Made by a program: the position numbers and the translations under genes | NCBI GenBank assembly: GCA_947172415.1 | Contig: OX359201.1 | Coordinates: 5,382,501 to 5,446,500, forward strand | Length of the DNA stretch: 64,000 nucleotides | Reading direction: 5' to 3' | Source of the DNA: Chondrosia reniformis | Taxonomy: Eukaryota > Porifera > Demospongiae > Chondrillida > Chondrillidae | Notes under the pieces: generated by a model | The model's database searches: none | What the model saw: the letters and a program-made list of their open reading frames with translations, nothing else | Told to the model about the DNA's origin: nothing | Shown: one piece after another, positions 1 to 64,000 of the stretch | How positions within the stretch are numbered: position 1 is the stretch's first letter | Layout: each line of letters opens with the position of its first letter

Positions 1-134
1 GAACTCCAGTCTGATGAAATCAATCCATCCCCAAATTGGCCTGGGTTAGGGAAATTCCCCTCACTAATATAATGAACTCCTCCAATGTTCCTGTATATAA
101 ACTAATACTCCCTATTTTGTTACGTATTTATTAG

Positions 135-3100
135 AGCCAGTAAAGGTTTTTGAGAATGTCTTGCAAGGAGCAGTGGCTGGAATTATCTACTTCTGCGGTC
201 ATCTTATTACTGTGTCATGGGATGGGTATGATAAGAATTGTATATCTAATCTGTCAAACAGCAGCTTATGAAGCAAATAATTCCTTTTACTCCTTTTAGT
301 ATTCTTTGTATCTGGGAGGAGAGTCCCATTAAAGCAGATGCTCATTCTCCCTCGGCATACACAGTTGCTGCTCTTGAAGGGATCTCCAGCACCAAAGAAG
401 GATATACTGGGAGTTTTGTTATCACTGGTCAGTGTCTTAGTCAGTGTTTGTTCCTATTGTAAGGGTTTGTATTTAGGTGGTAGTTCTCAGCATATACAGT
501 CCCAGAAACAGCTCTCTGGCCCAGTGAAAGAGAAGACTCTTGTATCCTCCCTCATCCAAAGCTCTCACTAGGTTTATTTCCCTAAAGGCTTCTTACTGTA
601 GAATTGATGTAGTATGTAGGAAAATGGTGTTTTATATTACTCTTGTACACAGGAGGGGCTGATAAGTTGATTAAGTTGTGGAACTGGTGTGAAAACAGTG
701 TCAAGTGTATCAAGGTGTTCACAGGCCACGAAGGACCAGTTAGGAATATTAAGACATGCGACTTGAATCATTTCATGTCAGCCGCTAATGATCAGTAAGT
801 CATAAAAGCCAGTAGCACATGGTGTAATCAACAAAATAATTTTTTTCTGTTCACCCATGTGTATATACAACATCTTCACCACCTGTCATTCATCATCTGT
901 CTTATATTTAAACACAAGTTTGTTCCTATTACATTGTTGATAAATGCCTTTGGGTTAAAATGTTCATTTCTAAAGAATTTATTGTTTCTGAAGCATGCTA
1001 ATCTGTAATTCAAATACTCCATATCATTTCATATGGATAAATGTATACTATGATAGTGAAAAAAAAAACATCTTGGAATAGGATAAGGAAATTTTTATAT
1101 TTCTTTTTTATTCAATCAAACAGCCATTTTTAGGAAAACTAATTTCATAAGTGTGAAGTGTGGGAGTCTCGGTCTGTAGTTTGTCTGTGTGTATATATGT
1201 ATTTGCTTACCCTTCATGGTACTCCATAACGTTTGTTCTTGTGATAATTACTAGAGTGGTCAAGTTGTGGGATTTGAATGAAGGAGTGTGTCGACAAACC
1301 ATTCCAGCCCATGATTCTTACGTTTATGGGTGAGTGGGCATATAATCCAAATCCTGCGTTGACTATACTAGCTATTTCCTTAATCTTCTCTCAGTCTCTC
1401 CCTGTACACTGATACAACTGGTTCCGCCTTTGTCACTTCTGGGGAGGACAGTTTGGTCAAAGTGTGGGAAGGTACGTATGTATCCCATAGTATTCCATAG
1501 CATCCCATAGCATCCCATAGTATCCCATAGTATTCCATAGCATCCCATAGTATCCCATAGTATTCTGTAGTATCCTATAGCATAATATCCCATAGTATTC
1601 TGTAGCATCCCATAGTAATTTGTATTCTATTATATCCCATAGTATCCCATAGTATTTTGTATCATCCCATAATGTGATACAACAGTAATACAGTTTACTC
1701 CATCACTTCCTCAATTTATAACTGAAGCCTCTGATATTGTAGGATAGTAGTTACACCACATCTCTTAATGTCTCTAGTGGGTGTATGTATACAGTCTATC
1801 GAGTTGCCTGCCATATCTGTTTGGTGCGTCCACTGTCTGGATAATGGAGACATTGTTGTTGGGTCCAGGTGAGTGATCATGTGAAGATCACATGACCAGA
1901 TAAAGCACTGATTGGCTGTGTGTGTGTATATATGTCATTATTACAGTGATAATGTGGTCAGAGTATTTACAAGAGATCCTTCACGAAAGGCTTCTGAAGA
2001 GGATTGTGCTCGACTGCTAGAAGAAGTGGCTAGTTTCAAGTGAGTGCCATGGCAACATGATAGCCACTTGGGAATGGTAGTGAGTAAGATATTGATTGCT
2101 TGCAGGAAGCAAGGACAGGACCTGGATCACAGTCAGTTTCCTGGACCTGAGGCACTTAAAGAACCTGGGAAGAAGCATGGAGATGTGAAAGTTATACGAA
2201 ACAACAAGAAGTCAGAAGTTTACCAGGTCAGTAGATTATCTGAGGAGAACAATGTGTATGTGCTTCATTATATCTTTGTTTGTTTATCTAGTGGAATGGT
2301 ACATCACAAGACTGGGAGCTGGTGAGATACACGTGTTCAACTTTTGGAAATTGCGTGTCTGTAAGAAGACTTAGCACAGAGAGCCAAGGACTTAAAAATG
2401 ATCAAGAAGAAGACAAAAGATTCCCAGGGTCACTGATGCATGGTGGAACAGCTGTCTGGCCCAGTGGAGAAGAAAAAGAAGACTCTTGTATCCTCATCCA
2501 AAGCTCTAACTAGGTTTAGTTCTTTTAGTATGAAGTAGATGTACGTAGCATGTACGAAAAATGGTGCATTGATTATTTACGTCAACCATATCTACAGGAA
2601 AATGGTAGAGTTTAGCACTAAGGGTTTCCACTGAACTGTGCATCCATTTCCTGTATACAGATTGGCTATGCTTCTGGTAAAGCTCCAGATAAAAAAGAAG
2701 AATCTGAAAAGCTCCCAAACGGCAAGTGGCTCTATGAAGGGAAGGTCAGTGGATGGGAGTTGCATATACGTATGTTGTGTTCATAAATCTGTTGAAGGCC
2801 TCCAGTTTAAAATATCCAATACTTATTTTGCTGATGTGTACACATGTGAAATTCTGTCAGTAAGGTATTTAATTGACTCTCCCTTAGGAATATGATATTA
2901 TAATTCCAATTGAGATTGAAGAAGACTTTGGAGTCGTAAGAAATCTTAAACTACCTTATAATAAAGACAGTAAGTGACCTTAATTTCTCATCCATGCCAC
3001 ACCCCTACCCACTCATGCCACACCCCTTACCCGCTCATGCCACACCCCTACCCACTCATGCCACACCCCTACCCGCTCATGCCACACCCCTACCCGCTCA

Positions 3101-6100
3101 TGCCACACCCCTACCTGCTCATGCCACACCCCTACCCACTCATGCCACACCCCTACCTGCTCATGCCACACCCCTACCCGCTCATGCCACACCCCTACCC
3201 GCTCATGCCACACCCCTACCCGCTCATGCCACACTCCCTCCACTTGTCCTCCTCCTCAGCTGATCCTTGGGTGGCTGCTCAGCAGTTTCTTGAGAAACAC
3301 ATGCTCCATCTCTCTCAACTAGAACAGGTAAAACCTCTTTACTTCTCTTGATTCTGTCAATTACAATTATTCCTCTTCACAGGTGGCTAATCATATTCAG
3401 AAGGTAGCAGGGCCGTATGTTTACACCAAGCCAACCGGTAGCCAGTACTCGGATCCATTTACAGGGTCAGGGAGATATCTGCCGGGGGCAAATCAACCTC
3501 AGGGCTCCCAATCGGGAACAGATCCATTTACTGGTGAGGGAGACATAAACTGGGCAGCTTGTGATGTTCAATTTCATAAAATTATAATCAGTTTGAAAGT
3601 ATTGTGAACGGTAAAAGCAAATTACAGTGAAACCTGTCTAATGTGGTCAGCTTGGGGCCAGCTAGAGAGGTGGTTAAACTATAGAAAGCCTAATATATGG
3701 CCCATTGTATCTACAATATTATTGGAGAGGTGGCTGTATTATAGTACGGCCCATTATATATACAATTTTGTGGAGACTCAAAGAATTTGTAGGTGACCAC
3801 TTTATTCAGGTAACCGCTAACACAGGTTTTAGTGTTTACATTCTTCGCTTACTAATGGTGACCCAATGCACGTGCTCTATTGTTTGCTGACATTTATGCA
3901 ACTGTTGTTCTCTGTTTATCCTTTGCATGTCCTCTGCCATCTTCGTGTGCTCGTAGGAGGGACCAGGTATCGTCCTAATGAGTCTGGCAAGGAGGAGGGT
4001 CTGCCCACACTTGGGGGAGGAAGCGGATTCACCTCTGACCCCATTACAGGTACTTGAAGAAGAAAGTGCATGGGTACATTGCATACTAGCATAGAAGCCC
4101 TCCTTTGGCGGGCTTCTCCACTACGATAAAACGATTAAAAAGAATGGTGTCTCTCCCGTACATAAATTTGAGACTGGACACTCTTCTCCGCAGCGGCGAA
4201 TTTTAGTAAATGAAATACTTCAGGTCACTTCCCAAGTGATACTCCATAATCCGTGAGAGTTAGACTGCATTTCGTCCAGAAACGACGGAGTAATGCGGTA
4301 ACAAACAAACAAGCACACAAACTCTACTGAATTATATATATAGATGATTACATATCTATATTTTAGTGTTCATGTATGTATGTATGTTTATATAGGTGGA
4401 TCTCGCTATATTCCACCAGGCATGGATTCAGGAGTGAGTTTGAGACTTGAAAGATATGGTTTCTAGGGCAACAGACTACTTTTTTCCGAGCATCTTTATT
4501 AATATGGTGCATATATACGTATACACAGTATTATGTGAATAGATTATATTAAGTACATACAGAGATATGCCTCATCATGCAACTCTGGATTTTACCCACC
4601 CATTCAAGCAAAGGGTGGAACCAAAGTTCGCTTAATGGGAACCAGAGTCTCCCCTTAGCCACTCGAGCCATAGAGAGCTCTTTCGTCCTTATTAGGACTC
4701 TTCAGTATGGCATATGATGAAAGTTTTGAGTGGCAATCTGCTGATATGTACTCCCAAAAGCTAAAAGGCTTGTGGTTTCCTTATCAGTAGTTTTATATTA
4801 AGAGATGTATTTAAGGGACGCCTTGTACTTTACTATACAGACATCTATATAATATTTGTAATGTTAACCTCTTCCTTATATTCATTTTTTACACTTCTTC
4901 ACTAGCCAAAGGTTACTTTTACTCAAGATGGAAAGAAGCTACTTCAACCAAACAAATATTATCCTGTAGTAAGATATTTGTAGTTAACCTACATACCTAT
5001 ATATTGGGGCCTCAATTATCTGTGCTTTTAATTTTTTAATCTTAGTCAGCCTTGAAAACATTTCAAAGTGCTGGTAGTGAATATGGAGAAAAAGTGTGGT
5101 CAAAGATAAGTGAACTGAATTCGACTTTACAAGAGCCGATTGCTCTCTCTGCTTCTGATCTTCTTGAGGTGTTCAGTGAGTTACCATGACTACCATGCCT
5201 ATGATATGCCACCAGTTTCTAACCAACTCCAAGCTTTCTTTCTCCCTCCCTCCCTCATGCACAGCCGTTAGCACTGGGCTCTCTGAAACTCCACCTAGTT
5301 CTAATCTGACTGGAGACCACTTTAGACTTCTTCACAGAATGCTCAACTGGCCAGTTGATAAAGTGTTTCCTGGTTAGCTGAGGGTAGATAGGCAACACCA
5401 ATATGTAATTTCAAATTTATTATCAGCCCATCTACCTATCTGTAGCTCTAGACCTACTCCGATTGGCTCTCCTTCATCCAATGGGTGGCAGTTTCTTTCT
5501 ACAAGAAGGACTGGGTAGTGAACTCTTAGATAAACTCATTCAATTCACAGTGTAAGTTATCTAGTAGGGACTGGAGATGCATGGTACTTTGTTGGACTAT
5601 ATATGTAGACAATAAGTAGTTCCCTACATCGCGCAACTTTGAATCTTGTTTCAAGTATTCAATTCTTGTATGCTTAATCTATGCACCATTAACCTATCCT
5701 TGCTCCTATAACATGCCTTTGGAGGAGGATTGATAAATGCTTGATATTATCAGTACACTCCTAGCTGTCTTTATCCCTGTAGCAGCAGTTCTCCCGAGGT
5801 TAAGAACAGCCAGGTAGCCTTTCGTTGCATAGCCAACATGTTCTCCCATCAACTAGGCGTGGCACTACTGATGGAACACAAGCAATTTGTAAGTTTGAAG
5901 CAGTTGAGTTTTGAGTGGTCAAACCTTACCACGGTCAGCTAGCACTTTCTTTCCAATTAATATATACACATACGATGGTGGCCAGTGACCCATTCATTGG
6001 TTAAGATGGCCCTTCCCACTGAAAATGGGCTAGATCTTGATTATTAGCTTGTTCTGATGACAAATGGAGCATTGCTGTGGCAATTGTAGCTCAGTGGCAG

Positions 6101-7584
6101 AGCACTGGTGGTCATAACCAGCTGTCCTGAGTTCAATTCCCAGCAATTCCTTCTTTATATCATGTTTTCCCGCTTATGTTGTTTATTCACATACGTATAT
6201 AGCACATACTATACTGTATGATTAACTGAAGTGATCATCAAACCACAAGTACTGTATTTATACCACCAGTCTATCTTGCTGTAGATATTTCAGTCGATGG
6301 ATGTCCACTTAACCTCTACTAATAGAAATATTCAGATTGCAATCTGTACAATTCTACTAAAGTTAGCATTTTCACATGTTCTGTTTTATTATTATTACTT
6401 CCTGTATTTGTTGCCATGGTTACTACTTCTATTACTTCCTTTACTTTGTTGCTATAGCTACTGCTTCTGTTTTAAAGCTAGCAGTAATAGTGAAGATGTG
6501 GTCATTGTTTTAACTCAAGCTGCAAAGGTATGCATTTATATTTGACTAGTATCGAAGGTAGGCTTTTCCGCTACGGCTAGACGACTAAGTGGAGTTCCAG
6601 TCTAATAATTCAATTCAATACATACATATGTAGATATTGAAATCTGATGATCAGGATCCTGAAGCTAAATATAGAACACTGCTAGCACTTGGAACTTTAG
6701 TAAGCCTTTCTTAATTAGTAGCTCTGTCTTAATTAAACCTGCATGTGATCAATGTACTATACATATTACGTAATAGGTTGGTCTACTAACCCTACTAATA
6801 TCAATTTCATCTATCATGTGATTTTTAAAGCCATTTACAATATTCTTATGTACTCTTGATATTAATTGAGATAATCTAAATTGTTTAATTGTCAGTGTCT
6901 TAAACTATATACCTGTAATCTTCTTGGTGTATACATCTGTGTATGTAGGAATGTATGAAGGAATGTATGTAGGAATAAGGAGTGCTTGTTGTGATCATTA
7001 CAAGAATAAAGTCTTATTGAGTGTCAGCAACATGGATTTACTAATTCTGGACATTTCAACCCGCAGGTCTTCATCAGCAATATAGCTAGAATTAGTAAAT
7101 TCATGTTGCTGACACTCAATAAGACTTTCTTCTCGTAGGAATGTATATACTAAGCTTGCACCATTGCTACAGTATAGCAATGGTACATTCATACATATCT
7201 TTTGGATGGTACGTACGTATGTCTTTCCACTCTTTGAGTGTCTGAAAATGTGGTTTGGTTTAAATCTCTTGGTCAAATGTTTCGATCTTTATCGGCAATG
7301 ATCCATCCAAAAGATTAGTTGTTAAAGGAATTCTTATTTCATCTTTCCCTTCTTGCATTAATAATGCTATATAGGCGCATATTAACAGGGATGTAGTAGA
7401 TTCTATAGCATCCAATGAGTTTAAAGACTTGACACGAACATTGATTTCAGCTCAGCATCAAAAGGTAGAGTCCAAGTGTGTACCTTTGACCTTTGACCTT
7501 TTCGGTATCTAAGGTCACATGGTTGTTTCCTCCTCTTCCCATTAGCTATCAGAATGTGCAAAGTTGCTCTTTAGCGATCTCTAA
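135..7584 (+). CDS. PLAA: PLAA / Doa1 / Ufd3-like ubiquitin-binding p97 cofactor, 5' partial
   Basis: Phospholipase A2-activating protein works with Cdc48/p97 in ubiquitin-dependent trafficking and degradation. WD40 blades are visible (LITVSWDG, DKLIKLWNW, VVKLWDLNEG, DSLVKVWE, NVVRVFTRD). A PFU ubiquitin-binding region follows (EYDIIIPIEI, KLPYNKD, DPWVAAQQFL), then DPFTG/SDPITG spacer repeats typical of PLAA, then a C-terminal PUL domain (LDLLRLALLHPM, NSQVAFRCIANMF, YRTLLALGTL, LSECAKLLFSDL stop). Exons read: 135-225, 300-412, 653-794, 1255-1329, 1395-1471, 1778-1868, 1947-2039, 2106-2226, 2292-2321, 2661-2744, 2888-2969, 3260-3327, 3383-3533, 3957-4049, 4396-4433, 4906-4968, 5046-5175, 5265-5372, 5446-5551, about 5783-5888, about 6276-6526, 6634-6699, 7375-7464, 7546-7584. 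The exon near 6276-6526 is the least certain: it reads through a hydrophobic stretch that may be an unspliced intron. The start codon and first blades lie before the window. Confidence 0.9.
498..636 (+). repeat. Dispersed repeat family A, copy 1 (intron of PLAA)
   Basis: Shares with ten other places in the window the blocks ctggcccagtg, gactcttgtatcctc, ccaaagctctcactaggttt and gtaggaaaatggtgtt in the same order. Lies wholly within a PLAA intron. Confidence 0.7.
1484..1672 (+). repeat. 10-bp minisatellite in a PLAA intron
   Basis: Tandem array of 10-bp units of the form catcccatag / tatcccatag / tattccatag between the exon ending at 1471 and the one starting at 1778. Units diverge toward the 3' end. 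The short ORF across it on the minus strand is a product of the repeat. Confidence 0.85.
2370..2612 (+). repeat. Dispersed repeat family A, copy 2 (intron of PLAA)
   Basis: A long copy showing the 5' part (ggcacagagagccaagg-like, tcccagggtcactgatg), the middle (ctgtctggcccagtggagaag) and the 3' part (actcttgtatcctcatccaa, gcatgtacgaaaaatggtg). Confidence 0.7.
2985..3236 (+). repeat. 21-bp minisatellite in a PLAA intron
   Basis: About twelve near-identical units of catgccacacccctacccgct between the exon ending at 2969 and that starting at 3260. Unit variants are cccact and cctgct. Proline/histidine ORFs in all frames here are repeat artefacts. Confidence 0.9.
6067..6152 (+). mobile_element. 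tRNA-derived SINE-like element, copy 1
   Basis: Contains an A-box-like tagctcagtggcagagc at 6087-6103 and a B-box-like gagttcaattccc near 6129-6141. A 5-bp stem flanks an anticodon-like arm (ctggt/accag), and aattg/caatt could form part of an acceptor stem. Position 33 of the anticodon loop is not T and the acceptor stem is short, so this is not a functional tRNA. The 32 bases from atggagcattgctgtgg through tagctcagtg recur inverted near 11925-11958, which marks a dispersed family. Lies in a PLAA intron. Confidence 0.6.
7010..7133. mobile_element. Hairpin element with hammerhead-like core, copy 1
   Basis: Two arms of about 38 bases are inverted copies: cttattgagtgtcagcaaca starts the left arm and its complement ends the right arm. 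Between them, on the minus strand at 7049-7077, is CTGATGA, a 4-bp stem GACC/GGTT with a TGCG loop, then GAAAT. That is the order of a hammerhead ribozyme core (CUGANGA, stem II, GAAA). A second copy with a different loop lies at 36405-36540. Lies in a PLAA intron. Confidence 0.55.
7190..7312. mobile_element. Short inverted-repeat element related to the hairpin family
   Basis: Ends atatcttttggatggta and atccatccaaaagat are inverted copies. The inner sequence ctttgagtgtctgaaaatg and the minus-strand GAAACATTTGACC recur in the element at 35270-35415, so both belong to one family. No intact hammerhead core remains here. Confidence 0.45.
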
Positions 7585-8610
7585 ACTGGAAAATCAGTAA
7601 AAACAGTGGACATTTTAAGTTGATTTATTATTTTGTGCACTAACTCTAAGTTACAATGCTTTATCCACTTCTTTACTGCCACTAAATATTGCATGCGTAT
7701 AAAAGAAGCGTCATAAATCTGTTACCAAGTTTTGGCTATTTCCTAATGAACTCAGCATAAAAGAACCAAACTACACAGAAGTTCTTCACATGAGAGAATG
7801 CAGTCATGATACCGCAATGTACCATTTTAATTCTTTTAATACCATCACTTGTTGGTTAACATTGGATGTATTTAGTTGTGTTAAATCTACATTTTGTGGT
7901 CTTTTGAACATTAGCAAAGGATCTTTGAAAGGTTTTCAGAAATAAAGAATTTAAAAACAGAAATATAATATAGCTGATCATATTGCTGTGTCACCTTTAT
8001 ATAGTGCTAAATGGGACAAGATATAGCCCTAGTTTGCTTTGCAAACTGAAGTTGGTGGCTTACTAATGAAAATATTATATACAGTACAAGTACCATTTGT
8101 ATTACTTTCATCCAATCAGTTATCAACTATGATCATGAGCCTTTGTGACAATTTTAACAAATGTAACTTTTTATTCAAAGTAACCTAGTAAAAGGCTTTA
8201 AATTGGACTCGTTGCACACTTCAGGATTAGAATAACAGTGTATTTTGTTAGTTTTCCATGGGTCAACCTGTCTATTGGCTATGCCAGCCGATCATAGTAC
8301 TGTATTAGTATTATCCAAACCTTGCTTTTGGTTATAGACGTATATATTATGAAGTGATAAGTGTTTTTTTGCATTCACTGTATTATTTCTGCTGACCTTT
8401 GGGTTGAAAAGTTATACCAATTCAATAAATGTTGCTGATGTTTAAATAGCTAGTTATCATGTGTTATGTAATGTGTGTCTCATGACGTAATGACCTTGTA
8501 TTTGTAGGAGTTGAGATAATGTTATAGGTATTACACTTATATTTTCAGTGATTGAGTAATGGTCCACCTAAAATGATATTCATAGCTTTTTATCACTATT
8601 CATGAGTCCT
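7585..8610. other. Intergenic region between PLAA and the aromatic-rich gene
   Basis: No exon-like open stretch, known repeat family copy or RNA gene was recognised. It presumably holds the PLAA 3' UTR (AATAAA near 7940) and upstream sequence of the next gene. Confidence 0.5.
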
Positions 8611-8615
8611 TCAAG

Positions 8616-8622
8616 TATAAAA
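8616..8622 (+). promoter_or_regulatory. TATA box of the aromatic-rich secreted protein gene
   Basis: TATAAAA, 62 bases before the ATG at 8684, at the spacing expected for a short 5' UTR. Confidence 0.6.
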
Positions 8623-8683
8623 CAGTGAGCCATATGTAAGTGGCTACAGCTAGCTGTCCAGGTATAGTAGCAGCAATAGCAAG

Positions 8684-11370
8684 ATGAGATCAATTCTCTT
8701 TCTTCTTTTGGCTATTACTTTGACCAGTGGTCAGGAATCATATGAATTCTTCAAGGAGTACGATACCTCAGACTTTGTAGTTGTAAGTTGACAGCTGAAT
8801 TGGAATATGTGTGATTAATTCATTAAAAGAAGATACTGACTGCTTTGCTGTGAAATAACAAGGATACCTCAACTGACTTACACTCACAAGGTGTACAGCC
8901 CTGGAGTTGAGCAGAATAATAAAGAGAAACTCTTGTATCCTCATCCAAAGCTCTCACTAGGTTTAGTTCCCTATGGGCTTTTTAATCTAAAGTACATGTA
9001 GATCGATGTCACATGTTGAAAAGTTGTGTGTTAAATTATTCATACAATAATAGCTGAATCATGTTTTCAACCCTTTTTAGAAAACCTTTGAAGTGTCTGA
9101 AGATGACTATTTTGAGAAATATTTCTACTTTGAAGCACCTGAATACAGCACTGGCTGTGCCTGGTACTATAAGGACTTCAAGATCCCTTTTGACACTGAG
9201 TTTGGTCACTTTAGGGCTAGCAGTGAGGACGGAAGACTTAGCTTTGTGTATCCCATGAAGGCGAGGTATTCAGGATATTACAAGTACACTTGTGGATACA
9301 GGAACTACTACTATTACCTCTGTGAGTAATGCTAAGTAATGAATAACATTATTGTTCTTTGCCTCTAAAGGGTTTTAATATTGAAAGGCTTAAAGGAACT
9401 GTTTTAAAATCCTAGCTTTGCTAGAACACATTGTATTAACCAATAACATCAGCTTATTCTACAACATCACTATGAAAGTGGTTGACCCTTAATCTTTTTA
9501 ATGATATAGTTCCCAACCAAGATCAGACTTTGGTCAGGCTTAATATCTCCTAGTGATTATTTCTATCACATCATAGACTTTGTATCCAATTAACTTCAAA
9601 TATTTTATCATACCTTTGGAGTTATTGACTCTGTGTCCCTATGAAGGCCCCACTATCCTTACAGTACACATGTATCTCATAATTAGTATAATTCCAATGC
9701 TAGTGTTTATACTCTGCTATACTTACAGTATACATATAATTCCAATGCTAATGTATATATTATAATTTCTTTGTACAGATGTGAAGCCATCCTCCTATTC
9801 TGACATGTATCCATTTGAAACCACAGTTAGCGATGCGTCCTTTAACAACAACTACTTGTTCAACTACGTATTTGAGGGTTACACATTTAAAAATGTCACC
9901 TTTTCCAACTTCTATGGCCGAAACATTCGATTTGTCAATGCAGTTTTTGAAAATGTTTACTTTGAGTGGGATTCCGATGCTGACCTTCCCTTTACTGTCG
10001 AATTTGTCAACACCGTCTTTATTAACACTGCATTCAAAAATGCAAAGTTTGCTGATTCGATCTTCCAAAACTGCCGATTCGTTGGAGGCTATCCAGTTGG
10101 TTTCGAATATGAACCAGAATATCAGACATCTCACTTCACCTTCTACTATCCAACCATGTACAACACATTTTTCTATAACGTGGAGTGGAATGATGCTAGC
10201 TTCTATGGTGGGAGAATTTTTAACACTACATTCTTCGAGAACAAATTTGTGCGCCAATCCTGGTACAAAGTGAAATTTGAAGGCTTCACACAAAAGTGGA
10301 TCAGCTACGATGCCTTTACCTATGAAATGTATCCATATTACTACACCTACGAGAATGGTGAATACAAGTATCTCGTGTATATGCCCGACACCGATGGACC
10401 TTTCCAAGACTACGACTATTCAGTTCGATTTGTGGATTCCAGCATGTACTTTGACAAATTTTTCTTCACCTACTTTTATTCGGTGGAATTCAGATCAAGT
10501 TTCTTCCAAGGAACTGCTTTCAGAAGGTCAGGTTTCTACTTTACCAGCTTCTTCTACAGCAACTTCTACTTTGTCCGTTACTACTCCAATGAAGTCTTCT
10601 ATAGCATGAGGTTTATTGGTGGCGAATTCAGTAGGTCTGAGATGAGGAATATGGAGGGGAAAGCAATGTACTTTAGTGATGCAAGATTCTATGACTGCAC
10701 TTTCTACTTTAAGAACTTGGCTAGTTTGTCTTTCTATCGTTCCACCTTCTCCCAATTCTACCTAAGAGGGTATGATTCTTCTGAAATAACAGATTTCTAC
10801 ATGGCTGAAACTTATGCAACTTTCTTTTACTTCTATGATTTGTTCATTACCAACTTCTACTACTATCATACCGCTTTTGACCAGCTCTATTACACTGACA
10901 GCACCTTTTTGTATGCTAAGGAGTACAATGAATATCATTATTCATATCGATATAGCGGGCAGGACTTTGGTAAATATGGTGTATGCTATTATGGGTTTGG
11001 AAGGTATGGTGGTTACCATGGTTACAGAGATGACTATTACAGACCTGGATATGGGGCAATGGAAAGGCCTGATGAGGGATACTACTATTACTACTGGTGG
11101 CAAAAATTCGACTTCTCATGCAAGAAACAGGAAGAATACGGCTACAAACACAATGGTTATGGTAGCTACTTCTACTGTGCCAGAGAATATCTAAAGTCCG
11201 ACTTCATGTTTATTTCCAATGGCGTCTACTTCAGGGGTGATTACAACATAAGACCCGAGGTTATGCAATATGACTACCCTACTGAGTATGACTACTTCAG
11301 GAGGTACTCCTACGTGCAGGAGAAGGAGCGGGAAATGACCCAGTACTTCGGCTGCTTTGAGTATTACTAA
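8684..11370 (+). CDS. Secreted Ig-like / pentapeptide-repeat protein, extremely Phe/Tyr-rich
   Basis: Not recognised as a named gene. Three exons (8684-8782, 9081-9321, 9779-11370) join in phase to 643 aa. Residues 1-16 (MRSILFLLLAITLTSG) are a signal peptide. Residues about 34-115 look like one Ig-fold domain: CAWYY supplies the first Cys and Trp, and YSGYYKYTC supplies the second Cys in a Y-x-C motif. From about residue 125 there are pentapeptide-like repeats with Phe at the centre, for example AVFEN VYFEW and TVFIN TAFKN AKFAD SIFQN CRFVG, with a second run SVEFR SSFFQ GTAFR RSGFY near residue 350. This pattern is known to form a four-sided right-handed beta helix, as in the lumenal domain of SV2. 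Residues about 510-560 are Gly/Tyr-rich (YGGYHGYRDDYYRPGYG, GYYYYYWW). No membrane segment follows the signal peptide. A structural or adhesive extracellular role is only an inference. Confidence 0.85.
8910..9040 (+). repeat. Dispersed repeat family A, copy 3
   Basis: In intron 1 of the aromatic-rich gene. Carries actcttgtatcctcatccaa, gctctcactaggtttagttc and a diverged acatgttgaaaagttgtg end. Confidence 0.65.
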
Positions 11371-11714
11371 GCGTCCTCTGGGAGCCATGGATTGGATGTG
11401 TGGTAGAACTTGCTTTAGATTGATAGCTGAACTATATAGGTCTATAACTGCTTTAACTCCTAAACTACATTAGATTTGTGATTTTTGTACAATTATTCCA
11501 ATCCAGTGAGAATACTGATATATAGAGTTTCGGATCAAAATGTTTCAGATATTGATTATTATGAATCATGTCAGTATACGCATACAATACAAACATACGT
11601 AAATAATAGCACGTATATACACTGGTGCATGTTCTTACAATATCACCATTTTTTCACAGTGAAAATTATATAAACTGTATTCCATTTTGAATTATGCATA
11701 TATACTTACATATG

Positions 11715-11720
11715 AATAAA
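11715..11720 (+). terminator. Candidate polyadenylation signal AATAAA
   Basis: AATAAA 345 bases after the stop at 11370, the first exact match downstream of the aromatic-rich gene. Confidence 0.4.
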
Positions 11721-11879
11721 GCAATTAGACTTGACTTCAATCAAAGGTAATGAAATACGTATATAACAAATACATAAGACAGTATGTGTGTACATTTGCA
11801 CTTACATGTCCCAGCAGCCATGCATAATGAATATGTAAACAAATCATTTTAAAGAGGGAAACACAATTGCAAAAGAAGC

Positions 11880-11958
11880 AATTGCTGAAAATTTAACCAA
11901 GGACACCACTAGCTAGTGTTCTATCACTGAGCTACAATTGCCACAGCAATGCTCCATT
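11880..11958 (-). mobile_element. tRNA-derived SINE-like element, copy 2
   Basis: On the minus strand, atggagcattgctgtggcaa followed by tgtagctcagtg is identical to copy 1 at 6065. The A-box-like part is kept (tagctcagtgatagaac), while the B-box region has decayed. Confidence 0.55.
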
Positions 11959-11959
11959 C

Positions 11960-13150
11960 ATGTTTCAGCTCTTATATATTCTACCGCACAGTTTAACAAA
12001 TAGACTCCATTTTCACCTTATATATAATAATTTGATGATCAGGGATCGAGGTCACACAGTATGTATGTACATATAACAATGGAGATATACGTATAATGTA
12101 TTGTAATCAACATGTTATGACTTCAAAGATTAAAATTAAGTTATTGCATGCATGCAATATAAATTGTGTTTCTGCATCCCAACCAGGCCACTTATTGTAC
12201 ATACTCCTTATCATTTCTTCTGATACGTGACTAGCTCATCTCACTATAACAAAGGTCACTTCTAAGTAATCCTTGTGATTGTTATGTTTTGAGTTGTACT
12301 AACAAAGAGAGCCTTTATGTAAACATTGCAGGCACCAGCCCTCATATATAGGATAGAGGTATTACAAAGAATTACAAGACATTACACAGATCTGTTAGGC
12401 GCATGCACAAGCTTGTATATTCAGCAAGCTAGTATTACATAATTGTACACAATGTGTTTATTCAATTTGGTTCTGTAAACAGGTACTTATATAGACTAGT
12501 GTCACTGGTTGATGTCCTTGCAAAAGTTCAGAAACATTTTGTTGTTTTTCACAGGACAAGCTGACCTTCATGGAAATGTTGCACAATTTGCATATGTAGT
12601 TATATTGTCATAACTGATATGGCGAACCAGCTATATAAGGAGGGATTATATGGTACAAACTATGAATTAAGCTGTCATTTTGCCACTCAAACAGCTTATT
12701 TAAGTGATACAGTAATTTTTTTGTTTCAGTTAAGTAATCTTTACGTACTCTTCCAGATATATATATACATACATACATATATATACCTATACCTAGCAAT
12801 TATACTGCCAGTTGATTGTAGTTACTAGATGCAGCTGTAGTCTAAAGTGCTGAAACTGCAAGGTTTAATGCATTGTGTAGATAGCTAAGCTATTTTTAGT
12901 CTGTACTGTATATACCTCTGTTTGGGATTGTACTAACAGAGCATATAAATGTCTGTAATTAATAACACTATCACAACTGTGCCCTTTAAAGGCTTAACTC
13001 AGATATTACTGTGAATTACAATGTGTTACACAAAGAAGTCATATTAAAACAATTAACCTGTTTATATAGATGTTATGATTCAATTAATGTTACCCATTAT
13101 GGTAGATGCAGATATTGAACACTACCTTGAAACAATTATTTTATACATGA
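11960..13150. other. Intergenic region without recognised genes
   Basis: AT-rich sequence between the aromatic-rich gene and the 3' end of the CEP350-like gene. Short TA/CATA runs (12755-12790) are visible. No conserved coding signal was seen on either strand. Confidence 0.5.
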
Positions 13151-13154
13151 AAAA

Positions 13155-13372
13155 TCTAAGATACCATTTTCCTACATGCTATGCCTATTCTGTAAAAGAG
13201 CCTATAGGGGAACTAAACCTGAAGAGAGCTTTGGATGAAGATACAGGAGTCTTTTCTTCCTTCTTTCATCTTCTTCTCCACTGGGTCAGACAGCCGTTTC
13301 TGGGAATTCCACCCTCCATCAGTGATCCTGGGAGTCTTTGTCTTTTTCTTTATCTTGATCTTTTGTGAATCC
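13155..13372 (-). repeat. Dispersed repeat family A, copy 4 (inverted)
   Basis: Reverse orientation: cattttcctacatgctatgc, cctataggggaactaaacct, agagctttggatgaagatac, ccactgggtcagacagc, gtgatcctgggagtc. Lies just past the 3' end of the CEP350-like gene. Confidence 0.7.
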
Positions 13373-13642
13373 TTAGCATGTACTTTAGCCTTACAATAGC
13401 ATTAATAAAACCACAATTGCAAAATACACTTTTGTGTGCAAGTTACAAAATGGTCTACAACCCAGCAGCCATTTATATATGGCATGTGAATGCAGTCAAA
13501 GTGCTAGCTCCCAAGCTACATATAGCTCTCAAGTCTAGATTGGTTGACTTCAGAATAATTAATGACATAACTCAACAACAGCAATTCATCTAATAAAAAG
13601 AAAAGATGCATTCATTAAGTATACTTTTGTGTAACTGGAATG

Positions 13643-16600
13643 TTATGCATCTGCAAGTTTCTTTCTTTCTTGTGCCAGTTGAAAGACTTTGGTTGTTTCG
13701 TCCAAAAGAGAATTTAGAATAGCATCAGCAGTTCTCATTTTAATTTCAAATTCTTCAGAGTCAAACTCGGTCCATTTCCTTTCATCAGCCCTTAACTCCC
13801 TTATCAACACAGCCTCTAGGAAATCTACATCCTTTCCGCCTGGGCGCCTCATGCCGTGATGGAATCTTGCTTTAGGAAGACGAACAGGGAGACGACCTTC
13901 AATTAGCTTGAAGAAGACCTGCTGCTTAACTGACTCCAAAGTGGGCGGCTCCGCTGCAACTGAAGACTTTCTTCTCATGACTAGTCCAGCCAGTTGGTTT
14001 GTGGCTACTTTCTGCTGTGGAGTCATGAAGGCCTCTTGTATCTCCTCAATAGCCAGTTGATATATTAATTGGAGAAATGCGTCACGACACTTCTTTTCTT
14101 CTTTTGATACCAAATGAGCAGCAGTCTTTTTAGGAGGTTTGATTTTAAGTACATCTGGAGGGGCTGTGTTTGGTACTGAACCTGACTCAAGTGAGTTATG
14201 GAAGTCATTCCAAGCTACTTCTGTGACCTTATCAACACTAGCTTTGTCACGTGGAAGGAAGGAGAGCTCAGTGTCTGTAAAAGAATGTTCAGCAATGAGT
14301 GATTCTTTTGTGCTCCGCTCAGAATTGTGCCTCACTTTACCAGTAACATGGTGTGCATGGGTGGTGTCTAAATGAGGAGTGTGAGGGGGACTACGTTCGG
14401 CTGCCAAAGCCCTTCCAGGCCACTTTGGGGGTGAGCCTGGAGGGGAGGGTGGAGGAGAAATAGGTGATGGAGATGGTTTCTGAAACTCCCTTTTGGGGGG
14501 TTCCAGAATGGTATTGCTTACGGGGAGAACTGTGGGTCTCGCTTGGTCAGTTTTAGTCTCAGGAGGTGTTCTAACTGCCATCTTACGAGCTTCTTCTTGA
14601 GCCAAACGTTTGGTATTTCTTATGTTAAGCACTAAAGAGATCTCTGATTGAAGGAGCATTGACATTAAATCATTTGTAACACCTTCACCAATTCTTTGGT
14701 GCTTTGATTCTCTCTTCACAGCCACACTATCCCTTTTACGAATGCTACCAATGTCTTTAACCATTTCCTTCACCAAACCATTCATAATGTGATCCGTTAT
14801 AGCGTCCACCTGCCTCTGCCTCCTATCCTGTCTATTCTGTTCATATTCCAGATTCTTTTCCTTCAAGTCCTCAGGTTCTTCCCTGCCGATTGATTCTGGT
14901 AGAACCTCTTCTAGCTCAATAGAAGATATCTCACTTGGTGTGACCGATTCCTCCTCACTTTCTACCTCCTCTGGTTCCTTAACCTTTTGTGAGGTTGAAT
15001 CCAAGCTAATGCTAACTTGCTCTTCGAAAGGGGACCCCCTGTACTCGCTTCCAGAGTCACCACTACTCTGCCAGTCATCCTCAAGTAGGGACACTTTACT
15101 TGGAGGTGCAAATATGCCATGCTCTTCGGGACACTCGAAATAGGTACGACCTTTAAGTGTACCATTGTTGGTACCATTAGCCTCATCCAGTTCAATTCCT
15201 AGAAATGTTCCAGAAGAGAAGTGAACTTGCCCTATGTACCTCACTACCCCTGGCACTGCGTTCCCCACAACCACCTTCTGCCCCAGCCTGAATCCCTCTG
15301 CAAGCTGACTGGTGACATCTGTCGCTTGAGGTGGCTCAGGTGTTCCTTCTTCTGGCTCCAAAGGTGTATCGTTGAGTGCTTCCTCTTTTAGAAGTGGCTC
15401 CTCTAGAGGTTTTGCCGGCTGAGCATCATTTTGAGCTGTGACAGTTTCATTTTCAACAGCAGTCAAGCTGACTTTCGTGGCAACCACATCTTCAACACTT
15501 TCAGCTGAGGAAACATCATATAAAGTATCTTCTTCCTTATTAATGTCCTCCTTTATGCTACTGGTTGTTTTAACTTCAGTAAATTTAGAAGAATAGCTTA
15601 GATCTTTCAAAGTGCCACCTTTTGATGGAGTTACGGATTTTCTACTGGGAGATAGTGTACGACTTGAGGAAGAGGAAGCACGAACTGGTATTCTACTGGG
15701 ACCTTTGGAGGAAGACCTTGAGGGACTACTAGACATGGTTGGCAAACTTTTACTGGTTGTGGCAGGACTGATGGCCTCTGTTACACTTGAAGTGGATGAA
15801 ATTGAAGGATTCTTAAGTTTTGAGTCTACAATTGAAGCAGGTGACACTGAATGATCTTTCTGAACAGGGTCTTCCACAGCCAAAAGAGTCTCATCCTCCT
15901 CTTGTACAGAGAGAACTGTTTGTACATGTTTCAGTGTTTCTTCAGATTTAGAATCCTCTGCCTGAGGGCCATTATCAGTGAAAGGAGTATAGGAATGGGA
16001 GGTGTCCTGCAGCTTAACTATAATTGGAGACCCCTGGTCCCCTCCGAGGGCCTCCTCAGCCTCACTAGCACTAGTAGTACCACTGTGAATGGACACATTA
16101 GTTCGGCTAATAGACTGCTTTGCTCCTTCTAGCTTTTCTTCCAGAGCCTGTGGAGCAGAATGGACATACACGTACATACATTTATACACAATAGTGAACT
16201 AGTAAACATATTGAAAAAGCTCTTAGAAAAGTACGCAAATTACGTACTCACAACTATAATATCACTGTGCTAGAAGGCATTTTCAGAGAATACCACTACT
16301 CATCAGTAGCACTGGGTAGCATTTTAGAATCACTTAGTTACCAAGTAACCAGACTTATAAAAGGGATTGGTCAATATACAACATACGTAGCAACTACACA
16401 TGTACAGTACATTCTCTATTGGCATACAGCAGAACACTTTAATGTAATATAAGGTACCTTATCTTAATATCTAAGTGGATGTACTGTATACCGTACATCA
16501 TATAAACATACACAACAGACTAATCTCCTAGTAATACGTAAATCAGACTGGTCTTCAAAGTAAAAAATAAAAATTAACACAAAAGTACAATTACTGTACG

Positions 16601-19600
16601 TTAACACTGACCATCAATTTTCTCTTCAGTTGATCTTCTCGTTCTTGTAGCAAGGCTCTCTTCTTTCTCTTCTGCTCTTGTCTAACTTGCTTAATTTCAT
16701 CCTTTCTCTGTTTCAGGTCCTCCTTCAGTCGTCTGATTCTTAATTCTATCTCACTAGAATCAGTAACTGTACTGCTCATAGTTGTCATCTCTACATACAT
16801 ACATACGTACATACGTACATACATACACTGTACATGTATACATGCAGTACATGAGGAAACAGACATGCACTATGTAAACAATAATAAATTAAAAAATATG
16901 TATATCTTTTCAGATGGTTAATCCTTTTGTCTTGTGAGTGTCTAAAGGCATAGTTTGGTTGTAGAGAGGTTGTTGGACATTTCAGTGATGGGTCAAACAT
17001 CTCTGAAACTAAACTAGATGCTCACAAGGATGAATGATAAATTAGAAAAATCCTTATCTTCTAAAAACTACAGTGGAATCTCATTATAGTGAAGTTCCTT
17101 ATATCAAATGCTCACTATATTGAGTGTATACGTATATAAGTATACAACTTTTGCTGGGGCTAGCAAAGTACGTACTTCACTATACTGAGACATTCACTAT
17201 AAGCGATTTCGTTATACTGAGATTCTACTGTGTATGTTTACAAATTTTCAGGTTAAAGAGGTAGTAGCACTCACTAACCTGTTGTATCTGTTTTGGGCGA
17301 GTCACTCTTAACAAAAGCTACCCCTCCCTTTGACCTCTGGGTTTGTATGACTGACGCACCAAATGGTGTTGAGGTAAGGATGCCTCTGGCAGATGAGATG
17401 CTTTCAAATGTTTCCTGTGCGTAATCTTCCTCTCTGTTTGGACCCCCTCGGATCTCTTCAGATATCTCAGTTCTTACGGATCCTTCATCTTCTGTTACAG
17501 TCGAAGTGGAACCAACCTCCTCTGTCACTGCAGGCTCTGATTTGGTTGTATGAAGCACTTGTGGTTCTGCACTTATCAGAGATGGGTTACTATGCGTTTG
17601 AATCACTGTGTCATTTTCTTTCTCTTGTAAACTGGTGCTACCTGCTGACTGCTGACTTAACTGGAGTCTCTTCTTCTTCAGTACATCTGCTTGATCAAGG
17701 AGACGAGAGATTTCTTCCTCCGTCTTTTGTATTTTAGCTTCCTTCTCCAACAACTTCTGTTCCACTTCCAGTGCCTCCAGAGCAGCTCTGTGATGACGGG
17801 CCAATTTCTGCTCCCTTCTTGACAATTCTCTATAAAGGTTACCATATATGGACATGCAATATTTTTGGGTGCATACTTATGGCAATAAAAGTAGAAACAC
17901 AGCCACACACCTCCCAACTGATAAAGCACACAGCCACACACCCCTCAACTGATAAAGCACACAGCCACACACCCCTCAACTGATAAAGCACACAGCCCTC
18001 AATGTACAAAGCACACCCCTCCGAACTTATAAAGCACACACAGCCCTCAATGTACAAAGCACACAGTCACACACCCCTCGACGTACAAAGCACACAGTCA
18101 CACACCTCTCAAACTATAAAGGACATAACCTTATACGTACCTCTGAAACCACAAAGCACTTTCACATGTCTGTTAACATATTCAACCTACGTATAAAGCA
18201 CATTACACACCTCTCTGCCACCATTTTCTCCTGTATGCTTTGGATTCTTCTTGTGAACGTCTCATCTGATGGTGTTGTTGCCACAGCTGAAGCTGAGGAA
18301 GAATTAATTTTGGGCTCTAAAATTTCCGATTCCTTATTCTCGTGCTCTAAAACTACACTTAATGGCTGCACTTCTGTCACTGTAAAAGCTTCTTCTATAA
18401 AAGAGGTGGGATGGAGTGAGGTACCCTCTTCTAGCTTCTCTGATACTGACTGGGAATCTGTCTTGGATGTTGGTTGAGTTCCGCTGGGGGAATCTGGTGG
18501 ATGTGATTCTTCAGTGACAGAGGATTCGCTACTCTTAGTCTGTCTCCCACCAAATGGAGTTGATGTTGAAGTTGGCTGCAGGAACAAGTAAGATTCAGAA
18601 TACATACTCAAATCTGGATAAAGAAAACCTAGATATCCCCTCAGAAAGGTTCTTTATCCTCTTTCCAATAACTTAATGTATATACTGGTATAAGCACTTT
18701 TAATACAAGTTTATACAACTCAGGGTTAGTTTCGTTATACAGAATTCTTCCCAAAAGTCTTTCTTCTTCCTTTTTATTAATTTGTTGTAACAATTTAAGC
18801 TTCACTTTGATCAACAAGTTATTCTCCTTGACCATCATTATTAGATCAAGCTATATACAAGCTCATTACAAATGAGTTGTGTTGCTATAAACGGATGTTT
18901 AGAATGGCACATGGTACAGAAGGTGCACTTTGAAAGCAATTTGTTTTAAAAGAAAATTGTTTTAAATGAGTTGGTTACATATGGAGAAGATTAATTATGC
19001 CCTGTACATGTATATTTGTATGAATGGGATAGGGTCACAATCTATAAATATTACATAATCATTATGTGATGATCTGACCTTATGGCCACATGTGTATATC
19101 ACTTTACATTCCTCTGCTAAACTATTAAAGTGGAAGGAAAGTAAAATTAGTTGTAATTGGAATTAAAACCTAGGCCTGTCTTTGTATGCTTAAAGCTTTC
19201 CATAACTGGCAAGGTTACCTTGAAACTCCAATAGGGTACAGTACATACATGAAAACAAGCCCAACAGATAAGTACTGAAAACAGACTTGTGAAATAATTG
19301 GTAATGATTTAATTTATTTATAATGAATAAAATTAGAGTTCAATTTTCATATCTCACAATGTATTACAGATATACAAAACAATATATGAATAAAACAGTT
19401 CCATTAAAGTCATCATAGCAACATTAACCCTACCACAGTCTATATAAAGGACTACCTAGGCAGAGGTGTTCAGGTATCTGTTAGCTCAGATGGGGAAGAT
19501 GAGACATCTACTGTTGCTAGTCTTATCAGCCATTTTAGTGTCAGAACAAGTACTTGCACAATGTAAGTATACTTATGTACATATTTAGTGAAGATATAGT

Positions 19601-22600
19601 TTATTGAATAATAAACTTCATTCATTAATTTTCATGTATATTCTCTGTATATTCAAAGGGCTGGTGTATGACCTAATACTGTGTTTAAATCTGTACAGTG
19701 ATACAGTGAGGGTTACAAAGTATAACTACGTAAAACTTGTATTTTGATATCCTTAAGGTCCATTAGATGATTTGTACACTCCGAGACTCCCTCAAGATTG
19801 TAAGGAGGTGTACTCTAGAGGTTGTACTCAGTCTGGAGTCTATCTGATTGACCCTGGATGCTTTCAGCCTATGTGGGTCTACTGTGACATGAATGGTCGC
19901 TGGACCACCATACAGAGAAGAATGGATGGATCAGTTGATTTCCAACGTGGATGGGGAGACTATGTCCATGGATTTGGTAACCCACGTGGTGAATATTGGC
20001 TGGGCTTGGAGAACATACACTGTCTAACTACGAGGCACCAAAGATGTACTCTTCGTGTTGATATGACTGACTTCAATGGAGTATCAAAGTATGCACAGTA
20101 CAGCTTCTTTATGGTAGGGAATTCTGCTAGTAATTACACTCTAGAAATATCAGGATATTCAGGAACAGCTGGAGACAGTATGACAGCTAGTGACAACCTT
20201 CAAAGCCTTGATGGGATGCAGTTTAGTACTTATGACAGAGATAATGACAAATGGTCAAGTAATTGTGCAGAATACTTTGATGCTGGTGGTTGGTGGTTTA
20301 ACAGCTGCTTCCATGGTGCACTAAATGGTGTATACAGACACAATACACCTGCAATTCAATGGCATACCTTCACAAATAAGTTGAAGTATGCTGACATGAA
20401 ACTTTACTGCTAAGAAACGTGTTATATATAAAAGTAGTCAATGTGTGAAAATTGTACCTACATATATTATAAAACAGGACAGTGCCATTAAATTAGAATC
20501 AGTTGCTTAGTGATGTGTTTGTATGTGTAAAATTAATGGAGTCTCTTCTATTAGTGTGAATGAAACATAACAAAGTACATACGTAGTTACCAGTTCATGT
20601 ACATCAGGGTTTCATTCAGGGTAAAGGAGGGCATTCTCCCCCCCCTCCCCTTGCTGAAGAGTTGCCCCCCCCCTTGGATTTAGGTTGCCACTTAACTATT
20701 TTATCAAGGTATGACACCACCCCTGTGAAATTTTAAAAGTCAATTTTTGCCCCCCTCACAAAAATTTCAGGATGAAACCCTCTACAGTAACATATATACT
20801 GTTAACCTTGAAATATAACCAACCTGTGGCGCTCTAATTCAGTGCTGTACATACGTGTACAAATATAATACGTATAACAGGTACGTATCCAGTGAAGTGG
20901 GGAAAACAAAGGAAGAGGAAGACATTTAGGTTCCAAATATCATCTTCTCTACCATGTAATGTATATTTAATGAGACAAACCATTTTCCAAGGTAAGGATG
21001 TATCACTGATTTGAGAGACAGGTGAGAGAGAGGAGACTGACAGAGAAATCTGGTCATCCTCCTCAAGTTTCCTAGCCTTGTTACGGTAGGACTGAGCTGA
21101 TAATCTCATCTTCCCAATGTCCTTCTGCTGCAGCATGAGACGCTTTATCTCTTCTCTCTCCTTTCTCTGGACCTTTTGAAGGTTTCTCAGCTCAGCCTAA
21201 CAGAGAAGTGATATGAACCAGCTTGGAATGAAGCAAGTCTCATTGCTACTAAATCACAACCACAAATACACTACCACTAGTATAAACATTATTGTTATAT
21301 TGTTATTGTTAGATTTCTCATCCACATAAAGTGTATATACAGATCGGTAAAGGCTATCAACCCAAGCATTTAAATACTAATAAACAATCCTTTGAGTTAG
21401 AAGAACTTAGAGGGTACATCTAATGACATGTATCTTTTGAAAGATGATCCTTTCAAAAGGTAAGTTCGACACAGTTAGAAGGAATCCTTATTCTATTAAT
21501 GATATGCAAAAAAACTGATTACTATTGAAGTACTGCAACTTGACAGAGATTATTACTGATAACTAAGTATGTACATCATGATAATGTATCATTCCAATAT
21601 ACTAGCATTGCCATGGTTATGCACTGCCACACCTTTTCATTCTGATACTTCCTCAATAGACCCTTCTCCTTCTGCAAGATGGCTGGCATCTTGTCATCAG
21701 CACCCTTCTTCTGAATCAACCTAACCAATACACAGTACTCGTGTCAGTCTCACTTATATACACATGCATATACACATGTAACAAGATACGCACTCATGAA
21801 TCATGAATTAGTACTGTACATATGTCAGTAAATGCATATACGTACAGTACATACGGTACATACATAGCACCTATTAATAAAATAGTAACAAATGGACTAA
21901 TAGGGATCTTGTATAGATGAATGTACATGAATATATTACTCATATGTATGTATGCTCATATCTCACTTCTTCCACTGATCCAGGACTTTCAATTTAGCCC
22001 TGGTTTGCTCGTGAAGTGCCTTTTCTCTTAGTTTCAACAAAGTGCTCTATTAATATTTATGAATGATCATACATTCCTTTAAACAATATTACAAGGTGAG
22101 GGGACACAATATCCTACAATATTGATGGGATAACCTAGTTTAAGCTTCTTCACTAGTACACATTGGCAATCTGACTTTCTTCAAGGAGGGAAATACCCCT
22201 GCCCCCTAAAGAAACCCTGGTATCAAGGAGGGAAATACCCCTGCCTCCTAAAGAAACCCTGGTATCAAGGAGGGAAATACCCCTGCCCCTTATAGAAACC
22301 CTGGTAATCATCACCTAATGTAGATCATATCAGTTTTGTGGTCTCTTGTCGTGTTACATGCCACACCCACTGTCGTGTTACATGCCACACCCACTGACCT
22401 GGTGCTTGGCTCTTGTCTCCTGATCATTGACCAGCTGTGTGATCATGTTCAGGGTAAAGTTGTCAAAGGACACTTCACCACTCCCAACTCCACCTGGTGA
22501 CAGATGACTGGCCTCAGATACTGACAGGTCGTCATGGAGACTGGACATGGAGGACATGAGATCAGGGTGACTGGAGAAGGAAAGCTTAAGAGGATGTATG

Positions 22601-25600
22601 GCAGTCTTCTCTTGAGACCTTTGTCTCCTTCGGTGGCTCTCTGAAGGTAAGATCATCCTAAATGACACCTATAAACAAACAAACAAACAAATATGTTTAC
22701 ATATCTAATGCATATTTGTTCAATCTTGGATGACTGGAGGCAGCCACTGGTTGCCATTTTAATAGGATTTCAGTCCTCCAGCCAAGACTAGACTTTAGCC
22801 ACTTGGCTGGTTGGTGTAATATCTTTCAGAGTGTAATCACTTCCTCATAATAACCTTTCCACAGTCTTAGTGCAATTAATTCCCTTACGTATTTCATACA
22901 TATATACTTAATATATGAATAGCAAAATACTGAAATAATTACAACAAACAGACGCATTTCATTTGCAATCCATTTGCAATCCATTCTAATCAGTGTTAAT
23001 TCATTTTATCAGTGGAGCTGATAATGTACACTAAGTGAATTATGTAAGCATCAGAAGCCAAAACGCACATACGTACTTACAAGTAAGAAGTGACACTGAC
23101 CTCGTCTGGCTGATGACTCTCAGACTCTTCAAATCCCCCTTCTGATGGTACTTCAGCACTTCTTCTCTCTGTTTGGGAGATTTCTTCTGTGATGACCAGA
23201 GATCTGGTTGCTGTAGTGGCTTGAGGTGACGGGCATTCCTCCTCTTCTGCAACTAAGGTATCATCAAGGTTCCCCTCCTCACCGTCACCCTCACTTTCAC
23301 TGCCAGTCAACGTCCTCTCCTCCTCCTCAGCAACAGATCCTGTTGGAATACTAATAAAACAAAGCTCAGCATCACAACTTATTTATACTATTCATATATC
23401 ACTTGAATATACAGTACATACATTACCAGGGCTGCATAGAGGGGGGCAGGGGGAGCATTCCCCCCTAGACTTTTGGAAGTTAATATAAACTACTTTGACA
23501 CCCTCATACCATTGCCCCCTAAATGTAAAAAATTCTCCCACTCCCTCCTCGCCCCAAATTCTGCATGCAGCCCTGATTACACCAAGCCAGCCCAGATAAG
23601 AGGTAGATTGGCTGTTTTACTGTAATTCTAGTGATTATTCACATAAGCAGAGGTTAGATGTTCTCATTGGTGGATTAATGAACACTGTCTGTAGGCACCT
23701 TGATTGGTCAGTTCCAGTGCTGCCTTCCTCCATCTGATCACTGGAACTTGCTTCACTGACTGACTGACTGACGTCTCCTGGCAATGTCTCTGTCCCAGTT
23801 GTCTCCATTGGCGAGCTGTCTTGGAGTGTCTGCTTACTGACAAGAGCTGCCTCCACAGCTGCCTTAGCAGCACTGATGGCAGTCTGTGTGGCCAGGTTGT
23901 GGGCATTCTCCATCTGTTTCCTAGCAGCCTCAATGACAGCTGCTGATGCAACACGTCGAGCCTCAGCCAACTGTTGCTGTGACTCCTTAGCCTCCTGTTC
24001 AAGCTGAAGGAGGATAGAGAGTATCAATAGTATAATTAAACACAGACCCTACTGGGGTTCTGTTAGAAAGGTTCTCTATAAGGGGGACAATGTAGTAAAA
24101 TATTGAAGGGGCAACTTATGTAGTAAAAGTTGGCAATTTGACTTATTTAAAGCCACCCTCCCTTCCCTAATGAAACTCTGTCCCAACAAAGTGACCTCAC
24201 CTTTGCCATCAGCTGGGCATGCTGAACTGACTTTGTGGCCGTTTCCTTCTCCAAGTGGCACACTTTCTGGGCAGCTAGTTCAGCCTCGCCTTTGACAGAC
24301 ATTAGCTGCTGCTTCACCTCTTTAAGGTCCTCCTGGGCCTTCTCTGACAAAGCCTTCAATTCATCTTCCTGTTTACCCTAAAGTGAAAATGATGATGATC
24401 AGATCTGAATTAATGACCAGTCAGTACAGACGTTAATATTTCAGCTCAGTAGGGTATATACGTATATGCCAAGGGTTCACAGAAGATCAAGATAAAGAAA
24501 AAGACAAAGACTCCCAGGATCACTGATGAAGGGTGGAATTCCCAGAAACGGCTGTCTGACCCAGTGGAGAAGAAGATGAAAGAAGGGAATAGAAGGAAGA
24601 AAAGACTACTGTATCTTCATCCAAAGCTCTCTTCAGGTTTAGTTCCCTATAGGCTTTTTACAGAATAGGCATAGCATGTAGAAGATGAAAGAAGATGAAA
24701 GAAGATGAAAGAAAGGAAAAGAAGAATGAAAAGACTAGTTCCCCTATAGGCTTTTTTACAGAATAGGCATAGCATGTAGGAAAATGGTATTATAGATTTT
24801 TCATGTTCGTACACATAATACATATGCTGTATATACGTATTTGTTTAAGTATGAATGATTGATGGACACACTCAAACATGAAACCTATTTACACATACGT
24901 ACGTACCTTTAAAGTTTGCGCAATGTCAGTTGTGCTATTCTGGACTAAGGCTACTGCTCTATATCTCTCCATGTCTGTAAGGTGTTGCAACTGGTCTTGC
25001 GCTGTTTCCAGCCGCATCAGCTCAGCAGTCAGTTTGAGTTGGAGAGACCGGGGAGACAATCGTCCCTCCTCTTCGTCTTCTTCTTCCTTGGTATCTTGTG
25101 ACCCCGAGACAGTTTCTTCATCGGTTTGAACAGAAAGTGATGGTTCAAGGCTATCAAGAGAATCTGGTTCACACCTTCTTTCCTCTTCTGTCACTTTGTC
25201 ATGCAGTGAAGCATCCGTAGGATCATCTGATACAGATGAGCAGGGAGTGGTTGAGCACTCTGATATAGAGAGCTCCTTTGTCTGCAGCTCTTTGACTGAC
25301 TCCACTAATAAGGAGGGTTCTACCTTATTTGGTTGATCAAGCAGAGGCTCTGGACACGGTTCTCTTGTAAGACCTGGCTGCACCAAGTTGCTAGGAGGGG
25401 TTGAAGAAGGCAAATCCTCGGGTGTGTCCTTCCTGCCTTCCTCTGTGAATGATAAACTGGATGAGGGGTCATATGGCTGCCAGAGAGGATCAGAGGTTGG
25501 CGGTTGAGGTGTCTTCTTCACGGTCTGCTGTCTCTGCTGTTTTAGATGCTTCTTCACGTACACGTTCACCATGCTGTAAGTGTCTCCTCCTGCCCTATCC

Positions 25601-28600
25601 CAAGGATCCCATCCAGCTCCTCTATTTCCTCCTCCCGTTGATCTATCAAGCTCTAGTGTCTTGTTCTTCTTCCAAGTCTGTCCACCTTCTGGGACTTGGC
25701 TTGAGACAACCTCTTCTGCCTTGGTCCAGACTTTATGAACAAACTCTCCTGGAGTTACCTGACCTTCTCTGTTACTAGTCCTAAGTGGTCGCCTTGGCTG
25801 ATGTGGTAGTAAACCAACTTTCCTTAGGTACTTTCTCACTCTGTGTCCCTTGTAGGCCGCTTGGATCTTGGCAGCTGCTTCGTTACGTCTACCATCCTTG
25901 TGGACTGAGAGCAAGTGCTCGTCAAGATTACCAACTCCTGGAAGACTGGTAGAAGCTGATAACATTTCTTTTTGGTGCAGAGGAGAGGAGAATCCTTTTG
26001 GAGGTTTAGTATGGCCTTGGTTCTGCTTCTTGTGCGGAGGAACTTCTGGTTCAGTAGCATGCAGTAACCTCTCCTTCTCCAGTTGCACCCTGGTTCTCAG
26101 TGCCATGGCGGACAGAGTAAGTGCCTTTAGGCGATCCTCTCTTGTCTTGTAAATAATCCCACCAACAGGGGGAAGTGGGTTGAGCAAGGATGAGAAAGTT
26201 GAGGTTTGGCCATGCCCTGGTGGGGAACCATTTTCACTCTTAAAAGGACTCTTCTGTGGTGACCTTACTCCAGGGGTATGGTGTGGGGAAGGAGACTGCC
26301 TGGCAATCAGTGGTGATAAAGCCTGCTGCATCTCTCGTGATGTACTAAGGTCTTCCATCAGCGAAGAAGAGGGTTCGGATAAAAGTGACTTATTCCGGTG
26401 TGAAGGGCTGTAGTCAGTAACTCCCTGCTGATATTCTTTGAGCTGAGGTGATTCACTTGGTAGCTCTGTATTTCTTGAGGTAATGCCTGGAGTGATAAAG
26501 CAATGCAGCCCCTGGCTATCAGGCTTGGAGAAGGTTAGCTCTGTGTAGCGCTGTTTTGCGTACACATTGGCAAGGTTAGCAGACAGTCTACTCCGCTGGA
26601 CCTTGTACAAGTCCTACAGTACAGTAGAGGTAATAATATAAATAATATATTATTATTATAATAATAATAAGGTATAATAAGAGGTATAACATTACACAAC
26701 CTGTAGCCATGTACAGGTACGTAGGTACCCCAGTATCACATATGAAAGTGGGCCAGGAAGTAGAAAAGGTGTACGTAACTGGTAATGATGACCTGCCTCT
26801 TTTGACATTACGTAGTTAATATACATACGTACAGTAGAACTTTATTATGACTACTGCATAAAAGTAAAATAACGGCTATTGTTTGAGTTATCAGGTAACA
26901 GTGGAACAATTGAGGTATACAAATCAGGAAAGTTATGTATGGCAAGCAAACAGAAATGAAACTTTATCATATTATGTAAAACATATAATGAACAATGTTG
27001 TCAGTAATCTTATAAATCATATCATATCATCACTGTGAGATTGATAAAAATGATTTTTCTGACAAATTATCTTTCTATCCCCCTTTAGACTCATTAAATA
27101 AGATTCCACTGTTCATATTTGTGTGTTACCTTAAGTCTCTGATCTTTCTGCTTCTTCGTCAACTGTGTTGCCTCCTTCTCCTCCTGTTGCCTTCTCTTTC
27201 GATCTTCCTTCTGTTTCTGAACATACTTGCGGATTTCATGCTGATTGTAGTGTCGTACTCTGGGAACCTCATACTGGTCATCTAAAAGAGTATCAGATAT
27301 ACAGAAAATTACAAAAACATTACAAATTTTAAGAATACAACGAGGTGTTTCAATAACTTAAAATAGAAGAATTAGGGAATGTGTAGGTATACAAAATTGT
27401 ACATTGAATTTAGTGCTACATGTGTTCATACCGGAAGGATATACAGAAGAATTTACAACATTTAAGAATACAGCGAGGTGTTTCAATTCAATTTTTAGAA
27501 GAATGAGGGTACGTATGTGTAGGTATACAAAACTGTAGTGTTAAAGGTATGTACAATACATATATATACGGATGTTAAATGTACATAGTGCTACATGTTC
27601 ATACCAGGAGGATGCAATATTTTTGCTTTCTTTGCAGGTTTACTTGTCGCTGTCCTATTCCCACCCTCGTTGGCTTCTTTCTTGGCCGGCTCATCATCTG
27701 ACTCAGCCTCGAGGTCAGCCAAGATCTCAGCAGCATTTTGTGTTAGAAAACTGTTCCTGTCTACAACTTCTGGTCCAGACTGGGGACTGTGTGGCTTGTG
27801 AGGTCTGGAGGAGGGAGAACTGGCCAGTGAAGAGAGAAGAGAACTACTTGTTCTCTCATCATCATTTTCTTGTCTTCTTGTCTCCTTTTCTCTCTTTAAA
27901 ACATTTATAACTTTCTCCTGGATCTCCTTACCTCGTCTCCATGACGATGGAGTGATGTCTGGACCTAACTTCTGTTTCTTTACTTCCATAGGTACTCCAT
28001 GCAGGTGCTCAGCAGAAAGTGTAGAGCTCTTTCTAACAGCTACCTTACGTACAACTGATTTGGCTGCCCTTACAGAAGGCTTAAAGGGTCCATGTGAGGG
28101 CTGGTGTGCTTGAGGTCCCAGAGTCTTCTTGTTAGAGGCTGCTAATAGCTGCTTCCTGTTCACATCTAAAACAGATTGGGGAGGAGGAACCGCTTTGATT
28201 TTTCTCTTCCTTGTCACATCTCCATGGTAACCTTCCCTGACTGGTACAGCTGGTCTGTGCTTCTCAGAGTAATGAACAGATCCGGGAACATATGCATGAC
28301 TGTACATGTAATTATAGTCAACACCAGCCTTAGCGCTGTCTAAGGGAGTTTCCCCTGACCTGGCTGGACCTCTCTTAATTGGAGAATGGCATACTTTCCT
28401 GGTCATCCTCTGGGGAGGTGAATAACTCCCTTGAAGGTCGACACCTACATACGCATATATATATAGATGTACATAGAGTAGAGAAACCCTGAAGAGATAA
28501 ATGTTCAAAAATGGCTGGAAATCTAACAATCAAATGCAAGGGGCTGCCTGTGTGAGACAATGTGCTTCCTCCTACCACTGTTCCGTGAAGAGTAGTCCAT

Positions 28601-30445
28601 TTCATTCAAATCTATTGATGGCTGCTGTAAGAGTTGGCTAACTACTTCTGCAGTTTCTTTCACAGCTTTCTGTTGCCGCTTGACTCTCTGCTGCAGTGAA
28701 TCAAGCGTTGGTTGGTAATCAGTTGCCATGGTAATGGTGGGCACTACCTCCGGCAAGTTAAACTCTCTCAGAGGACCTGTTGTTCTGACAACACTAGGGG
28801 CTATTTCAGCCATGCTCTCCTATATATTACATAGAAGCAATATTTACTGTATTATACTTAGAGTATAATTTTCTTTAGACTGTATGAATAATCAAACACA
28901 CAATTTTTCTTACATGCTACATACACTTAAAGGCTATAGGGAACTAAACCTAGTGAGAGCTTTGGATGAGGATACAAGAGTTTTCTCCTCCTACTTCTAT
29001 TCTTATCCACTGGGTCAGTTTGACAAACAAATTAGATTTAGTACATAGAGCTGAAGGACTCAGTGAGGATCAGAGACCAGTATGGAATTGTCTGGCCAAG
29101 TGGAGAAACGAGGAACATTTGGTATGAGACTCGTTGAGTGTTTTAAGGTTTTCCCTTAGTAGGCTTATTCTATTAGCATTGATGTCAACCATATCTATAG
29201 GAAAATGGTGTTTCAGATGTATTCATGAACAGATGTTGTTACTTCATCTAGTGAATACAGTTACGTAGGTTGGTATGTAGTTATTAACATCATAATTATA
29301 TTAAAAGTAACCATAAATATGAATGTAAACCAGTATTTCTGAAAGCATAGGAACTGTAGTCTTTACAATATCAAACATGCATATACTGGCATAGTAATAC
29401 ATAGTTTCTCATCCAAAACGCTATAGGTTTGTCCTAAGTCACTAGTCTAAGAAAATGGTATTTTAATCTTTTGTTTCTTTAGCTGCATAGGCATGATATT
29501 CATAATTTTTGGAATATAGTGCTTTAGACAATTCACACATACATCCATACATCCATACATCCATCCATCCACCTATCCATCCATCCACCCATCCCATCCA
29601 TACATACATTCACACCTCTACTAACTTTTGGTATTGGTTTAGGAAATGGAACTGCATTTCCTTTCGCATTCAGTTTCACATCACCTTCCCCCTTTTGACT
29701 TCCAAACCTCACAGAGGGCCCAAATATAGCACTAGTGTTTCCTTGCCAAGATCCGAAACCTGATATCCCAATACTATCTCTAGTGAGGCCTTTTGAAAAA
29801 CCATCAGATTTTACTCTTCCTTTTGGTGATTTGGGCAGGTTCAAAGACACATCTGGTTTCTCTACACTACTTTCAGAGGTCACAGTGAATGTGTCATTAA
29901 GAGAGCTAACAGAATTAAGCACTTCACCCTCCACCACATCTTCATCCTCAATCTGAGTCACAGTGACTGGATTTTCCTCTCTGCCAGTCCTGGTGTCAAA
30001 TAACTGCTTGTATTTAGCTTTATTCTTTCTTGTCTGCAAAGGAGCTGCAGCACCTTTGAGGCTCTTTTTAGGCTTCTTCTGTCGCTTTGGGCTCCGTTCT
30101 ATTAGAATAGCTCCATTTGCTCTTTCTTCTAAATTTTCCAACTATATATAATACATGTCAAGCTTTAAATACATTTAAGAATTTAGTTTAGTTATTAAAT
30201 TCACGGCTAAACGTTCTTACTTGTTGTTTGGCCTCTCCAAAGCTAGACCAAGCTTGTAACAGACCTGAACAAGACACGAGGAATGTTCATTTCAGTTGCC
30301 ACTCCATTTTTTATTACTTACTTGAGAGTTTTTCTTGCTTTTCACCCTCTCTCCTCAGAGGAAAACTGTTTATTTTGACGTTGTCTCTTACCTCTGAGTC
30401 AAACTGCGACATTTTATTCCTATTCATTTGGCCAAAGTCAGCCAT
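13643..30445 (-). CDS. CEP350: CEP350-like centrosomal protein, CAP-Gly and IQ motifs, 18 exons
   Basis: Large centrosome-associated scaffold; in vertebrates CEP350 anchors microtubules and recruits FOP. Exons on the minus strand: 30445-30322, 30264-30221, 30141-29626, 28819-28576, 28444-27605, 27281-27130, 26613-24907, 24377-24201, 24003-23699, 23350-23101, 22668-22399, 22046-21967, 21720-21633, 21196-about 20981, 18575-18211, 17829-17279, 16790-16612, 16147-13643. They sum to 8613 nt, 2870 aa, close to human CEP350 (about 3100). Visible parts: N-terminal GPLREFNLPEVVPT and SLQQRVKRQQKAV; an IQ motif (AAAKIQAAYKGHRVRKYLR) near residue 890; long Glu/Lys/Arg coiled coils (QKQKEDRKRRQQEEKE, LSRREQKLARHHRAALEAL); a CAP-Gly domain near residues 2318-2392 (GQKVVVGNAVPGVVRYIGQ, FLGIELDEANGTNNG, CPEEHGIFAPPSKV). 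The donor of the exon at 21196 (ATG|GTTTGT) is chosen by phase. A 2.4-kb intron (20980-18576) holds another gene, so a split into two genes is possible but less likely. Confidence 0.82.
16905..17045. repeat. Diverged inverted-repeat element, hairpin family
   Basis: Contains cagatggttaatccttttgt, gagtgtctaaaggcatagtttgg and ttggacatttcagtgatgg, matching in order the elements at 7190 and 37205. In a CEP350 intron and too diverged to show a ribozyme core. Confidence 0.35.
17890..18140. repeat. Degenerate minisatellite in a CEP350 intron
   Basis: Repeated aaagcacacagccacacaccc / ctcaactgat units of about 31 bases, shortening and diverging to the right (ctcaatgtac variants), between the exons at 18211-18575 and 17279-17829. 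Confidence 0.75.
19439..19447 (+). promoter_or_regulatory. TATA box of the nested fibrinogen-domain gene
   Basis: tctatataaag about 50 bases before the ATG at 19490. It supports an independent promoter inside the CEP350 intron. Confidence 0.55.
19490..20413 (+). CDS. Secreted fibrinogen-related (ficolin/tachylectin-like) protein, nested gene
   Basis: Two exons (19490-19562, 19758-20413) give 242 aa. Residues 1-23 (MGKMRHLLLLVLSAILVSEQ) form a signal peptide. The rest is one fibrinogen C-terminal domain: DCKEVYSRGCTQSGVYLIDP, VYCDMNGRWTTIQRRMDGSV, FQRGWGDYVHGFGNPRGEYW, GLENIHCLT, then the calcium-site-like YDRDNDKWSSNCAEYF, the GGWWFNSC core and LNGVY. The four expected core cysteines are present and there is no collagen or coiled-coil region before the domain. 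Family members bind acetylated sugars in innate recognition or act as ligands. It lies on the opposite strand inside an intron of the CEP350-like gene, with its own TATA box. Weak poly(A) candidate ATTAAA at 20487. Confidence 0.9.
20605..20783. mobile_element. MITE-like element, CAGGG family, copy 1
   Basis: Ends cagggtttcat and atgaaaccctc are inverted copies; the interior holds C runs (ctccccccccc-type) and ttgccccccttc-like blocks shared with 23427-23575 and 39147-39321. In a CEP350 intron. Confidence 0.55.
21350..21500. repeat. Diverged element sharing the cacagttagaaggaatcc end
   Basis: The block gacacagttagaaggaatcc and following ttatt are shared with the element ending at 35410; aagatgatcctttcaaaagg forms a short inverted repeat. 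In a CEP350 intron. Confidence 0.4.
22170..22310. repeat. Tandem triplication of a 45-bp unit, CEP350 intron
   Basis: Three near-identical units of tcaaggagggaaataccc plus ctgccccctaaagaaaccct. A 22-base direct repeat (catgccacacccactgtcgt) follows at 22357-22394, just before the exon. Confidence 0.85.
23427..23575. mobile_element. MITE-like element, CAGGG family, copy 2, with 5-bp target duplication
   Basis: Perfect 11-bp terminal inverted repeats, cagggctgcat at the left and atgcagccctg at the right. ATTAC flanks both sides (23422-23426 and 23576-23580). In a CEP350 intron. Confidence 0.75.
24490..24795 (+). repeat. Dispersed repeat family A, copy 5, with internal duplication
   Basis: Most complete plus-strand copy: tcaagataaagaaaaagac, cccaggatcactgatgaagg, aattcccagaaacggctgtc, cccagtggagaagaag. 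The 3' part (cccctataggctttttacag to gcatgtag) occurs twice, separated by agatgaaag repeats. In a CEP350 intron. Confidence 0.75.
28925..29025 (-). repeat. Dispersed repeat family A, copy 6 (partial, inverted)
   Basis: aggctatagggaactaaacc, gagagctttggatgaggata and ccactgggtcag. Diverged plus-strand fragments (ggaaaatggtgtt near 29200, catccaaaacgctatagg near 29411) follow. In a CEP350 intron. Confidence 0.6.
29537..29610. repeat. Simple repeat (CATC/CATA)n
   Basis: Run of catacatccatccatccacc-type units in a CEP350 intron, just downstream of the exon ending at 29626. Confidence 0.9.
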
Positions 30446-30690
30446 TTTTTCACCCGCGGTTAGTTTAAAAAAAGCCGGAAGTGAAGTATACCTAAATGGG
30501 AAGCGTTTCGATTTCTTGACCGAGTTTTCAAAAATTGTTATGCAAGAATTTACACGAGTATACTGAAGCTCATAGATTGATGCGCATTTGTTAGTAATTT
30601 CTTATCACCAATTGGGATTGTATATTATAATCAATGATCATTTTGTTTGACATATAATACAAATTAAAAAAATGTTCAAACTATAGTATA
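30446..30690. promoter_or_regulatory. Upstream region of the CEP350-like gene
   Basis: Sequence before the minus-strand ATG at 30443-30445 (aaaaATGG context). No TATA box seen. Confidence 0.3.
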
Positions 30691-30695
30691 GTTTT

Positions 30696-30893
30696 TTAGT
30701 TCTTCACAGTTGTAAAGAGACCATGTTCTAGCTTTGTTTTCTTCTTTTGAGTGGCTTGATTGGTTTGCTGTAGTACTTCGTTTTGCATCACTTTACTGAG
30801 TGTAAAGATGATCCCAGGGCACACCACGAGGAGGTAGAAGTACTTCGTGCCCCAAAAGGCCTCCGTTTTCTCAACTCTGTTTGACACTTCCAC
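30696..30893 (-). CDS. Possible small membrane-protein exon, unrecognised
   Basis: Open for 65 codons to a TAA at 30696, with one hydrophobic stretch (KYFYLLVVCPGIIFTLSKVM) flanked by a charged N side and a Lys-rich C side (QKKKTKLEH). No ATG opens the frame: an AG acceptor (AAGTAG|TG) just upstream would be needed, so this could be a last exon whose first exon I cannot place. Composition is less AT-rich than the flanks. No family recognised. Confidence 0.3.
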   Translation of the reverse strand: MEVSNRVEKTEAFWGTKYFYLLVVCPGIIFTLSKVMQNEVLQQTNQATQKKKTKLEHGLFTTVKN

Positions 30894-31079
30894 TACTTGC
30901 GTCGTAAGAGAAGTTGCTCGGGAACGGTCCGGCGTACCTGACCGACCTGTGACCAGTTACTAGTCTTGCACTGCCTCACGCTACGGACAGAACAAGCCCG
31001 ACCCTGGCGGACCACAAACTCCCACCAATGAGAATCATCATGTGCACACAACGCAGCTTGAGAGCACTGTACACAGACT

Positions 31080-31715
31080 TTAGCTCATTGGGATCGGCCA
31101 GGTTGCTTTAGAGTAGGGACCCATCGATGAACTACAAGAAAGAATTAGATAATACATAATTACCAGCATATATATAGACGTACATATACGGACATTAAGA
31201 TTGAGCACATGCGCATGTAAAATTCCAAATGCAAATGCAAATGCTTCCAAACCAACCTGATGTGGCAGCCTACAATAGCTTCCTGACCGACTACGTAGTG
31301 GCACTGGACCACACCAACCTCCAGGTACGGGTCGTATAGCAAGAATCCGCAAGTGCCAATTTAACACACAAGCAGGATTAATAGTGAGATACATCTCCAG
31401 GCACTAACCCATTGGTAGAGAGACCACCCCACTATACGAACACCGATGACCCTTCGGATAGGCATGTACCATTACTCGTACTCCAAGAATGGTTGGCGCA
31501 TCGATCCACACCAAAGTAGACCTCCAGAGTTGATAGCCCGGAGGCCAAAGACTGAAAATTTCCTTGCCTATTTATTAGAAATTGTCGGCGGGAAACATCG
31601 TGAACTTGGCGGAAAATCGTGGAACCAAATTGTTTTCGATGTCATGTTCGAGAACAATAGACTACATGTAGTACATGCCCCGGACTATTCAGCAAGTTGT
31701 TATTGTTATTGAGTT
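31080..31715. other. Unresolved ORF cluster, relatively GC-rich
   Basis: Plus strand: 31446-31712 is open for 88 codons (contains RRPKTENFLAYLLEIVGG and SWNQIVFDVMFENNRLHVV) and looks protein-like. Minus strand: an open segment LEVGVVQCHYVVGQEAIVGC ends at a GTTGGT donor near 31255 and could join in phase to SSMGPYSKATWPIPMS stop near 31082. Both cannot easily be coding where they overlap. Neither matches a family I know. Confidence 0.25.
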
Positions 31716-32119
31716 CAGACTCGAAAACATGCATGCATGGCGAAGTTATAAGTGAATCATACAACATGTGAAGTGACCCCATGAATGAAAGTGCTTACAC
31801 AAACTATTAATATTTCAGCAGAAATCATTTATCTTACACATATACAAGCTCTTGCGAGCGCATGAATTGACATAAATATGTCAAGCGGCATACGCATTGA
31901 GAATCAAGGATACAGATGTATTTGTTAAACAGAATCACAGGTTTCTTAATTATGATATCTATACAGGTATTATTTAATGAAGAAAGTCTGAGTCAGAGTG
32001 TGATTGTGCTATTTCTTATGTGTACGCAGCTCCTTGTGCTATTGCTCAATCAATTTGTGAATCCAAAATGGCCGTTGCTATACTATTTTGAGAAACTTTG
32101 GCGTTGTACGTTCTAAACT

Positions 32120-34160
32120 TCACTGATTGGTAGGTTATCTTGTTTAGAGAATTAGACAAACTATAGCCTTTTTAAATAATGTTTGTTTTTCTTTAAAGTT
32201 ACATGATTAGCATATTAATCAGCATCTTGACCGCATGTAAGAATACTACTGCTCAAAATATAACTTATCACTGTATGTACAATTTATGCAAACCAACATT
32301 TGATTACACACGCATATGGCTTATTGTGCAACCTCAGCTTCATTTGCTCTATTTGCAGAAGAATTGCCATGGAAATTAAAATGTCAGTTACCTAGCAACA
32401 TGTCCAATTAAGAAAGAAGAACAACAGAGTGGTAGGGTTAATTGGCTTAATCCATTCATTAGTACAACGGTACTACCAGATTTAGCATCTCTACCAGTCC
32501 CTAGTAACTAATAACTCCTGGCTACTGTAGTTCAATTGGGAGAGGTGTGTAATACAGGCTTACAAGGCTCTCTAGATCTGTTTGCCTTACCATTTGGCTA
32601 TGAAACTGTACATTCCCTTTGAGCAAGATTATTAAAGTTTATTGACTGTGATATTAATTTAGTAGGTAAATTGTGAAACTGTTCAAAATTTTCTTGTTTC
32701 TGTAGCTACTTAGATAATCTAATTTGTTTTTACTTTTTGAGTATCCATGGTAACTAGATGGACAGGAATACTTCATAAAACATAGATTAAATTTGTCCAA
32801 CTGGAATACCTGATTTAGGGTCCCTTCCAGCTCCTAGTAGCTATGGCTACACTCAGTTGGGGGAGTCAATAAAGATAGTTTCAGTTTTTTTTCTATTTAG
32901 CTATACATTTGAAGTTTTGTCTCTTTAAAACGATTACAGAAGGTTTTGGTATATGTATGTTATAACTAAACTTGTTTTTTCCTATTTCATCTAAAATTCT
33001 TCAGCCAAACCAGAAATGTGGCATTGCTCACCTGGAGAGCTATACATAGACACTGTAAGCCATTTAATAGGTCAGTTCTCTCAATTAGTCCAAGTGCCTC
33101 TACCCTGGAGCAAGGTACCTCTCCTTGTAAGTGTAGCTAGTCATTTGGGTTTTATGGTAGCCTTGCTATTGTATTAAAAGTTTTAAGTTTGGAATGATTT
33201 GAATTTAAACTGGATGAAGGTACTAGACAATTAAACAATCCTAGAAAAGTAGCATTTATGATCTGAGTCAAGCTGGTACGCATTTTGTATAAATATGATG
33301 TCTAGAACACATTCCTCCTATAAGTAAGTCCTGAGCTATTCTAGAATGAAATAAAAAGGATTGCTGACTGTATTGTATCAAATGTTCATGTTGTCAATGT
33401 GATCCTTGATTTTAAACTTTAATTGTTAGTTTTAAGTATAGTATGTCAGTTTGTATTATGAAGTTGTATAACTAACAATTTCAGAGTTTATTTTAATATG
33501 TCATGTGTTTGCTAAAGTGCTTAATTAGAGAGATTTGTTAGAATGTTCTGGTCAGTTGTATTTGCGATTGTATTTTAATGATCCTTAATGAGGAGGAGGC
33601 AATAACAAAGATCAATAGCAGGGTCATGCTGTAAAACAAGTATATGACAGGGAGTGATATTTACTACCATGACAACAATTCAAAAACAATTTACTTGGAC
33701 CATAACAACCAAGTACATACTGCCATAGCAACAGCAATAGGGCTGTTTCTAAACATTAATTAGCTCACAGTAAATACTGCCATATGTTACAGAAATACTT
33801 AGTTTTGATTCAAATTTTGTTCTCCAAAGATGGCCTAGCATAATTTCACAAGACTCTTGATCTAAAGTAGTTTTCAAGAGCCACAGGTCCTGTTTTGATC
33901 CTTCCTTGTATATTATCCAAGGTATGAGTGTTGACTGTGCTAATATTGGACTTAGAATTGCCATTTAAGTTCCTATTAGAAATGGTTTACATAATGTATA
34001 ATTGAGCTTAAATGTACACACAAGTGGGTCTCATGCATGTCATATGATATGCCCGATTATTATATCTACTCTATATTTATACGTGTAATCACAACAAACA
34101 AGTGCACAATTTACATCACGTATATATAAATTCCATAGTTGACCAAGTCCTTTTTCTTTG
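32120..34160. other. Largely non-coding stretch with two weak exon candidates
   Basis: 33005-33128 (+) follows a TTCTTCAG acceptor, stays open (MWHCSPGELYIDTVSHLIGQ and on) and ends at a GTAAGT donor. 34164-34249 (+) follows TTTGTAG and reads KELVDKNSAPDVMKEIDGFV to a stop. Their phases do not join directly. A short diverged duplicate (ccagatttagcatctctacc near 32479; cctgatttagggtcccttcc near 32809) is also present. No gene model can be supported. Confidence 0.3.
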
Positions 34161-34590
34161 TAGTTAAAGAATTGGTTGACAAAAACAGTGCTCCAGATGT
34201 AATGAAGGAGATTGATGGATTTGTTAAAAAGGTTGAAATGTTTGTATAGAGATCAGAAAATCCCCTGACAATATGAAGGTCTATGTGTAACTATACATAT
34301 TTGTTTTTTTAAAGTTTTTCTTAAGAAAACTTGAAATATTGTACAGATAATTAGTTGTGCAATGATGTAGTTTGTAAATTATAGGCTTTCTGTACCATGC
34401 ATGAGATGGAAACTATAAACTTGCATGATTTCATTCATATATACTAGTAAAGCTACTGGATTATAGATTATTTTGAAACTTGCACAGGTAAAGAGAACAA
34501 AAGCTGATCATGAAGCCTACGTACTCTATATATAATTTAAATAAACCACAAAATCGCCCTTGAGTTACAATTCACCTTACTATAAACTGC

Positions 34591-34596
34591 TTTATT
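34591..34596 (-). terminator. Poly(A) signal of EDEM3
   Basis: AATAAA on the minus strand, 62 bases past the EDEM3 stop codon. Confidence 0.5.
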
Positions 34597-34657
34597 GTAA
34601 CTCATAAATAAATATAAAAAAATGTTTGGATGCAACATGCAATTGAAATCATATCAA

Positions 34658-37600
34658 TCAAGGTTCTTTTGTCTGTTCTAAAGAGCCTACTTCCTGTGTC
34701 TGTTCTAAAGAGCCTACTTCCTGTGCCTGCTCTGAAGAGCCTACTTCCTGTGCCTGCTCTGAAGAGCCTACTTCCTGTGTCTGCTCTGAAGAGCCTACTT
34801 CCTGTGTCTGCTCCAAAGTCTGTTCCAAATCAGGATGGTTGATCATGCTCTGAATTTGAACTTCAACTTTCTCACTACGACTTTGAGCTAGCAACACCAT
34901 TTGCAGGAACTTTGTGCCTGTAGATTGTGTTACAAACACAGAATGTATTCTGATGTCATCTTTGTTTCCATCAGGTGCCATTGAGAAGATCCCACTTCGT
35001 TCATCTTTGCTCTGTGTATTATCTACATGTGCAAAAAGAATCGACAAAGAACACATGAATATTCACTACTGTCACTGTACAACAGCTTATATGAGTTAGA
35101 TGATAGGGATTTCTTCTAACTTAGAATAGAATGAAAGAATTAGTATGAGATCCATGATTTAATAAGTCTAAATGAGGTAACTTTCTTTCCATAATCAGAT
35201 CCTGTTCTTGGCTACTTTAACAGTCTCATAGCTGATCCTCTGGTGTTATAATTATGATTGAAGTCTTGTTTAAATGGTTTAGTCAAATATTTTAACCTCA
35301 AGGGTACTCATCAGAGACTGATTTAAACCAAAACTCTGTATTTTTAGACACTCAAAGAGTTCAAGATCAAAAGATAACTTTGACACAGTTAGAAGGAATC
35401 CTTATTTTATTATATGAGTGATGCATGCAGCTAAATACTCACCAATGATTATAGCTCCCTTGGCCCCTCCCTCTTGGGCGTTCCTCACCTACATATACCA
35501 AACAAGTACTCATTCATCACATGCAAGTAAACAATTAACTGGTAGCTGGTCACACCCACTTTTGTCATGAAGGAACATCCCCCTCTTTGTATCAGAACAA
35601 TGTGCTTTACTATGTCCACTTTGTCAGAGCGTATGCTTTGACACAAGTCAAAAGGATGAGCCACGGCTAGAGGACCTTCCAAAGCAGCCTCGGGGGAAAA
35701 GTCTGGACCGAATTGAGCAGGGCCTGCTAGGACTGGTTCAAAACCATATTCAGTGGGGCTGAGAAGGTTGATTGTTCTAGCAACACGATTACCTAATATA
35801 CATACGTACGTAGATACGTACACACATATACCACATATGCATATTGGGGATTGAATGTGTGTGTCTAAAGAATGCGAGATTGTAAGTTTTGCATGCATTT
35901 GACCTGCATTGATTTGACACTTCAATAATTCCGTATACACTAGTCCATACACCTTAAGAGCTTTATTTCACATTCTTTTAGCCACAATGTTTTATTTATA
36001 CACGAAATTCAGATAAAGTGCAATCAATTATACTCCTATTCAATTCCCCCAATATACGTAGGTACATACATGTATGCTATTCAAACACTATGAGATCGTA
36101 AGAGTATTTTTATATTACATGTGTGCCTATATACCTTCAGTCATATAACAGTGTTTCAGATATACCACATGTAAGTACGTATTTCATCTTTAAATTACAA
36201 TTTTTTTGAAAAGACAAAAAATGTGATGCAATCACCTTTCTTGTTGTTTTCCAAAGTTGAGAAATGTTGCATAATCAGTATTCCATCAGTTTTAAGTTGA
36301 CCAGTCTTGGCCTATTTTTCATAAAAGGATGTGAATGAAAATTCAAACGTATACATTCATAATCACATACGTATATATACTACGTATATACATGATATCT
36401 TCAATTATTGAACGTCAGCAAAACTTATTGAATCAATTACCTGAACATTTCAACCCGGAGGTCTTCATCAGCAAAAAATAACAAACAGGGAGAAAAACCA
36501 CTAGATAATTTCAATAAGTGTTGCTGATACTCAAAAAGTCAAGATAATACTACACCTTACCACTTCATATTAGATACAAACATATCCAATACAGAGGTCT
36601 ATATATACGTGTACGTATATAATGCCATCCATAATTACATACAGTATAATATCAAAATCTAAAGACAAGACAAGATGCATGCTTACCTGTTCTGGATCAA
36701 ACTTTATTATAACTCCTCTTTCATTCTGAGCTTCTATAAAAATTCCCATTTTATGTAGTAAATTCAAATGTGACTCCTTATTAAAGTCTATTCCAGTTGG
36801 AAAGTGGTGAGATAGTGGATTTACACTATCAAGTAAGAGAATAAAATCATAAATAATTCAAATTACAATTACAACATGAATTAAAAATCGACAGAAATGA
36901 TAATAAATTAAACCAAAGTTCAGTTTATATGTAAAACATGTTTAATGAGGAGTACCATACAAAATGTTAGAACACAATTTGATGGAGACAAACAGAGAAA
37001 CAGAAAAACTGAAGGAGGCCAGAATGCTAAGTAAAATAGTTAATGGGACATCCACGTGTGGTTTCCTTGGTAACCGATGCTGTGAGGGAGTACGGACAGG
37101 TCTACGAACAGCAGAGGTAGAGAGGAGTAACATGACGTAAGCAGCACGGTTTGAAAGCTATCAGTCTATAAACCCAAACTATGATTAGGGAGACAACAAT
37201 ACAGCCTTATATTATCTTTGAGATGGTTCATCTTTAGTCGTCTGAGCGTCTAGACACACAGTTTGTTTCTTGAGAATCAACCTTAGGGTTCTGATTCAGT
37301 GACTGATGGTGACTGCTGAAGGTTGTTTCTTTTATAGAGAATTAGACTAAAGATGAACCATCTCAAAGATAACTTTGGCACAGTTTGAAGAAACCCCTAT
37401 CAGCCTTATAATTGTCATGGAAACCATTTTACTATATACTGTGGATGTCCCTTAACTCTCGTACATACAGACATACCCCACATCTATACAGTTACTACAT
37501 ATATTCCCTATTCTTATGACAGGGACTATCCGATTGGACAGCCAAGCAGTAAGCAAAGTGAAGGAAGCTTACATGATTGACAATTCAAGGTGCTTTGTTT

Positions 37601-40600
37601 GAAAAGGAGCAGTCAACTTTTAATGACAGAACACAACTCATCAGTTTGTATGGAGATGACTTGGGTAGAACTCACTCTATCTTTGGTTTAGGCTTCGGCT
37701 GACTGGCAGGCCAGAACCTCGGTGAACTGGTTTGTTTCTTCATCATTCTTTCATACTGGTTCAGTGAAGCCATTCTGTGCTTGAAAGGAGGACATACTAA
37801 TTGAGTTTTCTCTTTATCTTCAACAATATCACCTTCCCTCCTGTCTCCCTGTGAACATAGGCAACAACAAACTGCTTATTGAAGAAATATAGCACAATAA
37901 AGTAGGTCAAGGAGAGAAGAGGAGTAAGGAGGAGAGGAGGTGAGAGGAGGAGAGGGAGGGGAGAGGAGGAGAGGGAGGGGAGGGGAGGAGAGGGAGGGGA
38001 GGGGAGGTGAGGGAGGGGAGGGGAGGTGAGGGAGAGGGAGGGGAGAGGGGGAGAGGAGGAGAGGGAGGGGAGAGGAGGAGAGGGAGGGGAGAGGAGGAGA
38101 GGGAGGGGAGAGGAGGAGAGGGAGGGGAGAGGAGGAGAGGGAGGGGAGAGGAGGAGAGGGAGGGGAGAGGAGGAGAGGGAGGGGAGAGGAGGAGAGGGAG
38201 GGGAGAGGAGGAGAGGGAGGGGAGAGGAGGAGAGGGAGGGGAGAGGAGGAGAGGGAGGGGAGAGGAGGAGAGGGAGGGGAGAGGAGGAGAGGGAGGGGAG
38301 AGGAGGAGAGGGAGGGGAGAGGAGGAGAGGGAGGGGAGAGGAGGAGAGGGAGGGGAGAGGAGGAGAGGGAGGGGAGAGGAGGAGAGGGAGGGGAGAGGAG
38401 GAGAGGGAGGGGAGAGGAGGAGAGGGAGGGGAGAGGAGGAGAGGGAGGGGAGAGGAGGAGAGGGAGGGGAGAGGAGGAGAGGGAGGGGAGAGGAGGAGAG
38501 GGAGGGGAGAGGAGGAGAGGGAGGGGAGAGGAGGAGAGGGAGGGGAGAGGAGGAGAGGGAGGGGAGAGGAGGAGAGGGAGGGTAGAGGAGGAGAGGGAGG
38601 GGAGAGGAGGAGAGGGAGGGGAGAGGAGGAGAGGGAGGGGAGAGGAGGAGAGGGAGGGGAGAGGAGGAGAGAGGAGGAGAGAGAGAGGAGAGAGGGGAGA
38701 CGTTTCACCAATTTTGGACCAGATTTAAATCAAAACTCACATTATCCATGTCTTGAAGGGAGATTGGAATAAGATGGGCCTCAGTGGTAAAGACAAAGTC
38801 ATCTAGATCAAAAGGAAGATGATTTTCTTCAGCAAACAGCAAATACAAGTACTTGAATGTCTCAGCCAACACAAATGAGTCCATCCTAGTGAACACAGAG
38901 AAGAAAATAATAATCATGTCTACAAAGTGGATGCATGAAAACTAACTAAAAACACCATTTTCCTGTATATATGGTGCATACGTTGGCATGCATATGAGGT
39001 CAAGTAAACATATACGTAAATACAATAGACTATATAGAATGTTGTGACTTGGAGCAAGCCTTTAGAGCTTTGCATGAGGATACAGTCAAATTTCTTTTCT
39101 TCTTCCTTCTTCTGTATATATACAGTATGCTTGGAGTGTTGTGCATCAGGAATTCATTTAGGAAATTTTTCAAGGGAGGCAAGATCATGATGCAAGGTAT
39201 TTTGGTGGTGCAGTGGTGTTAAGGCTCAGACAGCCAGACCTTCTTGTTAGAAAAATGTGCATGATATGGGAGAATTTCAAAGGGGGGGAATTCCCTAAAT
39301 TTCTCCCGAATGAAACCCTGTGTATATATGTGCTAGTACCTGTCTTCATGAGCTTTAGTACGCACATCTTTCATGGCTGCAAAACCACATTTAACTCTGG
39401 CATATTTATCAAGACTTTCCACAATAGATTTCCCAATGTCAAGGTAATACGTGTCCCCAGTTGCCTTATATAGAAAGTAGGTGCTCTCAGCAAACTCTGG
39501 TCTTAAAGGATGACTGCCCCATAGGACCCTGATCAGGTCAATGTTGATCGCCTCTGGCAGGAAGTCATGCTTGTGGTTCACATAATAGAGGACATCATGT
39601 ATGCTGGCTGCCACATCTATGTCGCCCCAGAGGACCTGGAGGCCTGGCCAGAAAGCGAGCAAGGAGTCAATTGAGGATTTGCGACTTGAACGAGGTTTGT
39701 GCATGTCACAGTCAATTAGGAAGGGTCCATTTGCGATATACATCATGATGGCATTGTAGTGCTACAAGGATACGAAAACAGGGACTGAATCAGTGTAGAA
39801 TACCTACCTATAAGCAATACTCATTATAATATGGCTTACAGGGCCTAATTTACCTATTCTGGCAAGCCAGACCTTACATTCACTCCATGATAAAAAAGTG
39901 AGATCTGGTCTAATTTATATACTGTATTTGTCCAAATAGAGGCCCAGGCCTCTATTACACACACAGGAAACAAACACCAAGGAACAGTTTATGGTAAATA
40001 CACAAACCTTCTGAAATCTTTCCAAATACACTTCATCTCCCAGTACTATGTAAGATTTGAGACAGTACTCATAGTACGAATCACTCCCAGCTCCAACTCC
40101 ACTATCTGTCAATTAAATGAAACAAAATGTACTAACATTTGAAGCTTTAAATTATGGGAAAGTTACATTTTCATTTTCATATAGTCACTATTGTACTGAG
40201 GCACCTCTTAGTGTGATACGGCTGCTTATTAAGAAGCCTGGTTGAGATATATTAATCAAATAACAGATCTCTGTGAAATACCAGGACTTTACAAACTGAA
40301 TTCACACAATAAATAACATACATGTACATATAAAAATGGAGACTAAACATTAAAAATGAAATTGGCTAAACTGAAAGCATATTGCAGTATGCACTAAACT
40401 GATTATCTCCTTAAAGTGAAGCTTAATTCATTCAATATGGTCAATTCTCTGCCATTACCTCCACAGTTTTCACTGTCTGGCACAGTAATGATATTCATAG
40501 ATGTGGGACTTACCCCTTCTGATCCATTCACCAGTGTTAACGTTGATGATGGTTCCTACCAAGTTATGGTCCTCATTTCTCTTCTCCCATATCACCTCCA

Positions 40601-42454
40601 TCGCTCTGTGGGCCTTCTCCTCGTAGATAGGGTTCCCTGTTAAGCGACTGAGAGCTGCAAACTCCATCAGTAGTGTTCCAGCACAGGCAGTACAAGTGGT
40701 GTCCCAACCAGCCTTCCCTCCATTAGTAAAGTTACCAGTGTTGAGGTTAATCTAGACAAGGGGCAATTAACAATAAATCTTTTTGGCCTGAAGTTGATAA
40801 CACTTCAATTCATCTGACTTTTATGTATACCTACGTGTGTATGTGAACGTGTGTGAGTATGTATATAGTGTGAACATGTGTGAGTATGTATATGTAGTGT
40901 GAACGTGTGTGAGTATGTATATAGTGTGAACGTGTGTGAGTATGTATATGTAGTGTGAACGTGTGTGAGTATGAACATGTGTGAGTATGAATGTGTATTA
41001 GTGTGAATGTGAGCATTGGATTCATTATTAGGAAAAGACCCTTGAATCTTATAAGACAAGGGTACTGTGGTAGATTGTCTGTTCCTACTCCTCACTCTTG
41101 CATAAGGCAGTCCTGTAGTGGTGTTGAAGGCCGGTAGGAGTCTCTGACCAAGCTCATCTGCCTTCCAAACCAGTTCATCCTTGTACCACTTCAATCTTCT
41201 CTCTCCCTGCTCCTTCAGCTTCTGAGCTGCGAAATGGGCTCCCAACAGACCCCTGGAATGAACAGCACAGTCGATCAACACATAAATAACCCAATTCACC
41301 CAGGATACTCACCCAGGATACTCACTCAGGATACTCACCCAGGATACTCACTCAGGATACTCACTCAGGATATTCACTCAGGATACTCACTCAGGAAACT
41401 CACCCAAGTACTCTGATATTGGCTTCAAATACAGAAATTACCAAATCTGCATCAAATGTAACACTCTGGATCACAATCTTTATTGCTGTTACAAAATCAT
41501 CTATTTCTCCCAAAACCTAAATTTAAATATTAAAAATCACTACTGTAGAGCCAATAATATTTCATCCACTATTTGTTTAATTGTTTAAAGTATACCTTAC
41601 AACCAGTTACATGCATACAAAGTGTATATTTCATATAACGACTTGTCATCATGTGTAAAGTAATTAAAATCACCAAGTAGAGCCAAACAATTTCATCAGA
41701 CTGCGTATCAAAGTGTGTATTGAGGGAAATGAGATTAATTCTGTGCATGTAGCAGTCCTTAACAGATCGATACACTCACTGCTAAAGTATCTAAAGAGTC
41801 CACAAGCGTTAATGAATAGTGTCCTAGAGTCTCGTCAATGTCCCCTCTGCTGGTCTCCCTTCCCCTGACGCGACCCCTGCAGCTCAGTGGCATCAGCTCG
41901 TCAGCAGGATAGGCATAGTCCTAAGTGGCATGTTATCAAAGCATGTGATAAGCAAACCACAACTACCTAATTAACAATCATGGAAGAGGGAACACATACG
42001 TAGAATATTATAACCTGGAAATCCAATCTTGTACCATACCAGTAGCTTGACTAATATAGCTGTAGACCAATGAAAGATTTTAAAACTATTTTACTGTTAC
42101 CGTAATACATTATTGCTTTTTACTATATCAATTGAATACTAAAACAATGTATGTCTACATTTTTAAGTCGCTATTTTTATTAATTGCTCCGAAATTGTAC
42201 CTTCTGTCAGTTACACGTATAAGAAGTGTACATTTCATAATGACTTGACTTACCATGTATGAAGTAAATCCATGCCTAAACATTTCTAAAGTCTTGTCCC
42301 TAAAAACGAAAAAATAATGATCATTGGTACTTATTGATAATTGACATCATGGGAATTACCTATAAAATAATTTATCTTCGTTACTCATACCAATCACCTC
42401 TTGAAGGTCTATGATGAAGAAAAGGAATAATATTAGTGGCATTCCTTTCTCCAT
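34658..42454 (-). CDS. EDEM3: EDEM3-like ER degradation-enhancing alpha-mannosidase, GH47 plus PA domain
   Basis: Trims mannose from misfolded glycoproteins in the ER to commit them to ER-associated degradation. Exons on the minus strand: 42454-42360, 42299-42254, 41920-41780, 41516-41404, 41252-41096, 40751-40514, 40105-40008, 39761-39340, 38885-38741, 37848-37676, 36825-36687, 36311-36236, 35792-35560, 35488-35443, 35022-34658; sum 2487 nt, 828 aa. N-terminal signal peptide ([20 protein letters not shown]). GH47 over about residues 30-485: [97 protein letters not shown]. The acidic active-site motifs ([13 protein letters not shown]) are kept. PA domain near residues 590-705 ([39 protein letters not shown]) identifies EDEM3 rather than EDEM1/2. 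The C-terminus is six 9-residue repeats (EQTQEVGSS) ending TKEP, without the KDEL-type signal of vertebrate EDEM3. Confidence 0.93.
34676..34830 (-). repeat. 27-bp coding repeat in EDEM3 last exon
   Basis: Six tandem units encoding LEQTQEVGS / SEQAQEVGS at the very C-terminus. Units are nearly identical at the DNA level, pointing to recent expansion. Confidence 0.85.
35270..35415. mobile_element. Short inverted-repeat element with decayed hammerhead-like core
   Basis: On the minus strand at 35290-35314, CTGATGA, then ACC/GGT pairing around CTTGA, then AAAAT in place of GAAAT. tagacactcaaagagttc and gacacagttagaaggaatcc tie it to the elements at 7190 and 21350. Between EDEM3 exons. Confidence 0.45.
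36405..36540. mobile_element. Hairpin element with hammerhead-like core, copy 2
   Basis: Minus strand 36446-36471 reads CTGATGA, stem GACC/GGTT with a TCCG loop, then GAAAT: the same layout as 7049-7077 with one loop change. Flanks gtcagcaaaacttattgaa and ttcaataagtgttgctgat are imperfect inverted copies. In an EDEM3 intron. Confidence 0.5.
37205..37374. mobile_element. Inverted-repeat element with 25-bp ends, EDEM3 intron
   Basis: Left end ctttgagatggttcatcttt plus agtc, right end gactaaagatgaaccatctc plus aaag are perfect inverted copies. The interior has no ORF. The distal sequence cacagtttgaagaaacccc echoes the family end cacagttagaaggaatcc. Confidence 0.75.
37915..38700. repeat. Purine-only 19-bp minisatellite in an EDEM3 intron
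   Basis: About 40 units of ggaggggagaggaggagag. From about 38050 to 38580 the units are essentially identical; one ggtagagg change marks 38582. One strand is almost pure purine, so triplex or G-quadruplex structure is possible. The long Gly/Arg/Glu and Pro/Leu/Ser ORFs here are frame products of the array, which sits between the EDEM3 exons ending at 38741 and starting at 37848. Confidence 0.95.
39055..39112 (-). repeat. Dispersed repeat family A, copy 7 (fragment, inverted)
   Basis: gagctttgcatgaggataca and following T/C-rich sequence match the family middle. Only a fragment remains. Confidence 0.4.
39147..39321. mobile_element. MITE-like element, CAGGG family, copy 3
   Basis: caggaattcatttaggaaa at the left is the imperfect inverted copy of tttctcccgaatgaaaccct at the right. 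In an EDEM3 intron, ending 20 bases before the exon at 39340. Confidence 0.45.
40840..41015. repeat. Tandem repeat (gtgtgaacgtgtgtgagtat) in an EDEM3 intron
   Basis: Units of 27-35 bases built from gtgtgagtatgtatat and agtgtgaacgt. Confidence 0.85.
41300..41400. repeat. 13-14-bp tandem repeat next to an EDEM3 splice site
   Basis: Units of ggatactcactca / ggatactcaccca run up to the minus-strand donor at 41403, so the real donor (GTGAGT) resembles the repeat unit, giving several decoy donors in tandem. Confidence 0.75.
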
Positions 42455-42559
42455 CTCGAGCGGCCCTTTGTTTTTGGTATTGCGCAACCAACTAAAATGG
42501 CAGCTATTATATAACTCGAATGCCTAAAATTCTGCTATATATTCTGCTATATATACACA
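42455..42559. promoter_or_regulatory. Bidirectional promoter EDEM3 / SRD5A3
   Basis: Only 105 bases separate the two divergent start codons. tatatattctgctatatata lies on the SRD5A3 side. Both products serve ER glycoprotein metabolism, so co-regulation is plausible. Confidence 0.55.
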
Positions 42560-43744
42560 ATGACATTTCTAGACCTCATTTGGATGTTGGTGTTTGTTGG
42601 CGTATCAGGAGTGTTAGTAGCTCAATTCGCAAACAAGTACATTCCTTGGGTGCATAAGCACTTTTTGGGATATGGAAAAACCAGGAACAACTCTACCATA
42701 TTCGGAGATGTGCCAAAAAGGTAATTTCTCTTCTTAAAGGTGCTTGCAGCTAGTGCTATGGTTTACTGTATTCGGGGGGGGGGGGGATGCACTAGATATT
42801 CCATCACGATTTGCATAGTTTCGCTTGCAAGAAACATATAGAGCATCTCGACATTCAATTTTTTTTTATTCCGCTCTCGGTATTTATTTTTTAGTTGGTT
42901 CCTCCATTTCTATGTATGGGCTGTCGTGTGGGACTTTTTCGTACTGTCTCACCTCTTGCTGGTACTCGCCTTCAATACTAACGGAATCGGCTTTGTTGAC
43001 AAGATGCTCTATTTCTTAACAAATACATCTCTTGATCAGCTCAGCTCCGTACCCCTAAGGCAGATGAGAATCGTGGTGTTTGGATGTCTCCTTCTGTTCG
43101 TCCAGTCGCTTAGAAGGACGTATGAGAGCCTGTTTGTAGCAGTGTTCTCAGAGAGGGCAAAGATGCACATCTCTCATTACCTGCTTGCATTTGTTTTCTA
43201 CACTCTAAGATCAGTCACTGCGGCTTCTCTATTAGCAAGCAAAGGTTAGTCAAAGATGGCTGTTCCTATCTGATTGATCAGTAATTATTTTATTTGCTAT
43301 GATATTTGAGAAGGATTACATACTTTTAATTAATAATTGATGAGATTGTTTGTGTCTCTTTGGACATTTTAATGTGCAGGTGATAGTGGTACAAAGGAGG
43401 GCTATTCATGGATATTAATTGGGACCTCTTTGTTTGTTTATGGAAGTTATTGTCAATACAACTCTCACGTCATCTTGGCAAAGTTACGTAGCAACAAAAG
43501 TCAGCGCAATGAGTATAGCATTCCCTACGGTGGATGGTTTACCTATGTCTCCTGTCCGCACTACCTAGCGGAGGTGGTACTCTATGTGGGTGTGTCCATC
43601 GTGCTACAAGGGGCGTGGTCTATACCTATCTTTACATTTTTGTCATTATCAGTTGCAGCTTATAACAATCATCAGTGGTATTTGTCCAAATTAGAGAATT
43701 ACAAAATGCTTAACAGAAAGGCAATCATACCATACTTATACTAA
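42560..43744 (+). CDS. SRD5A3: SRD5A3-like polyprenol reductase
   Basis: Reduces polyprenol toward dolichol, the lipid carrier for N-glycan assembly, in the ER membrane. Exons 42560-42720, 42895-43244, 43380-43744 give 291 aa (human protein about 318). Several membrane segments (LIWMLVFVGVSGVLVA, VLSHLLLVLAF, IVVFGCLLLFV, VVLYVGVSIVL). Family signatures: WFLHFYVWAVVWDF, QSLRRTYESLFVAVFSE, the C-terminal IPYGGWFTYVSCPHYLAEVV and the terminal NRKAIIPYLY. The conserved His-Tyr of the PHYLAE motif is intact. Divergent from EDEM3 and convergent with SPOUT1. Confidence 0.92.
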
Positions 43745-43775
43745 ATTTTGACTGAAGTTTGTTTATTGTAAGTGA

Positions 43776-46700
43776 TTATTCTTTGTATCCTGCACTCCTA
43801 ATATGGCAATCCAAAGCTGAAAGACTTATTAAAATTGCTTCCTGAAAGTACAACAGAAAACTATATATAACTATATGCATGAATAATCTGATACTACATG
43901 TTATGTCTACTCTGTAATAAATTAAAAAGCCCCTAGGGAACTAAGCCTGATGAGAGCTTTGGATGAGGATACAGGAGTTTTCTCTTTCTTCTTTTGCTCC
44001 ACTGGGCCAGAGAGCTGTTTCTGGGAATACCACCCTTCATCAGTGACCTTGGAGGTCTTTCTGGAAGTTCTTTGTCACCTTAGATGATCCTTAGCTCTCA
44101 CAAATTTGGTTATACATATATTTATCCAAAAAATGGGTGCCAGAATGTAAAGTGTTAATAGGTCAAGTCTAAGAAATAGATATATGTCTGTATGTACCTC
44201 GGTACGTATGGTTCTGCTTCCTTGATCAGGACATGTGTTGAGGTACAGGTTAAACAGTTTACTGACATCCCCTTCTGCTAGTGACTCGTCAGACTCCAGA
44301 CTTGCTTCCAAACCTTGCAAGCCCCCAAATACGATCAATAAATGCCTAATTATGCATACAAGTATGCAGGGTAGCAAGGGACTTTCCCTAGTAGAACATC
44401 TCATAAATCAAAACAATGCATGCTTTACAGAGCATTGGCACATAGACATGGCTTTTGAAGGGGGAAGGGAGGAAGGTGAAGCTCATCCAAGCCATTACGA
44501 CGTATACCCTTTCAGAGTAGAGCATTTCTAAGTGTATAATCATGTTGCTTATCCCTTATAAGGATAATTAATTCAGCTTGATCGATTGCACTTCTCAGGA
44601 AATATGAGTAGGTGGGGTGAAATCCAGAGTCAAGTTATTATAAAAGGTAAGATCATTGTTTTTGTGATCTTCAAAAGTGTTCCATTTCAAGCAATTCATA
44701 GAATGAAAGCACAATATGGTTCAGGCCTTTCAAGCTAATGCAGCACTCGCTAGTACGTATACTCAGTAGTATACGTACTACTACTATATGTACATGATAT
44801 AGTAATACAGATACAATGCATACTTGAAAGGAGGCAATTGGGAGACCTCATTGATGGGACTTCCCCTTTCTGATGTACCAACTGTCAAGTCATATCCACT
44901 CTATGGACACATACATCAAGAGATACCAAAATAAAATGGCTGACCAAAGTAAGACACTCTCTCATAGAAGTATTGCATGCATATCAGTATATTTTGAGCA
45001 TTGTAAGATAATTCTTTTCTATACATACCTTATAAGGGCTTTCTGTGAATACTGCTCCAAAGGAGTTTGCTAACCTTACCGTGTATCCCCAGTAGAGCCC
45101 CAACTCTCTTGCTGGTGTGCGTGGTGAAACAACTGCCCCATGGCAGCGCTTGGAACCTGTACCAAACAACAAATATACCATGGCAGCAATTGGAACCTAT
45201 ACCAAACAACAAATATACCATGGCAGCGTTTGAAACCTGTACCAAACAACAACTGCACTCCTCAACAATGAAGGATTTCTAATACAGTGACAGTGTTCAC
45301 TTTGTTAACATTAAAAGTCATATCAACTATCAGTGCAGTGGCAGAGTTAGGGGGAGGGGGGCTCTGGGTGTTGAAGCATCCCTGCTGAGTTTTAGTATTA
45401 TCCATATTTCAAACCTTTGGTAAAATACTAGCCAAACTGTTTCATACCTTTTTCTGTCATAACCTAGCACCCCCCCACCTTAGATCTGCCCCTGCAATGA
45501 TAAAAGATATACAGAAATGACATCACACTGTAATGATATTCATAGGTACCTTCTTTATGCGTTGAATCAATCTTGACAGTCACTCGCACCCCGGGTTTCA
45601 AAGTCTTATCAATGCATACATCCTACACACATGTACACAGCACAGGACAAATATACAAGATAGCAACACCTTATACTGTACAACCAGTTTCTTGTGTTGA
45701 CTAAAGATTTAGCAATTTACCTGTAATGTTTACAATTTATGGTATTTAGTTACCATGGAAATCAATGAATGCCTCGTTTTTTCACTACAAAGAGTGTGAA
45801 TAATACAATCGTTGCAGTGGATTGCATTTTTACCATAAAGAAAGTCTAACTGACAAGTTTATATAAATCTAGTGAAGGTGCCGTATTGCCATATACACTG
45901 AACATTCAGGCATTAGATTACAACAATACTTTCAACCCTCCCCCTCCACATAGTCACATTGTTGGCCTAAATGAGTGTGAATGTTATGTTTATAACTTTC
46001 ATAAAACATTCCTTTTCCTATTTACCCAATCATTGGAACAGTTTAATGATGTGCAATGGAGCAGAAGAATAAAGAGAAGACTCTTGTATCCTCATCCACA
46101 GCTCTAACTTGGTTTAGTTCCCTATAGGCCTCTTTACCATAGAATAGACACAGTATGTAGGGAAATGGTGTTTCTATTATTCATTAGATGTGCAATGACA
46201 TCAATAACAGCTACCTGTTTAGTGCCAACATTTACATAGGATCCTCTTCCCTTCTTTGTATTGGGTGGGCGGTCCAGCACCACTCCTTCTCTATAAGGTG
46301 CCTGATCCTCCTGTCTCATGTGGTGCGGACAGTCCAATGGGTTCAGTAGACCTGCAAACTGCAAATCTTTGTGGATCGGAAACAGCAACTTTCTCAAGTA
46401 CTGAGGCGTCTCTAAGTATTCCAAAATTCTCACTAAAAACAAATTTGGGTTTTGGCTCTTCAAATTTTCCCTATACAAATAAATAACAGTCTGTATGACA
46501 GATTTCCCCCAGGTGTCCATCAACTCACGTCTCCTTGGCAACAGTTTCATCAAACACAACAATTTCATCAACACAGAACACACAGGCGGCCCTGGCAATC
46601 TGAGGGAGTTATCAAAAGAAATTTTAGTCACCATTATTTGTTACTAAAGGGCAGATGTCTCTTTATATACACCTTATTATAGCAGTTTTATAATAGAGAT

Positions 46701-47249
46701 GACTGGTGCACTCAAAAATGGTACATGAATAATCATTTCCCTACATGGTATGCCTATTCTGTAATAAATTAAAGGAACTAAGCCCGGAGAGCTTTGGATG
46801 AAGATACAGGAGTCTTCTCTTTGTTCTTTTGCTCCACTGGGTCAGACAGTTGTTTTTGGGAATCTGCCCTTCATAAGTGACCCTGGGAATATTTGTCTTT
46901 TCCTGATCATTTGGCTCTTGTATGCATATGTGTGTGTATATTCACTTGGCCAGCCAAATATGTCTTCAGCTCTTTAGATTGGGCGTTTTGAATGATGGAC
47001 CCCGGAAGTGCAATGCTAACTGTATAATGTCTACCCTTTACTTCCTTTTCAGCGGAAGTAACTAGATCAGCATCTTCTGTTGCAGATAATGAAAGATATT
47101 TGCCCTCTTTTGCTTTCTTCTTCTTCTTCTTTGTCTCGGACTGAAAGGTTTCTTGATCCTACAGTAGAAGTGCGAATGCAGCTGCAAGTGACTACTAGGT
47201 GAAACGCATTGTGCTGTACATTTGTGTGTTCTACTGCTGATCTCTTCAT
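43776..47249 (-). CDS. SPOUT1: SPOUT1 (CENP-32/C9orf114)-like SPOUT RNA methyltransferase
   Basis: Predicted trefoil-knot S-adenosylmethionine methyltransferase linked to RNA modification and, in mammals, to spindle and centrosome function. Exons on the minus strand: 47249-47235 (MKRSA, low confidence), 47158-46946, 46599-46529, 46470-46215, 45622-45550, 45156-45029, 44900-44824, 44345-44198, 43841-43776; sum 1047 nt, 348 aa (human about 376). Motifs: HYTVSIALPGSIIQNAQ, CVFCVDEIVVFDE, LVRILEYLETPQYLRKLLFP, GLLNPLDCPHH, GLYWGYTVRLANSFGAVFTE, the knot motif YDLTVGTSERGSPINE, HLLIVFGGLQGLEA and CPDQGSRTIRTEEAILISLS. Divergent from TFIIB; its 3' end lies 31 bases from the SRD5A3 stop. Confidence 0.92.
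43922..44085 (-). repeat. Dispersed repeat family A, copy 8 (inverted, SPOUT1 intron)
   Basis: ccctagggaactaagcctga, gagagctttggatgaggata, cactgggccagagagctgtt, cttcatcagtgaccttgg. Confidence 0.7.
45150..45255. repeat. 41-bp tandem triplication spanning a SPOUT1 splice acceptor
   Basis: Three units of ggaacctgtaccaaacaaca followed by aatataccatggcagcg. The first unit contains the real acceptor (minus-strand TACAG|GTTCC at 45156) and the first bases of that exon; the others carry decoy copies of the same acceptor. Confidence 0.85.
45336..45494. mobile_element. MITE-like element, copy 4
   Basis: cagtggcagagttagggggagg at the left mirrors the right-hand ccccccaccttagatctgcccctg imperfectly; the middle ccatatttcaaacctttgg resembles 54780-54936. 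In a SPOUT1 intron. Confidence 0.45.
46050..46172 (+). repeat. Dispersed repeat family A, copy 9
   Basis: actcttgtatcctcatccac, gtttagttccctataggcct, agtatgtagggaaatggtgt. In a SPOUT1 intron. Confidence 0.7.
46735..46915 (-). repeat. Dispersed repeat family A, copy 10 (inverted)
   Basis: ttccctacatggtatgccta, gagagctttggatgaagata, ccactgggtcagacagttg, agtgaccctgggaata. In a SPOUT1 intron. Confidence 0.7.
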
Positions 47250-47374
47250 TTCGTACTAAAACGGGCATTTCCCTTTCCTAATTGACGTCATAAAGTGTTG
47301 CTAAATATAGTATCGACGTTCTATAAAAGCGAGAGGCGACGTCCTGTTGTCAATCAAAGACGGTGGGTGCGTGA
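47250..47374. promoter_or_regulatory. Bidirectional promoter SPOUT1 / TFIIB
   Basis: 125 bases between divergent starts; contains tgacgtca-like attgacgtcataaag at about 47281-47295 (a CRE/ATF-type palindrome) and ctataaaagcg at about 47320 on the TFIIB side. Confidence 0.55.
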
Positions 47375-50300
47375 ATGGCGACTTTGAAAGGACCCCCAAA
47401 GCCAGGAGGCTGTATCGTGACTTGCCCCAGGCATCCGGAAGCTAATTTAGTGGAGGACCACCAGGCCGGGGACTTGATATGTCCTGAGTGTGGTCTAGTG
47501 GTCGGAGACAGGTAAAGACTGGCCCTACGCTCATGTGATACTGCATTGATAATGTAAAGGTAGTAGCATGAATAGAGACGAGGAGCATTAAAAGAAGTTG
47601 TTCTTATGCAAATGTAATCTGAAGCTATCATTTGATAACATGGTTTCACATGTACTTGTATTGATATGTGTAAGAAATATCCAGGACTTTTGTAGGGGGG
47701 TTTCCAAAGATTTGAGGGTACTCACAGAAATATAATTACTGGAAGATATGCCTGACCAACCAAGTACCCCATCTTGGTTGGGTTCTAAGGTCAATTTGAG
47801 AGACATTTTATTATAACCCTAGACTGGTTTATATGTTGATCAATCAGCAGCTTGGCTGTGTCAATAAACTGTAGCTAAGAAAAGAAGTAGCTAACTAATG
47901 GCTATAAAAAGAGACTATTTCTCTAGTTCGAGAGATGAACCTTTTCCAAAGATAGTTTTAGTGTTGTCATCCACTTTAATTGTTACACCCAAATTGAAAT
48001 GGAAATTACTTGATTTACATATTATTTTGAACACCTCCCCTTCCTAATTGCACCATCTCTTCCCATAATGTACAATACGTACCTGGACTCCTTGCACCAT
48101 CCCTGAGGTGATTACACAATCCTTTTCTCTATTGCACAATCCATCCATCATAGGGTTATTGATGTAGGCTCTGAATGGAGGACCTTCAGCAATGACAGTG
48201 GCTCAGCAGACAGGTCTCGTGTCGGTGCTGTGGAAGACCCACTCTTGGGCGGGGCAGAACTGACCACATATATTGGCCCCAGTGCCACACCCTATGGAAT
48301 GAAGGATCAGTCGTCCTTCTCCAAGTGGCAGAAATCAGGAGTAAGTCACATGCAGCCCCATGCTGGGGACATGTGTCTTAGTTAACACCTTATTCAACTT
48401 TTGGCACCAAAATTGTGTATATAAAACCCCTAGACTTGGCACAGAGAGCCAAGAACTCCCTAAAGTTCAATAAAAAAACAAAAATTTTCCCAGGGTCACT
48501 GATAAAGGGTAGAATTCCCAGAAGCAGATGTCTGGCCCAGTGGAGAAGAAGAGAAGTATAAGGAGAAAACTCTTGTATCCTCATCTAAAGTTCTCACTAG
48601 GTTTAGTTCCCTATAGGCCTTTACTCCAAAGTAGATGTAGCATGTTGAAAAATGGTGTGCCTTGTGACACGTCTGTGGGTTAACTGGACTAATTAACAGT
48701 GCAGTTAAACTGTTTGTATTTGCTACTTTGGTTTCACCCTTTCTATAAGGGGACTGTGTCGTCTAGAGCACTAGAGGTGGTAAGGACAAGGAGTAATAGA
48801 TACATTCATTTGTGTCAGACTCTCTAATTGTACTCTAACTTAGAAGTCCATTGTAGGTGTATTAATTGGTTAAGATTACACATTTGGGGTAGTTAACTGG
48901 TTCAGTAATGCAGCTTCTAAATACCAGACATACACAGCTATTACGTAAATGCATGTTAACGATATTAACCTACTGTGTGTAGGGTCAAAGTGATCGGCTT
49001 GTGAGTGCTTTCAGTGAAATTGCAACAATGGCTAATAGAATACATCTACCCAAGAGTATTGTGGTGAGTAATATAATATATGTTTATACGTACTTCTCTG
49101 AACAATTTTAGAAAATGTTTGATTTTGTACATATAAATCCATAAAGCTTAGTAATTCCCTGAATCAGTTGCTATACTTATGAGGCACTTGTGAGAGCATA
49201 CAATCAATCTTACAGATCATATGACATCACATGACTTTAATCAAGATATGCCAATGGTTTTCATAGGATCGTTCAAAGGAGTTTTTCAAACAAGTTCATG
49301 AGGAGAAGATACTGAAGGGGAGAGCCAATGATGCTATCGCTGCAGCCTGTCTGTATATGGCCTGTCGACAGGAGAAAGTTCCTCGATCATTCAAAGGTTA
49401 ATATTGTTGACAACTCTGACCTAGCCCACTATTTAATGTGTTATATTCTAAATTTTAATAAATCTTGCTGTAAATACAGAGATTTGTGCTGTCTCGCGAC
49501 ATTCAAAGAAGGAGATTGGTCGGTGCTTTAAGCTCATTCACAAAACAATGGATGGTCCAGTTGCTACTGTAGACTCAAAAGACTTTATGGTAAGCCAAGG
49601 AGCCACTTGTGGACACGTGTTTAATCTATTACATCTTTCTGTACATTTGGTAATGTTCATTAGAATCACAAATGGTTTTATTGTCAGAGTATTTCTGTGT
49701 TTTAATGTAGTCAAGATTTTGTACAAAGTTATCTTTAAGTCAGACTGTTCAGAAGGCGGCTGGACACATTTCAGAACAAGCTCAGAAACTGGACCTTGCT
49801 CCTGGGTAGGTAATTTGTTAGGTAGAATTTGTAGTTCTTTGATGTTAGTCATTGACATTCAAATATAGTGAGCCTATAATTAATTGGTTAATTCCCCATT
49901 CCCCGGAAGTGCAGACATGTCTCACATAAATAAATTGGTGTTGGGAATTATCTGGCCATTGATTGAATGAGTATGAATGTCAATTTGTGAGGGAACATAT
50001 GTAAGAGAGCTATACATATGACAGACAACTTGCCTAGCTCACCAATTTGAGTGGAGCCAAATCCTTATGAAGGCTCCATGTTCTACTACGTATATATCAT
50101 AATAGAATAAAAGTATAATCCTGTATGTATAACTAATCACTTTACACCTTTGTCTCACTATATCAGGCGTTCCTACCTGTCGCTAACAGCTGCTGCTATT
50201 TATATGGCTTCTCAGGCCTCAGAGAGCAAGAAGACTCAAAGAGGTACACATTGACTGACGCACTCCCTGCCATCACCCATGTCATGCTGTATCACTTACA

Positions 50301-50554
50301 CATTGACTGACGCACTCCCTGCCATCACCCATGTCATGCTGTATCACTTACATGTATGACTGACCAGTTAAATGCAACCCTATATTGTTTTCATTGTTGA
50401 ATTCTATTCTTCCTTTACAGAGGTGGGAGAGGTTGTGGGCGTTGCTGATAGTACCATCAGGCAGACTTATCGCTTACTGTACAAGGAGAGAGACAAGCTA
50501 TTTCCTTCAGATTTCAAATTTGTTACTCAACTGGATGACCTGCCTAACCACTAG
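47375..50554 (+). CDS. GTF2B: Transcription initiation factor TFIIB
   Basis: Bridges TBP-DNA and RNA polymerase II at the pre-initiation complex in the nucleus. Exons 47375-47511, 48154-48340, 48983-49063, 49267-49396, 49480-49589, 49711-49805, 50167-50243, 50421-50554; sum 951 nt, 316 aa, the same length as human TFIIB. N-terminal zinc ribbon ([28 protein letters not shown]), B-finger ([13 protein letters not shown]), then two cyclin folds: first [20 protein letters not shown] with [15 protein letters not shown], second [56 protein letters not shown]. Ends [13 protein letters not shown]. Confidence 0.96.
48430..48660 (+). repeat. Dispersed repeat family A, copy 11 (TFIIB intron)
   Basis: Long copy: acttggcacagagagccaag, tcccagggtcactgataaag, gatgtctggcccagtggaga, actcttgtatcctcatctaa, gtttagttccctataggcct. 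Confidence 0.75.
50244..50350. repeat. 53-bp tandem duplication in a TFIIB intron
   Basis: acacattgactgacgcactc through tgtatcactt occurs twice, identical, immediately after the donor at 50243. Confidence 0.9.
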
Positions 50555-50724
50555 CTCATTCATTATCCAGAAACATTATATACTGGTCATTAATTATCAA
50601 ACTCTATCTTTAATTTATTACTGCATAAAATTTGTATAAGCTTCATATTTGTCCATTAGACGAAGTTACAGTACTAAATGTGTACTGCTATGTATGTATA
50701 TATATCTACATATGAAGTTAATGT

Positions 50725-51890
50725 GATTTACATATAAATCAAAATTTCTGGAAATGTTTCAAACATGTCCGTGATGCTGACACCAAGTTTATAATTAAAT
50801 ATACAGTGCAATTGCAAGTTATATACTAAAATCTATCACATGCATGTACAGTAATGGAGTGATGTGTTATATTATTATTATTATTATTATTAAAGTGTCC
50901 ATGCATGTACATACATTAAGGTGTAGATACAGGTGATAAATATCAGATCTCGCACTCTATCTAAATGTCTGCGTCATAAAAAAGATATAGTATGGAATTT
51001 TGTCTTTATTACGGTTGGCCATATATAGTATTATGCAATTTTCTCTAACAATACAGCACATTTGTAGTTCTGTAACTTCATCAAATGGAAATATATGAAG
51101 CTGTGACCTGGTGTCAGCATTTACAGACATCTATTAAGCATGATCATTGAGTTTTTGAAATTTTGATGGAATTTAAAATTTAACCTATCTCTCACCATAC
51201 ATTAACTTTGTATACCAGAATTTAATGTACATTGAGGGCTGTAACTCTATTAAAAGTAACGATATGAAGTTAAAACTTTGTGTCAGCATTCACAGACATC
51301 CGTAGAGCATGTCCAATGAGTTTTTGAAATTTTGATATATAAAACTTAAAATTTGCCCTATATATCTCTCTCCATACATTAACTTTGTATACCAGAATTT
51401 AATGTACATTGAGGACTGTAACTCTATCAAATGGAGAGATATGAAGCTACACCTTTCTGTCAGCATTCACAGACATCTACAGAGCATGTCCAATGAGTTT
51501 TTGAAATTTTAATAGAACTTAAAATTTGCCCTATCTCTCACCATACAGTAATTTTGTATATATACGAGAATTCATTGTACATTTATATAGTGCCGCAACT
51601 CTTTGAAATGGACAGATATGAAGCTCAAACTTATTGTCAGCATTCACATACACCTATTAATCATATCCAAAGAGTTTTTGAAATTTTAATTTATGTTCAT
51701 ATTTATACCCCCTCTCACCATATATTAACTTCGTATGCCAGATTTTAACGTACATTTAGTGCTGTAACTCTAGATCTATCAAACATCAGCATATGAAGCT
51801 AATACTTGATGTCAGCATTCACAGGCATGTATGAAACATTTCCAAAGAGCTTTTGAAATTTTAATTTATGTTCATATTTGCCCTATATTT
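50725..51890. repeat. Degenerate tandem repeat, about 175-bp unit, with one inverted unit
   Basis: gagtttttgaaatttt recurs near 51150, 51318, 51496, 51671 and 51847, each preceded by gtcagcattcacagacatc-like and followed by a ttaactttgtataccagaatt-like block. A partial inverted unit lies at 50725-50795. Units have diverged by substitution. No ORF. Fills the gap between TFIIB and the SLF2-like gene. Confidence 0.8.
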
Positions 51891-52036
51891 ACAGTCCTTT
51901 AATATGGATAATCACAATCAACCATCAAGTATGGATAATCAACAAGTATGGTATATAAAACAAATAATCAAACTTATATAGTCTTGGGAATAGACAAAGC
52001 TGATTGAGGGTAAAATTGCCCAAACAAAAACATGAA

Positions 52037-53626
52037 TTATGGCTTAACTAAATCAATAATTCTTTTCAAACAGTCTTTGAGAATACATGGCCAAACACTT
52101 AGCCTGTCCTCCTTGATATGAGCAGACAGAAGTCTTAACTTGTGAATCATTTCTTCTCTTATGTCCACATTCCTTTCACTGTCAGGACTTGGAAGTAATG
52201 CTGTCAAAACTGATAATATCTTTAGCAGTGGATAAAATCCTTTTAATTCCACTCCATTTGCAAGAAAATGTCTATGTAAAGTGACTACACTAGAGCATAA
52301 AACTTCAATCAGGTCGGACTTATGCAGCTCTTCAATGGAAAGTTTGGTAAAGTCCAAATATGATTCATTATCAATCTCACATCCTTGAGTACTATCCTTC
52401 AAACAGCCTATAGCAAACCAGGATAGAAAGTGTTTTTTGCAAGAGGAGTTCAACACCAGAATATCAGCAATGTGTGCTCTTTGCCAATCACATTTAACTA
52501 CATAACGGACAAAAGCCATCGTAGACGGGCTCACCATCGAGAGACACTCTTGGCCAAGTCGCTGGACAATGGCATCAACACATGCAATCACTTTTCCTTC
52601 CAAAGGTCCCATAAACACAACTGGATCCAGTAGTACTCTAAACAGTAGCTTCAGCAATTCACAGAGAGCATTCTCATCAGGTACGAGGCATAACTCCACT
52701 TTACAGGATGTTATACAAAGGAGATTGGCAACCATGTATCCGAGCGATGGATTAGGAGTTGACACCTCAGTTTGAAGGCCATTGCAAACAGAACTCCAGT
52801 CTGCAGGAGCACCCAACTGCTCTATAATGGTGAACACTTGTGTGAAGGATTGTTCCAATTGAATGCCACCATTCCGCTGGTGATGGAGCACTATCATACA
52901 GAAAGTATCCCTTGCTGACTCAGCAATCTTTCGGTCAGTACAGAGACAAGCAACCTGATTGAGCCACTTCAGCATGACAGTGGGACAAGGATTCTTTGTA
53001 TACCAGTGGGCCATCATATTTGACTGCAACATCTCACTGAGCACAGGATGGTCTGCCCTAGCTATTGCCTTCTCCACGCCAACAGGAAGGTCCAGCGAGG
53101 GTGGATCAACAAGTTGAATAAGGTTAGGAGGGTTGATAAAAAGGGGAACTCCTTGCATGCTGTCTGGAGGAAGATTAAGATAACCAATTTCATCCAAATT
53201 AGTAGCTTCTTCAGCTGGGTCAGAGTCTGTGTCTTGCGCAATTTCAGTTTGGATTCTTTTCTGTCTTTCTTCCTCCAATCCTAAAATTCCACCATTCTCA
53301 AGGATATTTGAAATGTTTTCGTCTACTTTATTAAACTGTAATTGCTTCTTACTTTCCTTCTTCAGCATATTCACTTTACGAACCATCTTTTCCGTATTCT
53401 CCTTTAATTTTTTAACATCAGCTTTAAGAGGAAGCACATTCTGACTTGAAATTGGGGACAGCGTTGTTTCTGGAATGAGATTACTAGGAATAGAACGAGG
53501 AGGCGTTTGAAAATTTCTGTCTTTCTTTGAAGGCGTTAGACATGGCGAAGCTAACGTCACATCAGGTAAACTACTGGTTGAATCGTCGCTGTCCACCAAA
53601 ACGTATTCTTTGTCAGAGTCCATCAT
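52037..53626 (-). CDS. Candidate SLF2/FAM178-like protein, single exon
   Basis: One uninterrupted exon, unlike its neighbours, of 529 aa from an ATG pair at 53626 (the frame is open further upstream but has no earlier ATG). Residues 1-15 hold KEYVLVDSDDS, a hydrophobic core plus acidic tail typical of a SUMO-interacting motif. A low-complexity Ser/Pro segment and a short coiled coil (KKLKENTEKMVRKVNMLKKE) follow; the C-terminal 370 residues look alpha-helical. The layout resembles SLF2 (FAM178A), which recruits SMC5/6 to DNA damage, but I cannot confirm the family by eye. An uncharacterised sponge protein or retrocopy is the alternative. Confidence 0.75.
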   Translation of the reverse strand: MMDSDKEYVLVDSDDSTSSLPDVTLASPCLTPSKKDRNFQTPPRSIPSNLIPETTLSPISSQNVLPLKADVKKLKENTEKMVRKVNMLKKESKKQLQFNKVDENISNILENGGILGLEEERQKRIQTEIAQDTDSDPAEEATNLDEIGYLNLPPDSMQGVPLFINPPNLIQLVDPPSLDLPVGVEKAIARADHPVLSEMLQSNMMAHWYTKNPCPTVMLKWLNQVACLCTDRKIAESARDTFCMIVLHHQRNGGIQLEQSFTQVFTIIEQLGAPADWSSVCNGLQTEVSTPNPSLGYMVANLLCITSCKVELCLVPDENALCELLKLLFRVLLDPVVFMGPLEGKVIACVDAIVQRLGQECLSMVSPSTMAFVRYVVKCDWQRAHIADILVLNSSCKKHFLSWFAIGCLKDSTQGCEIDNESYLDFTKLSIEELHKSDLIEVLCSSVVTLHRHFLANGVELKGFYPLLKILSVLTALLPSPDSERNVDIREEMIHKLRLLSAHIKEDRLSVWPCILKDCLKRIIDLVKP

Positions 53627-53827
53627 TTTGGGACAGGCCAATTAAAACATAGTATCCAACGAATAGTCTCGTTTCCAGACCCACGCACACGTGGCCACGG
53701 GATAATTTCTATTTACGTATACGATCGCGACGAGCTCCATACGCAATAATTGACCACCTCTACACATATGTACATATGAATATATTTACATGAACAGCAT
53801 TTAGAAGCAAGCCACGTATATAGTTAT

Positions 53828-56800
53828 TTATAAGTCAGCATTTGCTCTTGTAGAAACCTGATAAGTCATGGTCATTGTAGAGTTTGGTTCATACCAATTC
53901 CCTTTAGTCTTTTGAGGCATGTAAGTTCGTGCCATCACATGAAGAAGAGTTTCCAGCCGATGGACTAATAAGGCTAAAAACTGGATGAAAATCACAGCAA
54001 AGTAGACAACCAGAAAGAGAGTAGGAAAAGTGTTCTGATTGATCCCCCATTGTTCCAAGAATGGCAGCTTGAATGAGAGGACCAGCATCATCCATATGAT
54101 GTTGAGGAGGAGGAGGCCCACTACAACAACGTTTCTTAGTTCCTCCAGCTTCTTCTTCTGAATGTCAGTGTCAGGATTCAAGTAAGCTGCCTCTGGCTTG
54201 AGTATGCCCTTCTCTCCAACTAGATCTTCCCAGAACCTCTTTTCCTCTGTATTCCCTAATTGTGCTAGAGTTACAGATGTGGTGCTATCTATGAGTCCCT
54301 TTGCTTTTCTGATGCGTATGTCTCCTAATAGAAGTAAGGAAGATCAGAGGAGATGACCTAACCATGATAGATGAACAATCTTAAAGCAATAACTCTATAT
54401 ATTATGTTGATGACTGGATAGCAAATTGTATTGAAAGAATGACCTCCTGTCTAATATGTGTGATTCATTGATTGATATAGATGGTTAAACAAAAGGATGT
54501 GTGATAATGAAACCACAACTATTTTAATCCAGTAATAATACTTTGGCTAATGAGAGCTAAGGTAAACACAGATCACTGCAAGACTTCAGCCTCCAGTGGT
54601 CCTATAACACCTGGGTTCTACTGAAAGTACTATCAAAGCAACTTACTGCTACGTGGATATTGTAACCTCTTCAATCCAGCTAACAGCTGCCTCAAGTGAG
54701 CTATCAGGAAGAAAGGCAGAGATTTACATACATGGGTACATGTAATAGACAGACACACATTTGTATGTAGTTGGAGATTTAAGGGTGATTCTGTGTGCTG
54801 AAGCACCATCCCCTCTGGGTTTGTCATTTTGAGATTGTGTTAGCCATATTTCAAAATTTGGCATACATTAGTCCTACACCCTTTCCCTGTCAAAGTCTTA
54901 TACACAATCCTATCATATTTGATTCACCCCTGACACACACACACGTGTGTACTGCCTTTGGTAATTTGGCATCTTTTATAGAATACCAATAAATTCCATG
55001 GTACCCTTAAAAGAGTGTCTTCACATTTGGCCTATACGTACGTACATAGAAATTGAGATACATATAGATAGAGTATACACATGTGTCTGCATGGATTGAA
55101 ATGAATACTAAAACCACCCACCTATATGTACATCCTGCCACCCACCCAATCATGATAAAATCTTGTTACTTAAGCTAATAAACAATATACACACCTCTCT
55201 TTGTGATTCCCATTCCACGTAGATCCTTTTCTGTGAGACCGATCAGATTCTCAATATCTGAACCAAAGTAATAGCCTTCTTCTTCAAAGAGTTCCTTGTA
55301 TTCTGACAGATGTAGGTGTTCTAGAAATTCTTTTACTGTTTCCTGAAAAGTTGAGAAGAGAATATTGGAGGAAGAGCAAAAAAGGATAAATGGTTATACT
55401 TCTTACTGGAACAAAACTTTCCAAAAGTGGGGCCTGGAGATTTCTGATTTCTTTAAATAAACGAAGTTGAAATCCTCTCTTCTTTATGCCAATCTCTTGT
55501 AAGTCCTAAGTACAATGTACAACAAGTAAGCATAAGTGTGCTTGTATGCTGGAAAATGTGCTTGTATGTTGGAAAGTGTGCTTGTACGTTGGAAGAGTGT
55601 GCTTGTATGTTGGAAGAGTGTGCTTGTATGTTGGAAAGTGTGCTTGTATGTTGGAAAGAGTGCTTGTATGTGTGTGTATGTACATACCTTTCTGGTAAGA
55701 CCATTAATAAACTCAAGTCGTGTGTAACCATGCTTTTCAAATAGTTTAACATATCTCTACAAAATGGCACAAAACATATTCAAAAACAAATGCATAAATT
55801 AAAATACAATACAGAATTTTTTTGCAGTTCTGAAGATTCTCAGAATCAGACATACAATACACAAAGTTAGACACAAGTTAAAGTGTACATTCAAAATATA
55901 TATAGTCTTGCTAATTGTTACAATTAGCACATGTACATAATCTACTTGTCCTAACAATTGAACATATGAAGATTCAATGTACCTCACACTTCCACTGAGT
56001 AAGTTTCTTTTTCAGATCCTTCTCCATTTCAGGATATTCAATATTTACTACATAAAATTACAATTCATACAGTTTTTACCAGAGATAGTTATGGTAGTCC
56101 TATGGAAGCTATCAAAATATGTAACAACTATCCTAACACACAAACTATATTATTGTTGCATCTTCTGGATGTAGCTAACAACTGCATAATGTATATAGGT
56201 TTAGTTCAAACAGCTGGTACATACAGTACATAGCTATGGAAGGTCTAGCCACTAATAGAAAAAGATTAATTTTTTTGAAATGTAAGTAAGTACCTTCCCT
56301 AGTTCTTTCTGGGTCATCTTCATCAAAGTCCTCATCGTCATCCTCTACGTCATTATCCTTGTCATCGAATGGGTCCTTTCCTCTGGTTGAGTCTTTTCTG
56401 ACAATCCTATTCCAACATGCACTGAAGCAGGTGAGACACTTTCCCCAAAAGAGCTGCAAATACCGAAGGAGAGTGTTTTGGTTGGTGTTGGTTTCAGTGG
56501 CCTTATCCACACGAGTCCCCCAGCTCCTTGTGTTTAGGTTACAGGCTGAATAGATGATTAATAGCATATAGGCAGAGGGTAGGCCCACTATATACAATAC
56601 AAAGTATAGCAGAATGTACGTCTCTCCGGGATGTAGCAAAGCGACTAGTATTACAATAAGGGAGTACCCCAAGAGGTATATCGAATCTAGAGGCATTGGC
56701 AACGTAAAGAGAGGGTCCTGATTTGGTAAAGAGTCCAAATAACGGTTTTTCCTATCATCCGCCTCTTGCTGTGATTTGTTGGAGAAGTTGTGATCCAATG

Positions 56801-59800
56801 TCCGATGCAGCCAATGGGGCTTGTTGTAGTCTGACAGATATGGGATGGATTCCAGTGCTTGTACATAAAGGCCCACAAAGGCGACAGCCACAATCAATGC
56901 AAACACAAATGTTAAAAATTTGGCAACATTAAGCTGCCATTTTTCTGGGGCTATCAAGCAGAGGATCCCAAAACCTAGAGCTATGGCAGAGAAAATCCCA
57001 ACCATTGCATAAGAATTGAGCCCAAATGCAGAGTAAACGCCAGACGCCACTATAAGGATAATTGTGGCTGGTGACACTACAGTAGTAAATATGATAATTA
57101 GTTGATAGAGGATGAAGAGGTAATTAACACTGTTGTTGAATAAAGTGATTTCTTTGGCACTGGATACCACCTCAATCAAATTGGCAAATGTCGAAGGAAT
57201 CCATCGACGTCGCTGATTGTAAAATTCATTAAAGGTATCGGGACAGTATGTGCTATTCTCGGAGACTGCGGCATACTCCAACTTCCAACCTGCCTTTATT
57301 AGCAGGGTACACAACCATCTGTCCTCCCCCATGTCCTTGGTGAGGAACTCGCTGGCCGTCGATACATTGGACTGGTAGATTGGAAGAATCTCTTTGAGTG
57401 CCTCAACTCTAAAGACACTGAAACATCCAGGACTGCAGAGCACACAACCTAATACATGTTCAGCAGACTTTTGGAACCAATGACCAAATGCATATTCAAA
57501 TACTTGATAACCAATAATCGGGCCGCTTCCAAGGGGATGGGTGCGGGCACACACGGCACCCACCATGTCATCCCGAACTAGGAAATCCAACAGAGCTGCA
57601 ACTGATTCAGTTGTAAAGTCAATATCAGCGTCAGTGGTAAGAATAAATGTGTTGTGCGGATCAAACTTCCTTGAAACACTTCTTTCGCTTTCCTTTATCT
57701 TAAAATTGATAATGTAATTCATGTACATGACTTGACTCCATCGCTTTTTATTCTTTATTTTTGAGTTGTCCTTCAAATGAATTGTGAATGGGAGAACATT
57801 CTCGATTTTCCAATACAATTGCATGCCGTAAGGTGTAATGACCTTTTTTCCAGTAGCCACTTTAACTTTGATAGTTTCCTCTAGGACGCTGCACAGTTGG
57901 AGGGCATATTCATTTAACTGGGAAGCGTTTAATGCGCTGTCAAAGAATATATGAGACTCAAAATGGGGGGCACCAGCTTCCTCGCTGTCTCCTTCATTGT
58001 CATTATCTAAAAAGCGTCCCTTCTGTGCTTTTATGGCGTAAGCAATGCGATAGATGGAGGTGAGCATTTGTCTCATTTCGTGTTCTCTCTCGTGAAACAT
58101 GGTGGAACAGATGAAGACAGTACTCCCAATAGAGCTAGCTGCTACATTATTTAGGGTGTGTAGTACAACTTTCCGAACCCACTTAACTGTTCTTCTGTTT
58201 AAGAGAAGAAACGAATCCAAAAACAAGCCATCATAGTAGGGAGAAAAGAAGAGAGTTATTTCTCTACTCACAGGTACCCGAGGTCCCTTCCAAATGAATG
58301 ACCCTAATGCAAGTATTTGGCTAATCCACAACACAAATAGAATGGAGGAGAGGTATACATTTTCCACATCACTGCTGACCATATATGGTAGAGACATGTA
58401 CTCTTTGTAAAAGGGGAAAATGTCAACTTTATAAATAGTGCTCAGCCAGTACCACCCAAAGGCAGCAGGAGTTGATAGAAGCAGAGGAATAGTGAAAGCA
58501 AAGGCTTGAAAGGTTGACCAAAGGGCAAGTAAGGCAAAGACGTATGCTCCTAAACCTCCAAAAATTTGACAGAGAAATATGCCAACTTCGTCAATATGCC
58601 ATTCTGTGAACCCAACACTCAAATTTACTTCATAATCCAACCCTTCATGTATAAATAAGTAGGAAAAGAATGGTAGACAAATAAGTCTTACTGCAGCATA
58701 GATGAACCCTGTATAGGCAGAAATAGTACACTTTAAAGAACTGCAGTGAAATAATGATTATCTAAGTCTATAAAATATACATATTTATACATACATAATA
58801 AGTATTAATGGTCACCAAGTATACAATTCCCTCTGTTCTACATATACATACACATATGTTACAGTATGTATGTATGTATGTATAGATTGTCACATATCCC
58901 AAATTTAATGAAAGCAGGGTTTGGTTTTCAAGAAGCAGAGACGAACATTAAAGCTTTCAAATTATAATAGAATTGGTTTAATGCAGCCTCGCAGGTCTCA
59001 CTGTCAATGTAATATACTTTATAACTTTTTCAAAGGTATTTAAATTGTACGTGCACATGTCTTACAAAAACATGAGAGGTAATTGCCTCCCATATCACAT
59101 TAAGCCTGTACCTCTAGTCCTTGAGGTTGACTGGTATATCAGTGGATGTATATACAGGCACATATATGTATGTACTGTATATAAAGTTTGTATTACATTA
59201 TGTAGGTAACAATGTTAGATGTATTTGTAACTACAGTAAGTGTTACATTAAATTTTAAGTATATATAGTTACCTCCTCTTCGTGTTGCATAATCCTCACC
59301 CCCTGCATACTTTCTGTGAGAGGAATCTCTGGAGTTTTGCGGTAACTGACTCTTCTCCTTCAATTTTTTAGAGTTGCAAATGAACATCTGTACCCGAGGA
59401 GACCAAATGAATGAAAGGGTTAGGAGACAGGCAATAATGCTGGCCAGAGAGGGAATTCCCCCCTGCATTTTAAGCCCCAAGTATAAAGCCACTCCAGCAA
59501 GACTTAACAGCTGTAATAAAGTAGCCAGGAAACTTGTGATGCCGTTATCCAGGATGGTGGAGCTGATGACTTTAAATCTCCTCCATTTAGTACTCTGGCT
59601 GTCAAGGATGCCACTATTATCACTCTCCACTACATCATGACCAATACGACTGTAGCCATTCCTCGCTCTCTCTTTTGAGCAACATCCTTGAATTGCTTTC
59701 AAAGTGTCACAAAATGCAGAAAAGGCAAAGATGCCTGAGGCAAACAAAATGCCAGCCCCTGGGTTCACCTGTGTTATTACTAGGAAGGTGAAAGAACTCA

Positions 59801-60697
59801 GAGTAGCAGATTCCACAACACTCAAGGAAATACCCTAGGAAGATGGAGAGTTATAATAAGATTCATGGGTCAGGTGAGATATATAACGGATAAAAGGTTC
59901 AATTATTGCATACTTAACAATATTCATGAGACATATAGCTATGAATACTATTAGAGATAGTATTGTAACAACAGAATCAGACAGTCTGATATACACCCAA
60001 ATGTATGGTAAAACTGTCATATACATAAGCACTATTGTCATAGCACGTACATTGCTATGTGGTAACTTGGTAATTCAGTACTGAGTAGAAGGTCTGTCAT
60101 ATTTTCTAAGCAGAATTCCTTTTCTTAGAAATAGCTAGGACAATGACTTAATTAATGGAAGAAGTTGAGAGTGGATAGTAATACTCTAAAGTGTCCGTAA
60201 CCTCATCAACTCTCTGATAATCGAACAACATCTACCATTTCGTAACTTACTATCAATAATGAAAACCAGGTCGGCCAGGGGAAGGCTTCTTTCGTCTTGC
60301 CGCACAAGGCAAACAGTAGCGTCTTTAAAACTGTAACGACTTGGGGAAACCACAGAACAATGACCAACTGTACAAAGGCCACAGATCGTGAACGCAACAG
60401 TTCACTCCCTGTTGAGGTGCTGTTATGATTTAAATGACAAGCAATACCGACAAAGGCCGTTTTACTGAGTACAGCACACGTGAACAAACCCCCACTGATG
60501 AACACAATCACCGCCACTGTCACTATGCGAAGCGACAGAGTAGATTCCAAGTCCTTTCCGGCTTGTTGTTGCGAAGTAGATTCCCTATTCAAATTAATAA
60601 GCCTGTGGTGGTTCTCAGGTAGGTCAGCCAGGCTCCTAGGAGCGGAACTACTGGGGCTAGCAAGCGTCATCTCTATGTCCACAGATTCATCATTCAT
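53828..60697 (-). CDS. Animal-type chitin synthase with tandem SAM domains
   Basis: Polymerises UDP-GlcNAc to chitin and extrudes it through the plasma membrane. Exons on the minus strand: 60697-60251, 59834-59273, 58708-56294, 56047-55983, 55756-55688, 55505-55407, 55342-55195, 54700-54647, 54324-53828; sum 4356 nt, 1451 aa. N-terminal cytosolic tail, then many membrane segments (VAVIVFISGGLFTCAV, FVQLVIVLWFPQVV). GT2 core in the large exon: TTDADIDF (donor and metal site), SPGCFSVFR, GEDRWLCTLL (EDRxL), NQRRRWIPST (QRRRW), then a five-helix block and SWGTR. After an acidic segment (DDKDNDVEDDDEDFDEDD) come two SAM domains, about residues 1155-1215 (YVKLFEKHGYTRLEFINGLT, KDLQEIGIKKRGFQLRLFKE) and 1221-1285 (VKEFLEHLHLSEYKELFEEE, LTEKDLRGMGITKRAHLRQL), and a last pair of membrane helices. 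Confidence 0.93.
54780..54936. mobile_element. MITE-like element, copy 5
   Basis: aagggtgattctgtgtgctg and catatttgattcacccctga are inverted at gggtgattc/gattcaccc; interior gccatatttcaaaatttgg matches the element at 45336. In a chitin synthase intron. Confidence 0.45.
55535..55680. repeat. 20-bp minisatellite in a chitin synthase intron
   Basis: Seven units of tgtgcttgtatgttggaaag, with gag insertions in some. Confidence 0.9.
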
Positions 60698-60904
60698 ATC
60701 TATGATACTCCGTAGCGGATAAACTACAGCTCGCTAAGGGAGAGTTGCTTCTGAGAAGTAGAGTACGATAAATAAATAATGGTCCTTGAATGGCTTCTGG
60801 CTAATATATACCCAGAAAAACTACCTAACTGTATGACCTGTTTCCGGGGTTTGGGGTTCTGGGCCGTGGCCGAAGCGTACACATTCACCCACGTGTTCAA
60901 CAAA
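60698..60904. promoter_or_regulatory. Bidirectional promoter chitin synthase / eIF3G
   Basis: 207 bases between divergent starts. GC-richer block ccggggtttggggttctggg at about 60844-60863. Confidence 0.5.
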
Positions 60905-63397
60905 ATGCCCGTCACAGAGGAGACTCAAGAGTAAGTTAATATTATAACTATAGACATTTTCAGTCTGTAGAACATGTATTGTGAGTTACATACTGTGCTG
61001 TCTATGTTCAATGACGTAGGAAGCAGCCCATTAGCTGGGCTGATCGTATGGAGGAGGATGAGGCGAAGAACATAACACCCGGTGAGTTGAGCTTGAGTTA
61101 TAAATGCTTTTCCCTATTATTTCATGAGTGCTGAATAAAATACTCGTCAATTCATGATAGTTGTTAAATTTGGTAAATTATTAGGACTTATAACACATGT
61201 CTTTGAACAATTCATTTCAAATAATCATGCAATACGTTTCACCCTTCTTGGTATACAAACATTAGCTAACAATGGACTTAAATACTGTATGGGATGGTGA
61301 TTGGTTGTTGAGAAATTGAAAAACATAATTGATAAAATTGTAAAAAAACAACCAATGGAATGTATACAATACTGTATATGTATACAGTATTGTTAGGTAA
61401 TGCCAAATAAGGAGTCCCATGTTGAATGGATAGGGTCCTTGGTCCAGGTTGTAGGTCCTTTCTTGTTAGATGTGCAGGCTTTCCTTGATCCTCCTCAGCT
61501 TCAGCATTGGTTCCCTGTCCAGACGGTTTGCACCCTTCCAATTGGTGGTGTGTCCCATTATCTCCATGTGGACAGTGTTGGCATTGTTCTTGTCCCTCTT
61601 CTGTACTGCTCTTTGGTGTTCTGTGATCCTCACACTTAGGGGTCTTCCTGTTTCTCCAATGTAGACCTCCCTACAGTCTTTACATGGGATCCTATAGATG
61701 ACACCTTTGTTCCTGTACCTGTGTACATTCTTCTTTGGATGGGATATTATCTCTCTCAGAGTGGCACTGTGTCTAAACACAGGGAATAATCCGTGTTTGA
61801 GGCAGATTTTCCCCAGTCTTTCTGTGGTTCCTTTGATGTATGGGAGGCTTATGATCTTCTTGTTGGTAGTTCTGGGTGGTGGTGTTGGGTCCTCAGTCAC
61901 GTGTGGTGCTGGTCGTTTCTTTGGGTACAGGGCTCTTTTAATTATTCTCTCTGGTTATCCATTCCTTTTGAAGGCTTCTTCCAGATGTTGCATTTCATAT
62001 TCCAGTTGATCTGTATCACACACACGTTGTGCTCTCACCCGCAGACAGCTGATGACTCCTGACTTGGTGGTGGGAGCTATAGTTGATGTACCTGTCTGTG
62101 TGTGTCTTCTTTCTGTAGACCATTGTTGTCAGTTTTCCTCCTTCTTTCTTTATGAGGACATCCAGGAAGGCTAGTGAGTGTTCCTCTTCCATTTCTCTCG
62201 TGAACTTGATGGAAGGTCTCTGGTTGTTGAGGTGTTGGTGGAAGTTCTCCAGTGCTTCTTCTCCTTCATTCCAGATGACAAAAGTGTCATACACATACCT
62301 AGCCAAGTGTGTGGCTTGACTGATGCCGTTGATAGGGCTTCTTCTTCAAAGTGTTCCATGTAGAAGTTAGCGATCACGGGGGGGAGAGTGGGTTTCCCAT
62401 GGCTGCTCCCTCCCTTTGTTCATAGAACTGGTCTTTCCATTGAAAGTATGTTGTTATTAGACATCTAAGAAGAGGTTCCTTGATTCTGTTGGTGGAGAGG
62501 GTTGTTCTGCATTAAATATTCTCAATCTTGTGTTGGATGATCTCTAATGACTCCTGAATTGGTACCCTGGTGAATAATTTAAGTCCATTGTCAGCTAATT
62601 TTTGTATACCTGACGAAGCCCAAGAAGGGTGAAACGTTGTATTGATTATTTAAAGTAAATTGTTCAAAGATGTGTGTTAAAAGTCCTAATAATTTACCAA
62701 ATTTAACAACATGTCTAATAATTTCCACTCTATTGTAATTCATGATAGCTTGACATTCTAAACTTGAATATCTGATCTGGGTCTTAAAGGGCTCTATTTT
62801 TCATTGATACCTATACTTGGAATGTGAATATTAATTTTCCATTTCAGATAACTTACCAGAGCCTGTGGAAACTATTGAGGGAGATGTTAAGAAAATTTTA
62901 AAATATGAGGTCCTTGAAGGCAAAGTTGTAAAGGTACCATATCTCTGTTATATCCTATCTCATTGACTGTGTTAAGTCATTAAATAAACATGGAGACGAG
63001 ATAGTGGTCTGGCTATGTGAGACTCTAGCTATGGCAACATGGACTGTGATGTCCTTGTATACTGTCCACATAATGTATCTGAATAATTAATTAAATAAAT
63101 AGATAATAAATATTACGATATATAGCCTGTATTAACTGTGACCATTTTAAGTTAAACAGTAATTAAAATTGAATACATAATATAATTCAGTGATTTTAAT
63201 GTGTTATTACATGTTTACTGTTTCCTTTGAAGATAACACAAAGGTTTAAGATTGAAAGACGTTCTGTTCCAAAAGGAGTTGCAATGAGAAGACAATGGAA
63301 GAAGTTTGGGGATGCAGTGGGGGACAAGCCTGGCCCCAATACTGCCACCACTCTTGTTGGAGAAGAAGTGTTCCTTCAGCTGACAGACAACAAGGAG
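60905..63397 (+). CDS. EIF3G: Translation initiation factor eIF3 subunit G, 3' partial
   Basis: Subunit of the eIF3 complex that helps 40S scanning and reinitiation. Exons 60905-60930, 61020-61081, 62848-62933, 63233-63397 read MPVTEETQE, KQPISWADRMEEDEAKNIT, PEPVETIEGDVKKILKYEVL and ITQRFKIERRSVPKGVAMRR, WKKFGDAVGDKPGPNTATTL, the eIF3G N-terminal domain that binds eIF3I. The zinc knuckle and C-terminal RRM are not in the window, so the gene continues beyond 64000. The ATG at 60905 has a good context (aaaATGCC) and fits family length; an in-frame upstream ATG at 60780 would add about 42 residues. A retroelement sits in the second intron. Confidence 0.9.
61466..61900 (-). pseudogene. GIY-YIG endonuclease part of the Penelope-like element
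   Basis: Open to a stop at 61466; GVIYRIPC, YIGETGRPLSVRITEH and the downstream NTVHMEIMGHTTNW match the retroelement-specific nuclease with its spacing. Intact as a domain but part of a truncated, frame-broken polyprotein. Confidence 0.85.
62610..62636 (+). ncRNA. Hammerhead-like core in the Penelope-like element terminal repeat
   Basis: CTGACGA, an extra A, a 4-bp stem GCCC/GGGT with AAGAA loop, then GAAACG. Position 7 of the hammerhead core is free, so CTGACGA fits CUGANGA. Penelope-like elements are known to carry hammerheads in their terminal repeats. The left inverted copy lacks the 11 bases TGACGAAGCCC and so has lost the core. Confidence 0.55.
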
Positions 63398-64000
63398 GTA
63401 CCTGACAGTGAATGTCCTGTTTGCTGTAGTCTAGCTGTTAGCCCTTACTGCAATCACTAGTCCCTACTTCACCTTGGTAAAGAGATGTATGGGGTAACAA
63501 CTACTGTCAGTTTCACACCTCGTAAGATCACTACACCTAATGAGGACATACAGATGATTGTGTTAAGGTGAAGGTATAATTAGGTCATTGGTGCTGCCTT
63601 GTGTAGTAGACAAAATGGGTGTTGCATGGCTCCGTGGACTGCAGTATGAACCAGAGAGCATGCAAGGAACATTGTTTTCACTAAATGTCCTCTGAATGAT
63701 TGGACAAGATAATTGCCAGTGTGAAATGGAATGGGAATGATTTCATTGGTCAGTTTGAGATGTAAAATTGGCAAGACCACAGCACTCTCATGCGGGGGCG
63801 TAATTACCAGGCTAGCCTATGAAAAACTAACATCCCATATCAGATTAGATGACTTCCTCTTCAGGAATGGGCTGGGTTAATGGAAATTCACCACTACTTG
63901 AATACTAATTTGTTTGTAAATATAATTTGATTTCTAAGAATTGCAACTATAGCTTAGTACATAGACATATTAACAAGTTAAACCAACTGTAGTGAATTCC
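63398..64000. other. eIF3G intron (start), no further exon recognised
   Basis: After the donor at 63398 (GTACCT) no sequence resembling the zinc knuckle or RRM is seen. The frame reads on to a stop at 63460 if unspliced, which would give a protein lacking the RNA-binding half. Confidence 0.45.

Follow-up and report, generated by a model that had tools for sequence, protein, structure and literature searches.

A family of three sponge genes with one exon plan and contrasting residue themes on a pentapeptide register

On chromosome 13 of Chondrosia reniformis, a sponge, lies a gene for a protein in which tyrosine and phenylalanine dominate, and much of which is written in a five-residue register. 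What kind of protein is this, does it have relatives, and what might so unusual a composition be for? The window that we analysed is a stretch of 64,000 nt (C13:5,382,501-5,446,500), and the genome searched comprises 117,379,552 bases in 15 contigs; the assembly, odChoReni1.1, is described as 14 chromosomes plus the mitochondrion, 117.37 Mb in all, its chromosome 13 measuring 6.9 Mb and its N90 scaffold 6,903,244 bp (PMC12181767).

A three-exon gene for a pentapeptide-repeat protein

We find that the gene lies on the forward strand in three exons with GT/AG at the junctions and no internal stop, and that its product is 643 aa long. Exon 1 (8684..8782) encodes a signal-like N-terminus of 33 aa and ends in phase 0 at a GTAAGT donor, exon 2 (9081..9321; 80 aa plus one base) encodes a putative Ig-like module and ends in phase 1, and exon 3 (9779..11370, stop codon included), placed by the gene model and the register score, encodes a pentapeptide region followed by a tail. 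The loop-interrupted pentapeptide runs span residues 128-492 (9820..10914; 57 pentads in seven runs), and composition marks off a Tyr/Gly-rich tail at residues 501-643 (10939..11367). An AATAAA at 11715..11720 (+), ~345 nt 3' of the stop, is a possible polyadenylation signal as judged from its sequence, and 8600-11500 contains no tandem DNA repeats. The signal peptide was called by eye, with no predictor, from the hydrophobic N-terminus, and no membrane-like stretch follows it; together with the canonical junctions this agrees with the earlier note, made from the DNA letters, which had described a secreted protein and correctly looked to sponges for its setting.

That note had also proposed an Ig-like module, and exon 2 does bear a weak likeness to one. 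Cys 59 and Cys 104 are accompanied by C-x-W and SG-x-Y elements, the second Cys standing two residues beyond its place in the usual G-x-Y-x-C, and the Cys pair is missing from the corresponding exons of the two sister genes described below. None of the three exons matches a Pfam family at E 10, and the window exon alone gives no match below E 0.2. A profile of three members, namely this exon and the two sister exons, returns nine matches among PDB sequences at E 10, seven of which are Ig-superfamily chains; nectin-3 is the top match (E 0.0046) and the sole one below E 0.05, and CEACAM1, IL-1 receptor-like 2 and nectin-1 are among the others.

The register of exon 3 scores 107.6, compared with 33.4±6.0 in shuffles, none of which (0/100) reaches that value. 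The earlier claim of pentapeptide runs therefore stands, with its count of two corrected to eight: we find runs of 10, 6, 10, 11, 12, 5, 3 and 3 pentads, separated by loops and including some poor pentads. Four of them (10, 10, 11 and 12) contain the at least eight contiguous pentapeptides by which PMC8145042 defines pentapeptide repeat proteins, and the 11-pentad run is Phe-centred in eight consecutive pentads. Phe occupies the centre i in 41 of the 57 pentads up to residue 492; counted by residue, 41 of the 59 Phe in the runs are at i and 29 of the 34 Tyr at i-1, i+1 or i+2, where position counts here and below omit one short terminal run per protein (3 pentads; 4 pentads). Phe pairs are enriched at lag 5 (24 observed vs 10.8 expected), and Phe also stacks at lag 20 (21 vs 10.0, z 4.2); Tyr shows no clear stacking at lag 20 (9 vs 6.9, z 0.9).

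The window protein is thus a pentapeptide protein by its register, though it falls below the curated Pfam cut-offs: the whole protein scores 33.4 bits (E 4.9e-8; cut-off 38) with Pentapeptide_4 (PF13599), 20.8 bits with PF13576 (cut-off 27), 14.6 bits with PF00805 (cut-off 20.2) and 27.4 bits (E 4.5e-6; cut-off 29) with LD_SV2. This last model passes its cut-off at the window gene in the genome search (31.2 bits, with neighbours). From its sequence, the pentapeptide region of exon 3 would fold into a right-handed quadrilateral beta helix. Pentapeptide proteins and SV2 luminal domains are already known; in the libraries searched, the most specific models that match are those for pentapeptides, LD_SV2 and SV2, in line with the earlier note, which called the protein unrecognised.

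Luminal domain 4 of SV2A/B/C (LD_SV2), like the window protein, consists of Phe-centred pentapeptides on the luminal or extracellular side of an animal protein, and the luminal domain of SV2C is the nearest solved structure (5jmc_B, E 2.7e-5, over window-protein residues 133-216). The SV2 model TIGR01299, however, is matched (E 2.9e-4) solely at its positions 495-577 of 742, and the window protein is far longer, carries an Ig-like module and lacks the transporter part: SV2 proteins combine a 12-TM transporter with the luminal domain, and here we find no MFS match and no membrane-like stretch after the signal. Against the SV2-like genes of this sponge the window protein reaches an hhalign probability of 60 over 25 columns and a BLASTP value of 3e-4, and the LD_SV2 model matches 6 of 14 control genomes, bacterial ones included, passing its cut-off in one. 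Because the match to the sponge's own SV2-like luminal domains is weak and LD_SV2 also matches bacteria, we reject SV2 as the origin; the repeat is of the same kind as in SV2, with descent unproven. Two of the SV2-like genes are adjacent, at C1:7,896,069 (L053, 3384-4358) and C1:7,911,420 (L054, 3609-4526); both have MFS parts and a pentapeptide luminal domain, and the frames that were compared share 84% identity.

Two sister genes on the same chromosome

The earlier note had suggested a search for paralogues, and the source genome holds two sisters on the same chromosome. A genome search with window exon 3 gives one other match (E 3.1e-22, 28% identity), sister 2, which encodes 683 aa at C13:6,207,117-6,210,139 on the reverse strand (L011); LD_SV2 and pentapeptide models lead to sister 3, which encodes 1707 aa at C13:6,117,575-6,123,341 (L052). 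All three genes have a signal exon, a phase-0 intron, an Ig-like exon, a phase-1 intron and a large helix exon, and where the starts of their helix exons were aligned, 19 columns are invariant over the stretch submitted.

Window and sister 2 helix exons match at 2e-28 in BLASTP, with an N-terminal score of 171 where other sequence windows give at most 52. Sister 2 and sister 3 match at 4e-10, from the exon start; the first 115 aa of their helix exons score 90, a value reached by 0/500 pentad shuffles and compared with a best of 42 for sister 2 against 268 other windows of sister 3. Between the window protein and sister 3 the score is 92, but that value is equalled or exceeded by 17 of 268 other sister-3 windows (top score 97), and the strongest BLASTP stretch (4e-12) is out of collinear order; tested the other way round, 0/60 other windows and 1/500 pentad shuffles attain it. 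Given those equal-scoring windows and the lack of collinearity, the kinship of this pair rests chiefly on sister 2 as intermediate and on the shared gene structure. The three paralogues on one chromosome form one family.

Genome searches that start from exon 3 of the window gene, from sister 2, from a 151-aa piece of sister 3 or from two of the Ig-like exons find no further members. The 151-aa start of sister 3 retrieves the other two genes at E 0.15 and 8 only, and the Ig-like exon of either the window gene or sister 3 matches nothing but itself; since the sister-3 piece is so weak and the best candidates alone were scored, diverged members may escape. The 64-kb window holds no extra copy at E 0.01, and none of 531 pattern matches in prokaryote genomes or 381 in viral contigs is a confirmed relative. 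Separate searches with pentapeptide models give 24, 22 and 35 genome matches; open frames were inspected in 11 matching regions (L057 and L058 in part), and several of these are simple-repeat frames (e.g. L055, L056, L060, L061).

The bacterial pentapeptide proteins MfpA, Qnr, HetL and HalA have, like this family, a five-residue register with Phe, Leu or Met at the centre. Sisters 2 and 3 score above the Pfam cut-offs of PF13599, PF13576 and PF00805, and for sister 2 bacterial pentapeptide proteins match ahead of SV2. The models of particular bacterial proteins are matched far under their cut-offs (sister 2 with HalA, E 3.1e-13, 49.6 bits, cut-off 250; sister 3 with HetL, E 3.6e-7, 29.9 bits, cut-off 260), and, unlike the bacterial proteins, the sponge family is secreted, bears introns and includes an Ig-like module.

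Residue themes and their placement

The window protein contains 16.8% Tyr and 13.8% Phe, together 31% or almost one residue in three, as extreme as the earlier note had claimed, and only 6 His in 643 residues. This load is evenly spread, at 25/80 (31.2%) in the Ig-like part, 117/373 (31.4%) in the helix region and 45/143 (31.5%) in the tail, whose 34 Tyr, 11 Phe and 17 Gly in 143 residues bear out its description as Gly/Tyr-rich. Sister 2 is rich in His (14.2%), Met (11.3%), Trp (6.1%) and Cys (4.2%), which sum to 36%, and has 16 HxH motifs; across its Ig-like part, helix and tail, these four residues make up 16.2, 38.5 and 42.3%, and Tyr+Phe 6.8, 10.2 and 4.2%. Sister 3 has 15.3% Asn and 13.1% Thr, and 196 N-x-S/T sequons, against 2 in the window protein and 1 in sister 2.

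In Fisher tests the Tyr+Phe content of the window Ig-like part differs from that of sister 2 (p 1.7e-4) and sister 3 (p 1.3e-4); the His+Met+Trp+Cys content of the sister-2 Ig-like part is not significantly different (p 0.07 and 0.13), nor is tail Tyr+Phe between the window protein and sister 3, with its 43-residue tail (p 0.12). An even residue load is therefore clear across the whole window protein and, in sister 2, across helix and tail. Because Tyr+Phe is equal in three different modules, bulk composition, beyond fold alone, seems to have been selected in the window protein, which is the simplest reading of these numbers.

Two other origins of the themes were considered. GC3 is 0.51 in both the window gene and sister 2 and 0.46 in sister 3, all above the 0.37-0.44 of five other window ORFs; as it is equal in the first two genes, we reject base composition as the cause of their difference. 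Slippage is rejected for the same two genes, each of which has no tandem array. Sister 3 contains five short tandem rows of period 15-30, and its frame (L052, 3146-7842) includes near-repeat blocks at about residues 427-663 and 701-943, with a sequon in most pentads.

When the window protein and sister 2 are aligned, window Tyr stands opposite His 26 times, Trp 12, Met 11 and Tyr 8 times, and window Phe opposite Phe 25 and Met 18 times. Over the 59 pentads of sister 2, 45 of 48 His are at i-1, i+1 or i+2, 22 of 36 Met at i and 17 of 18 Cys at i-2. The inside/outside split, in these counts as in those of the window protein, is partly built in, because the register score rewards F/L/M at i and A/C/S/T at i-2 and penalises His in either place. 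At lag 20 the core residues of sister 2 stack (Met 13 vs 5.2, z 3.6; Cys 5 vs 1.0, z 4.1), and its His shows no clear stacking (13 vs 9.5, z 1.3). Of the 246 pentads of sister 3, 70% have Asn at i+2 and 65% have Thr/Ser at i-1, so spaced that the protein is possibly a densely glycosylated rod. Paralogues with one exon plan, near-disjoint residue alphabets and a retained register offer a natural experiment on the limits to re-coding a beta helix. A literature search by title, which most subscription papers lie beyond, returned no shared scaffold with swapped residue themes.

Candidate functions of the family

Mussel byssus, squid beak and worm jaws are hardened extracellular materials in which partners of a Tyr type and a His type occur together. 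Oxidised Tyr forms dityrosine or, via DOPA-quinone, reacts with His, and His also binds metals. The Tyr- and His-rich structural proteins of byssus, beak and jaws are largely disordered repeats, unlike the sponge family with its pentapeptide register and Ig-like module.

The account that we favour, tentatively and at somewhat under an even chance, is that one secreted scaffold was duplicated and its copies refilled, with Tyr/Phe, with His/Met/Trp/Cys or with sequons, to give rods of one chemistry each that jointly build a multi-component matrix. The window protein would carry its Ig-like module at the N-terminus, followed by a right-handed beta helix divided into several blocks and by a flexible tail rich in Tyr and Gly, and the paralogues would keep this layout and register, with outward side chains that change from copy to copy: Tyr in the window protein, His over a Met/Phe/Cys core in sister 2, and in sister 3 a sequon for N-glycosylation at most pentads. 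Each helix would then be a rigid rod densely displaying a single chemistry. Sponge peroxidases or tyrosinases could oxidise the Tyr rod to form dityrosine or quinone links, the His rod might serve as its nucleophile or metal-binding partner, the glycan rod would hydrate the matrix, and the common Ig-like module would tie all three to one shared partner. That such phenol, imidazole and N-glycan arrays are complementary matrix parts, the Tyr-bearing window protein being probably cross-linked by oxidation, is likewise a proposal that we hold a little short of evenly balanced. It would amount to a kit of complementary parts for the matrix of an animal that lacks siliceous spicules.

The genome contains 20 An_peroxidase matches, six of them nearly full length, and 10 tyrosinase matches, eight nearly full length; these genes are a necessary condition only, as they are widespread in animals. 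Five of the tyrosinase matches cluster in about 32 kb at C7:4,846,401-4,878,534 (G000), with four long open frames and one with stops. Chondrosia reniformis is described as having no siliceous spicules and as using collagen fibrils for support (PMC12181767), so that the suggestion of a skeletal protein in the earlier note needs narrowing and the extracellular matrix of the collagen mesohyl would be the natural location; the matrix, adhesive and recognition roles named in that note are candidates only. Against cross-linking, Phe, which is not oxidatively cross-linked, is likewise high in the window protein, and the absence of clear lag-20 stacking of Tyr or His counts against precise ladders. 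Against a matrix role more generally, the even Tyr+Phe load across modules also fits storage.

Storage, in which three secreted paralogues, each holding one residue class, would accumulate in eggs or storage cells, to be degraded in development, is on the whole unlikely, yet it is a genuine rival to the matrix proposal. The near-identical 31.2, 31.4 and 31.5% Tyr+Phe in three structurally different modules, and the His, Met, Trp and Cys of sister 2, are what such stores might look like, and the sponge is stated to be oviparous with external development (PMC12181767). Insect hexamerins offer an analogy, and an analogy only: arylphorins and Met-rich hexamerins are likewise secreted paralogues that differ in residue class, one scaffold with aromatic-rich (over 15%) and Met-rich (4-11%) versions as summarised in PMC2861669, next to 31.7% Tyr+Phe+Trp in the window protein and 11.3% Met in sister 2. 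The gene layout differs from that of the sponge genes, aromatics reach 18.2% in HEX 70a vs 31.7% here, and the window protein matches no hemocyanin-type Pfam family at E 10, the domain that would place it with hexamerins. A store would need neither a pentapeptide register nor Phe inside and Tyr outside, and sister 3, with its 196 sequons, appears built for glycans. If storage were nonetheless the true function, the family would give an early-branching animal its own parallel to arylphorins and methionine-rich hexamerins.

Recognition, metal handling and optics are each less likely than the matrix or storage reading. Cell-surface or secreted recognition factors, whose Ig-like module and helix surface would bind self or microbial ligands and whose paralogues would vary the binding chemistry, seem distinctly improbable to us. 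Their PDB profile matches are chiefly adhesion and receptor chains (nectins, CEACAM1, IL-1 receptor-like 2), sister 3 is rich in sequons, and Chondrosia is classed as a high-microbial-abundance sponge (PMC12181767); however, genome searches find three members and no expanded variable family, a binding site would not need a uniform bulk composition, and the Ig-like exon has no Pfam match and loses its Cys pair in the sisters.

We think it very unlikely that the family handles metals, with sister 2 as a Cu/Zn-binding rod and the window protein as its redox (Tyr) partner. Sister 2 has the residues for it: His makes up 14.2%, Met 11.3% and Cys 4.2%, there are 16 HxH motifs, and 45 of the 48 His occupy outward positions. 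But Cys at i-2 is frequent in pentapeptide proteins generally, to go by the consensus in PMC8145042, and His stacking at lag 20 is unclear (z 1.3). The idea accounts, moreover, for sister 2 alone, and not for sister 3 or for a window protein with 6 His in 643 residues.

High-refractive-index proteins for optics, a reading prompted by the most refractive residues (Phe, Tyr, Trp, His, Met, Cys) of the window protein and sister 2, are hardly credible, as the proteins are secreted and not cell-packed, Arg is not raised (5.0% and 3.8%), and we know of no lens or reflector in Chondrosia reniformis. Weight-averaged dn/dc, computed from a residue table and not by the published method, is 0.208 for the window protein, 0.207 for sister 2 and 0.194 for sister 3, and crystallins are reported to be enriched in Arg, Cys, Met, Phe, Tyr and Trp, and reflectins in sulfur and aromatics (PMC11118217).

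Elsewhere in the window, a stretch of low complexity at 37797-38772, open in several frames on both strands, is probably no gene but a tandem repeat. On the reverse strand lie a CAP-Gly ORF (13643-16189; PF01302, E 8.9e-23), a putative RNA methyltransferase ORF (46134-46634; PF02598, E 6.3e-34) and a chitin synthase-like ORF (56175-58640; PF03142, E 5e-33), and on the forward strand a single open frame at 19772-20413 encodes a fibrinogen C-terminal domain (PF00147, E 1.7e-60).
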